NCBI RefSeq assembly: GCF_022479115.1
Contig: NZ_CP092497.1
Location: 2,046,001-2,110,000 of the forward strand
DNA length: 64,000 bases
Direction of reading: 5' to 3'
Source: Amycolatopsis sp. EV170708-02-1
GTDB lineage: Bacteria; Actinomycetota; Actinomycetes; Mycobacteriales; Pseudonocardiaceae
In this document: one piece after another, positions 1 to 64,000 of the stretch
Position numbering within the stretch: the first letter of the stretch is position 1
How the letters are laid out: every line of letters begins with the position of its first letter
Notes under the pieces: model-generated
The model's input: only the letters and a program-made list of their open reading frames with translations
Told to the model about the DNA's origin: nothing
Database searches by the model: none
Translations under genes and position numbers: made by a program

Positions 1-1
1 A

Positions 2-196
2 GAGGACCGGGAGCGCGCGACCGAACGGTTCTGGCGTGCCGGGGGCGACGGCGCGCCACGCGGCACGGGCCTCGGCCTCGCGATCGCGAGCCAGCACGTG
101 CTCGCCAGGGGCGGGAAGCTCGAACTACGTGAGGCGAAACCGCACGGCCTCGAAGTCCGCGTCGAACTCCCTCTCGCGGCAGGGGAAAAGGCATGA
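2..196 (+). CDS. Sensor histidine kinase, C-terminal fragment
   Basis: The window opens inside a reading frame that runs to a TGA at 194-196. The 64 visible residues include GTGLGLAIA followed by a short strand-rich tail ending VELPLAAGEKA. This is the G2 box and end of a HATPase_c domain, the ATP-binding part of a two-component sensor kinase. The sensor, membrane and DHp regions lie upstream of the window. Its stop overlaps the ATG of the TAXI lipoprotein gene (ATGA at 193-196), so the two genes are probably co-translated, and the binding protein may serve as a ligand-sensing partner of the kinase (inference). Confidence 0.85.
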   Translation, partial: EDRERATERFWRAGGDGAPRGTGLGLAIASQHVLARGGKLELREAKPHGLEVRVELPLAAGEKA

Positions 197-1134
197 CTGT
201 CACCAGGCGCACCGCGCTCCTCGCCGGGCTCGCGACGATCGCCGGATGTTCGGCCACGGGCTATCAGGGACCGGAACGTGAGGTCCTCATCGCGGCGGGC
301 GAGAACGGCGGTTTCTATCTGGCCTTCGCGGAACTCTTGGCCCAGCAGCTGAACCGGGCGGAACCACGGCTGCGGGCGACGGCCGTGGCCACCGAGGCCA
401 GTGTCGAAAACCTGCGGCGGCTACGGGACGGCAGGGCCGATCTCGGACTCGTCCTCGGAGACGTCGCCGAATCCGCTTTCCTCGGCGCGGAGCCGTTCTC
501 CGTCCCGATCGCGTTCTCGGCCATCGGCCGCGTCTACGAGAACTACCACCAGCTCGTCGTCCGGGTGGACGGCGGTGTGCGGTCACTCGCCGACCTGTCC
601 GGCCGGCCGGTGGCGATGGGCGCGAGCGGGTCCGGCGTCGCGGTGTTCAGCAGTCGCCTGTTCGCCCGCGCCGGGGTGCCGGTGAAGGCGAAGAACCTGC
701 TTCTGGGCGAAGCGATCAACGCGCTGGCCGCGCACGAGGTCGACGCGCTGCTCTGGTCCGGCGGGATCCCGACCCCCGCGCTCACCGAGCTGAACCGCAC
801 CACCCCGATCACGCTCCTCCCGCTCGACGGCCACCTTCCCGCGCTGCGCGCCGGCTTCGGTCCGGTGTACGACCAGGTCCACGTGCCGGCGCAGGCCTAT
901 CAGGGGGTCGGCGAGCTGCGGACGATCGGCGTCGCGAACCTGCTGCTGGCGGCTCCTTCGCTGCCCGACGACGTCGCGGCCGCGGTGGCGCGCGTGCTGG
1001 CCGGGCACGCCGCCGATCTCGTCCCCGCGGCCGCGGTGGGAACGCAGTTCCTCGACGTCCGGACGCTGATCGGCACCGGGAAGGTCCCGCTGCATCCCGG
1101 AGCCGCCTCGGCCTACCGTGCCCTGCACGGGTGA
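193..1134 (+). CDS. TAXI-family TRAP-type solute-binding lipoprotein
   Basis: A 313-residue extracytoplasmic binding protein. The N-terminus has a twin arginine (TRRTALLAGLATIAGCS) and a lipobox IAGC, so it should be lipid-anchored outside the membrane. The first 80 mature residues carry the TAXI (TRAP-associated extracytoplasmic immunogenic, NMT1-like) pattern: ENGGFYLAFAELLAQQLN, then SVENLRRLRDGRADLGLV. TAXI receptors normally work with a DctM-type TRAP permease to take up organic acids, but no permease gene lies downstream in this window. The 4-bp overlap with a sensor kinase suggests a role in ligand sensing. The ligand is unknown. Confidence 0.85.
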   Translation: MTVTRRTALLAGLATIAGCSATGYQGPEREVLIAAGENGGFYLAFAELLAQQLNRAEPRLRATAVATEASVENLRRLRDGRADLGLVLGDVAESAFLGAEPFSVPIAFSAIGRVYENYHQLVVRVDGGVRSLADLSGRPVAMGASGSGVAVFSSRLFARAGVPVKAKNLLLGEAINALAAHEVDALLWSGGIPTPALTELNRTTPITLLPLDGHLPALRAGFGPVYDQVHVPAQAYQGVGELRTIGVANLLLAAPSLPDDVAAAVARVLAGHAADLVPAAAVGTQFLDVRTLIGTGKVPLHPGAASAYRALHG

Positions 1135-1234
1135 TCGCGGCTCCATCTTCAGATGGATGCGCGTCGCACCGGGGCGCTGCCAGGGTCGGAAACAGGCGGC
1201 CACCGGGCCGCCCCGATCCGGAAGGATTCCAGCA

Positions 1235-2521
1235 TTGGGATCGAGACACACCAGGGTGGTGCGGAGTTCGGCGCTGATCGCGGGCCTCGCGCTCGCGGGC
1301 GGGCTCGCCACGGCGGCCCCCGCCGTCGCGGCCGACCAGGCCAAGCTCACCGCACCGGCCCTCACCGGCCCCTACGACGTCGGCACCACCGACCTCCACC
1401 TCGTCGACCGCTCCCGCGCCGATCCGTGGAAACCGGAGCGGCGCCGGGAGCTCATGGTCACCGTCACCTATCCGGCGGACCGGTTCGCCGACGGCCCGCG
1501 GGCGCCGTGGCTCACGCCCGGCGTGAGCGGCGTCATCGATCAGACGTTCGCGGCCGAGGACTATCTCGGTCTCCCGGTCGGCTCCATCGACTGGGCGTCG
1601 GCGAAGCGGCACGCCGAAACCGGCGTCCCGGTGGCGCACGGCGCACCGAAACCGGTGGCGCTCTTCTCCCCCGGGTTCGGCGGCCCTCGCGAGACGTACA
1701 CGACGATCGTCGACGACCTGGCCAGCCGCGGGTACGTGGTCGTCTCGCTTTCGCACACCTACGAAAGCGCCGCGGTCGAATTCCCCGGCGGCAGGCTCGA
1801 AACGGCCGTTCCGCCGGGCGAGGGACCGGAGTTCATGAAGAAGGCGCTCGACGCCCGGGTCGCCGACAGCCGGTTCGTCCTGGACAGGCTGTCGGACATC
1901 ACCCGCGGACAGAACCCGGACGCCGAGAACCGGCCGCTCCCCCGTGGGCTCGGCCGATCGCTCGACCTGTCCCGGGTCGGCGCCTACGGCCACTCCTACG
2001 GCGGGTTCACCGCCGGCGAGACGATGGTCCACGACCGCCGTGTCGACGCCGGGATCAACCTCGACGGCGCGATGGCGACCGCGTTCGGCTACCCGCCGGG
2101 CAGTGCCTACGTGCCCGGCGAGGTCACGAAACGCGGCCTCGACCGGCCGTTCCTGCTGATGGGCGCCGAGGGCGTCGACGAGAACGGCAAACCGCTGGAG
2201 CACACGCACCGGCACCCCGAGTTCGACCGCAGCTGGGCGGACTTCTGGGCGAACCAGCGCGGATGGAAGCGGGACCTCCTGCTTCGCGGTGGCAGCACGC
2301 ATATGGCGTACAGCGATCTGCAGGTCGTGGTGCCGCAGCTCGGCTCGCGAGTCGCGCCGGAGAAGCGGGAGGCGGTCATCGGCACGATCGATCCCCGTCG
2401 TTCGGTGGCCGCTCAGCGGGACTACATCGGCGCGTTCTTCGACCTGCACCTCCGCGGCCGGGACAAGCACCTGTTCGACGGTGAGTCGCCGCGGCATCCG
2501 AATATCGATTTCATCGAGTAG
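1235..2521 (+). CDS. Secreted alpha/beta hydrolase (PAF-acetylhydrolase/lipase-like)
   Basis: A TTG start at 1235 is preferred: it has a GAAGG ribosome site 9 nt upstream and begins a clean signal peptide (GSRHTRVVRSSALIAGLALA, ending at AVAAD). An upstream ATG at 1118 lies inside the TAXI gene and would add 39 residues of non-coding character. The protein is about 428 residues. The nucleophile elbow is GHSYGG, and the FSPGFGG segment is a probable oxyanion hole. The pattern fits the platelet-activating-factor acetylhydrolase/dienelactone-hydrolase-like secreted esterases of actinomycetes. The substrate is unknown. Confidence 0.8.
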   Translation: MGSRHTRVVRSSALIAGLALAGGLATAAPAVAADQAKLTAPALTGPYDVGTTDLHLVDRSRADPWKPERRRELMVTVTYPADRFADGPRAPWLTPGVSGVIDQTFAAEDYLGLPVGSIDWASAKRHAETGVPVAHGAPKPVALFSPGFGGPRETYTTIVDDLASRGYVVVSLSHTYESAAVEFPGGRLETAVPPGEGPEFMKKALDARVADSRFVLDRLSDITRGQNPDAENRPLPRGLGRSLDLSRVGAYGHSYGGFTAGETMVHDRRVDAGINLDGAMATAFGYPPGSAYVPGEVTKRGLDRPFLLMGAEGVDENGKPLEHTHRHPEFDRSWADFWANQRGWKRDLLLRGGSTHMAYSDLQVVVPQLGSRVAPEKREAVIGTIDPRRSVAAQRDYIGAFFDLHLRGRDKHLFDGESPRHPNIDFIE

Positions 2522-2557
2522 GGGGCTGAAGGGGACTTTCCCCGCATGCCATCGGGC

Positions 2558-2600
2558 GAAGGACGCTTTCACCGCATGCGATGCGGGGAAAGCGTCCTTC
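2558..2600. terminator. Perfect inverted repeat, likely terminator of the hydrolase gene
   Basis: Thirteen-base arms (GAAGGACGCTTTC at 2558-2570, complement at 2588-2600) flank a 17-nt loop containing GCATGCGATGC. It sits between the hydrolase stop and the thioesterase start. There is no T-tract. The GAAGG...CCTTC ends match other intergenic hairpins in this window. Confidence 0.6.
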
Positions 2601-2618
2601 GGCCCCTACATTGGTCGG

Positions 2619-3041
2619 GTGAAGAAACCCATCGTCGAGATGCCGCTGCGCGTGCGCTACCACGAATGCGACGGACAGGGCATCGTGTTCAACGCGCACT
2701 ACCTCGCCTATGTGGACATGGCCATGTTCGAGGTGGAGAAGGCCCTCTTCGGCTCGCACCAGGAGGCGCTGGCCCGCGGTGTCGACGTCGTCGTCGCCGA
2801 ATCGAACCTCCGCTACCGCGCGCCTTGCCGCTACGACGACCAACTGATCGTCGCCGTGTTCCTGAACCACCTCGGCACGACGTCGCTGATCATCGACTTC
2901 CAGATCACCCGCGACGGCGTCGTGTGCGCGGAAGTGAAGACCCGCTACGTCTTCGTCGATCCGGCGACGCTCACGAAGGCGGCGCCGCCCGCGGCGGTGC
3001 GCGAGGCGTACGCCCCCTTCGTGCCCGCTCAGGCGGACTGA
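2619..3041 (+). CDS. Acyl-CoA thioesterase, 4HBT hotdog family
   Basis: About 140 residues from a GTG at 2619 (VKKPIVEMPLRVRYHECDGQG); an ATG at 2640 is an alternative. The N-terminal block RYHECDGQGIVFNAHYLAYVD is the 4-hydroxybenzoyl-CoA thioesterase/YbgC-like signature, with the catalytic Asp in ECDGQG and the N-x-x-Y helix start. The product should hydrolyse short acyl-CoAs in the cytoplasm. The 3' end overlaps the convergent phoD gene by 13 bp. Confidence 0.85.
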   Translation: MKKPIVEMPLRVRYHECDGQGIVFNAHYLAYVDMAMFEVEKALFGSHQEALARGVDVVVAESNLRYRAPCRYDDQLIVAVFLNHLGTTSLIIDFQITRDGVVCAEVKTRYVFVDPATLTKAAPPAAVREAYAPFVPAQAD

Positions 3042-4624
3042 ACGCCGGGCCGCCGGTCTTCGACGACGTAACTGGCCCGTGTGCTGATCGGCGCTCCAGG
3101 GGTGTTGACGTACGGCACCACCCGGAAGTCGCTCCGCCAGCGCTGCCGGTTCACGTTCACCCGGACGTAGCCGCGCTGGCTGTTGAAGAACTTCATGTGC
3201 GGGTTGGCCTTCAGCAGGTTCTCACCGCCGGGTGTCATGTCCGCGCCGTTGCCGCCGCTGGTGATCGACGTCCCGACGAACTCGCTCGCCACGGTGGGCG
3301 AGCCGGGGTCGCCGAAGTCGCGCTTGAGGTCCCAGGCGTAGTTCTGGTGCCTGTCGCCGGTGATGACCACCAGGTTGCGCACTCCACGGTCCTGCGCCGC
3401 GGCGAGCACGCGGTCGCGGTCGGCGACGTAGCCGTCCCACGGGTCGAGGTAGACGTTCGTGGCCTCGCCCGCGTCGGTGTCGGTCTGGCCCATCGGCGCC
3501 TGGTTGCCGAGAATCTGCCACCGCGCGCGGGACCGCGAGAACCCGTCGAGCAGCCATTGCCGCTGCTCCGAGCCGAGCAGGGTGCGGTTCTCGTCGAACC
3601 GCTCGGTGCAGTTCGCCGACTGGCCGTCGCCGCACGGCTGGTCGTCGCGGTACTGGCGGGTGTCGAGCATGGTGAAATCGGCCAGCGTGCCGTAGCTGAG
3701 CCGGCGGTGAAGCCGCGCGTCCGGGCCCTTCGGCAGCTGGGCGATGCGGTACGGCAGGTGCTCGTACATCGCCTGGAACGCCTCGGCCCGCCGCTGCCGG
3801 AACACCGCGCGGTCCTGGTCCGGTTCCTTGTCGATCTGCGAGATGTCGCCCGCCCAGTTGTTCTCCACCTCGTGGTCGTCGTTGACGTGGATCCACGGGA
3901 AGGCGGCGTGCGCGGCCATCAGCGGCGCTTCGGACTTGTAGAGCGCGTACTGGAGCCGGTAGCGGGCCAGGTCGAAGGTCTCGCCCTTGAACTGCGGCCC
4001 CACCGGCGTACCGCGGCCGATACCGGTGACACCGCTTTCGTAGAGGTAGTCGCCCAGGTGCACGACCAGGTCGAGGTCTTCGGCCGCCATGTGCTCGTAG
4101 GCGGTGAAGTGCCCGGCCTCCCAGCTCTGGCAGGACGCGAACGCGAAGTTCAGCTCACGCGGCGACGACCACGCGACCGGCGCCGTCCGGGTGCGGCCGA
4201 CCGGCGAGATCACGCCGCCCGTGCGGAAACGGTAGAAGTACTCGTGATCCGGCGCGAGACCGTGGACCTCCGGGTGCACGGAGTGGCCGAGTTCGGGCGT
4301 GGCGACCACGGACCCGCGGCGGACGACGGCGCGGAAACGCTCGTCGAGCGACACTTCGTACTCGACCCGGACCGGCGTTCGCGGCATGCCGCCGAAACCG
4401 TCGGCCTCGTACGGCTTCGGCGCGAGCCTGGTCCAGAGCACGACACCGCCGGGCAACGGGTCGCCCGACGCGACACCGAGGGTGAACGGGTCGCCGGCAC
4501 CGCGGGCGAGCGGCATCGCGCCGGCGGCGTTCCAGGCACCGGTCCCCAGCAGGACGGCGGCCGCGCCGGCGGAGCCATAACCGAGGAAGCGACGCCGCGA
4601 CAGGGGGTGAGGGAGCGAAGGCAT
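3029..4624 (-). CDS. phoD: PhoD-type alkaline phosphatase/phosphodiesterase, Tat-exported
   Basis: The start at 4624 has AGGAGG 6 nt upstream, giving 531 residues; an in-frame start at 4651 is less likely. The N-terminus is a classic Tat signal (LSRRRFLGYGSAGAAAVLLG). An immunoglobulin-like N-terminal domain is followed by the PhoD metallophosphoesterase domain with HLGDYLYE, NDDHEVENNW and TGDRHQNYAW, which supply the metal ligands (Ca/Fe in characterised PhoD). It should release phosphate from organic phosphodiesters outside the cell. No PHO box was identified upstream. Confidence 0.9.
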   Translation of the reverse strand: MPSLPHPLSRRRFLGYGSAGAAAVLLGTGAWNAAGAMPLARGAGDPFTLGVASGDPLPGGVVLWTRLAPKPYEADGFGGMPRTPVRVEYEVSLDERFRAVVRRGSVVATPELGHSVHPEVHGLAPDHEYFYRFRTGGVISPVGRTRTAPVAWSSPRELNFAFASCQSWEAGHFTAYEHMAAEDLDLVVHLGDYLYESGVTGIGRGTPVGPQFKGETFDLARYRLQYALYKSEAPLMAAHAAFPWIHVNDDHEVENNWAGDISQIDKEPDQDRAVFRQRRAEAFQAMYEHLPYRIAQLPKGPDARLHRRLSYGTLADFTMLDTRQYRDDQPCGDGQSANCTERFDENRTLLGSEQRQWLLDGFSRSRARWQILGNQAPMGQTDTDAGEATNVYLDPWDGYVADRDRVLAAAQDRGVRNLVVITGDRHQNYAWDLKRDFGDPGSPTVASEFVGTSITSGGNGADMTPGGENLLKANPHMKFFNSQRGYVRVNVNRQRWRSDFRVVPYVNTPGAPISTRASYVVEDRRPGVQSA

Positions 4625-4735
4625 GAAGCCCTCCTGTGGTGGGATGGTCACGGGCGGGCCTCATGCTCGTCCGGCTTGATGGCCGCCCGGCCGCGCTCAG
4701 GCGAAGCGCCCGTGAACGAAAGACGATCAACCCTC

Positions 4736-5197
4736 GTGTTCCGCATCCTGTTCTACCGCCCCGAAATCCCGCCCAACACGGGTAACGCGATCCGCTTGAC
4801 CGCGAACACCGGCTGCGAACTCCACCTGGTGGAGCCGCTCGGTTTCACGCTGGAGGACAAGCAGTTACGGCGCGCCGGGCTCGACTACCACGACCTCGCG
4901 CGCGTCCACGTCCACGCGGATCTCGACGCCGCATGGGCGGCGCTGCTGCCCGCCCGGGTCTACGCGTTCAGCGCCTCGGCGACGCGGCTGCACACCGACG
5001 TCGCGTACGAGCCCGGTGACGTGCTGATGTTCGGGCCGGAGTCGGCGGGGCTGCCTCGTGAAGTGCAGGAGTCGGCCGAGGTGACCGACCGGGTACGGCT
5101 GCCGATGCTGCCTTCGAGCCGGTCGCTGAACCTTTCGAACACCGCTGCGATCAGTGTGTACGAGGCTTGGCGGCAGAACGGCTTCGCGGCCCCCTGA
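4736..5197 (+). CDS. trmL: tRNA (cytidine/uridine-34 2'-O)-methyltransferase, SPOUT family
   Basis: About 153 residues from GTG 4736 (VFRILFYRPEIPPNTGNAIR), which matches the usual start of TrmL; a GTG at 4712 would add eight residues. Family motifs are PEIPPNTGN near the N-terminus, FGPESAGLP in the SAM-binding knot and SLNLSNTAAIS near the C-terminus. TrmL methylates the ribose of the wobble nucleotide of certain tRNA-Leu species using SAM. It is divergent from phoD across about 110 bp. Confidence 0.88.
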   Translation: MFRILFYRPEIPPNTGNAIRLTANTGCELHLVEPLGFTLEDKQLRRAGLDYHDLARVHVHADLDAAWAALLPARVYAFSASATRLHTDVAYEPGDVLMFGPESAGLPREVQESAEVTDRVRLPMLPSSRSLNLSNTAAISVYEAWRQNGFAAP

Positions 5198-5242
5198 CCG
5201 CCCCGCCCCGGAGGCTATGAACGGTCCGTGAGTCGGTGGCGG

Positions 5243-5290
5243 GATGAAGGCTCCCTTCGCCGCGTCTAATGCGGTGAAGGGAGCTTCATC
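5243..5290. terminator. Imperfect inverted repeat between trmL and the VWA gene
   Basis: Arms GATGAAGGCTCCCTTC and GAAGGGAGCTTCATC pair with one bulged base, and an inner GCCGC/GCGGT extension. It lies between two convergent genes and so could terminate both. It belongs to the GAAGG-type hairpin family seen repeatedly in this window. Confidence 0.5.
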
Positions 5291-5348
5291 CCCGAGCCAG
5301 CGTTGCGAAGGTGGCTTTCGCGACACAGCCGCCGCCCAGAAAGGCCGC

Positions 5349-6329
5349 TTACGGCAGGCGCTGCCCCAGGAAGAGCGAAGCCGCGGCACCGATCATCAGC
5401 ACCAGAGTCCCGATGATGACCCATGGCCTGCTCGCGTCGGCGTCCTTGAGCTCGTACCCGATCTGCTCGCCGAGGTCGTCGTACACGCGTTTCAGCTCTT
5501 CAGCGCTGGCCGCCTTGTAGAAATCGCCGCCCGAAAGCCGCGCGATCTCCTCCAGCGACTCGACGTCGACCTTGACTTCCTGCGGTTTGCCGTCGATGTC
5601 GACCGAGCCGTGCGTGGTCCCGAACGCGATCGACGAGATCGGCACCTGCGCCTGCTTCGCGGCCTGAGCGGCCGTGTAGCCGCCTCGCGGCGCGTACAGG
5701 TCGTCCGGGACGGTCTGCTTGCCGTCGCTCATCAACACGATCCGCGCGGGCGGCGGGCCCTCAGCGCCACCGACGATCGCCGAGAAGCTCTCGATCGACT
5801 GCAGCGCGGCGAAGATCCCTTCGCCGGTGGCGGTGGACTGCGCCAGCTTGAGATTGTCGATCGCCTTCACCACGCCACCGCGATCGGTGGTCGGCGCGAC
5901 CAGCACGGTCGCCGTGCCCGCGAACGAGATCAGCCCGAGGTTCACGCCCGGGGTCATGTTCTGCGCGAACGACCGCGCCGACTCCTGGGCCGCCTTCAGC
6001 CGGGTCGGGGCGACGTCGGTCGCTTCCATCGACAGCGAGGTGTCGATCACCAGCATCACCGTGGCCCGGTTCCGGGGCACCTTCTGCTCGGCCGTCGGCC
6101 CGGCGAGCGCGACGGTGAGCACCAGCAGCGAAAGCACGATCAGGATGGCGGGAACGTGCCGCACCCATCCTTGGCTCTTCGGCGCGACCTTCTCCAGCAG
6201 TTCCAGGTTGGCGAACCGCATGGTGCGCTTGCGCCGCGCGCGCTGGGAAAGCACATAGCCCACGGCCACCGCGGCGACCGCCAGCAGCAGCAGGAACCAC
6301 CACGGTGACGCGAATCCGGTGAGGCTCAC
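5349..6329 (-). CDS. VWA-domain membrane protein (Rv1481/BatA-like)
   Basis: GTG start at 6329, overlapping the DUF58 stop by 4 bp, giving 326 residues. Two N-terminal membrane helices (WWFLLLLAVAAVAVGY and HVPAILIVLSLLVLTVALAG) precede a von Willebrand factor A domain with the MIDAS motif DTSLS. A last helix (PWVIIGTLVLMIGAAASLFL) sits at the C-terminus. With MoxR and DUF58 it forms the usual MoxR-type chaperone module, in which the ATPase is thought to act on VWA partners at the envelope. It is last in the ripA-to-VWA block. Confidence 0.9.
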   Translation of the reverse strand: MSLTGFASPWWFLLLLAVAAVAVGYVLSQRARRKRTMRFANLELLEKVAPKSQGWVRHVPAILIVLSLLVLTVALAGPTAEQKVPRNRATVMLVIDTSLSMEATDVAPTRLKAAQESARSFAQNMTPGVNLGLISFAGTATVLVAPTTDRGGVVKAIDNLKLAQSTATGEGIFAALQSIESFSAIVGGAEGPPPARIVLMSDGKQTVPDDLYAPRGGYTAAQAAKQAQVPISSIAFGTTHGSVDIDGKPQEVKVDVESLEEIARLSGGDFYKAASAEELKRVYDDLGEQIGYELKDADASRPWVIIGTLVLMIGAAASLFLGQRLP

Positions 6330-7270
6330 GCGACACCACCGGACCAGCGTCGTTTGCGGGCCACCACGAACCGGACCATGTCCGCGATCCAGTCCGAATC
6401 GGTGCGCAGCACCAGATGCGCGGCACCGGCGCGGCGCAGCGCGGCCGCGACCTCCTGCCGGTGTGCGTGCGCCGCGGCGCCGAATTCCTTGCGCAGCAAG
6501 GCCGAAGCGTGCACTTCGCGCTGTTTCCCTGTCTCCGGGTCGGCCAGCACGACGGTGCCCACGTCGGGCAGGTCGATGTCGCGCGGGTCGAGGACTTCGA
6601 TGGCGATGAGGTCGTGGTGCCCGCCGAGCGCCCGCAACGGGCGCTGCCATTCGGTGTCGCCGAGGAAGTCGGAGATCACGACGGCGAGCCCGCGACGACG
6701 CGGCGGACGGCGCAGTTTCTCCAGTGCCGCGGCGAGATCCCCGCGGACGCCTTCCTCGGCGCGCGGGGTCTCGGCGATCTTGCGGACCAGCCCTCGCGCG
6801 TGCGGGAGCCCGCCGCGCGCCGGGATGCGCGTGATGCTGCCCGCCCCGTTGGAGACGAGCGCGCCGATCCGGTTGCCGCCACCGCCGGTCAGATGGGCGA
6901 CCGCGGCCGTCGCGCAGACGACCAGGTCGCGCTTCTCGCACAGCGCCGTGCCGAAGTCGAGGCTCGCGGACACGTCCGCCACCAGCCACGTCTCCAGTTC
7001 GCGATCGGCGACGGTTTCCCGGATATGCGGGCTCGTCGTCCGCGCGGTGACCGCCCAATCCATCCGGCGGACGTCGTCACCGGGCTGGTACGGCCGGGCC
7101 TCCCCCGGTTCCGAACCGGGCCCCGGCACCAGGCCGAGATGGTTCCCCTGCAACAGCCCGTCGAGACGGCGGCGCACGTCGAGTTCGAGCGTGCGCAGGC
7201 CCGCCTCCATCCGCTCCCCGCGGAGTACCGGCGGAGCCCAGGAAGGACGTTCGCCCTTCTCGTTCTTCAC
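6326..7270 (-). CDS. DUF58 domain protein (Rv1480-like)
   Basis: A 314-residue cytoplasmic protein with the conserved DUF58 core: PGEARPYQPGDDVRRMDW followed by a VWA-like fold segment (ETWLVADVSASLDFG). It lies between moxR and the VWA membrane gene with 9 bp and -4 bp spacing, so one transcript is likely. DUF58 proteins accompany MoxR ATPases. Their biochemical role is not established; an adaptor between ATPase and VWA protein is the usual guess. Confidence 0.88.
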   Translation of the reverse strand: MKNEKGERPSWAPPVLRGERMEAGLRTLELDVRRRLDGLLQGNHLGLVPGPGSEPGEARPYQPGDDVRRMDWAVTARTTSPHIRETVADRELETWLVADVSASLDFGTALCEKRDLVVCATAAVAHLTGGGGNRIGALVSNGAGSITRIPARGGLPHARGLVRKIAETPRAEEGVRGDLAAALEKLRRPPRRRGLAVVISDFLGDTEWQRPLRALGGHHDLIAIEVLDPRDIDLPDVGTVVLADPETGKQREVHASALLRKEFGAAAHAHRQEVAAALRRAGAAHLVLRTDSDWIADMVRFVVARKRRWSGGVA

Positions 7271-7279
7271 TCGGATCCC

Positions 7280-8350
7280 TTACCTGACGGGCGCGCCGGC
7301 CGGGACCGGTCCGCCCTGCCCGGCGCCGCCCTGCGGACGGGCCGAGACCTGCGGCAGCGGCACGGTCTGCAGCACCCGCGTGATGATGTGGTCGATGGGG
7401 ACGCCGTCGGCCAGCGCGTCGTAGGACAGCACGAGCCGGTGACGCAGCACGTCGGGAACGACGTCGACGACGTCCTGCGGCAGCACGTAGTCCCGCCCGC
7501 GGACCAGCGCCAGCGCGCGGGCCGCGGCGATGATGCCGAGGCTGGCGCGCGGCGAGGCGCCGTAGGACACCCAGCCCGCGACGTCGGCGAGGCCGTGGTC
7601 GTTCGGCGTACGGGTGGTGAGCACGAGGCGCACGACGTAGTCGACGAGCGCGTGGTGCACGAAGACCTGCGAAGCGACGTTCTGCAGCCGCACCAGCTCC
7701 GCCGGGCTGAGCACCTCCTGCGGGGTGGGCGGGGTGACGCCCATCCGGTAGATGATCTCGCGCTCTTCCTCGGCCGTCGGGTACTCGACGACGATCTTGA
7801 ACAGGAAGCGGTCCCGCTGCGCCTCGGGCAGCGGGTACACCCCCTCGTTCTCGATCGGGTTCTGCGTGGCGAGCACGAGGAACGGGTCGGGCATCGGGAA
7901 GGTCTGGCCGCCGATCGACACGTGCCGCTCGGCCATCACCTCGAGCATCGCCGACTGCACCTTCGCGGGCGCGCGGTTGATCTCGTCGGCGAGCACGAAG
8001 TTCGCCACCACCGGGCCGAGCTCGACGTCGAACCGCTCGGCGCCCTGCCGGTAGATCCGGGTGCCGAGGATGTCGGCGGGCACCAGGTCCGGGGTGAACT
8101 GCACGCGCGAGAACGAGCCGCCGACCACGCGCGCGAAGGTCTCGACGGCGAGGGTCTTCGCGACACCGGGAACACCTTCGAGCAGGAGGTGGCCCCTGGC
8201 CAGCAGGCCGACCAGCATCCGCTCGACCAGCCTGTCCTGGCCGACGATGATCCGCTTGACCTCGAACACGGTCCGCTCCAGCAACTGGGCGTCCCGCGCC
8301 GGCGTTCCGGGCTGCTGCTGCGCGCCGTCGGCGTAGCCGGGCTCGGTCAC
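7280..8350 (-). CDS. moxR1: MoxR-family AAA+ ATPase
   Basis: GTG start at 8350 with AGGAGG 6 nt upstream; 356 residues. Walker A is GVPGVAKT, Walker B is VLADEINRAP and sensor 1 is LATQNPIE, all characteristic of MoxR AAA+ proteins. The C-terminal lid domain is present and the last 25 residues are Gly/Pro/Gln-rich. The gene heads the moxR-DUF58-VWA module, and the order matches M. tuberculosis Rv1479-Rv1481 (knowledge of that locus). The role is probably chaperone-like maturation of envelope proteins. Confidence 0.92.
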   Translation of the reverse strand: MTEPGYADGAQQQPGTPARDAQLLERTVFEVKRIIVGQDRLVERMLVGLLARGHLLLEGVPGVAKTLAVETFARVVGGSFSRVQFTPDLVPADILGTRIYRQGAERFDVELGPVVANFVLADEINRAPAKVQSAMLEVMAERHVSIGGQTFPMPDPFLVLATQNPIENEGVYPLPEAQRDRFLFKIVVEYPTAEEEREIIYRMGVTPPTPQEVLSPAELVRLQNVASQVFVHHALVDYVVRLVLTTRTPNDHGLADVAGWVSYGASPRASLGIIAAARALALVRGRDYVLPQDVVDVVPDVLRHRLVLSYDALADGVPIDHIITRVLQTVPLPQVSARPQGGAGQGGPVPAGAPVR

Positions 8351-8442
8351 TCGTGCCTCCTGTGTTCCCCGCTTGCGTTCTTGCGTCCGGATGTGACCGT
8401 AGTGGTCGGTGACACAGCCGTTCGTGACGGTAGCCAACCCGA

Positions 8443-10038
8443 TCAGCGGTATGACGGCTGTGAAGGGGCCTCGCCCCGGAACTTCACCAGGTCGTCCCAC
8501 GCCTGCTTCGGGTGCATCGCCATCCGCTGCCGGACGACGGCGAGCAGGTGCAGGCGGGGCGTCAGCCGGTCGCCGGTCAGCGTGTCGTCGAAGACCTCCA
8601 GCACGGTGGCGCAGAACAGGACGAAACAGCCGCTGTGCCAGCGCAGATCGCTGATCGCGGCGGCATCGCCGTCGCCGTCGGCCACCAGCCGCTCGGCGAT
8701 CGCGGCCAGCGCCTCCGGCTCCTCCGTCCCCGGGATGCCGAGCAGCTCCGTGGTCAGCGCGACCAGTTCCGGCGAACGGTCCAAGGTGGCCGCGGTGGCG
8801 ATGAAGGCGCGAGCCTTGCCCGCCAGCTCCCCGGTGACGAGGCTTCGCGCGACGGTCTCCAGCGACGGCTGGTAGACCTCGTTCGCGAGATCGACCATCT
8901 CGGTGGCGCAGCGTTTGAGGTCCCGGGGCAGTCCTCCCGACAGACAATGCGCCAGGTAGCAGAACTGTTCGGAGATCCCCCGCAACCGCAAGGCGATCCA
9001 GAGCCTGCTCTCGTCCAAAGTGAACGGTTCGAGCCGCACCATCTCCGAGAACGCGCTGTCGAAGGCGTCCCGCACGCCGAGCCCCCGCTGTTCGAAACCG
9101 AGGACGGCGTCGTCCGAGACGGACACGAAGAACAGGCACCCAGGAACGTCGAAGACACCCTTCACGTCGTTGATGAACTGATGCGCCTTGTCGGGTTCGC
9201 CGATCTTGTCCAGTTCGTCGATCGCGATCACGACCCGGCCGGCGATCCTCTCCGCCGCCAGCCGCAGAGCCGCCTCCTCGGCGAACTCGCGGAACTTGTC
9301 GACGACCTCCGGATGGGTGAGCTGCTGTTCGGCACGCTGGGTCGACCAGGTCCGGCCGGCTTCACCCTTCAGCGGCATGCTGAGCTTCCCGGACCAGCCG
9401 GTCGTGTAGGTCTGCAGGAACCGGATCCGGTCGAGCTGCTGTTCGGTGAGCCGGCGGAAGCCCGCCAGCCGGATGACCCGGCGGCGCGCGATCAGCAGCC
9501 GGACGACGGCGGCACCGGCCGCCACCACGCCGAACACCAGCCGCAGCAGGAACAGCGACACCACGCCGAGGGCCAAAAGCTTCGCTGTGGGCTGTCCCGT
9601 CCACAGCTGCTGCGGCGAAACCCGCCCGTTCACGAGATCGAGCGCGAGCGTCCAGAGGTCCCGCCACGGCGCCCCGCCCCACAGGAGCCAGACGGCCGAC
9701 GCCGCCACTCCCCAGAACACGAGGAACGCCAACGCCTTCCGGAGTGAACGCCCGAGCATCCGCCGCCGACGGAGACGGCCGGACACCGCTCGCGAGCCCA
9801 TCGAGATCTTCGCCAGCACGGCCTTGCAGAGCAACGCGTGCAGGTGCAGCACGAAGTCGCGGGCCTCGTACGCGGCGGGCGCGGAGGCGACGACGACCAG
9901 CGGCGCCGCCCGGTCCGACCGGCTCAGCAGGCCCTGCTCCAGCGAGCGGATCGCCGTTGTCTTGCCGGTCCCCCGGTGCCCGGCCAGCGCGACGGCCACC
10001 GAATCCGCCCGATCGACGATCCGGCGCAGCCGTTTCAC
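8443..10038 (-). CDS. Membrane-anchored KAP-type P-loop NTPase
   Basis: The start at GTG 10038 overlaps the upstream stop (GTGA); 531 residues. Walker A is GHRGTGKT at residues 20-27. Two hydrophobic helices (about 102-120 and 147-176) are inserted before the Walker B strand RVVIAIDELDKIG. Transmembrane helices placed inside the P-loop domain are the hallmark of the KAP family (Kidins220/ARMS, PifA). The C-terminal region after LPRDLKRCATEMVDLANEV is helical, and its function is not recognised. Some KAP members, such as F-plasmid PifA, act in phage exclusion; no function can be assigned here. Confidence 0.75.
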   Translation of the reverse strand: MKRLRRIVDRADSVAVALAGHRGTGKTTAIRSLEQGLLSRSDRAAPLVVVASAPAAYEARDFVLHLHALLCKAVLAKISMGSRAVSGRLRRRRMLGRSLRKALAFLVFWGVAASAVWLLWGGAPWRDLWTLALDLVNGRVSPQQLWTGQPTAKLLALGVVSLFLLRLVFGVVAAGAAVVRLLIARRRVIRLAGFRRLTEQQLDRIRFLQTYTTGWSGKLSMPLKGEAGRTWSTQRAEQQLTHPEVVDKFREFAEEAALRLAAERIAGRVVIAIDELDKIGEPDKAHQFINDVKGVFDVPGCLFFVSVSDDAVLGFEQRGLGVRDAFDSAFSEMVRLEPFTLDESRLWIALRLRGISEQFCYLAHCLSGGLPRDLKRCATEMVDLANEVYQPSLETVARSLVTGELAGKARAFIATAATLDRSPELVALTTELLGIPGTEEPEALAAIAERLVADGDGDAAAISDLRWHSGCFVLFCATVLEVFDDTLTGDRLTPRLHLLAVVRQRMAMHPKQAWDDLVKFRGEAPSQPSYR

Positions 10039-10718
10039 CGCGGCCGTCCGCACAAGCCCCCTTCCAGCTCCGCCGAGGCGTCCGGCTCCTCGAAGACGAG
10101 ATCGACGCCCGATCGGATCCGCCGGTGATCCCGCAAATGAGCCCGAAGCGCCGGCAGGACGATCTCCCTCAGCGCGAACTCCCACCGGTCGCCCAAGCCG
10201 ATCATCTCCGGATGCGCCCACTCCTCGGTGCGTTGCCAGCCTTCGGTGACGAAGAGTCCGGGGATCCGGCGGCCGATGACCAGGACCGCCATCCCGATCA
10301 CCGCGCCGAGCCCCAGCACGCCGACCAGCTGGAAGGGCGACGGCATCGACGACCACGTCAGCTGCAGGATCCGGAGGTATCCCACGAGGAGCGCGCAGGT
10401 CACGAGCAACCAGCCCGCCTCACGGACGGTCACCCGCCGGAACGGGAGGCGCCGGGGCCGTTCGAAGACCACACCCGCCCGCTCCCGCTCCATCCGGATC
10501 CGCGCGAGTGCGGTGACATCGCCGAGAACGGCCGTGCGGGCGTCTTCGGCTCGCAGTCCTTCCCTGCGGAGCCCCGAGGCGATCTCCGGTTCGGTGAGCG
10601 CTTCGTCGAGCACGGCCTCCAGTGCGAGCAGCGCGGACCAGGTGTCGAAATCCTCGATGAAGCCCTCGCCGTCGCGCAGGAGGTCCGACTCGTACTCGTC
10701 CGGATGCAGGTCGCTCAC
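10035..10718 (-). CDS. Membrane protein of unknown function, partner of the KAP NTPase
   Basis: GTG start at 10718 (VSDLHPDEYESDLLRDGEGF); 227 residues. An acidic, helical N-terminal half (about 100 residues) is followed by two membrane helices (EAGWLLVTCALLVGYLRI and LVGVLGLGAVIGMAVLVIG) and a soluble C-terminal tail. Its stop overlaps the NTPase start by 4 bp, so the two products are probably made in fixed ratio and may form one membrane complex. No known family was recognised. Confidence 0.7.
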   Translation of the reverse strand: MSDLHPDEYESDLLRDGEGFIEDFDTWSALLALEAVLDEALTEPEIASGLRREGLRAEDARTAVLGDVTALARIRMERERAGVVFERPRRLPFRRVTVREAGWLLVTCALLVGYLRILQLTWSSMPSPFQLVGVLGLGAVIGMAVLVIGRRIPGLFVTEGWQRTEEWAHPEMIGLGDRWEFALREIVLPALRAHLRDHRRIRSGVDLVFEEPDASAELEGGLCGRPR

Positions 10719-10762
10719 CGGCTTATGATGCCGAACCGCCCGCCCGCGTACCCCTGCTCGGG

Positions 10763-11305
10763 TCAGGAAAACCGGTCCAGATCCTCCGGCGTGTCGATGT
10801 CGTCGCTCTCTCCCGGCTCTTCGGGCACCTCGACGATCTCCAGCCCGCCCAACGTCCGCCGCAGCGACGCGTTCTCCACCGTTTCCGGCAGGGCACCGCG
10901 CAAGGCCTCCGCACGCCAGGCGCCAAGCAGCCACTGCCGCTCCCCCGCCGCGTCGACCAGCACCGCTCCGGCAGCGGAACCGAGCCCGGCCAGCAACCGG
11001 TCCACAGTGGACTTCCGGACACCGGCGAGGTCGCCGGCCAGCACCACGACGAGCTCCGTGCGCACCAGCGCGAGCCCGGCCGCGAGCGCGGCCACCGGAC
11101 CCGTTCCCGGTGACGATTCCCTGGTCCAGACGACATCGCCGAAGCCGGGCCGTTCCGGGCCGACGACGATCACCGGATCCGCGTGCGCGAGTGCCGCCAA
11201 CGCCCTGGCCAGCAACGGTTTCCCACCGACGGGGAGCGCGGGTTTGTCCACACCGGACAGGCGACGCGCGGCGCCGCCCGCCAGCACGATCCCCGTGTAA
11301 GGCAC
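10763..11305 (-). CDS. mobA: Molybdenum cofactor guanylyltransferase-like NTP transferase
   Basis: A 180-residue nucleotidyltransferase with the N-terminal GIVLAGGAARRLSGVDKP signature of MobA/MocA-type enzymes and a metal-binding VVLAGDLAGV segment (usual motif is GDxP; here GDLAG). MobA attaches GMP to molybdopterin. The last 20 residues (DDIDTPEDLDRF) are typical of the family. The gene follows the NlpC/P60 gene by only 3 nt, so it should be co-transcribed with it. The absence of other moa/moe genes nearby means the exact cofactor role is inferred. Confidence 0.82.
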   Translation of the reverse strand: MPYTGIVLAGGAARRLSGVDKPALPVGGKPLLARALAALAHADPVIVVGPERPGFGDVVWTRESSPGTGPVAALAAGLALVRTELVVVLAGDLAGVRKSTVDRLLAGLGSAAGAVLVDAAGERQWLLGAWRAEALRGALPETVENASLRRTLGGLEIVEVPEEPGESDDIDTPEDLDRFS

Positions 11306-11308
11306 GCT

Positions 11309-15807
<4,499 letters not shown>

Positions 15808-15818
15808 GCACCCCACGC

Positions 15819-15857
15819 GAAGGCCCCTTTCCCCGCACTTTCGGGAAAGGGGCCTTC
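15819..15857. terminator. acn terminator hairpin
   Basis: Fifteen-base perfect arms (GAAGGCCCCTTTCCC at 15819-15833, complement at 15843-15857) around a 9-nt loop, starting 11 bp after the acn stop. It belongs to the GAAGGCCCC hairpin family. No T-tract follows, as is common in high-GC actinomycetes. Confidence 0.75.
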
Positions 15858-15882
15858 GTGCGTTCTTCGGTAACGTCGCCGT

Positions 15883-16686
15883 ATGCCCCATGGTCGAATC
15901 CCGGTCGAGAACGGCGAGCTCGCGTACGAGATCCGCGGCGAGGGTGATCCCGTCGTCCTGCTCCACGGCGGGATACTCGATTCCCGGATGTGGGACGCCG
16001 AGATGGCGGCGCTCGAACGGCACCACACCGCCATCCGGTACGACGCGCGCGGACACGGCGACTCCTCGACGCCGACGGAGCGCTTCAAGCACTACGAGGA
16101 TCTCCGTGAGCTGATGACCGCGCTGGAACTCCCCCGCGCTTCACTGGTCGGGCTGTCCGGCGGCGGGCGGATCGCGGTCGATTTCGCGCTGACGTATCCG
16201 GATCTGGTCGAGAACCTCGTCCTCGTCGCCACCGGGCTCAGCGCGATGGTGACGAAGGATCCCTTCGTCTTGGAACAGAACAAGAAACTCGAAGAGGCGG
16301 GCACGCCGGGCGATCTCCCCGCCGCCATCGAATGCATCCTGCGCATGTGGGTGGACGGGCCCCGGCGAGCGCCCACCGACGTCGATCAGCGAGTCCGTGG
16401 GCTGTGCCAGGAGATGTACACCCAGACCGTCGTTCGGCACAGGCTGACCGGCTTCACGCTGATGGACGAGCTACGGGCCGTCGAGCGCACCGGCGAGCTG
16501 ATCCCGCGCACCTTGACCTTGGCGGGGGATCTGGATTCCTCGGACATCCTCGCCATCGCGGACCAGATCGAAAGAGAGGCACGCGACGCCCGGAAACTGG
16601 TCGTCCCCGGGGTCGCGCACATGATCAACCTGGAGAAGCCCGCCGAGTTCTCCCGGATACTGCTGGACTTCCTGGCCTGCTCGTGA
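15883..16686 (+). CDS. Alpha/beta hydrolase
   Basis: A 267-residue soluble enzyme. It has the oxyanion motif LLHGGILDSRMW, the DARGHGDSS turn, the nucleophile elbow GLSGGG, an acid residue in AGDLDSSD and the catalytic His in VPGVAHMINLEKP. The overall pattern is that of small esterases and beta-ketoadipate enol-lactonase-like hydrolases. The substrate is unknown. In M. tuberculosis the gene after acn is acnR; here that position is taken by this hydrolase. Confidence 0.82.
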   Translation: MPHGRIPVENGELAYEIRGEGDPVVLLHGGILDSRMWDAEMAALERHHTAIRYDARGHGDSSTPTERFKHYEDLRELMTALELPRASLVGLSGGGRIAVDFALTYPDLVENLVLVATGLSAMVTKDPFVLEQNKKLEEAGTPGDLPAAIECILRMWVDGPRRAPTDVDQRVRGLCQEMYTQTVVRHRLTGFTLMDELRAVERTGELIPRTLTLAGDLDSSDILAIADQIEREARDARKLVVPGVAHMINLEKPAEFSRILLDFLACS

Positions 16687-16702
16687 GTTTCGCCGCGAGG
16701 GG

Positions 16703-17021
16703 TAAGGCAAGGGTGGCGTGTCGCTGTCCGCCACGAGTCGTCCGCCTGGACACGCGTGTCGTCCGTCTGATCACGTGTGTCGTCCCTGCCGTCACGCGAA
16801 ACCGCCCGACTGCAGGTAGCTGAGACACGGTTGGTTCTCTTGACCCGTAGGGCGAAGGTGGCGCCCCGGCGCGCCCAATGTGGCATGGCGTCCCCAGTGC
16901 CCCATTGGGCGCACTCAACTCGCCAGCACGGTGCCCCAGCAAGACGCGAAGGGGCCCATCACCGCATCAGATGCAGCGAAAGCCCCCTTCACCCAGCAGA
17001 CGAGCACGCCACCTTCGCCTC
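16703..17021. repeat. MITE-like intergenic element, copy A
   Basis: A gene-free stretch of about 320 bp bounded by imperfect terminal inverted repeats (AAGGCAAGGGTGGCGTG at 16703, CACGCCACCTTCGCCTC at the far end; 14 of 17 match). An inner inverted copy, GGCGAAGGTGGCG, lies at 16851-16863. The last 85 bp (16936-17020), with a GAAGGGGC...GCCCCCTTC stem, recur at 41911-41998 with roughly 85% identity by eye. It fills most of the space between two convergent genes. No ORF in it looks real. Confidence 0.55.
16734..16796 (+). repeat. Three imperfect 21-bp tandem repeats
   Basis: Units at 16734-16754, 16755-16775 and 16776-16796 share the core GTCGTCC and end in CACG. They lie inside MITE-like copy A. 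No known binding motif was recognised. Confidence 0.6.
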
Positions 17022-17027
17022 ACCCCT

Positions 17028-17057
17028 CACGAACGGGCCCTGTGGGTACCGTTCGTG
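17028..17057. terminator. mgtC terminator hairpin
   Basis: Arms CACGAACGG (17028-17036) and CCGTTCGTG (17049-17057) pair perfectly around a 12-nt loop. The hairpin begins directly after the mgtC stop codon on the minus strand. Confidence 0.6.
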
Positions 17058-17528
17058 CTAACCGTCCTTACCACTCACGAGCTCGTCTTCCCGCTGTTCC
17101 GGGCGCCGGTCGACGACGCGGCCGAGCGGACGCAACAGCACGTTGACCCCGACGATCACCGCCGTCCCGGCGAGCGCGACGCTGTAAAGCCCCGCTCCCG
17201 CAAGGGATCCGACCGCCGCCGAGCACCAAAGGGTGGCCGCGGTGTTGAGCCCGCGCACGTTCAGGCCGTCGCGCAAGATCACCCCGGCACCGAGGAACCC
17301 GATACCGGAGACGATCTGGGCGGCGACCCGCGTGGGGTCGGCGTCACCGCTGGTGTTCAGCCCGCCGAAACCGTGGGCGGACAGCAGGACGAAGAGCGTC
17401 GCGCCGACGGCGACGAGGGCGTTGGTGCGGAGTCCGGCCATCCGGGCGCGGTACTGGCGCTCGATGCCGATGACGGCGCCGAGGCCGACGCCGGTGCCGA
17501 CCCTGAGCAGCATTTCGAAGGTGTTCAT
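17058..17528 (-). CDS. mgtC: MgtC/SapB family membrane protein
   Basis: The start at 17528 (MNTFEMLLRVGTGVGLGAVI) is chosen over upstream codons because it begins the first membrane helix; 156 residues. It carries the family blocks GAVIGIERQYRARMAGLRTNALV and GIGFLGAGVILRDG and about four helices. MgtC-family proteins are linked to survival in low Mg2+ and modulation of ATP synthase. Oddly, the final codons (ELVSGKDG-stop) are encoded by a 24-bp sequence identical to one side of the hairpin repeat at 58791-58836, suggesting that a repeat end now serves as the gene's 3' end. Confidence 0.88.
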   Translation of the reverse strand: MNTFEMLLRVGTGVGLGAVIGIERQYRARMAGLRTNALVAVGATLFVLLSAHGFGGLNTSGDADPTRVAAQIVSGIGFLGAGVILRDGLNVRGLNTAATLWCSAAVGSLAGAGLYSVALAGTAVIVGVNVLLRPLGRVVDRRPEQREDELVSGKDG

Positions 17529-17590
17529 AATTCCGGCTCTTTTCTGGCGTGCGTACACAAAGCCAGACAGGGAAAGGAGACCGGAGAAGG

Positions 17591-17656
17591 TCAGCGCACC
17601 GCGCACACGGGTGAACGGCGACCACGTCCGGTCGGTCCAGAACTGTCTTCCGGCAT
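17591..17656 (-). CDS. Possible mgtC leader peptide
   Basis: A 21-codon frame, MPEDSSGPTGRGRRSPVCAVR, begins at ATG 17656 with AGGTGAG 7-13 nt upstream and ends 62 bp before mgtC. The LysR stop codon is embedded in its ribosome site. Leader peptides precede mgtC in enterobacteria (mgtP), but this one shares no sequence with them. It may be chance; coding evidence is only the ribosome site, the position and the lack of another gene there. Confidence 0.35.
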   Translation of the reverse strand: MPEDSSGPTGRGRRSPVCAVR

Positions 17657-17663
17657 GTGCCGC

Positions 17664-18617
17664 TCACCTCGCTTTCGTACTCGATCGGTGTTGATCAACC
17701 TTCGAGACTCTACCACCGGACGGCCCGAACGCGGCGTGGATCGTGTCACGTAGCCAGCGCTGGGCCGGATCGGCGTCGAGCCGCGCGTGCCAGAGCTGGC
17801 AGACCTCGATCCGCGGGAGGTCCGCGGGGATCGCGAACCAGCGGATGCCGAGCGACCGGCCGTATTGCTCGGCGAGCCGCTGGGGCGCGAGCCCGATGTA
17901 GTCGCTCGACGCGACCAGGAACGCGGCGACGGCGGAGGTCGGGACGACCGCGGCGACCCGGCGCTGGAGCCCGGCCGCCTCGAGCACGTCGTCGAGCGGC
18001 CCTCTACCCCTTCCCCGCCGAGACGCGGAAACATGGGGATAGCGGCAAAGGTGCGCCAGCGTCGGACGCCGCACACTCCCGAGCGGACCGTCCGCCCTGA
18101 CGATCGCGACCACACGTTCGTGGTACAGCAGCGTCGAGTGGATGTCGGGCGCCGTGATGTCACCGGCGCCGATGTCCAGGTCCACAGAGCCGTCGCGCAA
18201 GGCTTCGGCGCTTTCGCTGCCTTCCGCGACGAAGCGCAGGACGACACCCGGAGCGACGGCGGCGGTCGCCTCGACGGCGGCCGTGACCAGCGTCGCGGCG
18301 ACGCCGTCGTTGATGCGGATGGTGAAGGTGCGTTCGAGGTCGCCGATCGACAGCTCCCGGTCGGCGCTGATCAGCGCCGACGCCTCGTCGAGCAGCGAAC
18401 GCACCCGCGGCGCCGTGCGGAGCGCGAACGGCGTCGGCACCATCCCGCGGCCGGCGCGTACGAGGATCGGATCCCCCATCGCGCGCCGCAACCGGCCCAG
18501 CGCCCGGCTGGCCGCCGGGATCGACAGATGCAGACGTTCGGCGGCCGCCGTCACGCTGCCCTCGCGCAGCAAGGCGTCGAACACCCGCAAGAGGTTGAGG
18601 TCCAGCTGATCGACCAT
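17664..18617 (-). CDS. LysR family transcriptional regulator
   Basis: The start at 18617 (MVDQLDLNLLRVFDALLREG) gives 317 residues, and the N-terminal winged helix begins at once. The HTH segment is GSVTAAAERLHLSIPAASRAL, followed by a type-2 periplasmic-binding-like effector domain. It is divergent from the MFS-SDR-darcynin operon, with 74 bp between starts. That gap contains the inverted pair CGCAACT/AGTTGCG near 18632, a plausible site. It probably controls that operon and itself. Confidence 0.88.
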   Translation of the reverse strand: MVDQLDLNLLRVFDALLREGSVTAAAERLHLSIPAASRALGRLRRAMGDPILVRAGRGMVPTPFALRTAPRVRSLLDEASALISADRELSIGDLERTFTIRINDGVAATLVTAAVEATAAVAPGVVLRFVAEGSESAEALRDGSVDLDIGAGDITAPDIHSTLLYHERVVAIVRADGPLGSVRRPTLAHLCRYPHVSASRRGRGRGPLDDVLEAAGLQRRVAAVVPTSAVAAFLVASSDYIGLAPQRLAEQYGRSLGIRWFAIPADLPRIEVCQLWHARLDADPAQRWLRDTIHAAFGPSGGRVSKVDQHRSSTKAR

Positions 18618-18691
18618 AGTTGCATGGTACGCAACTCTGCCTTGCCGAAGTTGCGTGGCACGAAGAACATGCCGCCCATAGCGTCGTGGAC

Positions 18692-20185
18692 ATGCCACTC
18701 CGACTTCAACTCCGCGAAGCCACCGCTGCCCCGGCAGACTCGCGGCGCGGCCTGTTGACCGCCATATGCGCCTGTGTCGTGCTCGTGGTCGGGATGGTCG
18801 CCGCGATCAACCTCGCCGTCCCGATGCTCGCCGCGAGCGACCTCCACCCGTCCGCGTCGGCGCTGATCTGGATCGTCGACACCTATGTGATCTTCTTCGC
18901 CTGTCTCGTGATTCCCGGCGGAGCGGCGGGCGATCGCTTCGGCCGCAAGGGCGTCCTGCTCTCGGGACTCGCGCTCTTCGGGCTCGGCGCGCTGCTGTCG
19001 GCGATCGCGCCGAACGTGCCGTTCCTGCTGGCGGGCCGGGCGATCACCGGGATCGGGGCCGCCGCCGTGCTGCCGAACACGCTCGCCGTCCTGCTGCACG
19101 CCGTCCCCGCCGAGCGCAAGGGCGTCACCATCGCGACCTGGGCGTCGATGACCGGGATCGGCGGTGTCGTGGGGAACGTCGGCGGCGGCGCCGTGCTGGC
19201 GGGCGGATCGTGGCGATGGCTGTTCGCCGCCGCCGTCCCGCTCTCGCTGGTGCTCGTCGCGCTCGTCGCCCGGATCGCACCGGTGTCCCCGCGGCACGAG
19301 CGGCCGCTCAGCCCGCTCGGCGCCGTCCTGCTCGTGGCCGCTTCGGTCGCGCTGCTGCTCGGCATCGTCGAAGGTCCCGAAGCGGGTTGGACCAGCCCGA
19401 TCGTCCTCGCCGGATTCGCCGGTTCGGCCGTGCTGTTCGCCCTGTGGGCGTTCGTGGAACTGAAGGCCGGGCACCCGCTGCTCGATCCCCGGTTGTTCCG
19501 GGTGCCCGCACTGCGCAGCGCCTGTCTCGGCATGATCGCGATCTTCTTCGGGATGTTCGCGCTGTTCTACGTCAACGCGTCCTTCCTTCAGTACGGCAAG
19601 GGTTTCGGTGTCCTGCTGACCGGGCTCGGGATCATCCCGCTGACCGTCCCGGTCATCCTCGGCGCGCGGCACGTGGGCAAGGCCGTCCAGCGCTTCGGAG
19701 TCGACGTCGTCGTCGCCATCGCGTTCCTCTCCTGCGGCTGCGGCCTCATCGGACTGTCCACAAGCGACGCTTCGACGCCGTATCCGGTCTACGCGGCCTG
19801 GCTCGTGGTGACCGGGATCGGTGTCACGCTGGCCCTTCCGACACTGTCCGCCGCGATCTCCGGTTCACTGCCGCCGGCGCAGGCCGGTGTCGGCGCCGGG
19901 CTGCAGGCCACCACGCGCGAATTCGGCAGCGCGCTCGGTGTGGCGGTCATCGGCACCGTCCTCACCGGACGGTTCGTCGCGGCGCTGCCGTCCGACATCC
20001 GCGCGGATCACGATCCGCACACAGTCGCGCAAGCGCTGGCCGTCGCCGCGCCCGGCCGCTCGCCGGAGGTGATCTCCGCGTTCATCACCGGCGCGAGCAC
20101 GGCACTCCGGGTGATCGGCGTGAGCGTGCTCGTCCTCGGGGCGCTCGTCGTCCTGCAATCACGGCTTTCCCGCAACACCAAGTAG
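18692..20185 (+). CDS. MFS drug/metabolite exporter (DHA2-like, 14 helices)
   Basis: ATG at 18692 (MPLRLQLREATAAPADSRRG), 497 residues. The protein is almost entirely hydrophobic helices. Motif A is GGAAGDRFGRKGVLLSG between helices 2 and 3, and GPEAGWTSP is typical of the DHA2 subfamily between the two halves. It should export a drug-like compound with proton antiport. It is the first gene of a three-gene operon (13 bp to the SDR gene) opposite a LysR gene. Confidence 0.9.
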   Translation: MPLRLQLREATAAPADSRRGLLTAICACVVLVVGMVAAINLAVPMLAASDLHPSASALIWIVDTYVIFFACLVIPGGAAGDRFGRKGVLLSGLALFGLGALLSAIAPNVPFLLAGRAITGIGAAAVLPNTLAVLLHAVPAERKGVTIATWASMTGIGGVVGNVGGGAVLAGGSWRWLFAAAVPLSLVLVALVARIAPVSPRHERPLSPLGAVLLVAASVALLLGIVEGPEAGWTSPIVLAGFAGSAVLFALWAFVELKAGHPLLDPRLFRVPALRSACLGMIAIFFGMFALFYVNASFLQYGKGFGVLLTGLGIIPLTVPVILGARHVGKAVQRFGVDVVVAIAFLSCGCGLIGLSTSDASTPYPVYAAWLVVTGIGVTLALPTLSAAISGSLPPAQAGVGAGLQATTREFGSALGVAVIGTVLTGRFVAALPSDIRADHDPHTVAQALAVAAPGRSPEVISAFITGASTALRVIGVSVLVLGALVVLQSRLSRNTK

Positions 20186-20198
20186 AAGGAGCGTTCCC

Positions 20199-21089
20199 AT
20201 GCACGTATTCGTCACCGGGGCGACCGGCTGGATCGGCTCGGCCGTCGTGGACGAACTGCTCGACGCCGGGCACGAGGTCACCGGCCTCGCCCGATCGGAC
20301 GCCTCCGCCGCCACGCTGGAGCGCAAAGGCGCCCACACCCGCCGCGGCGACCTGGACGACCTCGACGGCCTCCGCGCAGGCGCAGAGGCGGCCGACGCCG
20401 TCATCCACCTGGCGAACAAGCACGACTGGGGCAACCCCGCGGAGTCCGACCGGGCCGAACGGGCGGCCGTCCGAACCTTCGCCGACGCCTTGGCCGGCAC
20501 CGGACGGGCCTTCGTCCTCGCCGCGGGCCTCTCGACCCTGGCCACCGGACGCCCTGCCACCGAGGCCGACCTCTCCCCCGCCGTCGGCCCCGATTCCCAC
20601 CGCGGCGGTGCCGAGAACCTCGCGCTCGAGTACGCCGAAAAGGGCATACGGGTGATCAGTGCCCGCTTTGCGCCGTCCGTGCACGGTGTGGGCGACCACG
20701 GTTTCGTCGCCGCGCTCGTGGCGGCCGCTCGCAAGCACGGAGTGTCCGGCTACCTCGGCGACGGCGGCGCGGCCTGGGCGGCCGTGCACCGCACCGACGC
20801 CGCCCGGCTCGTCCGGCTGGGCCTGGAAGGCGCGCCCACCGGCTCGCTGCTCCACGCGGTCGCGGAAGAAGCCGTCACCACGAAGGAAATCGCCGAAGCC
20901 GTCGGACGGGCGCTCGACGTCCCGGTGGTGTCCGTGGCACCGGAGAACGCCGCCGAGCATTTCGGGTTCGTCGGCCGGTTCTTCGCGCTGGACATGTCCG
21001 CGTCCAGCGCGCGCACCCGCGAACTCCTGAAGTGGGCCCCATCCGGACCGAGCCTGGCCGAGGACATCGAAGCCGGCGCTTACACCTGA
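20199..21089 (+). CDS. NAD(P)-dependent SDR/epimerase-like oxidoreductase
   Basis: A 296-residue extended short-chain dehydrogenase. The Rossmann motif is VTGATGWIGSAVV at the N-terminus. ADAVIHLAN is the usual fourth strand, and a degenerate active site is expected near SHRGGAENLALEYA, where the typical YxxxK Tyr/Lys pair is not evident. This places it with atypical SDR (NAD-binding_10-like) proteins rather than classical dehydrogenases. It is co-transcribed with the MFS exporter and the darcynin gene. Confidence 0.82.
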   Translation: MHVFVTGATGWIGSAVVDELLDAGHEVTGLARSDASAATLERKGAHTRRGDLDDLDGLRAGAEAADAVIHLANKHDWGNPAESDRAERAAVRTFADALAGTGRAFVLAAGLSTLATGRPATEADLSPAVGPDSHRGGAENLALEYAEKGIRVISARFAPSVHGVGDHGFVAALVAAARKHGVSGYLGDGGAAWAAVHRTDAARLVRLGLEGAPTGSLLHAVAEEAVTTKEIAEAVGRALDVPVVSVAPENAAEHFGFVGRFFALDMSASSARTRELLKWAPSGPSLAEDIEAGAYT

Positions 21090-21104
21090 CCGAAAGGGAA
21101 CATC

Positions 21105-21452
21105 ATGTCCGCAGTGACCGCTTTCATGCTGGTGAAGACCACGCCCGAGTGGCTCGGGCTCACCGTCGAACAGCGCGTGGAGGCCTTCAAGACCGAGGTC
21201 CTCCCCGCCATCGAGAGCAAGGTGAAGGGCGTCCGGTCCCGGTTCTTCGACACCGAGTTCTACTCCGCGCGGGTGACCGACGTGTGGGTGTGGGAGGCCG
21301 ACGACCACCACTCGTACCAGCTGCTCGTCGAGGCGCTGCGCGAGACGCCGTTCTGGGACCGGTACTTCGAGGTGGTCGACCTTCTGGTCGGCGTGGAGAA
21401 CGCGTACGCCACGAACTACGGCCTGGACGCGTACGCGAGCGTCAACGTCTGA
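21105..21452 (+). CDS. Darcynin-family small protein
   Basis: A 115-residue soluble protein beginning [20 protein letters not shown], which resembles the darcynin family (a ferredoxin-like fold of unknown function found beside oxidoreductases and MFS genes). The charged middle segment ([20 protein letters not shown]) fits a dimeric alpha/beta barrel. It follows the SDR gene by 15 bp, so it is probably the last gene of the LysR-controlled operon. It overlaps the convergent nucleotidyltransferase gene by 11 bp. Confidence 0.7.
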
Positions 21453-22161
21453 AACCGGTGGGAGCATCCCGTCGGTAGCCCACGAGAAGACGGCCTCCCA
21501 CTCCGTCGAGGACAACGGCGACGACCTGCCGCAACAACGTGGGATCGCCCGCGCATACGACCTGCCGGTAGCCGAGCAACAGCTCCCGGCAGGTCTTCGG
21601 ATCGGCCTCCCGGAGCCGTCGCAGGAGCCACTTGCCGTGGGACCGCCATCGCCCTCCCATGAGGAGGATCAGCTCGGCCACGGCGATCAGCAGCCGGTCG
21701 GCGACGAAGACCAGTTCGTCGGGGTCGTCCGCCCCGTCGAGGTCGTCCAGGAGATCCGTGATCAGGTAGCGGTGGTCCTCCAGATCGGTCGAGGAAAGCG
21801 GCGGAGGCCCGGCACGCAGTCGTGCCTGGGCCTCCGCCTGCGTCCGTTGACCGAATCCGTCGCGGTCGAGGAGAACGAGGCCTTCGCCGCACATGTGCAG
21901 CAAAGGCGAACGGCGGCTGGCGGTCTCCTGGGTGGCGAAGGCCTCGTAGGACTCCGGGGTATGGCAGAACAGTTCCACCGGCACGCCGTCGTGTTCGATC
22001 GTTTCGCGGTACGGCGCGGGCGGCCCGTCGAGGAAGACGACGACGTCGAGATCCGATTTCGCGGTACGCGATCCGGTGTTCGCGCTTCCGCCCAGGATCG
22101 CGGCCCTCGCGGCGGGAAAACGGGTCTCGACCACCTCGCGGGCGATACGGACGGGATCCAT
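21442..22161 (-). CDS. Nucleotidyltransferase-domain protein
   Basis: The start at 22161 ([16 protein letters not shown]) gives 239 residues; an upstream in-frame start at 22239 looks non-coding. The motif [20 protein letters not shown] is the pol-beta-type nucleotidyltransferase signature (GGS and DxD). The C-terminal half is helical. Such proteins include aminoglycoside adenylyltransferase-like enzymes and toxin-related MNT proteins. No partner HEPN gene is adjacent. The substrate is unknown. Confidence 0.78.
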
Positions 22162-22330
22162 CCGTCCAGCATGCCGGTGGGGTGAGCCAGGCGCACCGGC
22201 GGCCGCGACCAAGCCGAAGCCGGTGCCCTGGTTACCCACCCGGATCTCCTGGACGAGCAGCCGCCCGGCCGATCCGGCCCTCCCCGTCCGGAACCCTAGG
22301 GCCGGGAGTTCGGGACCGGTCCCCGGACGC

Positions 22331-22364
22331 CACGAAGGCCACCGCCGAGACGGTGGCCTTCGTG
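22331..22364. terminator. Terminator of the secreted peptidase gene
   Basis: Fourteen-base perfect arms (CACGAAGGCCACCG / CGGTGGCCTTCGTG) around CCGAGA, 15 bp after the peptidase stop (minus strand). It is a strong rho-independent-like hairpin. Confidence 0.75.
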
Positions 22365-22379
22365 TTCTTCAGCCCGGGA

Positions 22380-23984
22380 TCAGGCGGTTTCGAACGGCTG
22401 GACGTTCGGCTGGAAGACCTGGCCGTTGGCCGGGACCTTCAGATCGATCAGGTAGTCGGCCGTCACCTTGTCCACCCCGAGCGAGTCGCCCAGGATGCAG
22501 TGCCCGAAGGCGTCGACCGAGAGCAGGCGGGCGTTGCCCAGCTGGTCGGCCATCCGCTTCGAGAACAGGTACTGGGTCGCCGGGTCGTAGTAGTTCCCGA
22601 TGACCAGGACCGGGGTGTCGGTCTTGGCCTGCCACGGGCCGCGGTAGACGTCCGGCTTCTTCGCCGGCCACACCGGGCAGCCCGCCACGTCCGAGAACGC
22701 CTGGTAGCGACCGAAAGTGGGCGATTCCTTCTCCCACTTCGCGGCGATCTCGGGGACCTTCTCCTGCTTGATCGTGATCTTCTTGTCCGAGCAGTTCACG
22801 GCGAAGTACGAGTCGTCGCCGGTGTAGGGGCTGTCCGGGTTCGCGTCCGCGCGCCCGTTCGCCCCGGACCGCAGCACCTTCAGCTCGACGGCCTGCGCCG
22901 TCTGCGTCTGCGCCGCGGGCGGGTGGACGATGTTGTACAGCGCCTGCAGGTCGTCGGCCAGCGGCCCGAACGACGTCGGCGAGTACAGCACCCCGGCCAC
23001 CGTGCTGGTGAACGCGTTGATGTCGTAGCTGCTCCCGTCCGGCAGCTTGATCGGCTGCTGGCGCAGGTGGCCGCGGATCTCGTCGAACTTCTCCCGCGGC
23101 GTACCGGCGCTGAAGGAGCACTTCGGCCCGACCTGCGCGCACTTGCGCAGGAAGGCGTCCAGCGCGATCTCGAACCCGCGAGCGCGCTCGCGGTCGTACT
23201 GCACGCCGTCGCTGGTCCGCAGCGCCGGATCGACGTTGCCGTCGACGACGATCGCCCGGCTCTGCTTCGGGAACATCCCCGTGTACGTCGACCCGATCAG
23301 GGTCCCGTACGAGAAGCCGACGAAGGTCAGCTTCTGGTCGCCGACGGCCGCCCGCATCTTGTCGAGGTCACGCACGACGTCCTTGGTGGACATGTGGTTC
23401 AGCAGCACGCCCGCGTTGTTCTTGCAGAACTGGCCGTAATCGCGGTACGAGGCCAACGTCCCGGAGATCTCCTGCCGTGACAGCGGCACGGGGATCTGCG
23501 CGGCGAAGACGTCGTCCGCGTCCTCCTGCGTGGTGAAGCATTTGAGCGGGTTGCTGGCCCCGACCCCGCGCGGATCGAACCCGATCAGGTCGAACCGGTC
23601 CAGCACCTGCGGCTGGAAGTAGTTCGCCGCGCCGATCGGCATCCGGAACCCGGAGCCGCCGGGACCGCCCGGGTTGAGGAACAGCGAACCGACCTTCTTG
23701 TCGGGCGTCTTCGCCGCCCGCTTCAGCATCGCGATGTCGATCGTGCCGAGCGCCGCGTTGTCGTGGTCGATCGGCACGCGATACCGCGCGCAGCTGTAGA
23801 ACTTCACCTGATCGGCCGGAACACCGCGGAGCTGGTCCGCCGTGCAGGCACCCCAGTTCACCGGCGCCGTCGCGCCGACCTGGGCGGCGGGCGGCCCGGC
23901 CTCCTGAGCGGCGACCGCCGTCCCGGACGCCCCGGACAGCGCGGCGCCCGCCACGAGTGCCCCTACCAGTGCGAAACCGCGCAC
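22380..23984 (-). CDS. Secreted tripeptidyl aminopeptidase-like alpha/beta hydrolase
   Basis: GTG at 23984 is chosen for its AAGGAGG 4-5 nt upstream and for giving a compact signal peptide (RGFALVGALVAGAALSG); TTG 24008 is possible. The protein has 534 residues. It has FLNPGGPGGSG (oxyanion region), FDPRGVGASNPLKC, the nucleophile elbow GFSYGT, the acid in VIGNYYDPAT and the His in DAFGHCIL. This is the TAP/Slp-type exported peptidase family of actinomycetes (abhydrolase plus TAP C-terminal domain). It likely trims peptides outside the cell. Confidence 0.9.
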   Translation of the reverse strand: MRGFALVGALVAGAALSGASGTAVAAQEAGPPAAQVGATAPVNWGACTADQLRGVPADQVKFYSCARYRVPIDHDNAALGTIDIAMLKRAAKTPDKKVGSLFLNPGGPGGSGFRMPIGAANYFQPQVLDRFDLIGFDPRGVGASNPLKCFTTQEDADDVFAAQIPVPLSRQEISGTLASYRDYGQFCKNNAGVLLNHMSTKDVVRDLDKMRAAVGDQKLTFVGFSYGTLIGSTYTGMFPKQSRAIVVDGNVDPALRTSDGVQYDRERARGFEIALDAFLRKCAQVGPKCSFSAGTPREKFDEIRGHLRQQPIKLPDGSSYDINAFTSTVAGVLYSPTSFGPLADDLQALYNIVHPPAAQTQTAQAVELKVLRSGANGRADANPDSPYTGDDSYFAVNCSDKKITIKQEKVPEIAAKWEKESPTFGRYQAFSDVAGCPVWPAKKPDVYRGPWQAKTDTPVLVIGNYYDPATQYLFSKRMADQLGNARLLSVDAFGHCILGDSLGVDKVTADYLIDLKVPANGQVFQPNVQPFETA

Positions 23985-24140
23985 CGGCCTCCTTGTGGAT
24001 CTCGGCAAAACGACTCCTCCCTCGGCTGGCGACGTGACGGACCACGTCGCACGGCGCGCCGCCGACGTCACGGCGCGTAACACCAAGCGAGCCTCGCACA
24101 AGCCCGTAACCCAGTCACCGGCCGAAAGGATGGTACGAAC

Positions 24141-24617
24141 CTATCGAGTGGTTGTCTTCAACTCGAAAATCGGTAACACACGGCGAGCGGCGTCGGCCTC
24201 CATGGAGTAACCGGGCCAGAACTCCAGCAGCAGTTTCCACATCGCTTCGTACTCGTCACCGAGCAGTTCCCTGGCCCTGACCGGGATCTCCTTGCCCGCG
24301 AGCGCGACGACGGCCTCGGGACGCGAGCGCAGATTGTGTGTCCACGCCGGATCGTTCGGCCTCCCCCAATTGGAGCCGACGAGCACGAAACCCTCCTCGT
24401 GCGGAAAGTACAAAAGATTGGTACTGCGGGGCAGCCCGCTCTTCCGGCCGGTCGTGGTCAGCCGGAGGGAAGGGAGCCCGGCCAGCGCGACCAGGCTCAC
24501 CTTCCCCTTGAAGAGCCGGTGGAGTCTCTTGTCCACCCAGATGATCCCGCCCGCGAGCCCCATCAGCCACGGTCTGGTGCCGAGCACGCGGGCGAGCGAC
24601 GTGAGAGGGTTAGCCAC
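24141..24617 (-). CDS. Deazaflavin (F420)-dependent nitroreductase-family protein
   Basis: GTG at 24617, 158 residues. The split beta-barrel signature includes LRLTTTGRKSGLPRSTNLLY and GSNWGRPNDPAWTHNLRS, as in Ddn/FDOR-A proteins, which use the deazaflavin F420. It overlaps the egtD stop by 8 bp and so sits last in the ergothioneine operon. A role in ergothioneine metabolism is not established; it may simply share the transcript. Confidence 0.88.
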   Translation of the reverse strand: MANPLTSLARVLGTRPWLMGLAGGIIWVDKRLHRLFKGKVSLVALAGLPSLRLTTTGRKSGLPRSTNLLYFPHEEGFVLVGSNWGRPNDPAWTHNLRSRPEAVVALAGKEIPVRARELLGDEYEAMWKLLLEFWPGYSMEADAARRVLPIFELKTTTR

Positions 24618-25587
24618 GGACAGATCTTGCCAGGCTCACCCCGAACCGCGATTCCGAGTCCGTCCACCATTCCTCCACGGAGAAACCGGCTTCGGCCAGT
24701 TCCGCGGCGATTCCCTCCCGCCGGAACTTCGCGGAGATCTCGGTGCGCACGTATTCGCCCTCGGCGAACTTCACCTGCAGGTCGGCGCCCGGGATGTCGA
24801 CGGTCAGCGGTGCACGGGCCCGCAGGCGCATTTCGATCCATTCGTTCTCTTCGTCCCAATACGAGACGTGGTCGAACGCGGCCGGGTCGAAGTTCGCGCC
24901 CAGGCCGTTGTTGATGACGTGGAGCATGTTGCGGTTGAACTCGGCGGTCACCCCGGCGGCGTCGTCATAGGCGCGCTCCAGGGTCTCCCGGTCCTTCACC
25001 AGGTCTGTCCCGAGGAGGAACCACTCCCCTTCGTCGAGCACGTCGCGGACCGAGCGCAGGAAGGTGGCGCGGTCGGCGGGGAAGAAGTTGCCGATCGTGC
25101 CGCCGAGGAAGACCACCATCCGCGGCCGGTCGCCCGGCAGCAGGTCCAGATGCCGGGTGAAGTCGCCGACCACGCCACGGACCTCCAGGGAGGGGTAGTC
25201 GGCCGTGATGGCTTCCGCGGCCTCGGCGAGCGCGGTTTCGGAGACGTCGAGCGGGACGAACTCCTTCAAGGTGCCGTGACTCGTCAGCGCGTCGAGCAGG
25301 AGCCTCGTCTTCTCACTCGATCCGGATCCGAGTTCGACGAGGGTGTGCGCGCCCGAGATTTCGGCGATCTCACCACCGCGCGCGGCGAGCACCTCCCGTT
25401 CGCTCCGGGTCGGGTAGTACTCGGGCAGGGCGGTGATCTTCTCGAACAGCTCGCTGCCGCGCGCGTCGTAGAACCATTTGGGCGACAACCACTTCTGGTC
25501 GGCCTCCAGGCCGGCGCGGACGTCCGCGCGCAGCTGCTCGGTGATATCCGATTCGCTGTGGTGTACGTCGAGGTCGAGTTCGGTCAT
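24610..25587 (-). CDS. egtD: L-histidine N-alpha-methyltransferase EgtD
   Basis: A 325-residue SAM enzyme that trimethylates histidine to hercynine, the first step of ergothioneine synthesis. SAM motif I is TLVELGSGSSEKTRLLLDAL, and FLGGTIGNFFPADR is a family hallmark. EgtD contacts the histidine amine through a Tyr and Asn pair in characterised enzymes; the DAAGVTAEFNRNMLHVIN segment supplies the corresponding Asn. Its start overlaps the egtC stop by 4 bp. Confidence 0.95.
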   Translation of the reverse strand: MTELDLDVHHSESDITEQLRADVRAGLEADQKWLSPKWFYDARGSELFEKITALPEYYPTRSEREVLAARGGEIAEISGAHTLVELGSGSSEKTRLLLDALTSHGTLKEFVPLDVSETALAEAAEAITADYPSLEVRGVVGDFTRHLDLLPGDRPRMVVFLGGTIGNFFPADRATFLRSVRDVLDEGEWFLLGTDLVKDRETLERAYDDAAGVTAEFNRNMLHVINNGLGANFDPAAFDHVSYWDEENEWIEMRLRARAPLTVDIPGADLQVKFAEGEYVRTEISAKFRREGIAAELAEAGFSVEEWWTDSESRFGVSLARSVRG

Positions 25588-26348
25588 CGTGCCTCAGGGC
25601 TCCGATCGGCTTCGAGGGGCAGGATCTCCACGCCCGCGCCGGTGACCCGGACGGCGTGGTGGTCGGGAACGGGAGTCCAGCCGGGATCGTCGTCGCACGG
25701 TTCCGACGCGACGAGCACACCGTCACCGGTGTCCCGATAGGACAGGGAATGCGTCCACGCGGTACCGATGAGCGTCCGGCCGTCGGTCAGCAGGAGATTG
25801 AGCCGCGAACCCGGCCCCGCCTCCTCGACCACTCCGGTCAGCCAGGTGACGGCCGCGAGCGGGTCTTCGCCCGCCTCCAGCCGTTCACGCAGCAAAGCCC
25901 ACAGCAGTACCGAATCCGTGGTCGCCTCCAGCGTCAGCAGGCGGGTGATCGGCAGCTTCGCGGCGAGCTCGGCCATCGAGTCCGGCCAGCCCCGCACCAG
26001 CCCGTTGTGGCTGAAGAGGTAGCCGCCGCCGGTGAACGGCGCGTTCGCCGCCTCGACGACCGGCATGGCCGTCGTGCCGTTCCGGACCGCGGCCATGAAG
26101 GCGTGCGAGCGGACCGACCCGGCCAGGGCGGGCAGATCCCCGTCCGTCCACAAGGGAGCGGACCGGCGCAGCCGCAGCGGATCGGGACCCTCGGCGTACC
26201 AGCCGAGGCCGTACCCGTCCGCGTTGACCGAGCCGCCGCCCCGCATGTCGCGGGGGGCGTACGACTGCACGAGCAGCGAATGAGGGACGTGGAAGAGCAT
26301 CTCGGCGGGCGAACGCGGCTCGCCGAGATACGCGAGGTGACGGCACAT
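25584..26348 (-). CDS. egtC: Gamma-glutamyl-hercynylcysteine sulfoxide amidohydrolase EgtC
   Basis: ATG at 26348, 254 residues. The protein begins MCRHLAYLGEP: removal of Met exposes the Ntn nucleophile Cys2 of class-II glutamine amidotransferase-like hydrolases. NADGYGLGWY and FSHNGLVRGW are the conserved substrate-site blocks. It removes glutamate from the sulfoxide made by EgtB. It starts 5 bp after the egtB stop and overlaps egtD by 4 bp. Confidence 0.94.
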   Translation of the reverse strand: MCRHLAYLGEPRSPAEMLFHVPHSLLVQSYAPRDMRGGGSVNADGYGLGWYAEGPDPLRLRRSAPLWTDGDLPALAGSVRSHAFMAAVRNGTTAMPVVEAANAPFTGGGYLFSHNGLVRGWPDSMAELAAKLPITRLLTLEATTDSVLLWALLRERLEAGEDPLAAVTWLTGVVEEAGPGSRLNLLLTDGRTLIGTAWTHSLSYRDTGDGVLVASEPCDDDPGWTPVPDHHAVRVTGAGVEILPLEADRSPEAR

Positions 26349-26353
26349 GCCGC

Positions 26354-27703
26354 TCAGGCCACCTCGCTCGGCCGCGCGTCCCGGGCACAGCGGAACCCGG
26401 AGAAGATCTGTCGCCGGATCGGGTGATCCCAGTTGCGGAACGTGCCGCGGATGGCCGCCGCGTCCGTGCCGAACGAGCCACCGCGCAGGATCCGGTAGTC
26501 CCCGCCGAAGAACACCTCGGAGTACTCCTTGTACGGGAACGCGGCGAATCCCGGATACGCCTCGAAGCCGCTGCTGGTCCACTCCCAGACGTCGCCGATC
26601 AGCTGGTGCACGCCCAGTGGTGAAACGCCCGCCGGGTACGCGCCGACCTCCGCGGGCCGCAGGTGCCGTTGCCCGAGGTTGGCGTGGTCGGGGGTGGGTT
26701 CCTCGTCGCCCCAGGGGAACCGGCGCGATCGGCCGGTCGCCGGGTCGAACCGGGCGGCCTTCTCCCACTCCGGCTCCGTCGGCAGGCGCCGTCCCGCCCA
26801 GGCGGCGTACGCCTCGGCCTCGTGGAAGGAAACGTGGACCACGGGTTCCGCGGCGGGCACCTTCTCGTAGACGCCGAACCGCGTCCGCCACCAGCCGTCC
26901 TGCTCCCGTTTCCAGAACCGCGGCGCGTCGATGCCGTGCTCGCTGCGGTACGCCCAGCCGCGCTCGCTCCACCACTTCGGGTCTTCGTAACCTCCGGAGT
27001 CGAGGAACTCGACATACGCCCCACAGGTGACCGGTGCGGTGTCGATGAAGAACGCCTCCACCGCGACCTCGTGCGCCGGGCGCTCGTTGTCCAGCGCCCA
27101 CGGCTCGGCGGAGGTGCCCATGGTGAAGGCACCACCGGGCACGAACACCTCCGCGGGCAGCGGCCCGGACCGCGACGGCGGCGGGGCGGGCGCGTGCAGC
27201 ACCGGGTCGCCCTTGCGCAGCTGATGGGTGGCCAGCATCGTCTCGTCGTGCTGCTGCTCGTGCTGGGTGATCATGCCGAAGGCGAAGGCGTCCTCGGTGA
27301 GCCGCCTGCCTTGCAGCGGAACGGTTTCCAGGATGTCGAAGGATTTCTCCCTGACCTCGCGGACGTACTTGCGCGCTTCCTCCGGGCCCAGCAGCGGCAG
27401 GGCCGGGCGATCCGCGCGGGCGTGCTGGAACGCGTCGTAGATGTCGTCGATGTCGGGCCGGAGCGCCTCGCGGCCGCCGACGTCGCGTACCAGCCAGAGC
27501 TCCTCCTGGCTGCCGATGTGCGCGAGGTCCCAGACCAGCGGCGACATCAGTTTCGAATGCTGGCGGATCAGGTCTTCGTCGTCGACGCTCGTCAGCGCGA
27601 TGCTGCGCTCACGGGCCCTGGTGAGCGCCTCGGCGGCGTGGGCCCGCAGGTCTTGCGGGCTCAGCGCGCGAAGCGGGTTGGTCTCGGTGCTTTCCACGCT
27701 CAT
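26354..27703 (-). CDS. egtB: Hercynine oxygenase EgtB
   Basis: ATG at 27703, 449 residues. An N-terminal DinB-like helical domain carries the iron-binding histidines (ITQHEQQHDE plus an upstream His in LVWDLAHIGSQEE). A C-terminal formylglycine-enzyme-like domain has GAFTMGTS, LPTEPEWEKAAR and GDVWEWTSSGFE. It couples gamma-glutamylcysteine to hercynine with oxygen, forming the C-S bond. It overlaps egtA by 4 bp. Confidence 0.95.
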   Translation of the reverse strand: MSVESTETNPLRALSPQDLRAHAAEALTRARERSIALTSVDDEDLIRQHSKLMSPLVWDLAHIGSQEELWLVRDVGGREALRPDIDDIYDAFQHARADRPALPLLGPEEARKYVREVREKSFDILETVPLQGRRLTEDAFAFGMITQHEQQHDETMLATHQLRKGDPVLHAPAPPPSRSGPLPAEVFVPGGAFTMGTSAEPWALDNERPAHEVAVEAFFIDTAPVTCGAYVEFLDSGGYEDPKWWSERGWAYRSEHGIDAPRFWKREQDGWWRTRFGVYEKVPAAEPVVHVSFHEAEAYAAWAGRRLPTEPEWEKAARFDPATGRSRRFPWGDEEPTPDHANLGQRHLRPAEVGAYPAGVSPLGVHQLIGDVWEWTSSGFEAYPGFAAFPYKEYSEVFFGGDYRILRGGSFGTDAAAIRGTFRNWDHPIRRQIFSGFRCARDARPSEVA

Positions 27704-28962
27704 GACTGGTGGCTCCTCGAACCCCGTACGAGGGATTGCACGCCCTCGCTGATCTCCGTGATGGTCTCCGGCGGCAGACCGGTCGTGCCCAACTCGGCAC
27801 AGCCGAGGTCCACCACCTTGCTCGCGACGGCGGCGATCTCCCGGTCGGCGAGGCCGAACCTGGCCGCGCACTCCCATCTGCCGATGACCGGTTCGCACAG
27901 TTCGAGCACCTTGTCCACTGTGGACGGGCGAGCGAGCAGCGCGGCCAGCAGGGCCACCGGGTGCAGCCACCTGGCGGCGGGCTGGGCGTCCAGGTAGCGG
28001 ATCTCCAGATACCCCTGTGGACGGACCGGCGTGAAGAACGTCGTCAGGTGATAGGCCAGGTCTTCCTCGGTCGGCTTGCCGAGCCGGGCACCCTCGCCCC
28101 GTCCGTCGATCCAGTCGGCGAAGGTCAGGGAATCGGGCGCGTCCCAGCGGCCGTCGGAACCGGGAAGGACCATCAGCGGCGTGTCGAGGATCCTGCCCGC
28201 CCATTCCGCGGCCGGATCCTTGCCCGGTTCCGCCGACCGGGTGCGGGCCTTTTCCGTTTCCATGACGGCGAGCCAGCGCGCGGACGCGTGGCCGGTGTCG
28301 CGGCCGGCGTGGATCCGGGAATTGGCGAAGGTGGCGAGCAGGGGCGGACCGAGCGCGTGGACGGCGGCCCAGCGGACCGCCAGCTCGTGCTCCTCACCGG
28401 CGTCCACGCAGACCTGCAGGCCGGCGGTGCTGCACATCATCGTCGCGCCGCCGTCTCCCATCGGGGCGAAGCGGCGTTCCATCGCGGCGTAGCGCGGGGT
28501 GCCCAGCTTGCGGGCGGGCGCGCGATGCCTGTCTATCCCGGTGTCCCCCAGGTACAGGCCTCGTGCGGTGAGAAGACTTTCGAGATGGGCCAGATCGGCC
28601 GAGACGACGGCGTCCAGGTGGCGCAGCGTGGTCTGTGGTCGAGCGGAGATCTCCACCTGACATCCGGGCTCGAGGCTCAGCGGTGAACCTGCCGGAAGCG
28701 GGAGGGCGGGGCTGTCGGGGCGCAGCGTCCGCGGTGTGTGCGGGCCGAGCGCGGTGGCGAGATCGTCGGGATCGAGAGGCCGGGCGGGTTCGTCGGCGTA
28801 GTGCACGGTGAATTCCAGCTCTACGCCGAGAAGTCTCGGTGGCCCGTGTTTGAAGCACACGGAAGCCACATACGCCTCACCTTCGGCGCGGTCCGACAGG
28901 ACCTTCGCCGTCGCGTTCGACGCGCTCCCGGACTTCTCGGGGAAATCATGAACAGTAGTCAT
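27700..28962 (-). CDS. egtA: Glutamate-cysteine ligase EgtA
   Basis: A 420-residue ATP-dependent ligase of the GCS2 family that makes gamma-glutamylcysteine for EgtB. LLGVELEFTVHYAD near residue 45 and MMCSTAGLQVCVDAG around 175 are conserved active-site blocks, as is GYLEIRYLDAQP near 320. It is the first gene of egtABCD. The 129-bp upstream gap separates it from a convergently pointing LysR 3' end and should contain the operon promoter. A PLP-dependent EgtE gene is not seen next to the cluster. Confidence 0.93.
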   Translation of the reverse strand: MTTVHDFPEKSGSASNATAKVLSDRAEGEAYVASVCFKHGPPRLLGVELEFTVHYADEPARPLDPDDLATALGPHTPRTLRPDSPALPLPAGSPLSLEPGCQVEISARPQTTLRHLDAVVSADLAHLESLLTARGLYLGDTGIDRHRAPARKLGTPRYAAMERRFAPMGDGGATMMCSTAGLQVCVDAGEEHELAVRWAAVHALGPPLLATFANSRIHAGRDTGHASARWLAVMETEKARTRSAEPGKDPAAEWAGRILDTPLMVLPGSDGRWDAPDSLTFADWIDGRGEGARLGKPTEEDLAYHLTTFFTPVRPQGYLEIRYLDAQPAARWLHPVALLAALLARPSTVDKVLELCEPVIGRWECAARFGLADREIAAVASKVVDLGCAELGTTGLPPETITEISEGVQSLVRGSRSHQS

Positions 28963-29091
28963 CTTTCCGCCGTCCAGTCGGTTGTCCGATAACTGAGATA
29001 CCTTGACTTCGGACGCTACACGCGAGGTCCGACAAAATCAGTCCGGTTCTTGCCGGGCAGGATCGCCGGACCACCTTCCGGGACGGGACGA

Positions 29092-30015
29092 TCAGGGCAA
29101 AGCGGGCTCCGTGCCCAGGCCCAGCGCGGCCGCCGCGTTTCGCACCGCCTCGATCACCAGCTGCAGTGCCGGCCGCCGTGACGAGGTCGTCCGGTAGGCG
29201 ATCGAAACCGTCCGGAGCAACGGTGTGGTCAGCGCGACGACGTCGATCCCCGGCGGCCGGAGCCCGAGCCCGAGGTCGGAAACGAGCGTCACCCCGAGCC
29301 CGGCCCTGACCATCGCCATCGCCGTGGACTGCTCCTCGACCTCGTGGTTGATCTTGGGCTCGAACCCGTGCCGGTGACACGCCGTGCGCACCGCGCGGCC
29401 GAAATGACTCTTCGGGCTGGCGAGGATCCAGGGATGCTCGCCCAGTTCGAGCAGGGATGCGCTCCCGGCGGGCACCGCACCGGCGGGTACGGCGGCGTGC
29501 AGCCGCTCGACCGCGATCACCGCGCGCTCCAGGCCCGCGTCCCACGGCATCGGCGCGTCGGAATAGTCGAGGACGAACGACAGGTCCAGTTCGCCGTCAC
29601 GGACGGCGTCGGCGGTGTCCTCGGGAGCCAGCTCGCGGGTCCGGACCTGGATCCCCGGATGCTCACCCGCGAGCGCGGCCAGCGCGTGCGGCAACAGCCC
29701 CGAAGCGACCGACGCCCACACCCCCGCCATGAGGCGCACCGAAACGGTCTCCTGCGCCTCTTCCAAGGCCAGCGTCGCCCGTTCGACCGACCCCAGGATC
29801 TCCTCGGCGTGCTCGGTGAGCAGCAGCCCCAGTTCGGTCAGCTGCACCCGCCTGCCGAATCGTTCGAACAGCTTCGCGCCCACGTCCCGCTCCAGCTGAG
29901 CCAGCTGCTGCGACACCGCCGAAGCGGTGTAATGCAGCGAAGCTGCGGCCGCCGTGACGGTGCCGCGCCTGCTCAGCTCGCGGAGCATCCGCAGGCGGTG
30001 CAACGAAAGCTCCAT
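29092..30015 (-). CDS. LysR family regulator beside amino-acid dehydrogenase
   Basis: The start at 30015 (MELSLHRLRMLRELSRRGTV) gives 307 residues. The HTH is TVTAAAASLHYTASAVSQQLAQLE, and a LysR substrate-binding domain follows. It is divergent from the Glu/Leu/Val dehydrogenase gene across 163 bp, the usual arrangement for a LysR regulator and its target. The effector is therefore probably an amino or keto acid (inference). Confidence 0.88.
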   Translation of the reverse strand: MELSLHRLRMLRELSRRGTVTAAAASLHYTASAVSQQLAQLERDVGAKLFERFGRRVQLTELGLLLTEHAEEILGSVERATLALEEAQETVSVRLMAGVWASVASGLLPHALAALAGEHPGIQVRTRELAPEDTADAVRDGELDLSFVLDYSDAPMPWDAGLERAVIAVERLHAAVPAGAVPAGSASLLELGEHPWILASPKSHFGRAVRTACHRHGFEPKINHEVEEQSTAMAMVRAGLGVTLVSDLGLGLRPPGIDVVALTTPLLRTVSIAYRTTSSRRPALQLVIEAVRNAAAALGLGTEPALP

Positions 30016-30178
30016 GGCCCCAACGTAATCGGGCGCGGTCGCGGACGCCGGGTGACGCGTTACACCAGTTTCTCTGCACGACATCGTTCAGATTCGGTAA
30101 ATGGACGCGCGCGCCCGCGGGGGCGCACCCTCGGAAGTGCCGCAGGAACGACCCCGAATCCACGAAGGAGGTGGCCGC

Positions 30179-31366
30179 ATGGCCGCGAGGAACGCCGAAC
30201 CGCTGATGAGGCTCGTCTGGACCGACCCCGTCACCGGTGCCACCGGCTACCTCGTAGTGCACAGCCTGGTCTCCGGTATCGCGACCGGCGGGACCAGGAT
30301 GCGCGCGGGCTGCACGATGACCGAGGTCGAGGACCTGGCGAGGGGGATGGCGAACAAGACCGCGACCTTCGGCCTGCCGGTCGGCGGGGCCAAGGGCGGC
30401 ATCGACTTCGATCCGAAGGACGAGCGCGCTTTCGGTGTGCTGGAACGGTTCTGCGCCTTCCTTCGGCCGTGGATCGACAACCACTGGGTGACCGCCGAAG
30501 ACCTCGGCGTGCCCCAGCACCTGATCGACGAGGTGTTCGCGAAACTCGGGCTCGAGCAGTCGTACCACGCGGCCATCCGTCGTTCGGCCGATCCGGCGCA
30601 CACCCTCCGCCGGGTACAGGCCGGGCTGAGCACTCCGGTCCCGGGCGGGCTCCTGCTCGGCGACGTGATCGGCGGTTACGGCGTCGCACAGGCCTGCCTC
30701 GGTGTCGCCGACGCGTGGGAGTGGCCCGCCGGGAAGACCACGGTCGCCGTCCAGGGCATCGGCACCATGGGCGGCGGCGCGGCCTGGTACCTGCACGAAG
30801 CCGGGATGAAGGTCGTCGCGGTCGCCGACGCGGCCGGCACGCTGTACCGGCCGGAAGGCCTCGACATCCCGGCGCTGCTGGAACTGCGGGACTCCTACGG
30901 CGAGGTCGACCGCAGCCGGCTCCCCGCCGACGTCCGGCTGCTCCCCCGTGACGAGATCGTGGCGACCGACGCGGACATCCTCGTCCCGGCGGCGATCTCC
31001 TACGCGCTCCGCGCCGGGAACCAGGGCCTGGTCAAGGCGAAGGTCGTGATCGAAGCGGCCAACGCGGCGACCACGCCCGACGCCGAAGCGGGACTGGCGG
31101 CCCGCGGCATCCCGGTGATCCCGGACTTCGTCGCGAACGCCGGCGCGGCCGCGTGGGCCTGGTGGCTCCTGCTCGGCGAGGTCGGCGCCGATCCGGCCGA
31201 TTCGTTCCTGCGCCTGCGGACCGAGATGCGGGCGAAGGTGGCCCTGCTGCTCAGTTCGTGGAACCTCGACCGGATCGCACCCCGCACCACCGGGTTGCGG
31301 CTCGCCGAAACCACCCGTTCGGACGCCACCGCCGCGGAAACCTCCCCCGCGCTGGTCATCCCTTGA
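30179..31366 (+). CDS. Glu/Leu/Phe/Val dehydrogenase family enzyme
   Basis: ATG at 30179 with GAAGGAGG 8 nt upstream; 395 residues. GTRMRAGCTMTEV and the substrate-Lys block GLPVGGAKGGIDFDP are typical of oxidative amino-acid deaminases. The catalytic Asp lies in NHWVTAEDLGV, and the NAD fold is VQGIGTMGGGAA. The IVATDADILVPAA and IPDFVANAGAA segments complete the family pattern. It likely converts a branched-chain or aromatic amino acid to the keto acid with NAD. The exact substrate is not clear from sequence. Confidence 0.88.
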   Translation: MAARNAEPLMRLVWTDPVTGATGYLVVHSLVSGIATGGTRMRAGCTMTEVEDLARGMANKTATFGLPVGGAKGGIDFDPKDERAFGVLERFCAFLRPWIDNHWVTAEDLGVPQHLIDEVFAKLGLEQSYHAAIRRSADPAHTLRRVQAGLSTPVPGGLLLGDVIGGYGVAQACLGVADAWEWPAGKTTVAVQGIGTMGGGAAWYLHEAGMKVVAVADAAGTLYRPEGLDIPALLELRDSYGEVDRSRLPADVRLLPRDEIVATDADILVPAAISYALRAGNQGLVKAKVVIEAANAATTPDAEAGLAARGIPVIPDFVANAGAAAWAWWLLLGEVGADPADSFLRLRTEMRAKVALLLSSWNLDRIAPRTTGLRLAETTRSDATAAETSPALVIP

Positions 31367-31370
31367 AGGC

Positions 31371-31409
31371 ACGCGTGAAGGCCCCTTCCGCGAAGGGGCC
31401 TTCACGCGT
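31371..31409. terminator. Bidirectional terminator hairpin
   Basis: Eighteen-base perfect arms (ACGCGTGAAGGCCCCTTC) around a 3-nt loop CGC, placed 4 bp after the dehydrogenase stop and 2 bp before the convergent peptidase stop. It belongs to the GAAGGCCCC hairpin family. Confidence 0.85.
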
Positions 31410-31411
31410 GT

Positions 31412-32359
31412 TCAGGAGGCGAAGCGGTCCGTCGCGCCGATGAGCACTTCGCGCATCGGCTCGTCCTGGGTGCTGTGGCCGACCTCGTCGATGACCACCA
31501 GCTCGCTGCCGGGCCACGCGTGCGCCAGCTCCCATGGGGTGCCGATGAGGTTGCTCAGGTCGAGACTTCCTTCGGCGAGCACCGCCGGGATGTGGGCCAG
31601 TTTCCCGGCTTCCCGCAGCACCACACCTTCGTCCAAAAAGGACCCTTGGCTCCAGTAGTGGGTGACCAGCCTGGCGAAGGCGAGCCGGAACTCCGGGCTC
31701 TCGAAGCTCTTGTACGGCGGGGAGGTCGGGATGATCGCGTCCTCCCAGGCGCACCAGTCGGCCGCCGCCTTCCCGTGCACCGCCGGGTCGGGGTCCATCA
31801 GCAACTTGAGGTACGCCGCCGCCAGGTCGCCATCGCGATCTTCTTCGGGAACGCCGTCGCGAAAGGCCGCCCACGCCTCGGGGAAGACACCGCCGAGGCC
31901 GCGGGTGAGCAGGTCGGTCTCGCTCCGCCGCCCGGTGGCCAAGCCCATCAGGACCATCTCCGAGACCCGGTCCGGATGCCGCTCGGCGTACACCAGCGCG
32001 AGCACCGAGCCCCAAGAGCCGCCGAAGAGCAGCCACTTCTCGATGCCCAGATGCTCGCGAAGCCGTTCCATGTCGGCGATCAGGTGATCGGTGGTGTTGG
32101 CGGAGAGGTCGGCCTCGGGCTCGCCCGCGTGCGGGGTGCTCCGGCCGCAACCGCGCTGGTCGAACAGCACGACGCGGTACTTGGCAGGATCGAAGTACCG
32201 GCGCAGGCCGGTACTGCAGCCGGTTCCGGGGCCGCCGTGCAGCGTGACCGCCGGTTTGCCGTCGGGGTTCCCGCAGACCTCCCAGTACACGAGGTGCCCG
32301 TCGCCGACGTCGAGCATCCCGTGGTCGTACGGTTCGATTTCCGGATACAGCCGTGTCAC
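31412..32359 (-). CDS. pip: Prolyl aminopeptidase (proline iminopeptidase)
   Basis: A 315-residue alpha/beta hydrolase of peptidase family S33. It has LHGGPGTGCS, FDQRGCGRSTPHAGEP, the nucleophile elbow GGSWGS and the catalytic His in DEVGHSTQDEPM. The acid appears in LAEGSLDLSN, where most family members read GRYD, a small variation. It removes N-terminal proline from peptides in the cytoplasm. Confidence 0.92.
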   Translation of the reverse strand: MTRLYPEIEPYDHGMLDVGDGHLVYWEVCGNPDGKPAVTLHGGPGTGCSTGLRRYFDPAKYRVVLFDQRGCGRSTPHAGEPEADLSANTTDHLIADMERLREHLGIEKWLLFGGSWGSVLALVYAERHPDRVSEMVLMGLATGRRSETDLLTRGLGGVFPEAWAAFRDGVPEEDRDGDLAAAYLKLLMDPDPAVHGKAAADWCAWEDAIIPTSPPYKSFESPEFRLAFARLVTHYWSQGSFLDEGVVLREAGKLAHIPAVLAEGSLDLSNLIGTPWELAHAWPGSELVVIDEVGHSTQDEPMREVLIGATDRFAS

Positions 32360-32572
32360 GTCCTCGTCCTCCCAGACCCCGCCAGAAATACAACAGCACT
32401 GTCACAATAGCCGGGGCGGGTGTCCGGGCGCGCGGGATTTACGAGCGGGCGGACGGCGGGACTCGCCGTCCCGGAAAATCTCCGTGAGCCGGGTGTCTGT
32501 TCCGGCTTCGGACATTCGTGGAGAAAGTGAGCGGCCGCCACGAGGGCGCCGCCACGAACCTCAGGGGATGAG

Positions 32573-33394
32573 ATGTCGCACGCCCGCCGCATGTACGACC
32601 TGGTCGAGCCCATCGGTCTGGTGCCCTACTTCGCCGACGAGTCGGACGATGCCCTGATCGCGCTCGGCCTGCGCAACCCGTGGGACGCCTACTTCGCCGG
32701 CCGGGCCGCACCGTTCGGCCGGTCGGTGCCCGCCGAGGCGATCCACGCGATCTTCTACAACTTCGCCCCCGGCGAGGTGGCCCGCCACATCCCGAAGGTC
32801 TGGGAGCTGACCACGCCGGAGGCGGCGCTGGCCGCCCGCGAACGGGGATGCGTCGCGGGGATACGGCGGATCCTCGGCGAACTCGCCGACGCCCCCGAGG
32901 TCACCCGCGCGGGTGACCTCCTGCTCAAAGCGGCGACCAGCGCGCCCGTGGAGGGACGCGCCCTCTACGCCGCGCTCCGCACGCTTCCGATCCCGCAGGA
33001 ACCCGTAGCCAGGCTGTGGCACGCCGCCACCCTCCTGCGTGAGCATCGGGGCGACGGCCACACCGTCGCATTGCTGGCCGAAGGTATCGGCGGCACCGAG
33101 TGCCACGTGCTTCACGCCCTGTCCGTCGACATCCCCGCGAACGAGTTCGGCCGGGTCGGCCATCTCCCCGCCGCCCGGCTGACCGCGGTCGTCGACGGCA
33201 TGCGCGACCGCGGTCTCGTCGGGCCGGACGGCTGGCTCACCCCAGCCGGGCAGGCCACGAAGGAACGCGTCGAATCCATGACCGACCGGCTCGCGGAGGC
33301 GCCGTACAACGCCCTGAGCACCGACGAGCTAGAGCGCCTCGTCGCCGACCTCGAACCGATCTCGGCCGCCCTTCGAGCGGTCTTTCCGATGTGA
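32573..33394 (+). CDS. SCO6745/SalK-type conserved actinobacterial protein
   Basis: A 273-residue helical protein beginning MSHARRMYDLVEPIGLVPYF, which resembles the SCO6745 family (related to SalK). The second half contains a winged-helix-like segment (ERVESMTDRLAEAPYNALS). Family members are annotated as helix-turn-helix proteins but no regulon is known. It is divergent from pip across 213 bp in which no clear motif was seen, and its end is 4 bp from the convergent espG-like gene. Confidence 0.7.
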   Translation: MSHARRMYDLVEPIGLVPYFADESDDALIALGLRNPWDAYFAGRAAPFGRSVPAEAIHAIFYNFAPGEVARHIPKVWELTTPEAALAARERGCVAGIRRILGELADAPEVTRAGDLLLKAATSAPVEGRALYAALRTLPIPQEPVARLWHAATLLREHRGDGHTVALLAEGIGGTECHVLHALSVDIPANEFGRVGHLPAARLTAVVDGMRDRGLVGPDGWLTPAGQATKERVESMTDRLAEAPYNALSTDELERLVADLEPISAALRAVFPM

Positions 33395-33398
33395 CGGC

Positions 33399-34151
33399 CT
33401 AGCCGGCTAGGGTGCTGGAGACGTGCTGAAGCGCGTCTGCCAGCTCCGCCGGGCCGGCGGGTCCGATGTGGACCACGGCGTCGTTGCCGCGGCCGGTGGT
33501 GTAGCTCAGGTACCGGCCCCAGTCGGTGTCGGCGAAATGCAGCGGATCCTCGCTGGCCACATGCCTGCCGACCTCGTCCCGCTTGCCGACGTAGAGCTCG
33601 CCGCTCCCCTCGACCGGCCGCTGCACGAGGCTGACGATGTCCGCGATCACCGGCGGCAGCGAATGCGTGTCCGGGCCGCGCCGGGCCGCTTCTTCGAGCT
33701 CGTACGCGCGGACCGTGCGCAGCCTGCCACCGCCCGCCGGGACGGGCGGCAGCTGCTCGATCAGCGTTTCGGGCAGCCGTCGCCGATCGATCTCCTGCAG
33801 CCCGACCCAGTCGCCGGAGGCCACCGCCAGGACCGCCTGCAGTCCCAGCGAGGCGGCGAGGACGCCGTAGGTCTGGCCTCCGGTGTTCACCCAGCCGTAG
33901 TACTCGATGGCCGGTTTCGTGAGCACCGGAAGCCAGTCCAGGAAGTCGACCGACGCGCGGCCGCTCGAATCCAGCAGCCCGGCCTGTGCCAGTGCCGCTT
34001 CCACTCGCTTGTCCGCCTCCGCGCGGGCCGTCCTCGACAGCCAGCGCGGTTCGGGACGCAGCGTGATGTGCAGGTCGCCGACGCGTTCGCGTTCGGCGAG
34101 CACCGCCAAGGCTTCGACCGGGACGTCCACCCGGCCTGTTCTCACGGTCAT
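33399..34151 (-). CDS. ESX secretion-associated protein EspG family
   Basis: A 250-residue cytoplasmic protein with the EspG pattern: VDVPVEALAVLAERERVG at the N-terminus, ADKRVEAALAQAGLLD, and a C-terminal sheet with DTDWGRYLSYTTGRGNDAVV. EspG binds PPE-type substrates and delivers them to type VII secretion machinery. Its start is 3 bp from the stop of the WXG/PPE-like gene, so chaperone and cargo are likely co-made. No EccB/C/D/MycP gene is in the window. Confidence 0.85.
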   Translation of the reverse strand: MTVRTGRVDVPVEALAVLAERERVGDLHITLRPEPRWLSRTARAEADKRVEAALAQAGLLDSSGRASVDFLDWLPVLTKPAIEYYGWVNTGGQTYGVLAASLGLQAVLAVASGDWVGLQEIDRRRLPETLIEQLPPVPAGGGRLRTVRAYELEEAARRGPDTHSLPPVIADIVSLVQRPVEGSGELYVGKRDEVGRHVASEDPLHFADTDWGRYLSYTTGRGNDAVVHIGPAGPAELADALQHVSSTLAG

Positions 34152-34154
34152 CCG

Positions 34155-35492
34155 CTACTCGCCGATGACCGGCGGGCTGGTCCGCTGGTCGGTGCCGAAG
34201 ATCGCGTCCGGGTCGGCCTCGATCAGGTAGTCGGGACGCTGGTGCTCGTCGTCCTCGTCGCCATCGGCACGCCTGCCGCCGGCGCCCATCGGGCCCATCG
34301 CGCCGGCGCCACCGCGCCCGGCCGCTCCGCGACCGCCGGCCAGGTGATCGGCGCCGCCCAGGCCGCCGATACCGCCCATGCCGGATCCCCGGCCCGAGCC
34401 GAGACCGCCGGAACCGGGAGCGCCGGCCCTGCCACCGGTGCCGCCCTCGCCGCCGAGCAGCCTGCCCGCGGCGCTGTTGGACGGGGGCACGTTGCGACCG
34501 CCGGTGGTTCCCGGCGGATTCTGGCCGGGACCATTGGGGTTGTAGTTCTGGCCGGGGCCGTTCGGCAGGCCGATGACGTTGTCCGAGTCGCCGCCGGGAC
34601 CACGTCCGGGGATCCGGCCCGGGATGTCGGTCGTCGGTCCCGGTTTGCCCTTGCCACCGCCGCTCGGGCGCGTGGTGTCGTCGCCCCCGGTACCCGGCGG
34701 CTTCCGCGTCGGCGTGGTGATGTTGGTGTCGGGCTTGTCCCTCGGGGGCACCGGACGGTCGTCGTTGGTCCCCGGTTTGGTCTGGTTCTGGTCGCCGCCC
34801 GGCTTGTTCTGGTTCGGGTTGGTGCCGTTGTCGTCCGTGCCGCTGGTGTCGGTGCCGTCGTTGTCGTCCCCGCTGCCGTTCCTGCCCGGCCTGACCGGGA
34901 TGACCGGCGGCGGCTGGATCGGAGGCGGAGTGCCCGGGGTCTTGACGCTGACGTTCGCGCCGTCGTTCTTCAGCACGCCGTAGTCGGTCGGCAGGCTGGA
35001 GCTCGTGCTGCTGGTGACCGAGTCGTACTGGTCCATCACACGGACGTTGTTCTGGTTCGCCGCCTCGTGCTTCGCGACACCCTCTTGGTAGTTCTTGATG
35101 TCGTTGTTGACCATGAACGGCCCGGCGATCGGGATCGCGCCCTTCAGGCCGGTGGTCCAGGGGTTGGGCTTGTCCGGCTTCGGCGGCACGGGGACGACCG
35201 TCTGCCCGGAGTCGTCGAAGCTGTCGGCCTGCGTCGTCACCGAATCCCTGGTCTGGAACAGCGGCTCCGCGGTCTCCTTGAAGGCTTGTTCGAGCGGGCC
35301 CGCACCGGCGTTCGCCGCGTCGGCGGCGGAACCGGTCCAGGAGGAGGTCATCCGCGTCTGCAGGGACTTGATGGCCATGCCACGCTCGACGTAGGCGTCC
35401 GAGAGTTCGGCGATGCGATCGGCCGCCGAGCGCAGGTTGCGGGTGTCGCCCTGGGTGAAGTTCTCGAAGATCTGCTTGCCGTCCACTCTCAT
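34155..35492 (-). CDS. WXG100/PPE-like secreted protein with Gly/Pro/Asn-rich repeat region
   Basis: ATG at 35492 overlapping the upstream stop by 4 bp; 445 residues. The first 110 residues are helical, with a W-x-G turn in SSWTGSAADAANAG. A 250-residue low-complexity region rich in Pro, Gly, Asn and Asp follows. The tail ends RPDYLIEADPDAIFGTDQRT then SPPVIGE, a short conserved-looking C-terminal module. The layout is that of a PPE-like type VII substrate of the EspG partner. The G/P/N-rich part is probably extracellular. Confidence 0.78.
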   Translation of the reverse strand: MRVDGKQIFENFTQGDTRNLRSAADRIAELSDAYVERGMAIKSLQTRMTSSWTGSAADAANAGAGPLEQAFKETAEPLFQTRDSVTTQADSFDDSGQTVVPVPPKPDKPNPWTTGLKGAIPIAGPFMVNNDIKNYQEGVAKHEAANQNNVRVMDQYDSVTSSTSSSLPTDYGVLKNDGANVSVKTPGTPPPIQPPPVIPVRPGRNGSGDDNDGTDTSGTDDNGTNPNQNKPGGDQNQTKPGTNDDRPVPPRDKPDTNITTPTRKPPGTGGDDTTRPSGGGKGKPGPTTDIPGRIPGRGPGGDSDNVIGLPNGPGQNYNPNGPGQNPPGTTGGRNVPPSNSAAGRLLGGEGGTGGRAGAPGSGGLGSGRGSGMGGIGGLGGADHLAGGRGAAGRGGAGAMGPMGAGGRRADGDEDDEHQRPDYLIEADPDAIFGTDQRTSPPVIGE

Positions 35493-36115
35493 GCCCCCTT
35501 GAGTGTCTTGATCATGGCCGACGCGAGTTTCTGCGCGGTCCCGCACGAATTCTGTTCGTCGCCGTAGCCGGCGGCCAGGGTGTTGATCGTCAGGTCGTCC
35601 GCGACGCCCACCGCGAGATCGCAGTTGCCCCGCGCTCGCCTGTCCTGGATTCCGTAATAGACGGTCGGATAGCCGTCGACCTCGGGACCGGGCTCCAGGA
35701 ACCTCAGCTGCCCGGACTCCTTGGCCTTGTACATCCCGGCGAGGCCACCCACGCCCTTTTCGCGGTTTCCGCTGCCGAGGATGATCTGCAGCGTCTCCCC
35801 TTTGCCCCTGATGAACCAACCGCAGCCCGGATTGCTCGACTCGGACCTGGGCTCGCCCGGATCGGTGAACCCCAGTTCCGCCGCCGCGGCGGCGGGAAGC
35901 AGCTTGCACGCGTCACCGACGTACGCCGAAGCGTCCAGCGGATTCGCCACCTTCGGGACGTTCGGATCCTCCGGGGCCGCCGACGAGTCCGACGACGGCG
36001 CCGATCCGCTGGTGGGCGACGGTGTCCCGGGGTTCTCCCCCGTGCAGCCCGCCACCGCGGCGGAAACGAGCATGAGCGCCGCCACCGCGGCACGTTTCCT
36101 CAACACGTTCGGCAT
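35489..36115 (-). CDS. DUF3558 lipoprotein
   Basis: A 208-residue lipoprotein: signal peptide AVAALMLVSAAVAGCTG with lipobox VAGC, a Ser/Pro-rich linker, then a DUF3558 domain starting LDASAYVGDACKLLPAAAA with paired cysteines (CKLL, CGWF, CDLAV, CGTAQ). DUF3558 proteins recur next to ESX-associated genes in the Pseudonocardiaceae and mycobacteria. The function is unknown. It sits 2 bp after the small WXG-like gene and overlaps the PPE-like gene. Confidence 0.85.
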   Translation of the reverse strand: MPNVLRKRAAVAALMLVSAAVAGCTGENPGTPSPTSGSAPSSDSSAAPEDPNVPKVANPLDASAYVGDACKLLPAAAAAELGFTDPGEPRSESSNPGCGWFIRGKGETLQIILGSGNREKGVGGLAGMYKAKESGQLRFLEPGPEVDGYPTVYYGIQDRRARGNCDLAVGVADDLTINTLAAGYGDEQNSCGTAQKLASAMIKTLKGA

Positions 36116-36117
36116 CC

Positions 36118-36516
36118 TCAGGTCGTGCGCAGGGTGTTGGCCTGATCGGTGGCCATCGTCTTCGTCCGGGCGATCTCGAGCTTCGCGATGTAGCCCGTGA
36201 TGTACTCCTTCATCGAGTCGTTCTGCTTCTGCAAGGCGAGCAGCGAATCGACGCCGGAATCGACATAGCTGGAGCTGGCCTCGTCCCGGCCCGGGGGCCT
36301 CAGATCGGCGAGGATGTCCTCGATCTTCATGCCGTCCTCGGAGACCTTCTTCAGCTCGTCCTGCCAGAGCCCGATGACGGTCTTCAGCTCCTCCGGGCTC
36401 ATCTCGAACCCGCCGCCACCGCCGCCCCCACCGCCGTAAACGGTCGGTTCCTTCGGCGTGGTGAGGTCACCCCAGACGGCCTTGATCGCGCTCGCGGCAT
36501 CGCCGATGATGTTCAC
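36118..36516 (-). CDS. Small ESX-associated helical protein (PE/WXG-like partner)
   Basis: GTG at 36516 with GGGAAGG upstream; 132 residues. A nine-glycine run (after VY) separates a short N-terminus from a helical region (MSPEELKTVIGLWQDELKKV), as in small type VII partner proteins. There is no signal peptide. It is the first gene of the four-gene operon (this, DUF3558, PPE-like, EspG), suggesting it pairs with the PPE-like protein. Confidence 0.68.
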   Translation of the reverse strand: MNIIGDAASAIKAVWGDLTTPKEPTVYGGGGGGGGGFEMSPEELKTVIGLWQDELKKVSEDGMKIEDILADLRPPGRDEASSSYVDSGVDSLLALQKQNDSMKEYITGYIAKLEIARTKTMATDQANTLRTT

Positions 36517-36667
36517 ACCCGCACCTTCCCCTCAGCACTCACACACGGTGATGGACAAAGAGTAGCCAAGCGGCGGACGGCGTGTCAGCCGATCCGGCCG
36601 AGTGGTCGGACGTGTCTCGGAGCCGTCCGGTTCCCGGTCCGGGTGGAGTCATCCCGCGAACTGGTCA

Positions 36668-36683
36668 CAGTACGTACGTACGG
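36668..36683 (+). promoter_or_regulatory. AcnR-type operator upstream of the TetR gene
   Basis: The 16-mer CAGTACGTACGTACGG matches CAGNACNNNCGTACTG at 11 of 12 fixed positions, 37 bp before the ATG. It suggests autoregulation, and pairs with the acn operator at 12858. Confidence 0.6.
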
Positions 36684-36720
36684 ATTGCATGAACCGGGTC
36701 CCCGGTGTCAGGATTCCAGG

Positions 36721-37317
36721 ATGCCACGGGTCAGCCAGGATCACCTCGACGCACGCCGGCGCCAGATCCTCGACGGCTCGCGCGTGTGCTTCGCACGCCA
36801 TGGCTACGAGGGCGCCACCGTCCGGCGGCTGGAAGAAGCCACCGGCCTGTCCCGCGGCGCGATCTTCCACCATTTCCGCGACAAGGAGTCGCTCTTCCTG
36901 GCGCTGGCCGAGGACGACGCGGTGCGCATGGCCGACATCGTCGCCGAGCAGGGTCTGGTCCAGGTGATGCGCGAGCTGCTGACGAACCGCAGCGAGCATC
37001 CCGCCGACTGGCTCGGCACGCGGCTGGAGGTCTCCCGGCGGCTGCGCACCGACCCCGAGTTCCGTGCCCGCTGGGCCGAGCGGTCCCATCAGCTGACCGC
37101 CGCGACCCGCCGCCGCCTGGAGCGTCAGCGCGAAGCCGGGATCCTGCGTGACGACGTCGACGTCGACATCCTGACCGCGTACCTCGAACTCGTCCTCGAA
37201 GGTCTCGTTTCGCACCTCGCGATGGGCCAGCCGGGTGATGATCTCGGCCCCGTTCTCGACCTGGTCGAGGAGAGCGTGCGGCGGCACCGGGCCCACGCGG
37301 CCGGGGGAACGCGTTAA
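36721..37317 (+). CDS. acnR: AcnR-like TetR repressor of aconitase
   Basis: ATG at 36721 (MPRVSQDHLDARRRQILDGS), 198 residues. The HTH region GYEGATVRRLEEATGLSRGA then IFHHFRDKESLF is nearly the AcnR sequence known from Corynebacterium and Mycobacterium, where the gene adjoins acn. In C. glutamicum AcnR represses acn and senses citrate-Mg2+. Here it lies about 21 kb from acn but carries an AcnR-like site in its own promoter. It is followed by CNNM-type Mg2+/Co2+ genes, perhaps fitting for a citrate-Mg sensor (inference). Confidence 0.88.
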   Translation: MPRVSQDHLDARRRQILDGSRVCFARHGYEGATVRRLEEATGLSRGAIFHHFRDKESLFLALAEDDAVRMADIVAEQGLVQVMRELLTNRSEHPADWLGTRLEVSRRLRTDPEFRARWAERSHQLTAATRRRLERQREAGILRDDVDVDILTAYLELVLEGLVSHLAMGQPGDDLGPVLDLVEESVRRHRAHAAGGTR

Positions 37318-37383
37318 GATTGTCCCATCGTCGCAGGACAGCGGCGGTGTCTGTTGGTTTCCGATCGAGGAGTGACTCTTTTC

Positions 37384-37479
37384 GTGCGCGACGCGCAGTC
37401 ACCTGGTGACAGTATCGAGCCGGGTGGCACACCCGGCTGTTCCGCGGCTCTTCCCGCCGACCCAGACGGCAGGGAATGA
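37384..37479 (+). CDS. Candidate proline/acid-rich leader ORF upstream of the CNNM gene
   Basis: A 31-codon frame from GTG 37384, with GAGGAG 11 nt upstream, ends in a TGA that overlaps the CNNM ATG (ATGATGG at 37476-37482). The peptide has prolines at 7, 13, 17, 24 and 27, and acidic residues at 3, 9, 12, 26, 28 and 31. The message also contains a perfect stem, AGCCGGGT/ACCCGGCT, at 37418-37438. Proline/acid-rich leaders (mgtL, mgtP) sense low Mg2+ in enterobacteria by ribosome destabilisation. A similar role here is a hypothesis. Confidence 0.4.
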   Translation: MRDAQSPGDSIEPGGTPGCSAALPADPDGRE

Positions 37480-38822
37480 TGGAAATCCTGCTCGCCGTTC
37501 TCGGCATTCTTCTCTTCCTCCTGCTGACCGTCGGCACCGGCCTCGCCGTCGCCGCCGAGTTCTCCCTCACCGCGCTCGAGCGCAGCACGGTCGACGCGAA
37601 CGTCCGCCAGGTCGGCGACAAGCGTGCGCATACCGTGCAGAAGGCGCATCGCACGCTCTCGTTCCAGCTCTCCGGCGCGCAGGTGGCGATCACCATCACC
37701 ACCCTGGTCACCGGTTACCTCGCGGAACCGGTGATCGGTGACCTCCTGCACCCGCTGTTCACCGCCGTCGGGTTCTCCGAAGGCGTGGCGAACGGCGTGT
37801 CGCTGGCGGTCGCGCTGATCCTGGCCACGTCGCTGTCGATGATCCTCGGCGAAATGATGCCGAAGAACCTCGCGATCGCCAGGCCGCTGCAGACCGCGCG
37901 AGCCGTCGCGGGATACCACTCGCGGTTCTCTTCGCTGTTCCGCTGGCTTATCACCCTGATGAACAACAGCGCCAACTTCCTCGTCCGCAAGTTCGGCGTC
38001 GAACCGCAGGAGGAACTGCGGTCGGCCCGGTCGCCGCAGGAGCTCGGCTCGATCGTGCGGTCCAGCGCGGAAAGCGGCACGCTCGACACGTCGACGGCCG
38101 AGCTGCTGGACAAGTCGCTGCGCTTCGGCGAGCGGACGGCCGACGAGCTGATGACGCCCCGCGTCCAGCTCGAATCGCTGACCGTGGACGACACCATCTC
38201 CGACCTCATCGAGATCTCGCGCCGCACCGGTTTTTCCCGCTTCCCGGTCTACACCGAGGATCTCGACGACGTGCAGGGCGCGGTGCACATCAAGCAGGCG
38301 TTCACCGTCCCGGCCGCCCGGCGCGCCACGGTCCGGATCGGTTCGGTCATGCGGCCGATCCCGACGGTGCCCGAATCGCTGCCGGGCGACTCGCTGCTCA
38401 ACCGGCTGCGCGATTCCCGGTTCCAGCTCGCGATCGTCGTCGACGAGTACGGCGGCACCGCGGGTCTGGTGACCCTGGAAGACGTCGTCGAAGAGATCAT
38501 CGGCGACGTCCGCGACGAGCACGACGAGCGTGAAGAGCCGTCGTCCCAGCAGGTCGGCGCCGACAACTGGCTCGTGTCCGGGCAGCTTCGCGCCGACGAG
38601 GTCACCGACGAGACCGGGTTCCGGATGCCCGACGGCGACTACGAGACCATCGCCGGGCTGATCCTCGAACGGCTCGGCCGGATCCCCTCCCCCGGCGACG
38701 CCACCGATCTCGACGCCTGGCGGCTCACGGTGACCAAAATGGACCGTCTCCGCATCGCCGAGGTCGAAGTCCGCCGGGTCAGCGAAACCGCGACCTCCGC
38801 CGAGCAGGAGCCCGCCCGATGA
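37476..38822 (+). CDS. CNNM/CorC-type hemolysin-family membrane protein
   Basis: ATG at 37476 or the adjacent 37479; 448 residues. The N-terminal DUF21/CNNM domain has helices beginning EILLAVLGILLFLLLTVGTG and the motif ILGEMMPKNLAI. It is followed by a CBS pair (DELMTPRVQLESL, FSRFPVYTED) and a CorC_HlyC domain (VVDEYGGTAGLVTLEDVVEE). These proteins take part in Mg2+/Co2+ transport or its control. The next gene overlaps by 4 bp. The pair resembles M. tuberculosis Rv1842c-Rv1841c. Confidence 0.92.
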   Translation: MMEILLAVLGILLFLLLTVGTGLAVAAEFSLTALERSTVDANVRQVGDKRAHTVQKAHRTLSFQLSGAQVAITITTLVTGYLAEPVIGDLLHPLFTAVGFSEGVANGVSLAVALILATSLSMILGEMMPKNLAIARPLQTARAVAGYHSRFSSLFRWLITLMNNSANFLVRKFGVEPQEELRSARSPQELGSIVRSSAESGTLDTSTAELLDKSLRFGERTADELMTPRVQLESLTVDDTISDLIEISRRTGFSRFPVYTEDLDDVQGAVHIKQAFTVPAARRATVRIGSVMRPIPTVPESLPGDSLLNRLRDSRFQLAIVVDEYGGTAGLVTLEDVVEEIIGDVRDEHDEREEPSSQQVGADNWLVSGQLRADEVTDETGFRMPDGDYETIAGLILERLGRIPSPGDATDLDAWRLTVTKMDRLRIAEVEVRRVSETATSAEQEPAR

Positions 38823-39862
38823 GCGACTGGTTCAACATCTTCCTCGTCGTGATCCTGTTGCTGGCCAACGCGTTCTTCGTCGGCGCCGAGTTCGCGCTCA
38901 TCTCGTCGCGGCGCGACCGGCTGGAAGCCTTGCTGGAGCAGGGAAAGACACGGGCCCGGATCGTCATCAACGCGAGCAGGAACGTCTCGCTGATGCTGGC
39001 GGGCGCACAGCTCGGCATCACCATCTGCTCACTGCTGCTGGGACGGCTGGGCGAGCCCGCCGTCGCGCACCAGCTGGCCGGATTCTTCGAGTTGCTCGGG
39101 ATTCCCGAGGTCCTGCTGCACCCGATCTCGTTCGCGATCGCGCTGGCGTTCATCACCGTCCTGCACGTCCTCATCGGCGAGATGGTGCCGAAGAACCTCG
39201 CGATCGCCGAGCCGGAGCGGCTGGCGCTGTGGCTGGTCCCGGTGCACGTGGCCTGGGTGAAGCTCGCCAACCCGTTCATCTGGCTGCTGAACTTCGTGGC
39301 CAACTCGCTGCTGCGAGTGGTCAAGGTCGAGCCGAAGGACGAACTCGAAACGGCCTACACCTCCGACGAACTCGCCGAACTGCTCAGCGAATCCCGGCGC
39401 GAAGGGCTGCTGGAGCACTCCGAGCACCAGCGCCTGAGCAAGACGCTGTCCTCGGTGGAGAAGACGGTCGCGGACGTACTGGTCCCGACGGCTCAGCTCA
39501 CCACGCTGCCCTGCTCGCCCACGCTGGGCGACGTCGAACGCGCGGTGTCCTCGACCGGGTTCTCCCGCTTCCCCGTGTGCACCGACGACGGGACGCTGAC
39601 CGGCTACATCCACGTCAAGGACATCCTCGACCTCGTGGGCGAGGACCCGACCACCGTGGTGCCGCCGGACAAGACGCGGGCGCTCACCGAGCTGCACGCC
39701 GACTCCCGGCTGGACGTGGCGTTGTCCGCGATGCGCAAGGAAGGCAGTCACCTGGCGCGGGCGCTGAGCCCGGCGGGGGCGGCGGTCGGCGTCGTCGCGC
39801 TGGAGGACCTCGTCGAGGAATACGTGGGAACTGTCCGCGACGGTACCCACGTCATGTCATGA
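38819..39862 (+). CDS. Second CNNM-type hemolysin-family membrane protein
   Basis: A 347-residue paralogue of the preceding protein, with the same helices (FNIFLVVILLLANAFFVGAE), motif VLIGEMVPKNLAIAEPE and a CBS pair (FSRFPVCTDDGTLTGYIHVK). It lacks the C-terminal CorC_HlyC domain of its partner. The ATGA overlap suggests a fixed-ratio heterodimer of transport subunits. Confidence 0.92.
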   Translation: MSDWFNIFLVVILLLANAFFVGAEFALISSRRDRLEALLEQGKTRARIVINASRNVSLMLAGAQLGITICSLLLGRLGEPAVAHQLAGFFELLGIPEVLLHPISFAIALAFITVLHVLIGEMVPKNLAIAEPERLALWLVPVHVAWVKLANPFIWLLNFVANSLLRVVKVEPKDELETAYTSDELAELLSESRREGLLEHSEHQRLSKTLSSVEKTVADVLVPTAQLTTLPCSPTLGDVERAVSSTGFSRFPVCTDDGTLTGYIHVKDILDLVGEDPTTVVPPDKTRALTELHADSRLDVALSAMRKEGSHLARALSPAGAAVGVVALEDLVEEYVGTVRDGTHVMS

Positions 39863-40770
39863 CCGGCCCGATCGTCCTTCCCGAGCCCGTCTGGCGGGCC
39901 CGGGAAGACGAGCACGTCACCCGGATGCGGCGCTGGACGACTCCGCACCAGCGCCGCCGCTCGCGGGGCGAGAAGCATCCGGTGCTCGACTTCCTCTTCA
40001 GCTACTACTCGCACCGGCCAGGCCATCTCGAGCGCTGGCAACCAGGGCCGGGAGTCGTGCTCGAAGGCGCGTCCGCGCGCCGCTTCCTGGAGCGGAAGGG
40101 CTACCTGGAGACACCGGATGGCGTCACGCTCGATCCGGCGGGCTTCACCGAGGGCCGGGCCAAGACCGCCGAATTCGTTCTCAGGCTGCTTTCCGCGACC
40201 GCGTCCCGCTCGCCGAGACTCAGTTGTTTCGGGCTCCACGAATGGGCAATGGTTTACCGGGAATCGGCGAATGAGGTTCGTCACTCACAACTTCCGCTCC
40301 GGCTCGGTTCGGCCGGAACCGACGACGTCGTCGAGTCCCTGGAGATCCGATGCGGGCATTTCGACGCGTTTCGGTTCTTCACCGAGCCCGCCCGGCCGCT
40401 CAACACCCTGCGGCCGGCGCGGGAGGACCAGGTCGACTTCGAGCAGCCTGGCTGCCTGCACGCCAACATGGACCTGTTCAAATGGGCGTACAAACTCGAT
40501 CCGTTCGTCCCCGCCGAGCTGGTCGGGGACTGCTTCGAGCTGGCCGCGGACATCCGGGAGCTGGACATGCGGGCCAGCCCGTACGATCTGGCGTCGTTCG
40601 GGTACTCGCCTGTGCGGATCGAGACCACGGAAGGCCGTGCCGAGTACGCCCGCGCGCAGGCCGGTTTCGCCCGCCGGGCCGCGCCGCTGCGTGAGCACCT
40701 GATAGCGCATTGCCAACGACTCCTGGCCGAGTTAAAGAAGGTCACCGCGACACGCGGAAAACAACTGTGA
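39859..40770 (+). CDS. Conserved actinobacterial protein (often labelled 3-methyladenine DNA glycosylase)
   Basis: ATG at 39859 overlapping the CNNM stop; 303 residues. It begins MTGPIVLPEPVWRAREDEHV and includes HPVLDFLFSYYSHRPGHLER and LSCFGLHEWAMVYR. Similar actinobacterial proteins carry a 3-methyladenine glycosylase label in databases. I see neither the HhH-GPD nor the AlkA motif, so the label is doubtful. CGHFDAFRFFTEPARPLNTL and QPGCLHANMDLFKWAYKLDP are likely functional blocks. It is co-transcribed with the CNNM pair. Confidence 0.65.
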   Translation: MTGPIVLPEPVWRAREDEHVTRMRRWTTPHQRRRSRGEKHPVLDFLFSYYSHRPGHLERWQPGPGVVLEGASARRFLERKGYLETPDGVTLDPAGFTEGRAKTAEFVLRLLSATASRSPRLSCFGLHEWAMVYRESANEVRHSQLPLRLGSAGTDDVVESLEIRCGHFDAFRFFTEPARPLNTLRPAREDQVDFEQPGCLHANMDLFKWAYKLDPFVPAELVGDCFELAADIRELDMRASPYDLASFGYSPVRIETTEGRAEYARAQAGFARRAAPLREHLIAHCQRLLAELKKVTATRGKQL

Positions 40771-40863
40771 GTCGTCGCATTCCCCGTAACATCCTCCCCT
40801 GTTAGAGTGATAACGGTTTGATTGCATACGCAGCGCGAGCGCGCACGTTTCGAAAGGACAACG

Positions 40864-41550
40864 ATGGGGCGACACAGCGTGGCCGAGGAGCCGGTGCCGC
40901 ATCCCCTCGACCCGCCGAAGCGGCCTCAGGGCCGGGGTGAGGCGACCGGTTCGCACCGGATCGTCGGGAAGAAGGCCCCGCGGCGGCGGATCGCCAAATG
41001 GCCCATCGCCTGCCTGGTCCTCGTGGTCCTGGTCGCGATCGGCGTGTTCGGCTGGAACTGGGCGGACGGCGAGCTCAACACCCGCGCCGAAGCCCAGGCC
41101 AAGGCGTGCAGCGCCGGCGACACCCCGATGCGGGTCATCGTCACCCCCAGCATCGAGAAGCCGGTCCGTGCGGCGGCCGAGCGGTGGAACAACGCCGCCA
41201 CCGTGGTGCGCGACCACTGCGTGGTCATCCAGATCGACGCGCTGTCCTCCGCCTCCGTGCTCGACGGCCTCGTCGGACGGACCAATCTCGACTCCATCGG
41301 CGGCCTTCCCGCCGCCTGGATCCCCGAGTCGTCCTACTGGGTGACAGAGCTCAACACCGCCAAACCCGAACTGGTCGGATCGCCCGCCCAGTCGGTCGCG
41401 ACGGCGCGTTCGGCCGACTACCCGCTCGTCGGGCTCGCCGGCAAGAACATCGACGAGGTCCAGATGCGCGCCGCGCAGACGTTCCGCCAGTACCTGCAGC
41501 AGCCCGCCCAGCAGGCCGACTTCGCGGCCGCGGGCATCAAGGCCACCTGA
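40864..41550 (+). CDS. Single-pass membrane protein with binding-protein-like domain
   Basis: ATG at 40864 with GAAAGGA upstream; 228 residues. A charged cytoplasmic N-terminus (starting MGRHSVAEEP) precedes one membrane helix (IACLVLVVLVAIGVFGWNWA). The external domain of about 160 residues (PMRVIVTPSIEKPVRAAAER, AAWIPESSYWVTELN) looks like a truncated type-2 periplasmic-binding fold. It resembles the first half of VWA/SBP_bac_11 proteins of the Pseudonocardiaceae, but the VWA half is absent. The function is unknown. Confidence 0.65.
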   Translation: MGRHSVAEEPVPHPLDPPKRPQGRGEATGSHRIVGKKAPRRRIAKWPIACLVLVVLVAIGVFGWNWADGELNTRAEAQAKACSAGDTPMRVIVTPSIEKPVRAAAERWNNAATVVRDHCVVIQIDALSSASVLDGLVGRTNLDSIGGLPAAWIPESSYWVTELNTAKPELVGSPAQSVATARSADYPLVGLAGKNIDEVQMRAAQTFRQYLQQPAQQADFAAAGIKAT

Positions 41551-41562
41551 GGCCCCGAACCA

Positions 41563-41603
41563 CGGGAAAGGCCCCTTCGCCGCTCGGGAAGGGGCCTTTC
41601 CCG
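41563..41603. terminator. Terminator hairpin
   Basis: Sixteen-base perfect arms (CGGGAAAGGCCCCTTC / GAAGGGGCCTTTCCCG) with a 9-nt loop, 12 bp after the preceding stop. It is a GAAGGCCCC-family hairpin. Confidence 0.8.
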
Positions 41604-41676
41604 TACCTCGGGTCTCGTGAATGGCAACGACGGGCGTCTCAGGCACCTACTTGATCATGGCGGCCCGTTGGTCGCA

Positions 41677-41733
41677 GGTCCGTGAGGGCCTCCTTCCCTA
41701 CCCTCAAGGTAGTGAAGGAGGCCCTCACGGACC
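41677..41733. repeat. Long near-perfect hairpin
   Basis: Twenty-base perfect arms (GGTCCGTGAGGGCCTCCTTC and its complement), extended by CTACC/GGTAG with one mismatch, around CTCAA. It stands in the 475-bp gene-free stretch 41551-42025, well away from any stop codon, so it is not an obvious terminator. Confidence 0.7.
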
Positions 41734-41840
41734 GCACGATCGGCACCGAAGCCCCGGCAACACCACCAGTCCCAGCGACCACGGCGGTGGCGCGTGAAGG
41801 ACTCCTTCTCTCGGCTCAGCCGAGGAAACTCGACTTCCCG

Positions 41841-41867
41841 AGTACATGAAGGCCCCCTTCATGTACT
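41841..41867. repeat. Short perfect palindrome AGTACATGAAGG...CCTTCATGTACT
   Basis: Twelve-base arms with a 3-nt loop, in the same gene-free stretch as two other hairpins. The function is unknown. Confidence 0.6.
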
Positions 41868-41872
41868 TCACT

Positions 41873-42001
41873 CGAGCAAGGGTGGCAGTGATCATCGCCG
41901 ACATGGCGCCACCAGCAAGAGGCGAAGGGGCCCATCGCCTCGTCAGACGCAGCGAAAGCCCCCTTCGGCCCAGCTGACGAGCACGCCACCTTTGCCTTGT
42001 C
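41873..42001. repeat. MITE-like intergenic element, copy B
   Basis: The segment 41911-41998 matches 16936-17020 (copy A). The ends GCAAGGGTGGC and GCCACCTTTGC form inverted repeats. It ends 25 bp from the convergent aldo/keto reductase stop. No ORF in it looks real. Confidence 0.55.
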
Positions 42002-42025
42002 TCTCAACGAGAACCGTCCACCCGC

Positions 42026-42850
42026 TCACGAGCCGAAGGTGTCCGGGTCCGGGCCGGTGCGTGTCCCGTCGTCGAACTCGGCGAGCGCCGCGAGATCGTC
42101 TTCGGCGAGTTCGAAATCGAAGACGTCGGAGTTCTCGCGGATCCGGGACGGGGTCACGGATTTCGGGATCGCGACCGTGCCGAGCTGCAGATGCCAGCGC
42201 AACACCAGCTGCGCCGGGCTCTTGCCGTACTTGGCGGCGAGGGCGGTCAGCGTCGCGTCCGAGAGCAGCGATCCCTGCGCGAGCGGGCTCCACGCCTCGG
42301 TGACGATGCCGTGCTCGGCGTGGAACTCCCGCAACGCCTTCTGCTGGAGCCGGGGATGCAGCTCGACCTGGTTGACCGCGGGCACGATCCCGGTCTCGTC
42401 GAACAGCCGCCGCAGATGCGGGACGTGGAAGTTCGACACCCCGATGGCCCGCGCTCGCCCGTCCGCGTAGAGCTTCTCCAGCGCCCGCCAGGTTTCGACG
42501 TACTTCCCGCGGGACGGCATCGGCCAGTGGATCAGGTACAGGTCGACGTGATCCAGCCCGAGCTCGGCGAGACTCGCGTCGAACGCCCGCAGCGCCTCGT
42601 CGTAGCCGTGGCCCGGATTGGGGAGCTTCGTGGTGATGAACAGATCGTCGCGGGGCACGTCCGATGAGCGGATCGCCTCGCCGACGCCGGCTTCGTTCCC
42701 GTACGACGCGGCGGTGTCGATGCTGCGGTACCCGGCCTCGATGGCGGTCCGGACGACCTTGGCCGTGTCGCCCGCAGGCACCTGCCAGACGCCGAAACCG
42801 AGCTGGGGGATGGCTACCTCGTTGTTCAGGACGACGGAAGGTACGGCCAT
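42026..42850 (-). CDS. Aldo/keto reductase (AKR5-like)
   Basis: A 274-residue NADPH-dependent reductase with the full catalytic tetrad: Asp45 and Tyr50 in SIDTAASYGNE, Lys75 in LFITTKLPN and His108 in LYLIHWPMP. The IPKSVTPSRIRENSDVFDFE block binds the NADP phosphate. It is similar in length and motifs to 2,5-diketo-D-gluconate reductase-type AKRs. The physiological carbonyl substrate is unknown. Confidence 0.92.
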   Translation of the reverse strand: MAVPSVVLNNEVAIPQLGFGVWQVPAGDTAKVVRTAIEAGYRSIDTAASYGNEAGVGEAIRSSDVPRDDLFITTKLPNPGHGYDEALRAFDASLAELGLDHVDLYLIHWPMPSRGKYVETWRALEKLYADGRARAIGVSNFHVPHLRRLFDETGIVPAVNQVELHPRLQQKALREFHAEHGIVTEAWSPLAQGSLLSDATLTALAAKYGKSPAQLVLRWHLQLGTVAIPKSVTPSRIRENSDVFDFELAEDDLAALAEFDDGTRTGPDPDTFGS

Positions 42851-42898
42851 GGAAGGGAAATCCTCACTGGGGTGTGCGGCAGGGCTTCTTGCCCCGCA

Positions 42899-43717
42899 TC
42901 ATTCCACCCCGCGCGCGGCATACGCGCGCAAATACTCCGCCGTGTCCGCGTCGGCCGGGAAGAAGGACTCGATCACCAGCTCGGCGACCGTGACGTCCAG
43001 CGGCGTCCCGAAGGTGGAGACCGTGCTGAAGAACGTGAGTTCGGCGTCCTCGTGCCGCAGCTTCAACGGGACGAAGATGTCACCCGGTCCGGGGACCTCC
43101 ACCTCGGGGACGGGATCCTCGCACGGGTAGGTGAGCAGTTCCTCCAGCAGCTCGGTCAGCACCGGGTCGGCGGTCTGGATCACCTGACGCCGCAGCCTGC
43201 CGAGCAGATGGGCGCGCCACTCCCCCAGGTTCAGCACGTGCGGCGCCATCCCGTCCGGATGCAGGGTCACCCGCAGGACATTGACCGGCGGTGTCATCAA
43301 GGCGGGCGAGACCAGGTCGGTCATGAGCGAGATGCTCGCGTTGGCGTCGACCAGGTTCCACCAGCGGTCGACGACGGCGGCCGGGTACGGCTCATGACCG
43401 GTCATCAGCTGGCGAACGGCCTGACGGACGGCCGCCAGCTCCGGGGCGCCGAGACCGGTTTCGGCGTACGCGGGCGCGTAACCCGCGGCCAGCAGCAGCT
43501 GATTGCGTTCCCGCAAGGGCACCTCCAGGTGTTCGCCGAGCCGCAGCACCATCTCGCGGCTGGGTTTCGACCGGCCGGTTTCGACGAAGCTCAGATGCCG
43601 GGTGGAGATGTCCGCCGAGATGGCGAGGTCCAGCTGGCTGATCCGGCGGCGGTCTCGCCATTCACGGAGGAGCTCCCCGACGGGGCGGCCCGCGGTCACT
43701 GTGGTCGTCACGGTCAC
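42899..43717 (-). CDS. XRE-family regulator with MmyB-like ligand domain
   Basis: A 272-residue regulator. The N-terminal HTH (GELLREWRDRRRISQLDLAI, STRHLSFVETGRSKPSREMV) is followed by a MmyB-like domain with YPAAVVDRWWNLVDANASIS and NVLRVTLHPDGMAPHVLNLG. It is divergent from the SnoaL-like gene, and a dyad ATTAC-N7-GTAAT lies between them. It therefore probably controls that gene and possibly the reductase downstream. Confidence 0.88.
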   Translation of the reverse strand: MTVTTTVTAGRPVGELLREWRDRRRISQLDLAISADISTRHLSFVETGRSKPSREMVLRLGEHLEVPLRERNQLLLAAGYAPAYAETGLGAPELAAVRQAVRQLMTGHEPYPAAVVDRWWNLVDANASISLMTDLVSPALMTPPVNVLRVTLHPDGMAPHVLNLGEWRAHLLGRLRRQVIQTADPVLTELLEELLTYPCEDPVPEVEVPGPGDIFVPLKLRHEDAELTFFSTVSTFGTPLDVTVAELVIESFFPADADTAEYLRAYAARGVE

Positions 43718-43746
43718 GAACCTACGGCTCCGGGTGCCGCGCCGCC

Positions 43747-43763
43747 ATTACCTCCGGCGTAAT
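43747..43763. promoter_or_regulatory. Possible operator between XRE and SnoaL-like genes
   Basis: ATTAC-CTCCGGC-GTAAT is a 17-bp dyad 30 bp upstream of the XRE start and 68 bp upstream of the divergent gene. The match is short and could be chance. Confidence 0.3.
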
Positions 43764-43830
43764 CGACGGGCCCGCCTCCGGCCGACAGAGTTGCGGCATC
43801 GGTTACCCCACAAAGAAACGAGGAGACACC

Positions 43831-44193
43831 ATGTCGGACATCCAGCGCGTCGCCGAGCAGTACATCGCCGTGTGGAACGAGACCGACGCGGACAAGCGCC
43901 GCGCGCTCATCGCCGAAGTGTTCACCGAGGACGCCGCCTACACCGACCCGCTCGGCGCGGTCACCGGCCACGACGGTGTCGACGGTTTCATCGCCGGCGC
44001 GCAGGCCCAGTTCGCGGGCCTGAAGTTCAGCCTGCCCGCGGTGCCCGACGCGCACCACGACATCGCCCGGTTCCAGTGGTACCTCGGCCCGGAAGGCGCG
44101 GAGGAACCGCTGGCGATCGGGTTCGACGTCATCACCGTCGAGGACGGGCGGATCAAGCAGGTGCTGGGCTTTCTCGACAAGATGCCCGGCTGA
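43831..44193 (+). CDS. NTF2/SnoaL-like protein
   Basis: A 120-residue protein of the SnoaL/NTF2 fold: VAEQYIAVWNETDADKRRAL, TEDAAYTDPLGAVTGHDGVD and the ITVEDGRIKQVLGFLDKMPG end. It could be a small isomerase or a ligand-binding protein. AAACGAGGAG before the ATG is a good ribosome site. It is paired with the divergent XRE regulator. Confidence 0.85.
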   Translation: MSDIQRVAEQYIAVWNETDADKRRALIAEVFTEDAAYTDPLGAVTGHDGVDGFIAGAQAQFAGLKFSLPAVPDAHHDIARFQWYLGPEGAEEPLAIGFDVITVEDGRIKQVLGFLDKMPG

Positions 44194-44196
44194 CCG

Positions 44197-47076
<2,880 letters not shown>

Positions 47077-47149
47077 CGGGGACCTCCCAAGACGCGGGGG
47101 TGGGGCCGGGACGATTGTCCTGGCCCTCCCCACTCTGTCCGTACCCCCG

Positions 47150-47340
47150 AGGGGGCGCCTGAGAGTTTCGCCCGAGTGTTGAGCCGGGCTTGCACCGTCG
47201 GCGGGGCCGCCAGGCTGTGACCTGGCGAACCACTTTCCAGAGGCGTCTCTTCCGCGCGGTCCAGGGTGCCTGAGAGGTTCCGGGGAGGACTTGCTCCTTC
47301 GGCGCCGAGCTCAACGGTTATCGACTCGGTCTCTCCCGCG
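47150..47340 (-). ncRNA. Tandem glycine riboswitch upstream of gcvP
   Basis: Read on the minus strand, aptamer 1 has GGGAGAGACC, GCCGAAGGAGCAAG and CCTCTCAGGCACC. Aptamer 2 has GGAAGAGACGCC, GACGGTGCAAGCCC and AACTCTCAGGCGCC. These are the conserved elements of two gcvT-type aptamers, joined by about 12 nt. A CCCCC-GA-GGGGG stem (47144-47155) overlaps the aptamer-2 base and could be the expression platform. It lies 74 nt before the gcvP start. Confidence 0.92.
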
Positions 47341-47394
47341 CGGATTCGTCGACCGCGGAAGTGAGCCTACCCTGCCGCCCGCGCGGCCTCATGA

Positions 47395-48078
47395 TCAGCC
47401 GGTGCGACGCGCGTTACGGCGCTGCGTGAGCTCGTCGGGCGCGACCGTTTCGATCACGCCGCCGTCGGCCCGTTCGGCCGGGAACTCGTGGATGGTGCCG
47501 CTGATCTCCTGCATCGCGCCGCTGACCGCGATCCCGAAGACACCCTGCCCGCCCTGGAGTAAATCGACGATCTCTTCGGGCGAGGTGCACTCGTAGACGG
47601 TGGTGCCGTCGGAGAACAGGGTGACCTTGGCGAGGTCGCGGACGCCACGCAGGCGCAGGTGGTCGACGGCGACGCGGATGTTCTGCAGCGAGACGCCGGT
47701 GTCCAGCAGCCGCTTGACCACCTTCAGGACGAGGATGTCCTTGAACGAGTAGAGCCGCTGCGAACCGGAGCCGTGCGCCGTGCGGATACTCGGCGCGACC
47801 AGCTTCGTGCGGGCCCAGTAGTCGAGCTGCCGGTACGTGATCCCGGCGATCTGGCAGGCGGCGGGGCCGCGGTAGCCGACGAGTTCGTCCGGGAGGGAAG
47901 AGTCGGGGAACAGCTCGCCCTGCTCGCCGTCAGCGACCGGAACGAGCGGCTCTTGAGGGCTACCAGCCTCGACCACGCCATGCCTCCCCTCGCCCGACCT
48001 GGCGGCCGGCGAACAAAGCCGCGCGGACCCACGGGAGTCCGCACCGGAGTTCCTCGTCAAGACGGATGCCCCAGACAT
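47395..48078 (-). CDS. MerR-family regulator (Rv1830-like)
   Basis: The start at 48078 (MSGASVLTRN) has AAGGTG upstream; ATG 48108 would add ten residues. About 227 residues. The MerR domain begins VGYRGPAACQIAGITYRQLD and continues YWARTKLVAPS and SQRLYSFKDILVLKVVKRLL. The C-terminal block GTTVYECTSPEEIVDLLQGG matches the mycobacterial Rv1830 family. Neighbours gcvP, nuclease and a second MerR support orthology. Rv1830 affects growth and antibiotic tolerance in mycobacteria. Confidence 0.9.
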   Translation of the reverse strand: MSGASVLTRNSGADSRGSARLCSPAARSGEGRHGVVEAGSPQEPLVPVADGEQGELFPDSSLPDELVGYRGPAACQIAGITYRQLDYWARTKLVAPSIRTAHGSGSQRLYSFKDILVLKVVKRLLDTGVSLQNIRVAVDHLRLRGVRDLAKVTLFSDGTTVYECTSPEEIVDLLQGGQGVFGIAVSGAMQEISGTIHEFPAERADGGVIETVAPDELTQRRNARRTG

Positions 48079-48208
48079 CCGAATCACACCTTGGCGATTC
48101 ACCTTCATTGAAGGTAAGCGCGTCCGGCAAACCGGTCAACGCGACGCGCGGTCGGCCTCAAGCTCTTCTTGAGGCTTGTCGAGGACAGTCCCCCATTCGG
48201 CGGCACGC

Positions 48209-48236
48209 TTGCCGGATTTACTCAGCCGTGTTAATT
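48209..48236 (+). promoter_or_regulatory. Promoter of the TetR gene, leaderless
   Basis: TTGCCG (48209-48214) and TTAATT (48231-48236), 16 bp apart, place a start site at about the ATG (48244). Direct repeats TTACTCA surround the -10 box and may be the operator. Confidence 0.45.
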
Positions 48237-48243
48237 TTTACTC

Positions 48244-48888
48244 ATGCAAGTAAATCCCTCCACCCAGAGCGCCCTTCAAGAGGTCCAGGCGGAGCTGGGG
48301 CTTTCGGTCACCGAGGCGGCCCGGCGGGCCCAGATCGTCGGGGCCACGATCGCGACGATCTCCGATCTCGGCTACCACAAGACGTCGTTCGCGAAGATCA
48401 AGGAGCGGGCCGGGCTGTCCAGCACCCGGATCATCTCCTACCACTTCACCAACAAGGCCGGCCTGATGCAGGCCGTGGTCACCACCGCGACCGGGATGAA
48501 GGACAAGTTCCTCGAGGAGCGCATCGAGGGCACGACCGATCGCGCCGGGCTGCTGCGCGGCTACATCGAGGCGGAGATCGCCTTCCTCGGCTCGTACCCG
48601 GAACTGGTGCGGGTCATGGTCGAGATGGCTTCCAGCGGCTCGGATGCCGAGGGCTGGTTCATGTCGGCGCCGCTCGTCGAGGAGTTCCGGACCGGGCGGC
48701 TCGAACGTCAGCTGCGCCAGGGCCAGCAGGAAGGCGCTTTCGGCGCTTTCGCGGCGGACGTGATGGCGCTGTCGATCGCGCAGGCCATCGACGGCGTCGC
48801 GGCGAAGTTCGCGGCCGATCCGAAGCTGGACCTGGAGCGGTACGGGCGTGAGCTGGCGGACCTGTTCCTCAAGGCGACCGCGGCCTGA
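48244..48888 (+). CDS. TetR family transcriptional regulator
   Basis: A 214-residue TetR regulator. The HTH reads GYHKTSFAKIKERAGLSSTR then IISYHFTNKAGLMQAV. The ligand domain is helical with no recognised motif. It interrupts the conserved gcvP-to-gcvH gene run (in M. tuberculosis the MerR gene is followed directly by the nuclease). The target is probably itself or an unlinked gene. Confidence 0.88.
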   Translation: MQVNPSTQSALQEVQAELGLSVTEAARRAQIVGATIATISDLGYHKTSFAKIKERAGLSSTRIISYHFTNKAGLMQAVVTTATGMKDKFLEERIEGTTDRAGLLRGYIEAEIAFLGSYPELVRVMVEMASSGSDAEGWFMSAPLVEEFRTGRLERQLRQGQQEGAFGAFAADVMALSIAQAIDGVAAKFAADPKLDLERYGRELADLFLKATAA

Positions 48889-48915
48889 ACTGCATCCAGA
48901 GGACTAAACGCGCAT

Positions 48916-48955
48916 GAAAGAAGGGGCGGCACCACCAGGCGCCGCCCCTTCTTTC
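48916..48955. terminator. Bidirectional terminator hairpin
   Basis: Fifteen-base perfect arms (GAAAGAAGGGGCGGC / GCCGCCCCTTCTTTC) with a 10-nt loop, between convergent genes. Confidence 0.85.
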
Positions 48956-48967
48956 AAGTTCCCAGGA

Positions 48968-49441
48968 TCAGGTGTCCGCGCCGCGGAAGTCCTCCGGCGA
49001 GACCGAGTCGAGGAACTCACGGAACTTCTCGACCTCGTCCTCCTGCTCGTCGGGGATGATGAGGCCCGCTTCCTCCAGCACCGCGTCGACGGCGTGGATG
49101 GGCACCCCCACCCGCAGCGCCAGCGCCACCGAATCGCTCGGCCGCGCCGAAACCCGGATGTCCCCGTCGAAGACCAGTTCCGCGAAGAACGTGCCTTCCT
49201 TCAGGTCGGTGATCACGACCTGCTCCAGCTCGCGGCCCAGCGCGCCGATGACCTCCTTGAGCAGGTCATGGGTCAGCGGACGGGCCGGGCGGACTCCCTG
49301 CTGCTCCAAGGCGATGGCGGTGGCCTCGACCGAGCCGATCCAGATCGGCAGGTAACGCTCGCCTTCGGTTTCCCGCAGCAACAAGATCGGCTGATTCGCG
49401 GGCAGCTCCACCCGCACGCCGACGACGCGCATCTCGCTCAT
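48968..49441 (-). CDS. Bifunctional nuclease family protein (DUF151, Rv1829-like)
   Basis: The start at 49441 (MSEMRVVGVRVELPANQPIL) is preferred over an upstream codon at 49597 because the DUF151 domain starts here; 157 residues. The signature is LPIWIGSVEATAIALEQQGV and RPLTHDLLKEVIGALG. Plant members are bifunctional DNase/RNase; the bacterial role is unclear. The C-terminus is acidic. The order matches the mycobacterial GcvP-GarA region. Confidence 0.9.
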   Translation of the reverse strand: MSEMRVVGVRVELPANQPILLLRETEGERYLPIWIGSVEATAIALEQQGVRPARPLTHDLLKEVIGALGRELEQVVITDLKEGTFFAELVFDGDIRVSARPSDSVALALRVGVPIHAVDAVLEEAGLIIPDEQEDEVEKFREFLDSVSPEDFRGADT

Positions 49442-49661
49442 CGGGCTTCGCCTCCCTCTCGTGCGCACGGGCCGCAACGCTTGTCTCGACGACCAAGCGA
49501 CGGTAGTCCCGACGCTACCCGTCTTCCGAGCGCTGTGCTCGCTGTCTCCGACATTCCTGGTTCGCCCGTGGCAAACCCGACTCTCACGGTACGGCATAGG
49601 GTGCCGAACATTCAGGCATTGACAAGTGGCCTCGCAACGGCTCCCGGCTCCCCGGAACCGT

Positions 49662-50423
49662 TCAACCGCCCGTGACAGCCCGTATTCCGGCCTTCACCAA
49701 GAGCGTGTGCAACGCCACGGTCAAGGCGGCGAGCTCCCGGACGACTTCGTCGCCCCTCGCCTTGGCGTCCTCGTCACGATGCCGATACACCGGGGTCACG
49801 ATCTGCTCCAGCAGGCCGACCTCGCGGTCGGCCGCGGCCCGGAAGGCACGCAGATGTCTCGGCTCTATACCGAATTCGGTCATCGCTTTCACGGTCTTCG
49901 CCACGAGGACCGCGTCGGGGTCGAAGAACCCCGCCGCGCCCGGGCGCACCAGACCGTATTGCCGCAGCTCAGCCAGGGTGGCGGCGTCGACGCCCGCCTG
50001 GCGGAGCAGATCTTCCTCGGTCAGCCTGATCTCGCGATCGGTCTCGAAGTCCCCCGGGGACGGCAGTCCGCCGTTCTCCCCGGGGGCGTCGAGTGAAACG
50101 AGTTTCCGCGGCAGCCTCGGCATCCCCGCCTCGGGGGCGGCGCCTCGATCCGCAGCGTCCAGCTGTTCCTTGATGACCTTCAGCGGGAGGTAATGATCCC
50201 GCTGGGCGGACAGGACGAATCGCAACCGCTCCACGTCCGCCGGAGCGAACTGCCGGTACCCCGACGGGGTCCGGCCCGGCTGGACCAGACCCTCCGCCTC
50301 GAGGAACCGGATCTTGGAGATGGTGACATCGGGAAAGTCGCCGCGCAGCTGTGCCAGCACGGCCCCGATGCTCAACCCATCGCGCTGCGACGCATCCCGA
50401 TCAGGCCGCCCGGCCGCCGTCAC
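49662..50423 (-). CDS. ftsR: MerR-family regulator, FtsR/Rv1828-like
   Basis: GTG at 50423 overlapping the garA stop (GTGA); 253 residues. The MerR domain is SIGAVLAQLRGDFPDVTISK then IRFLEAEGLVQPGRTPSGYR. The C-terminal helical block includes FFDPDAVLVAKTVKAMTEFG. FtsR of C. glutamicum activates ftsZ; its mycobacterial counterpart is Rv1828. The link to GarA by overlapping codons is conserved. Confidence 0.92.
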   Translation of the reverse strand: MTAAGRPDRDASQRDGLSIGAVLAQLRGDFPDVTISKIRFLEAEGLVQPGRTPSGYRQFAPADVERLRFVLSAQRDHYLPLKVIKEQLDAADRGAAPEAGMPRLPRKLVSLDAPGENGGLPSPGDFETDREIRLTEEDLLRQAGVDAATLAELRQYGLVRPGAAGFFDPDAVLVAKTVKAMTEFGIEPRHLRAFRAAADREVGLLEQIVTPVYRHRDEDAKARGDEVVRELAALTVALHTLLVKAGIRAVTGG

Positions 50424-50887
50424 CGTGCCCCCTGGCCCCCGGATCCCGGGCCGGTCAGGAAGACCAGGCGGAACTTGCCGATCTGCACCTCGTCGCCACC
50501 GGCGAGAACGGCCTGGTCGACCGGCTCGCGGTTGACGTAGGTGCCGTTGAGGCTGCCGACGTCGATGACGACGAACTCCCCGCCTTCACGGCGGAATTCG
50601 GCGTGCCGCCGGGAGACCGTGACGTCGTCGAGGAAGATGTCGCTGTCCGGGTGCCGGCCCGCGCTGGTGGTGTCGCGATCCAGCAGGAAGCGCGAACCCG
50701 CGTTCGGGCCCCGCTTGACGACCAGCAGCGCGGAACCCGCGGGCAGCGCGTCCACACCCTGGACGGGGGCCTCGGCAGCCGGAGGAGCCTCAGTGCCTTC
50801 GACGTCGGCCAGGAAGTCGGCCCGGAAGACAGAAGTCCGCTCCGGAGACTGCTCCGGGGGAACGCCGGGCCCGTCGTTCGTGCTCAC
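50420..50887 (-). CDS. garA: FHA-domain regulator GarA/OdhI
   Basis: GTG at 50887, 155 residues. The C-terminal FHA domain has GRHPDSDIFLDDVTVSRRHAE and GSLNGTYVN. Unphosphorylated GarA/OdhI inhibits 2-oxoglutarate dehydrogenase and regulates glutamate metabolism; phosphorylation makes it self-bind. The N-terminal motif is ERTSVFRADFL here (Arg17-Thr18) instead of the usual ETTSVFRAD(F/L)L. One of the two phospho-acceptor threonines (the PknG-type site) is replaced by Arg, while Thr18 remains. The DNA reads CGG ACT. Confidence 0.93.
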   Translation of the reverse strand: MSTNDGPGVPPEQSPERTSVFRADFLADVEGTEAPPAAEAPVQGVDALPAGSALLVVKRGPNAGSRFLLDRDTTSAGRHPDSDIFLDDVTVSRRHAEFRREGGEFVVIDVGSLNGTYVNREPVDQAVLAGGDEVQIGKFRLVFLTGPGSGGQGAR

Positions 50888-51012
50888 CTGAGCTCTCCTA
50901 ACGCATGTGTGTTGCCACTACTCAAGAACGTGTGGAGGTCAAACGTACCGTGCCTGATCGAATCTCCGGCCCGCGGCTCCCCCTACTCTTCCCGGAGGGC
51001 CGCGGCCTGCGG

Positions 51013-51396
51013 CTATTCCTTGATCAGCGCCTGGTACGCCTCGGCCTCCAGCAGGGATTCCACCGAGCTCGCGTCGTCGAGACGGAGCTCGATCAGCCAG
51101 CCTTCGCCGTACGGGTCGCTGTTGATCAGCTCGGGCGACTCGGTCACCGCGTCGTTGACCGCGACCACCTCGCCGTCGAGCGGGGCGAACAGCTCCGAAA
51201 CGCTCTTGGTCGACTCGACCTCGCCGAACGCGTCACCCGAACCGACCTGCTTGCCGACCTCGGGCAGCTCGACGAACACCACGTCACCGAGCTGGTCCTG
51301 GGCGTACTCCGTGATGCCCACGCGCACGAGCCCGCCGTCGCGCACGGAGACCCACTCGTGCTCCTCGGTGTACCGCAGTTCTTCTGGAGTGGACAA
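51013..51396 (-). CDS. gcvH: Glycine cleavage system H protein
   Basis: The TTG start at 51396 has GGGGAG 5 nt upstream and gives the expected N-terminus (STPEELRYTEEHEWVSVRDG); 127 residues. The lipoyl-lysine is Lys64 in GEVESTKSVSELF. It shuttles the aminomethyl group between GcvP and GcvT. A start at 51450 would add unsuitable residues. gcvT and lpd are outside the window. It lies between garA and a phosphatidyltransferase gene, as in mycobacteria. Confidence 0.93.
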   Translation of the reverse strand: MSTPEELRYTEEHEWVSVRDGGLVRVGITEYAQDQLGDVVFVELPEVGKQVGSGDAFGEVESTKSVSELFAPLDGEVVAVNDAVTESPELINSDPYGEGWLIELRLDDASSVESLLEAEAYQALIKE

Positions 51397-51459
51397 CGCC
51401 GCTCCCCTTTCTGATGCCCTCACTCGAAACCGACGCGCGCAGTTTCGCATCCCGCCGGG

Positions 51460-52071
51460 TCACGCGCCCGGCGCCTCCCGCAAGGCGCGCACGGTCTGGA
51501 CGATGTACAGCACGCCCGAATAGACGTACAGGACCGCACCCCATGCCGTGAAGGCGTAGCCGATCGGGCGGGCGATGGCGGCGATGTCGGAACCGCCCTG
51601 GGTGAGCAGCAGGAACGGGAAGGCGTACATCAGCACGAAGGTGGCGCCCTTGCCGATGTAGGTGACCTCCGGCGGGGCGAACCCCCGGCGCCGCAGCAGC
51701 AGGACGCAGACGCCGAGGACGGCCTCCCGGACGACCAGCGGGACCACCAGCCACCACGGGATGATGTCGCGGATCAGGAAGGCGATGAGGGTCGCGAGGA
51801 TGTAGAGCCGGTCGGCGGCGGGGTCGAGCAGCTGGCCGAGCCGCGACATCTGGTTGAGCCAGCGGGCGAGTTTGCCGTCGAGCCAGTCGGTGAGCGCGCT
51901 GAACACGAGCAGCGCGAGCGCCCAGCCGTCCTCCTTCGGGCCGAGGAGCAGCCACAGGAAGACCGGCACCCCGGCGAGCCGGAGGATCGAAAGCATGTTG
52001 GGGACGTTCAGGGCCTGCCGCAGCAGAGAAGGCTCTTCGCTGGTCACGCTCGGTTCGGGGGGCGTACTCAC
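51460..52071 (-). CDS. CDP-alcohol phosphatidyltransferase family protein
   Basis: A 203-residue membrane enzyme. The signature DG-x2-AR-x8-G-x3-D-x3-D is present in LTDWLDGKLARWLNQMSRLG then QLLDPAADR. About five to six hydrophobic helices are visible. The family includes PgsA-type phosphatidylglycerophosphate and cardiolipin synthases. In M. tuberculosis a similar gene (pgsA2, Rv1822) lies near gcvH. The alcohol acceptor is not clear from sequence. Confidence 0.88.
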   Translation of the reverse strand: MSTPPEPSVTSEEPSLLRQALNVPNMLSILRLAGVPVFLWLLLGPKEDGWALALLVFSALTDWLDGKLARWLNQMSRLGQLLDPAADRLYILATLIAFLIRDIIPWWLVVPLVVREAVLGVCVLLLRRRGFAPPEVTYIGKGATFVLMYAFPFLLLTQGGSDIAAIARPIGYAFTAWGAVLYVYSGVLYIVQTVRALREAPGA

Positions 52072-52108
52072 CCGCTCAGCCTATCCAGCGGCGGCAGGTC
52101 CTCCCGCG

Positions 52109-52342
52109 TCAGCTGGCCCGGGTGTGCGTCCAGCCGCGGCGTTGCAGGTCCGCGCTGGTCAGCGCCACGGGCCTGCCTCGGTGGTCGGTGCCCATCCAGC
52201 GAGGGTGGCCCGCCGAGTTCTCCAGGACGTACGGGCGGCCGCCACACCAGACGACGGTGCACGGGGCCGTCGGGGGAAGCTCCGTGCTCGCCGGTGCGGT
52301 GGCCTGGGGTGACGCGGGGTCGGTCTGTTCGTCGGTCTTCAT
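52109..52342 (-). CDS. Small hypothetical protein
   Basis: The ATG at 52342 (MKTDEQTDPASPQATAPA) gives 77 residues; an upstream in-frame start at 52492 lies in non-coding-looking sequence. After a disordered Pro/Thr-rich N-terminus, a compact C-terminal half has CTVVWCGGRPYVLENSAGHP and ADLQRRGWTHTR. I do not recognise a family. It lies 37 bp before the CDP-alcohol transferase gene on the same strand and could share its transcript. Confidence 0.5.
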   Translation of the reverse strand: MKTDEQTDPASPQATAPASTELPPTAPCTVVWCGGRPYVLENSAGHPRWMGTDHRGRPVALTSADLQRRGWTHTRAS

Positions 52343-52650
52343 CGCTCTCACGGTTTCGGTGACGGGGACTGGGACACGCCGGAGCGCTACTTGTCTTTTC
52401 GGCAGAACGGGGCCGCGCGTTAACGGCTCGGCGCCGGATTCGTCCGATCGGTTCGCGACGACAGCATGGTGTTGCCGCGCCGTGAACGGCATATTAATTG
52501 TCCACAGTGGACAGTGATTGTGCGGTCCTCGCTTATCGCGGCGGCGGGGGCGCGATAGCCTCCCGCGAACCGAACGTGGCTCAATGCCACGACATCGGGC
52601 CCGGCCGGGTCAGAATGGGCCGGCCACGACCGGCCGACGAAAGGATCGCC

Positions 52651-53160
52651 TTGCCCGTCTCGACGACCACGGGAACGTGGCGGCGCCTGTTCGCGGTCTG
52701 TGCCGCCGCCGGAACGCTCGCCGCCTGTTCGGGCGAAGATCCGCCACCGCCTGTCACTTCGACGTCGGTCGCACCGCCCGCGCCCCCGTCGAGTGTTTCC
52801 CCCGTGTCGGTGCCGCCGATCCCGTCGCAAACCGCGCCGAGTCCGTCCGCCGCACCGACTTCCGCTCCCGAACCGAAACCCGCTGAACCGGTACAGGGTT
52901 CGTGCGGAACGGTCACCGCGGCGAGCGGGCTGACCTTGCAGGTGCTCAACGGGCCGGGCGTCTCCTGCGCGGAGGCGACCGGGATCGTCGATTCGTTCCA
53001 CAAGAGGATCGCCGGACGCCAGTCCGCGGGCTCGGACGAACCGGTCAGCGAGACCGTGGACGGCTGGCTGTGCGTCTCCGGTGCTCCCGCCGCCCAGGGC
53101 GGCACGAGTTGCAGCAAGGGCGAGCAGAACGTGTTCGCCGCCGTAGTCCCCGTCGAATGA
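52651..53160 (+). CDS. Lipoprotein of unknown function (paralogue 1)
   Basis: The TTG at 52651 has GAAAGGA 5-11 nt upstream and starts a lipoprotein signal (PVSTTTGTWRRLFAVCAAAG, then TLAAC as lipobox); 169 residues. A 50-residue Pro/Ser-rich linker precedes a domain of about 90 residues with four cysteines (SCGTV, SCAEA, WLCVSG, SCSKGE). The domain shares its cysteine pattern and CAEA/TSCS motifs with the next gene. No known family was recognised. It starts about 300 bp after the upstream divergent small gene. Confidence 0.7.
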   Translation: MPVSTTTGTWRRLFAVCAAAGTLAACSGEDPPPPVTSTSVAPPAPPSSVSPVSVPPIPSQTAPSPSAAPTSAPEPKPAEPVQGSCGTVTAASGLTLQVLNGPGVSCAEATGIVDSFHKRIAGRQSAGSDEPVSETVDGWLCVSGAPAAQGGTSCSKGEQNVFAAVVPVE

Positions 53161-53183
53161 ACCATCCCCGAGAAGAAGGGCCC

Positions 53184-53567
53184 ATGAAGAGCCTCGCCGT
53201 GCTTCCCGCCGCGCTCGCCGTCGTCCTGCTGAGCGGCTGCGGAGCCGATCCCGCGCCCTCGGCCGCGCCGCCGCCGTCATCCCCGGCCGCCGCGGCGGAC
53301 CAGGCCCTCGCCGGAACACCGTGCGGCGAAGTCGCCGGACTTCAAGGCGCGAAGAACAAGGTCGTGGCACGCGGGAAGACCGACTGCGCCGAAGCGACAC
53401 AGGTGCTCACGGACTACTTCGCCAAGCTGACACCCGCCGAAGCGGCGTCACCACAGGGTCCCGGCCCCGTGGTGATCGGCGCATGGACCTGCGGGAGCGG
53501 GCCGAACGATCCGGTGACGAGCTGTTCGACCGAGGACGAGCGGCAGATCGAAGCCACCCGGAACTGA
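53184..53567 (+). CDS. Lipoprotein of unknown function (paralogue 2)
   Basis: ATG at 53184 with AGAAGGG upstream; 127 residues. The signal peptide (KSLAVLPAALAVVLLSGCG) has lipobox LSGC. A short Pro/Ala linker leads to a domain with CGEVAGLQ, DCAEATQVLTDYF, GAWTCGSG and TSCSTEDE, matching the preceding lipoprotein in order and spacing. The two lie 23 bp apart and look like a tandem duplication. Confidence 0.72.
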   Translation: MKSLAVLPAALAVVLLSGCGADPAPSAAPPPSSPAAAADQALAGTPCGEVAGLQGAKNKVVARGKTDCAEATQVLTDYFAKLTPAEAASPQGPGPVVIGAWTCGSGPNDPVTSCSTEDERQIEATRN

Positions 53568-53582
53568 GAACGCCCGGCGGCG

Positions 53583-54017
53583 TCAGCGCTCACGACGCCG
53601 CCGGGTCCGGTCCATCCGGTACAGGACGCCGAGCCCGATCAGCATGCCCAGCAGCACCAGGCCGCACAGCGCGACCATCACCAGGCTCAACACCCGGTTG
53701 GACCTCGACGGGTAAGCGAATCCGTCGCCGGCGAAGATCCTGTCGCCCTCCGTGACCCTGTCGCCGTCGATCCTCCCGCGAGCGGCGCGCCCGTCGTCGA
53801 ACCGCCACTCCGCCTCGCAATAGGGAAACCGGCCACTCATCGGCGGGCCTTCCTCGACGCATCCGGAGACGGCGGTGACCGTGACGTCCTCTCCGGTGTT
53901 CAGCTCGCGCACGCGGTCGCCGAGGGCGCCCCCGGTCACCCACAACAGGAAAACGAACGGGATCCCGGCCAGCAGCATCCGGGCGGGGACCCCGGGTTTC
54001 CGCGGTTCACCTGACAA
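53583..54017 (-). CDS. Two-helix membrane protein of unknown function
   Basis: A 144-residue protein. A first helix (MLLAGIPFVFLLWVTGGALG) precedes a beta-rich outside domain with two cysteines (SGCVEE, FPYCEAEWRF). A second helix (VMVALCGLVLLGMLIGLGVL) is followed by a basic tail. The layout is like DUF3592-type proteins. It is convergent with the lipoprotein pair and divergent from the J-domain gene. Confidence 0.6.
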   Translation of the reverse strand: MSGEPRKPGVPARMLLAGIPFVFLLWVTGGALGDRVRELNTGEDVTVTAVSGCVEEGPPMSGRFPYCEAEWRFDDGRAARGRIDGDRVTEGDRIFAGDGFAYPSRSNRVLSLVMVALCGLVLLGMLIGLGVLYRMDRTRRRRER

Positions 54018-54092
54018 GAAAGTCCTTTCCGTTCGGCTGTTTCAGGCTATTCGGCGAAGTGGCGGAGCGGCACGGGATTTGTACCCACCCCC

Positions 54093-54121
54093 TTGCCACC
54101 TAGGTAAGAGTCGTCTAGACT
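54093..54121 (+). promoter_or_regulatory. Promoter of the four-gene J/VWA/PurA-like/Nudix cassette
   Basis: TTGCCA (54093-54098), 17 bp, TAGACT (54116-54121). The start codon is only 7 bp after the -10 box, so the message is probably leaderless. Confidence 0.65.
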
Positions 54122-54127
54122 CAAACT

Positions 54128-55096
54128 ATGCTCACCAGGGAAGAAGCCGTGAAGGCGGTCGAGAACACGGCCGACGCGGCCGCACTGTTCGCCCGCCACC
54201 GCTACCGCGAACTGGCGGCCGTGCTCCACCCCGACCGCAACCCCGGCGACGCGCGGGCCCACCGCGCGGCCGCCCTGCTCAACCGCCTCCACGACGAGTG
54301 GAAACGGCCCCGGCGGCAGACGGTCACCACGGCGACGTCGGAATACACCCTCCTCGCGCCGCACGCGGTGGGCAGTGTCGCCACGACCTACCGGACCACC
54401 GGCCCGCATCTGGTCAAACTCGTCCGCGATCCGGCGCACAATCCGCTGATCCACGCCGAATGGGAGGCGTTGCGCGCGCTCGACGGCTTCACCGAACGGC
54501 ACCGGTGGCTGCGCCCCTACTACCCGCGGCTGCTCGACACGTCGGGGCCGGTCGCGAGGGGCGACCGCGCGTTCAGCGTTCTCGATCCGCTCGTCGACGG
54601 CTTCATCACCCTCGCCGACATCGGGAAGGCCTTCCCCGGCGGGCTCGACGGCCGCGACTACGCCTGGATACACCGTCGCCTCCTGCGTGCCGTGGCAGGC
54701 GCGCATCGGGCGGGTGTCGTCCACGGCCATCTCACCGCGGACAACGTGCTCGTCCATCCCGGACAGCACGGCATCGTCCTCGTGGGCTGGTCCTTCGCCG
54801 TCGAGGACGGCGTGCTCCCGCTGGCGGCGGACAAGTCCGTCGGCTACCCGCCGGAAGTCCACAAAGGACTGCCGATGACCGCGGCCACCGACGTCCACAT
54901 GCTCCACACCTTGATGCTGGAACTCCTGGCACCGGGCGAAACCCGCCAGCGCGAGTTCGCCAAGTGGTGTCTCCAGGAGATCCCGGCACAACGACCCGAG
55001 GCCGCCGATCTGCTCGACGAGTACGACGAACTGCTCGCCGACCTGTACGGCCCTCGCACCTTCCGACCGTTCACCATCCCCGAGACAGGAGCCTGA
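54128..55096 (+). CDS. J-domain-like protein fused to a pseudokinase domain
   Basis: A 322-residue protein. Residues 1-60 form a short J-domain-like helical region with the HPD motif at 34-36 (VLHPDRNPGD) and a helical AALLNRLHDEW. Residues 75-310 resemble a protein-kinase fold: a beta-3 Lys in GPHLVKLVRD and a catalytic-loop equivalent VVHGHLTADNVLVHP at about 197-211. The catalytic Asp of HRD is replaced by His, and DFG by VGW, so kinase activity is doubtful. It is the first gene of a cassette, with the VWA gene starting 2 bp after its stop. HPD suggests a link to DnaK (inference). Confidence 0.75.
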   Translation: MLTREEAVKAVENTADAAALFARHRYRELAAVLHPDRNPGDARAHRAAALLNRLHDEWKRPRRQTVTTATSEYTLLAPHAVGSVATTYRTTGPHLVKLVRDPAHNPLIHAEWEALRALDGFTERHRWLRPYYPRLLDTSGPVARGDRAFSVLDPLVDGFITLADIGKAFPGGLDGRDYAWIHRRLLRAVAGAHRAGVVHGHLTADNVLVHPGQHGIVLVGWSFAVEDGVLPLAADKSVGYPPEVHKGLPMTAATDVHMLHTLMLELLAPGETRQREFAKWCLQEIPAQRPEAADLLDEYDELLADLYGPRTFRPFTIPETGA

Positions 55097-55098
55097 CC

Positions 55099-56073
55099 AT
55101 GGGACACGGACACTGGGACGACAACGCCTACGCCGCCGCGAAGACCTTCCGCGCGGCCAAGGGTGAGGACGATTTCGGCTACACCGCCGATCTCCGCTCC
55201 AAGCCCGCGAAGGACTGGAAGGTCGCGCCCGCGCTGGACCCGCTGAACGCCGTGCGGGAATGCCGGGATTCGGCCGACCACACCGATTCGACGCCGATCG
55301 CGGTGCTGTTCGACGTCACCGGGTCGATGCGCCGGGTGCCGCGGATCATGCAGGGCAAGCTCGGCAAACTGCACGGCCTGCTGAAGCGCCGGGGCTACCT
55401 GGCCGACCCGCAGGTGCTGTTCGGCGCCATCGGCGACGCCGACAGCGACCGGGTTCCCTTGCAGGTCGGGCAGTTCGAATCGGACAACCGGATGGACGAG
55501 CAGCTGCGCACGATCTTCCTCGAAGGCGGTGGCGGCGGGCAGAAGAGCGAGTCCTACGAACTGGCCGCGTACTTCATGGCCCGCCACGTGGTGACCGACG
55601 CGTGGCAGAACCGCGGCCGCAAGGGCTATCTGTTCATCATCGGCGACGAACTGAACAAGCCCGCGCTGGAGGCCCGCCACATCCGCCGCGTGATCGGGGA
55701 CGACGTGCGGGAGGACATCGACCCGGCCTCGGTGTACCGGGAGCTGGCGCGCAAATGGCACGTCTACTTCGTGCTGCCGAACCAGTCCTCGTACTACAAC
55801 GACCCGCAGATCGGCGAGCACTGGAGCGATCTGCTCGGCCAGAACTTCCTGAAGCTCGACGACCCGGGCGCGGTGTGCGAACTGATCGCCGCCACCATCG
55901 GGCTGGAGGAACGGGTGGTCGACGTCGACCGGGCGCTCGCCGACCTGGCGGACGTCGGCTCGGTCGCCGAAAGCAAGGCGGTCGGCAAGGCGCTGGCGAA
56001 ACTGGGCACCAAATCGGTCGTCACCTCGGCGGTGCCCGAGGCCGGCGGTCCGAGCGACGTGGTGCTGCGATGA
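55099..56073 (+). CDS. VWA-like domain protein
   Basis: ATG at 55099, 324 residues. A basic N-terminus beginning MGHGHWDDNAYAAAKTFR precedes a VWA-like domain with the MIDAS variant DVTGSM in TPIAVLFDVTGSMRRV. Later blocks are FLEGGGGGQKSESYELAAYF, RKGYLFIIGDE and WHVYFVLPNQSSYYNDPQIG. No membrane helix is present, so the protein is cytoplasmic. Overlap with the next gene (ATGA at 56070) indicates tight coupling. Confidence 0.8.
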   Translation: MGHGHWDDNAYAAAKTFRAAKGEDDFGYTADLRSKPAKDWKVAPALDPLNAVRECRDSADHTDSTPIAVLFDVTGSMRRVPRIMQGKLGKLHGLLKRRGYLADPQVLFGAIGDADSDRVPLQVGQFESDNRMDEQLRTIFLEGGGGGQKSESYELAAYFMARHVVTDAWQNRGRKGYLFIIGDELNKPALEARHIRRVIGDDVREDIDPASVYRELARKWHVYFVLPNQSSYYNDPQIGEHWSDLLGQNFLKLDDPGAVCELIAATIGLEERVVDVDRALADLADVGSVAESKAVGKALAKLGTKSVVTSAVPEAGGPSDVVLR

Positions 56074-57263
56074 GTCTTCTCGGCGGTCACGTGGTGGTGG
56101 TCGGGCTCGGCTTCGGCGACGAAGGCAAGGGCGCGGTGGTCGACGCGCTCTGCGCCGCCCGGCCCACCACCGCGGTGGTCCGCTTCAACGGGGGCGCGCA
56201 GGCCGCGCACAACGTCGTCGTGGACGGACGGCACCACACCTTCAGCCAGTTCGGGGCGGGCACGTTCGCCGGCGTGCCCACCCATCTGTCGCGGTTCGTG
56301 CTCGTCGAGCCGTTCGCGCTGGCCGCGGAAGCGCGGCGGCTCGAAACGGCCGGCGTCCGGAATCCGCTCTCACTGCTGAGCATCGACGGCCGGGCGTTGC
56401 TCACGACGCCGTTCCACATCCACGCCAACCGGGCCAGGGAGGAGGCCCGGGGCGTGAACCGGCACGGCTCGTGCGGGAAGGGCATCGGCGAGACCGTCTG
56501 GTACTCGCTGTTACCCGGGGCCGCACCCGGTGACGTGGTGGAGAGCCAGGAGGTGATCGGGACGCCGGGGGAAGCGCCCACGGTCGCCGACTGCGCCCGG
56601 CCGTCGGTGCTGCGGCGCAAACTGGACGCGCTCGCGCGGTTCTACGCGCCGCTCGCCACGCCGCCGCACAGCGTGGACGAACTCGTGGCGCTGTACCGCG
56701 ATTTCGCGGGCGCGGTGCGGATCACCGACGGGGACGAAACGGGGCGGCTGGCGGATTCCGGGCGGCTGGTCTTCGAGGGGGCGCAGGGGGCTCTCCTCGA
56801 CCAGTACCACGGGTTCCATCCGCATACGACCTGGTCGACGACCACGCCGCACAACGCCCGCACCCTGTTGGGCGGACGCCCGCACAGGGTCGTGGGGGTC
56901 ACGCGGACCTACCTCACCCGGCACGGCGCGGGACCGCTGCCGACTGAATCCGCCGCCGTGCTCGCTCGTTTTCCCGAGCGGCACAACGAAACCGGCGAAT
57001 TCCAGGGCGCGTGGCGGGCGGGCCATCTCGACGCGGCCCTGCTGGACTACGCGATCGCGGCCTGCGACGGCGTGGACGCGCTCGCGGTCACCCATCTCGA
57101 CGCGACCGGGTTGAAGGTCGTGCCCCGTGACGGCTCCCCCGCCGTCGACCTGCCGGATCCGCTGGCGTGGTTCGGCGCGCGGCTGCCGGTGGCGGTCACC
57201 GGGTACGGCCCGGACAGGGCCGGTTACCGGGTCGTGGAAGCAAGGTCGACAATCAACGCGTGA
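56070..57263 (+). CDS. Divergent adenylosuccinate-synthetase-like enzyme
   Basis: A 397-residue PurA homologue, about 30 residues shorter than housekeeping PurA. The phosphate loop GFGDEGKG (Asp17, Lys20), the catalytic His47 (GAQAAHNVV), GKGIGE, VFEGAQGALLD and VTRTYLTRHGAGPLPTE are kept. The aspartate-binding loop of PurA (TTGRxRR) is replaced by ETGEFQGAWR, and the guanine motif TKLD reads THLD. It may couple IMP or another nucleotide to a different amine, or use a different NTP. Coupled to VWA and Nudix genes by 4-bp overlaps. Confidence 0.85.
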   Translation: MSLLGGHVVVVGLGFGDEGKGAVVDALCAARPTTAVVRFNGGAQAAHNVVVDGRHHTFSQFGAGTFAGVPTHLSRFVLVEPFALAAEARRLETAGVRNPLSLLSIDGRALLTTPFHIHANRAREEARGVNRHGSCGKGIGETVWYSLLPGAAPGDVVESQEVIGTPGEAPTVADCARPSVLRRKLDALARFYAPLATPPHSVDELVALYRDFAGAVRITDGDETGRLADSGRLVFEGAQGALLDQYHGFHPHTTWSTTTPHNARTLLGGRPHRVVGVTRTYLTRHGAGPLPTESAAVLARFPERHNETGEFQGAWRAGHLDAALLDYAIAACDGVDALAVTHLDATGLKVVPRDGSPAVDLPDPLAWFGARLPVAVTGYGPDRAGYRVVEARSTINA

Positions 57264-57892
57264 TCGAGTCGACGCCGGTGTCCGTTGACGTGCTCGTGGT
57301 GCGGTTCGCCCCCGGCACCCGGAACGTCCTGCTGGGAATCGCGCCGCGAGCGGCGGAGCCTTTCGAGGGGGAACTCGCCCTGCCCGGGGTGCTGCTCGGG
57401 CTCGGAGAACGGCTGCGGGACGCGGCGGGCCGGGCGGTGGTCGGCAAACTCGGCCTCCCGCCCGACGCGGTCTCGGCGACGGGACAGCTCGCCACCTTCG
57501 ACGAGCCGAACCGTGACCCGCGCGGTCCCACGCTCTCCATCGCCTTGTGGGCCACCGTGAATCCCGCGCTCGACGTCCCGGGGAACGTCGTGTGGGCGCC
57601 GCTGGACGAGGTGCCACCGCTGGCTTTCGACCACGACCGGATCGTCGCCGACTGCCGTCCGATGCTGGCCGAACGGCTGTGGCGGGACGTCGCGTTCACC
57701 GCCGGCCTGCTGGGACCGATCTTCACCACGGCACAGGCGCTGGACGCCACCGAAGCGCTGACCGGGGACCGCCCCTATCCCGCCAACCTCGGCCGGACCA
57801 TGGAGCGGGTCCCCGGTTTGCGGCGTACCACCGAACACGCGGCCGCCCTCCCCAAGGGAGGACGGCCGCCGTCGCTGTGGCGCTGGGAGTGA
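57260..57892 (+). CDS. NrtR-like Nudix/winged-helix protein with degenerate Nudix box
   Basis: GTG at 57260 (GTGA overlap); 210 residues. The N-terminal Nudix fold has TFDEPNRDPRGPTLSIALWA, a segment characteristic of NrtR proteins. The Nudix box (GERLRDAAGRAVVGKLGL) lacks the REXXEE catalytic glutamates. The C-terminal 60 residues (FTTAQALDATEALTGDRPYP, RPPSLWRW) match the NrtR winged helix. It may therefore be a nucleotide-sensing DNA-binding regulator rather than a hydrolase. It closes the cassette. Confidence 0.8.
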   Translation: MIESTPVSVDVLVVRFAPGTRNVLLGIAPRAAEPFEGELALPGVLLGLGERLRDAAGRAVVGKLGLPPDAVSATGQLATFDEPNRDPRGPTLSIALWATVNPALDVPGNVVWAPLDEVPPLAFDHDRIVADCRPMLAERLWRDVAFTAGLLGPIFTTAQALDATEALTGDRPYPANLGRTMERVPGLRRTTEHAAALPKGGRPPSLWRWE

Positions 57893-57893
57893 C

Positions 57894-58652
57894 TCAGATC
57901 CCGCAGGAGGAGGCCGACCAGAACCGCGTCGACCGGTGTGCCACGTGCGTGTGATCGTTGTGGCCGGGGTAGCCCGGCCCGAGGATCTCGGCGAACCCGT
58001 GGTTACGGGCCTGCTTCGCCAATCCGCAGAAGCCCTGCGAGCCGGCGCCGAGGTCGACGGCGTCACCGTAGAGATGACGGCTGTTGGTCGCGCCGCCGAC
58101 CGCGTTGTTGCAGGCGACGCTGCGGAAGCCGCCGTTGACGTCGATCGGCCGGTCGCCCATGGCGTGCCGCATGGCCTGCAGCTTCCACATCGAGACCAGC
58201 GCGTTGGCCTTCGCCGTCGCCGGCGGGACGTTGCCGCCCGACCAGTCGGAGTTGCACCGGTTCAGTTCCGCGTAGGTGAAGTTGACCGGCGTGCAGTCGT
58301 CGTCCTGCAACGCGTAGAGCTTCGAGAACGTGGCAGAACCGGCGATGCCGTCCGCCGCCAGCCCGTACGCCTGCTGGAAGCGCGTGACGGCGGCCTTCGT
58401 GCCCGCGCCGAACTGGCCGTCGAGGGCGAGCACGCCACCGTAACCGGGGTACCCGGCGACGCGGATCTGCAGTTGCCGGACGTCCTCACCGGACGCCCCC
58501 TCGGACAACGTGCGTCCCCAGGAGTAGCAGGCGTCGGCGACGGACACTTCGCCCGCCGTCACCGGGCCCGGATCGGCGGCGGCCGGGGCGGCCACCGCGG
58601 TACCGAGCCCGGCCACCAGGGCGAGCATCGGCAGGAGGAAACGAATGCGCAT
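57894..58652 (-). CDS. Secreted peptidoglycan-binding M15-type D,D-peptidase
   Basis: The start at 58652 (MRIRFLLPMLALVAG) begins the signal peptide; 252 residues. A peptidoglycan-binding repeat (SGEDVRQLQIRVAGYPGYGG, FGAGTKAAVTRFQQAYGLAA) is followed by a peptidase M15A-like domain with zinc ligands in NSRHLYGDAVDLG and DHTHVAH. It should cleave or bind D-Ala-D-Ala-type cell-wall peptides outside the cell. It is convergent with the Nudix gene, leaving no gap. Confidence 0.88.
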   Translation of the reverse strand: MRIRFLLPMLALVAGLGTAVAAPAAADPGPVTAGEVSVADACYSWGRTLSEGASGEDVRQLQIRVAGYPGYGGVLALDGQFGAGTKAAVTRFQQAYGLAADGIAGSATFSKLYALQDDDCTPVNFTYAELNRCNSDWSGGNVPPATAKANALVSMWKLQAMRHAMGDRPIDVNGGFRSVACNNAVGGATNSRHLYGDAVDLGAGSQGFCGLAKQARNHGFAEILGPGYPGHNDHTHVAHRSTRFWSASSCGI

Positions 58653-58790
58653 GACAGGAACACCTTTCAAAGCAGGGAAGGTGAGACCCGTGACCCCCAC
58701 GGGTTGTCAACGATTCACTGCCGAGGATGCTAACGCGGTTCCTCCTACCGCGCTGTGGGTCGTTCGACCCACACGATGAGCCTGCCTGGT

Positions 58791-58836
58791 CTCGTGAGTG
58801 GTAAGGACGGTTAGAACCGTCCTTACCACTCACGAG
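58791..58836. repeat. Perfect 22-bp inverted repeat, member of a dispersed family
   Basis: Arms CTCGTGAGTGGTAAGGACGG plus TT and the exact complement, with a 2-nt spacer. One arm plus the next two bases (24 bp in all) recurs at 17058-17081, where it forms the mgtC 3' end. It lies 11 bp after the acyl-CoA synthetase stop and could also terminate that transcript. Confidence 0.75.
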
Positions 58837-58847
58837 GCCATGTGCCG

Positions 58848-60551
58848 TCAGCCCTTCAGCTGCGGGAAGTCCTCCTCGCGGAACTCCCCCGCCGGCCGCC
58901 CGTCGGCGTCGTTCTCGCGGCCGCGCAGTTCGACCCGGCGGATCTTGCCGGAGATCGTCTTCGGCAGGTCGGTGAACTCCAGACGCCGGATTCGCTTGTA
59001 CGGGGCCAGATGTTCCCGGCAGAAGGCCAGGATGGACACCGCGGTGTCGGCCGTGGGTTCGTGCCCGTTCGTCAGGACGACGTACGCCTTCGGCACCGCG
59101 AGGCGGATCGGGTCCGGCGCCGGGACGACCGCCGCTTCGGCGACCGCCTCGTGTTCCAGCAGGACACTTTCCAGCTCGAACGGCGAGATCCGGTAGTCCG
59201 ACGCCTTGAAGACGTCGTCCGTCCGGCCCACGTAGGTGATGTAGCCCCGTTCGTCGATCGAACCGACGTCACCGGTGTGGTAAAAGCCGTTCGCGAACGC
59301 CGCGGCGGAGCGCTCTTCGTCGTCGGCGTATCCGGCCATCAGCCCGACCGGCCGCTTGTCGAGGTCGAGGCAGATCTCGCCTTCCTGCGCGCGTTCGCCG
59401 GTGACGGGGTCCACGAGCGCCACGGTGAAACCGGGCAGCGGACGGCCCATCGACCCCGGCACGACGTCCTGTCCGGGCGTGTTGGCGATCTGGACGCTGC
59501 TTTCCGTCTGCCCGAAACCGTCGCGAATCGTGACGCCCCAAGCCTTTTCGACCTGGTCGATCACCTCGGGGTTGAGCGGTTCGCCCGCGCCGACCACCTT
59601 GCGCGGCGGCGTCTTCAGCACGGTCAGATCCGCCTGGATGAGCATCCGCCACACCGTCGGCGGGGCGCAGAAACTGGTGATCCCGCACCGTTCCATCTGC
59701 GCCATCAGCGAGACCGCGTCGAACCGCGCGTAGTTGTAGAGGAACACCGTCGCCTCGGCGTTCCACGGCGCGAAGACGTTGCTCCACGCGTGTTTCGCCC
59801 AGCCGGGCGAGGAGATGTTGAGGTGGACGTCGCCCGGCTCGAGGCCGATCCAGTACATTGTGGACAGATGCCCGATCGGATACGAAACCTGCGTGTGCTG
59901 CACCAGTTTCGGCTTCGCGGTGGTTCCCGAGGTGAAGTACAGCAGGAGCGGGTCTTCCGCCGCCGTCGGGCCGTCGGGCGTGAAGGTGTCCGCTTCCTCG
60001 TAGGCGTCCACAAAGGACCGCCAGCCCTCGACCGGTTCACCGACGGCGATGCGCGTGTAGTCGCCCTCGACGTTCTCGAACTTGTGCGCGTCGACGGATC
60101 GGATCACGACGTGTTTCGCCGCGCCCCGCTCGACCCGGTCGGTGAGGTCCGCCGGGCCGAGCAGAGTCGAGGCCGGGATGATGACGGCGCCCAGTTTGAT
60201 CGCGGCGAGGATCGTCTGCCACAGCTCGCCCTGGTTGCCCAGCATCACGATCAGCCGGTCGCCCCTGGCCACGCCGAGCGAGCGGAGCCAGTTCGCGACC
60301 TGGTTGGACCGCCGAGCCATCTCCGGGTAGGTCCAGCGGTTCTCGATGCCGTCCTCTTCGACGATCCACAGCGCGTACCGGTCCTGATTGGCCGGATCGG
60401 CCGCGACCACGTCGAACCAGTCCAGGGCCCAATTGAACTCGGCGGGCTGGGGCCAGGTGAAGTCCCGATAGGCGGTGTCGTAGTCCTCGCGATGGGCCTG
60501 CAGATAGTCCCGTGCCTCGCGGAACGTGCGGTATGCCTCCGAAGCGCTCAC
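58848..60551 (-). CDS. Acyl-CoA synthetase (AMP-forming), acetyl/medium-chain type
   Basis: GTG at 60551 with AGGAGG 6 nt upstream; 567 residues. Motifs of the ANL superfamily are LLLYFTSGTTAKPKLVQHT (P-loop), GFGQTESS and YHTGDVGSIDERGYITYVGR, and the C-terminal Lys is in LPKTISGKIRR. The substrate class (acetate, propionate, or medium chain) cannot be fixed from sequence. The crotonase gene lies upstream on the same strand by 40 bp, suggesting joint fatty-acid degradation. Confidence 0.92.
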   Translation of the reverse strand: MSASEAYRTFREARDYLQAHREDYDTAYRDFTWPQPAEFNWALDWFDVVAADPANQDRYALWIVEEDGIENRWTYPEMARRSNQVANWLRSLGVARGDRLIVMLGNQGELWQTILAAIKLGAVIIPASTLLGPADLTDRVERGAAKHVVIRSVDAHKFENVEGDYTRIAVGEPVEGWRSFVDAYEEADTFTPDGPTAAEDPLLLYFTSGTTAKPKLVQHTQVSYPIGHLSTMYWIGLEPGDVHLNISSPGWAKHAWSNVFAPWNAEATVFLYNYARFDAVSLMAQMERCGITSFCAPPTVWRMLIQADLTVLKTPPRKVVGAGEPLNPEVIDQVEKAWGVTIRDGFGQTESSVQIANTPGQDVVPGSMGRPLPGFTVALVDPVTGERAQEGEICLDLDKRPVGLMAGYADDEERSAAAFANGFYHTGDVGSIDERGYITYVGRTDDVFKASDYRISPFELESVLLEHEAVAEAAVVPAPDPIRLAVPKAYVVLTNGHEPTADTAVSILAFCREHLAPYKRIRRLEFTDLPKTISGKIRRVELRGRENDADGRPAGEFREEDFPQLKG

Positions 60552-60591
60552 GATCGTCCTCCTGGTCCGCTGGTTGGGCCGCCGGTTCTTT

Positions 60592-61434
60592 CTACTCTCC
60601 CTTGAACTCGGGCGCGCGGCGCTCGAGGAAGGCCTGCACGGCCTCGCCGAGGTCCTTGCTGGGCAGGAAGGCCGCGTTCCAGGCCGAGACGTAACGCAGG
60701 CCGTCCGCGACCTGACGTTCGGTGTTGGCCGAGAGGACGTTCTTGGTGCCCTGCACGACCAGCGGCGGGTTCGTGGCGATCTCCGCCGCCAGCTTGCGGG
60801 CCTCGGCCAGCAGGGTCTCCTGATCCGCGTGGACGTCGTTGACCAGGCCGATCTTCTCGGCGCGGGCGGCGTCGATGTCCTTGCCGGTGAGCGCCAGTTC
60901 GCGCAGGTGCCCCTCACCGATGATCGGCGCGAGCCGCTGGAGGCTGCCGAGGTCGGCCACGATCGCGACCTTGACCTCGCGCACGCTGAACTTCGCGTCG
61001 GCGCTCGCCAGCCGGATGTCCGCGGCCGCGATCACGTCGACGCCACCGCCGATGCACCAGCCGGAAATGGCCGCGATGACCGGTTTGCGGCATTCCGCGA
61101 TCGAGGAGACGCTCGCCTGGAGGGTCTTGACCTCGTCGAGGAACTTGGTTCGCGGGCCCGCGAGCGCGTCGCCGCCGAGCATTTCGCCCCAGCTGGGCAT
61201 CATGGCGGGCAGGTCGAGCCCGTAGGAGAAGTGCTTGCCGCTCCCGGTCAGCACGACCGCCCTGACCTGCGGGTCCGCGTCGAGCGCGCGGAAGACGATC
61301 GGCAGCTCGCGCCAGAAATCGGGGCCCATCGCGTTGCCCTTGGACGGACCGAGCAGCGTCACTTCGGCGACGTGCCCGTCGATCTCCACCTTGAGCGAAA
61401 CGAGATCGGGAAGACTGTCAGCTGTAGCGGTCAT
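60592..61434 (-). CDS. Crotonase-family enzyme, dienoyl-CoA isomerase-like
   Basis: ATG at 61434 (MTATADSLPDLVSLKVEIDG); ATG 61452 is an alternative. About 280 residues. Oxyanion hole segments are SGKHFSYGLDLPA and ISGWCIGGGVDVIAAADIRL. The block REVKVAIVADLGSLQRLAPI matches delta3,5-delta2,4-dienoyl-CoA isomerase, where Glu and Asp act as general acid and base, better than enoyl-CoA hydratase. It likely acts in beta-oxidation of unsaturated fatty acids. It is divergent from the hydrolase at 61563. Confidence 0.85.
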   Translation of the reverse strand: MTATADSLPDLVSLKVEIDGHVAEVTLLGPSKGNAMGPDFWRELPIVFRALDADPQVRAVVLTGSGKHFSYGLDLPAMMPSWGEMLGGDALAGPRTKFLDEVKTLQASVSSIAECRKPVIAAISGWCIGGGVDVIAAADIRLASADAKFSVREVKVAIVADLGSLQRLAPIIGEGHLRELALTGKDIDAARAEKIGLVNDVHADQETLLAEARKLAAEIATNPPLVVQGTKNVLSANTERQVADGLRYVSAWNAAFLPSKDLGEAVQAFLERRAPEFKGE

Positions 61435-61562
61435 GGGGTCATCTTGACTCATGTGATTGACAGGCTGCCAACGGCCACTGTGCCCGGCCGCGCCTGAGAT
61501 GCTTTCCTGGTACCAGCGAGTACTACCGGTGAGTACCGACGATCGACGAAGGACGGTGGGAG

Positions 61563-62450
61563 ATGAGCCCGGCCAGCAGTGCCACCGCGGTCGCCGACCT
61601 GCCCGCACCGACCCCCGGACGGCGACGGGAACGATCCTCCCGGCCGATCGAACTGTCGGGATCCTTCACCCATGAGGGTCACCGGCTCGCCTACACCGAG
61701 TTCGGCTCCGGCGACCGGGTGGTCGTGCTCACCCACGGCATCATGCTGACGAGGCGGATGCACGCCCCGCTCGCCCGTAGGCTGGCCCGCGCCGGTTTCC
61801 GGGCGGTGACCCTCGACCTGCTCGGGCACGGCGATTCGGACCGCCCCACCGACTCGTGGCTGTACTCGATGCCCGCGTTCGCGGAGCAGACCGTCGCGCT
61901 GCTCGACCACCTGGAGATCGACGCCGCCGTCATCGGCGGGACCTCCCTGGGCGCCAACGTCGCGCTCGAAGTGGGCGTCGCCGCGCCGGAGCGGGCGCTC
62001 GGCCTGGTCGTCGAGATGCCCGTGCTGGACAACGCGATCGTCGCCGGGCTGATCACCTTCGCGCCGCTGCTCATGGCCGCCCGGTTCCTGCCGGTGACCG
62101 TGCAGGGTGTGGCGCTGGCGGCGAAACTCGTGCCGCACGGCAACCAGTGGGTCGACGTCGTCACCGACACGCTGTCCCAGCGGCCCGCGCCGATGGCCGC
62201 GCTCCTGCACGGCGTGCTCTTCGGGCGGATCGCGCCGCCCAAGTCGATCCGGTGCAAGATCGAGACCCCGGCGCTGGTCATCGGGCACGAACGCGACCCG
62301 ATCCACCCCTTCGGCGACGCGGACACGCTGGCCGCGGACATGCCGGCGGCCGAGTTCGTCCAGGCCCGCAGCCCGGTCGAGCTGCGCTTCGACCCCACCC
62401 GCCTGACCGACACCATCGCCGACTTCTCCGCGCGCTGCCATGACCGTTGA
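61563..62450 (+). CDS. Alpha/beta hydrolase lacking the usual catalytic His
   Basis: ATG at 61563 with GACGGTGGGAG before it; 295 residues. The oxyanion motif THGIMLTRRMHAP, turn LDLLGHGDSDRP and nucleophile elbow GGTSLGAN are present, with an acid in GHERDPIHPFG. At the expected His position the sequence reads VQARSPVELRFDP, without a His. It may be inactive, or use the His in DPIHP. A GNAT gene overlaps the end by 11 bp. Confidence 0.8.
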   Translation: MSPASSATAVADLPAPTPGRRRERSSRPIELSGSFTHEGHRLAYTEFGSGDRVVVLTHGIMLTRRMHAPLARRLARAGFRAVTLDLLGHGDSDRPTDSWLYSMPAFAEQTVALLDHLEIDAAVIGGTSLGANVALEVGVAAPERALGLVVEMPVLDNAIVAGLITFAPLLMAARFLPVTVQGVALAAKLVPHGNQWVDVVTDTLSQRPAPMAALLHGVLFGRIAPPKSIRCKIETPALVIGHERDPIHPFGDADTLAADMPAAEFVQARSPVELRFDPTRLTDTIADFSARCHDR

Positions 62451-62997
62451 TCCGGCGCCGGTCCGCGACTCGGAGGAACTGCGGACCGCGCGGCTGATCC
62501 TGCGCAGACCGGGTCCCGAAGATCTCGACGCGATCTTCGCCCTCCACACCGATCCCGAGGCCTGCGCGCACAACCCTTCGGATCTGCTGGAGACGCGTAA
62601 GGACGCGGAGCTGCTGCTGCTCCGCTGGTCTCACCAGTGGAACCGGTACGGCTTCGGGTACTGGACGATCCGCCGCCACGACTCACCGCAGGCGCTGGGA
62701 TTCTGCGGGGTGAAGATCGTCGGCTTCCGGCGCCGCCCGGTCCTGAACCTCTTCTACCGCTTGTTCCCCGCGTCCTGGGGTTCCGGGTACGCCGGCGAGG
62801 CCGCCACCGCGGCGGTGGACTGGGCCCGTGCCCACCGGCCGGACGACCTCGTGATCGCCCGCGTCCGGCCGGAGAACGTCGCGTCGCAACGGGTGGCGCT
62901 GCGAGCCGGGCTGGTCCGCGCGGAGCACCTCGACACCCCCGGCGACGACGGGACCGACTGGTTCTACGTCTCGGACCCCGGCTCAGTCTGTTGGTGA
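62440..62997 (+). CDS. GNAT family N-acetyltransferase (RimJ/RimL-like)
   Basis: A 185-residue acetyltransferase. The N-terminal TARLILRRPGPEDLDAIFAL is typical of the RimJ/RimL-like group, and the acetyl-CoA loop is ASWGSGYAGEAATAAVDWA. NVASQRVALRAGLVRAEHLD follows. It acetylates an amine on a protein or small molecule. It overlaps the hydrolase gene, and a hairpin (63020-63055) follows. Confidence 0.88.
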   Translation: MTVDPAPVRDSEELRTARLILRRPGPEDLDAIFALHTDPEACAHNPSDLLETRKDAELLLLRWSHQWNRYGFGYWTIRRHDSPQALGFCGVKIVGFRRRPVLNLFYRLFPASWGSGYAGEAATAAVDWARAHRPDDLVIARVRPENVASQRVALRAGLVRAEHLDTPGDDGTDWFYVSDPGSVCW

Positions 62998-63019
62998 ACC
63001 CGCGTCCGCGATCGACGTC

Positions 63020-63055
63020 GGCAGGGCGACCTGGTCTTCGTCAAGGCGCCCTGCC
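63020..63055. terminator. Terminator hairpin between GNAT and SUMT genes
   Basis: Arms GGCAGGGCG (63020-63028) and CGCCCTGCC (63047-63055) with an 18-nt loop, between two convergent genes. Confidence 0.6.
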
Positions 63056-63095
63056 ACCGCGATAGCGGGCCTTCGGCCAGCTCCGCCAACAGGCA

Positions 63096-64000
63096 CTACG
63101 AGGGCTGAGCCAGCCCCGCCACCGGGCCGAAGACGATCACCGCGGGCGGCCGCACCCCGGCCGCCGCCGCGTCCTCGACCACCTTGTCCAAAGTGGAGCG
63201 GAGCACCCGCTGCGTGCGCATGGTGCCGTCCTCGACGATCGCCACCGGCGTGTCGCCCGGCCGCCCCGCCTGGAGCGCCTTGGCGAACAGCGGGAGCCGC
63301 TCGACACCCATCATCAGCACGATCGTGCCGCGCATCTTCGCCAGCAGATCCCAGTCCACCAGCGACTTCTCGTCGTCCGGCGCGACGTGCCCGGACACCA
63401 CGACGACCTCGTGCGCGACGCCGCGATGCGTCACCGGGACATCCGCCGCGGCGGGGACGGAGAACGCGCTCGTGATGCCGGGGACCATCGTCACCGGGAT
63501 GCCCGCTTCGGCGCAGGCGAGGACCTCTTCGAAGCCGCGGCCGAAGAGGTACGGGTCGCCGCCCTTGAGCCGCACGACGAATTTCCCGGCCTTGGCCCGC
63601 TCGATCAGGGTGGAGTTGATCACGTCCTGGCTGGCGGCGCGGCCGTACGGGATCTTCGCGGCGTCGACGATCTCGACGTGGGGTGCGAGTTCGTCGAGCA
63701 GTTCGCGTGGGGCCAGCCGGTCGGCGACGACGACGTCGGCCCTCGCGAGGAGACGGCGGCCGCGGACGGTGATCAGTTCCGGATCCCCGGGCCACCGCCC
63801 ACGAGGGCGACGCCGGGGAGGTCTCCGTGGGCGTCCGGCACACGGCCGTCGGCGACGGTGCCGGCACGGAGGCCGTCGAGGATGCTGTCCCGGACGGTGG
63901 CCGACCGCAGCGGCTCACCGCCGGAGAGGACGCCGACCAGGAGCCCGCCGTGCCTGCCGGAAGCCGGGGTGACCGCGCTGCCGAGGTCGCCGTCGTCGGC
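63096..64000 (-). pseudogene. cobA: Siroheme synthase / uroporphyrinogen-III C-methyltransferase, frameshifted and truncated by the window
   Basis: A minus-strand frame from the window edge encodes a linker and the start of a SUMT domain (GDLPGVALVGGGPG) but then reads IRN-stop at 63773. The expected continuation, DPELITVRGRRLLARADVV, is found in another frame and runs to 63096 with motifs RLKGGDPYLFGRG, TMVPGITSAFSVPAA and AIVEDGTMRTQRV. One missing base in the C-run at 63785-63788 (four C instead of five) accounts for it. The function, if intact, is methylation of uroporphyrinogen III on the way to siroheme/cobalamin, with an N-terminal CysG-type dehydrogenase outside the window. A sequencing error is as likely as a true mutation. 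Confidence 0.8.

Follow-up and report, generated by a model that had tools for sequence, protein, structure and literature searches.

A J-domain pseudokinase, VWA and PurA-like gene module of bacteria and large phages points to a hitherto undescribed nucleotide-modifying system

What function could unite, in a single row of genes, a J-domain pseudokinase, a VWA protein, a relative of adenylosuccinate synthetase and a Nudix-type regulator? This question is raised by a locus in the window studied here, i.e., the whole analysed stretch of 64,000 nucleotides from Amycolatopsis sp. EV170708-02-1, in which positions 54128-57892 encode JK (a J-domain fused to a pseudokinase), a VWA protein, a PurA-like enzyme and a Nudix/NrtR-like protein side by side on the + strand (Table 1), as described in an earlier note on this DNA. 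No description of the JK/VWA/PurA-like trio was found in the open-access literature searched, and as far as that literature shows, the composition of the system is categorically new. Its relevance lies in the fact that three families without a known connection stay together across distant phages and bacteria.

Table 1. Features of the locus, in positions of the window
Feature	Position	Strand	Basis
Promoter	54093..54121	+	-35 TTGCCA (54093-54098), 17-bp spacer, -10 TAGACT (54116-54121); read from the sequence
Putative operator TAAGAGTC-N5-GACTCAAA	54105..54125		Inverted repeat, two outer-arm mismatches here
JK (J-domain + pseudokinase)	54128..55096	+	Profile searches, alignment, structural model
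VWA protein	55099..56073	+	Alignment, metal-site residues; PHROG 2971 match (1e-71)
PurA-like enzyme family	56070..57263	+	Profile matches, aligned residues
Nudix/NrtR-like protein, degenerate Nudix box	57260..57892	+	Profile matches, AraR similarity

Among 394 genomes of the class, sampled without regard to gene content, the VWA protein occurs in 41 and a close PurA-like relative in 39, and all 39 are among the 41, where an overlap of about 4 would be expected by chance. The proposed co-occurrence of the families is thereby borne out in other genomes (39/39 PurA-like genomes with VWA). In 80 bacterial and 80 viral loci located via VWA, the VWA gene is accompanied by PurA-like in 79/80 bacterial and 76/80 viral loci, by JK in 59/80 and 71/80, and by Nudix in 78/80 and 4/80, respectively; JK is thus missing from 21/80 bacterial and 9/80 viral loci, and PurA-like from 1/80 and 4/80. 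The VWA and PurA-like genes lie on the same strand in the 79/80 bacterial loci, at most 116 bp apart, and in the 76/80 viral loci, where the distance is at most 300 bp in 49 and 2750 bp at the maximum. VWA and PurA-like are the most constant pair of the module, so that the four-gene set holds as a grouping but not as one of equal constancy. Because the Nudix gene is found in 78/80 bacterial but only 4/80 viral loci, it seems to serve in regulation and not as the core of the module. A tblastn search for overlooked JK genes across 35 JK-less loci returned only a 37-residue C-terminal remnant (in locus L112), and at L084 and L081, both plasmid or phage loci, VWA and JK occur without a PurA-like gene in the fetched stretch.

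The module is self-contained; besides actinobacteria and some proteobacteria, large phages carry it as well. For each of the three proteins, 189-190 mycobacteriophage records give a match, the trio is present in annotated isolate phages, and its viral copies are many and diverse. In the Bxz1-type (cluster C1) mycobacteriophages, which belong to teaching collections, the annotations of the three genes read 'kinase', 'hypothetical protein' and 'PurA-like'. Within 9 kb, neighbour clustering yielded no other conserved gene that is found about as often as the members of the module. No fifth gene (a MoxR ATPase or a glycohydrolase, for instance) emerged as conserved, the phage loci have no conserved fourth one within this distance, and no conserved phage gene occurs alongside the bacterial copies. 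The largest neighbour cluster on the bacterial side (53/80) is made up of reading frames antisense to PurA-like. Beside two plasmid-borne copies, the 5 proteins searched for defence genes gave no PADLOC match.

The PurA-like protein is a member of PF00709 in which D17, K20, H47, Q239 and D344 are as in PurA, whereas Q44, C135, H285 and Q312 are not. D17, K20 and H47 (PurA Asp13, Lys16 and His41) are conserved at 99-100%. Over 122 bacterial and 73 viral sequences, the three catalytic residues (Asp, Lys and His) and the Asp that binds guanine are retained at 97-100%; for the equivalents of E. coli D13, K16, H41, Q224, T239 and D333 the value is 96-100%. The changes at PurA N38 (to Gln), V273 (to His) and T301 (to Gln) are equally family-wide (95-100%), PurA T129 is replaced by Cys in 98% of the bacterial and 64% of the viral sequences, and at R143 and R303 the family has no conserved Arg. 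N38, T129 and R143 belong to the IMP/Asp pocket of PurA, which includes contacts to the 5'-phosphate. For R303 the same assignment is given in PMC8342488. Hence, the catalytic residues of PurA are retained and the pocket set N38, T129, R143 and R303 is not, and the alignment predicts phosphate and amino-acid pockets that are altered relative to PurA. In profile searches the protein scored 129.5 bits with the NCBIfam purA model TIGR00184 (cut-off 395.55) and 32.2 bits with the PurZ model NF038379 (cut-off 300), and matched PHROG 1211 ('2-aminooxy adenylosuccinate synthetase') at 1.1e-65. The idea that the strain has another PurA besides this protein proved correct: a full-length copy at 9417253 scores 598 bits, compared to 199 bits for PurA-like, which rules out the housekeeping identity. 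Membership of the PurZ/Z-DNA group is ruled out by the retained catalytic Asp and the sub-threshold NCBIfam score.

The VWA protein has an I-domain fold with a DxSxS-type metal site, and its MIDAS-like residues (D72-x-T74-G-S76, D113, E127, E151 and G182-D183-E184) are kept at 98-100% in relatives. It matched no Pfam family at E 1, the VWA model included. In phage ET08, an intein-like insert immediately precedes the invariant GDE.

JK consists of a J-domain (approximately residues 1-60) fused to a pseudokinase domain. The HPD motif at 34-36 is conserved among relatives and flanked by helices 26-33 and 42-59; the Pfam DnaJ score is 19.6, below the gathering score of 27.8, and the designation as a J-domain rests on the HPD and the structural model. 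The kinase-like fold had been said to lack the catalytic Asp, in agreement with His201 at the position of the HRD Asp; Lys97 and Glu111 are kept, and the Asp is present in 0/100 bacterial and 3/64 viral relatives. The PADLOC 2023 matches of JK are to kinase models only, the best being MkoA (33.2 bits, 4.2e-9) over the kinase domain. Foldseek ranked second the chimeric human DnaJ-PKA 4wb7, in which, as in JK, a kinase fold carries a J-domain at its N-terminus; JK lacks the kinase catalytic Asp, and the resemblance is architectural only. The NCBI name 'adenylate cyclase' for JK is supported by nothing in this analysis.

The fourth protein, proposed to be NrtR-like, is similar to AraR (5bs6; 1.2e-10 over residues 8-184), and because of this similarity its C-terminal part is inferred to bind DNA; its score with the NCBIfam NtrR model lies below the cut-off. 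A degenerate Nudix box is typical of downstream-placed copies (45/45), whereas 58/71 upstream-placed ones keep the catalytic residues. The predicted transcription start of the promoter coincides with the ATG at 54128, similar -10 sequences occur at the same place in relatives, and the -10 box overlaps the spacer and right arm of the putative operator. GAGTC-N5-GACTC is found exactly, 20 bp before JK, in 11/12 Pseudonocardiaceae loci and with one mismatch in the 12th, and a GTTTTAGTC-N5-GACTAAAAC repeat occurs in 5/5 Rhodococcus/Antrihabitans loci; in related lineages, place and architecture of the inverted repeat are thus conserved while the letters differ. The GAGTC type was not found in loci of Micromonospora, Actinoplanes and Catellatospora. 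TTCTCA/TGAG-like repeats, judged by eye, occur there instead. The palindrome finder also flags inverted repeats of an unrelated kind at many of the loci, so that the mere presence of a repeat says little; the evidence for the putative operator is the letters and the place that the repeats share. With up to 2 mismatches the pattern has 1 site in the 9.66-Mb genome, compared to 2 for a reversed-pattern control, and with 3 mismatches the window shows no enrichment (4 observed versus 12.9 expected). As one operator site was found in the genome, the Nudix protein is probably a local regulator.

The reading that we prefer, and to which we give an even chance, is that PurA-like is a purine ligase that depends on GTP and has an altered specificity; VWA would be its partner, JK an accessory that recruits DnaK, and the Nudix protein, in bacteria, a repressor that senses a ligand. 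The chemistry is probably a variation on that of PurA. As with PurA, GTP would serve to activate the 6-oxo group of a purine-type base, to which an amine would be coupled; the difference would be that the substrate is not IMP, that the nucleophile is not free aspartate, or both. Through its metal site, the VWA protein might bind an acidic or protein-borne substrate or hold the complex together. The HPD loop of JK would recruit DnaK, and JK, which some lineages lack, would be a regulator or adaptor that does not phosphorylate. Finally, the bacterial Nudix/NrtR-like protein would repress the operon through the inverted repeat over the -10 box until released by a nucleotide-like ligand. This reading draws on the co-occurrence of the genes, the nearly invariant catalytic and guanine-binding residues of PurA-like next to its family-wide pocket changes, the conserved VWA metal site with the intein-like insert before the GDE in ET08, the inverted repeat conserved in place and architecture, and the frequency of the Nudix gene in bacterial loci. 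Against it, pocket residues of PurA relatives may drift while the substrate stays the same, and no Lyase_1 (PurB-type) partner, which could finish a succinyl-type product, was present in 3/3 phage records searched. The loci that lack JK or PurA-like also count against it, as does the operator pattern, which in the genome is not much rarer than its control and in the window is not enriched. More speculatively, and with the balance against it, the PurA-type enzyme, a VWA substrate carrier and the DnaK-recruiting pseudokinase could make a new class of N6-substituted purine, the product being either a free signal for the Nudix repressor or joined to a protein-borne amine, in a system that may have arisen in large phages and been acquired by bacteria on more than one occasion.

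Several other explanations were weighed. The module could repair nucleotide pools or counter their depletion, restoring adenine nucleotides (e.g., from deaminated inosine-type ones) after defence or damage, to the gain of phages and bacteria. PurA chemistry targets the 6-oxo purine of IMP, the lost 5'-phosphate contacts would suit a di- or triphosphate, and four viral contigs (L192, L193, L198 and L237) carry, in the fetched stretch, a nicotinate/nicotinamide phosphoribosyltransferase gene above the NCBIfam cut-off, accompanied in L237 and L192 by an NMN-adenylyltransferase/Nudix-like gene below it. We nevertheless consider this unlikely, as those contigs are just 4/80 viral loci, which makes the NAD link no more than a lead, and such repair does not need an altered aspartate loop. 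DNA hypermodification or the synthesis of a non-canonical dNTP, as by PurZ in 2-aminoadenine genomes, would fit a PurA relative in large phages and the PHROG 1211 match; it is made improbable by the low PurZ score, by the retention of the guanine-binding Asp and of the catalytic Asp that is Ser in PurZ, and by the occurrence of PurA-like on bacterial chromosomes as well. That this is simply the ordinary adenylosuccinate synthetase of the strain among chance neighbours has PF00709 membership in its favour and is hardly credible in view of the second full PurA, the sub-threshold purA score and the conserved neighbours.

The partner proteins suggest two further readings. Stress or anti-phage signalling of the Ter, MoxR-VWA or ADP-ribose sort would agree with the patchy presence at genus level (23/80 in the own genus), the MkoA match of JK, and two papers in which VWA accompanies catalytically broken kinase domains in vWA-MoxR conflict systems (PMC7159879) and Nudix-HTH regulators in ADP-ribosylglycohydrolase systems (PMC9503650); in one Rhizobium phage, PRTase_3, HAD and metallophosphatase genes lie upstream. 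However, PADLOC 2023 gave no match at E 1 for VWA, PurA-like or Nudix, neither a MoxR ATPase nor a glycohydrolase is a conserved neighbour, and the number and diversity of viral copies also speak against it; given that the module occurs in viruses as well as in bacteria, plain defence against phages does not suggest itself as the explanation, and we hold signalling to be rather unlikely. The Ter link from the Rhizobium phage is not general, PRTase_3 being found in 1/10 records searched (virus records may be fragments) and absent from the own genome. A role in virion assembly, with JK and VWA recruiting DnaK for folding and PurA-like as a structural remnant, would explain the J-domain and VWA and recalls the DnaJ domains and MoxR-VWA pair proposed in PMC7824862 to help jumbo-phage folding and assembly, but the nearly invariant catalytic residues of PurA-like and the bacterial copies without a conserved phage gene nearby make it very unlikely.

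Taken together, the data point to a hitherto undescribed nucleotide-modifying system. If it is true that the enzyme makes a new purine derivative, purine chemistry would gain a branch next to those of PurA and PurZ, and a single operon with one putative operator and one candidate sensor would provide a tractable handle on what phage and host do with the derivative.

Among known systems, PurA (E. coli 1ade) is matched by the PurA-like profile over its whole length (245 bits), although the PurA-like family is found with a VWA gene and fails the NCBIfam equivalog cut-off. PurZ and PurZ0 of the 2-aminoadenine pathway are likewise phage-borne PurA relatives, but PurZ has Ser at the catalytic Asp position in 147/147 phage sequences (PMC12884076), where PurA-like keeps Asp (100% bacterial, 99% viral), and the profile scores 47 bits with PurZ 6fm1 compared to 245 with E. 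coli PurA. The Nudix-fold regulators NrtR and AraR (5bs6, 3gz5) match the Nudix protein in the Nudix-type domain and in the part C-terminal to it, and share with this module an inverted repeat at the own promoter, whereas the NCBIfam NtrR model gives only 23 bits (cut-off 400). ADP-ribosylglycohydrolase immune systems likewise combine a Nudix-HTH regulator and vWA in one neighbourhood, but a term search of the text of PMC9503650 found no PurA-like enzyme, and the glycohydrolase is not among the conserved neighbours here. The vWA-MoxR conflict systems resemble the module in VWA and broken or kinase-like modules and differ in that the terms PurA and J-domain are absent from the text of PMC7159879. 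Ter systems also combine VWA with kinase-like modules (PMC7824862). They are further associated with predicted nucleoside chemistry. The Ter PRTase, however, is absent in 9/10 of the records searched here.

The four genes that encode the J-domain/pseudokinase protein (JK), the metal-site protein VWA, a relative of adenylosuccinate synthetase (PurA-like) and the Nudix/NrtR-like protein almost certainly form a real, conserved unit that is common to phages and bacteria. Re-reading of the window, which occupies positions 2046001-2110000 of a complete genome of 9.66 Mb, returned the four genes at the positions given in an earlier note. The VWA protein shares 98% identity with its counterpart in Amycolatopsis keratiniphila, from which the strain is probably an Amycolatopsis. 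The co-occurrence of the families elsewhere, on which that note depended, was borne out in 394 genomes drawn from the class: VWA was present in 41 and PurA-like in 39 (E 1e-50, a limit set to exclude ordinary PurA and beneath which diverged copies are missed), and all 39 were among the 41, where approximately 4 would be expected by chance. Of the two remaining VWA genomes, one had no PurA-like match on a contig ending approximately 150 bp beyond, and in the other a PurA-like gene adjoining VWA was located by tblastn. Of the 40 regions around the other VWA matches, 39 contained PurA-like, 37 contained JK and 32 contained Nudix. In a second scan, which kept 80 of 505 genome loci, all actinobacterial, PurA-like was encoded in 79, always on the strand of VWA and no more than 116 bp away from it, Nudix in 78 and JK in 59, with 16 Nocardia and 5 other loci missing JK. 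In one Nocardia locus JK is reduced to its last 37 codons before the VWA gene, possibly representing JK loss or an assembly fault. Within 9 kb of the module, no other true gene family approached the frequencies of these four in the 80 bacterial and 80 viral loci.

Coordinates of the module and of features at related loci
Feature	Sequence	Positions	Strand	Remark
Four-gene module	window	54128-57892	+	
JK gene	window	54128-55096	+	
Inverted repeat	window	54105-54125		putative operator
Full PurA	genome	9417253-9418506		598 bits
VWA gene, gp248	L268, phage ET08	2501-4282		
AAA ATPase, DUF5682, DUF4132 genes	L075, Agrobacterium plasmid	10304-16698		after module
JK remnant	L112, Nocardia	8879-8989		
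Phosphoribosyltransferase locus	L192, phage contig	10036-12346		
Phosphoribosyltransferase locus	L198, phage contig	3882-5306		
Phosphoribosyltransferase locus	L237, phage contig	4792-7073		
Phosphoribosyltransferase locus	L193, phage contig	3717-5138		
Metallophosphatase, HAD, PRTase_3, Nudix genes	L079, Rhizobium phage	2757-6762		upstream of VWA-PurA

On plasmids of Rhodococcus and Tsukamurella the four genes recur in unchanged order; on those of Agrobacterium, Acetobacter and Rhizobium all four are present, Nudix being encoded on the opposite strand. JK, VWA and PurA-like are present on a Variovorax plasmid, VWA and PurA-like on a Methylorubrum plasmid, and JK, VWA and Nudix on a Rhodovulum plasmid, with no PurA-like gene within the fetched stretch. 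For the tabulated genes located after the module in Agrobacterium, PADLOC gave no match.

Among viruses (80 of 481 contigs kept), PurA-like was encoded in 76 loci on the same strand as VWA, within 300 bp in 49 and at most 2750 bp away, JK in 71 and Nudix in 4, one of them weak. Isolate-phage records, which include some RefSeq/GenBank pairs of a single phage, yielded by tblastn 207 with VWA (188 Mycobacterium, 1 Mycolicibacterium, 10 Rhizobium, 6 Vibrio, 2 others), 190 with JK (189 Mycobacterium, 1 Mycolicibacterium) and 225 with PurA-like (190 mycobacterial, 10 Rhizobium, 6 Vibrio, 19 unchecked others). The gene order in phages Pleione and ET08 is kinase, VWA, small gene, PurA-like, and in one Rhizobium phage and one Vibrio phage VWA adjoins PurA-like with no recognisable JK. 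The 42 phams that all 160 C1 phages share include the kinase and PurA-like genes (PMC9476963). A quick, midpoint-rooted tree of 162 VWA proteins required at least 6 viral/bacterial carrier changes, against a mean of 53.6 after shuffling; starred branches forced 2 of the changes. Good support placed four proteobacterial copies with those of phages, whereas the position of a few viral copies inside the actinobacterial part was weakly supported. The tree suggests more than one transfer between viruses and bacteria, in one direction or the other. Four phage contigs encode nicotinate/nicotinamide phosphoribosyltransferases inside or near the module, all over the NCBIfam cut-off, and two of these (L192 and L237) also have an NMN-adenylyltransferase/Nudix-like gene. 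The gene set upstream of VWA-PurA in a Rhizobium phage (L079) resembles Ter-type nucleoside modules.

PurA-like is indeed not the sole PurA of the strain, as had been supposed, since it scores 199 bits versus 598 for a second, full PurA elsewhere in the genome. The PurA-like family profile matches Escherichia coli PurA (1ade) over the whole length at 245 bits. Equivalents of D13, K16, H41, Q224, T239 and D333, which binds guanine, are kept in the family, and the enzyme has therefore likely retained the ability to activate a 6-oxo base with GTP. The positions of N38 (Gln; 100% bacterial, 97% viral), V273 (His; 100%, 99%), T301 (Gln; 100%, 95%) and T129 (Cys; 98%, 64%) are changed, and conservation is lacking at both R143 and R303. 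Given the roles of N38, T129, V273, T301, D333 and R143 in PurA, the alterations lie in the phosphate and amino-acid pockets. R303 of PurA contacts ribose and aspartate (PMC8342488). Phage PurZ has Ser at D13 in 147/147 sequences (PMC12884076), whereas PurA-like keeps Asp, and PurZ (6fm1) reached 47 bits against the PurA-like family profile, far below the 245 of E. coli PurA. The window protein scored below the cut-offs of both NCBIfam models tested (purA, PurZ). PurA-like is probably a PurA-type ligase of changed specificity.

JK combines a J-domain with a pseudokinase, in agreement with the earlier reading of a kinase fold lacking the catalytic Asp, which is missing from 100/100 bacterial and 61/64 viral sequences. 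The H, P and D of the HPD motif are kept in 96-99/100 bacterial and 55-60/64 viral sequences, the ATP-site Lys in 92/100 and 38/64, the helix-C Glu in 94/100 and 39/64, and Asp occupies the DFG position in 65/100 and 29/64. The predicted structure is confident (pLDDT 95.6), with a human DnaJ-PKA chimera as second Foldseek match. Many relatives are named 'adenylate cyclase' at NCBI, with no evident basis. VWA has near-invariant metal-site residues and a confidently predicted I-domain fold, and its sequence matched no PDB entry at E 10. In phage ET08 its gene contains an in-frame insert of approximately 765 bases that starts with Cys, ends with Asn followed by Cys, matches Hint and intein models below threshold, and directly precedes the invariant GDE. 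Inteins tend towards functional motifs, and this location therefore fits an essential metal site. Among 60 listed phage VWA matches 17 were in two pieces, of which ET08 alone was looked at closely; one two-piece match is annotated as an HNH endonuclease.

The inverted repeat ends just 5' of the first start codon and is overlapped by the -10 box. Of 12 Pseudonocardiaceae loci, 11 have exact GAGTC-N5-GACTC at a distance of 20 bp from the start of JK, and the remaining one differs by a single mismatch. All 5 Rhodococcus/Antrihabitans loci examined have GTTTTAGTC-N5-GACTAAAAC, other letters at the equivalent position. Among the 14 Nocardia loci examined, most of which lack JK, a repeat of the latter type precedes the VWA gene in 11, one has another type and for two none was reported. 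The evidence for the repeat is its conserved place, not rarity: at up to 2 mismatches the genome held one match (exact) versus two for a reversed-pattern control, and at 3 mismatches the window held 4, fewer than the 12.9 expected. Catalytic residues are kept in 58/71 upstream Nudix genes versus 0/45 downstream ones, and the Nudix protein of the window's lineage would therefore most simply be a sensor. It may bind the inverted repeat, and we consider Nudix autoregulation a good deal more probable than not. Nudix-first operons of Micromonospora, Actinoplanes and Catellatospora (L123-L164) are preceded by TTCTCA/TGAG-like repeats, seen by eye, which would represent another operator type.

No description of the module was found in the open-access literature searched, and any single biological role can be assigned only with low confidence. 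That it is a defence system appears doubtful: its scattered occurrence, in 23 of 80 genomes of the genus, would suit such a role, but three of the four proteins have no match in PADLOC, which speaks against it. Defence is also favoured by the likeness of the module, in parts, to vWA-MoxR systems and to ADP-ribose systems.
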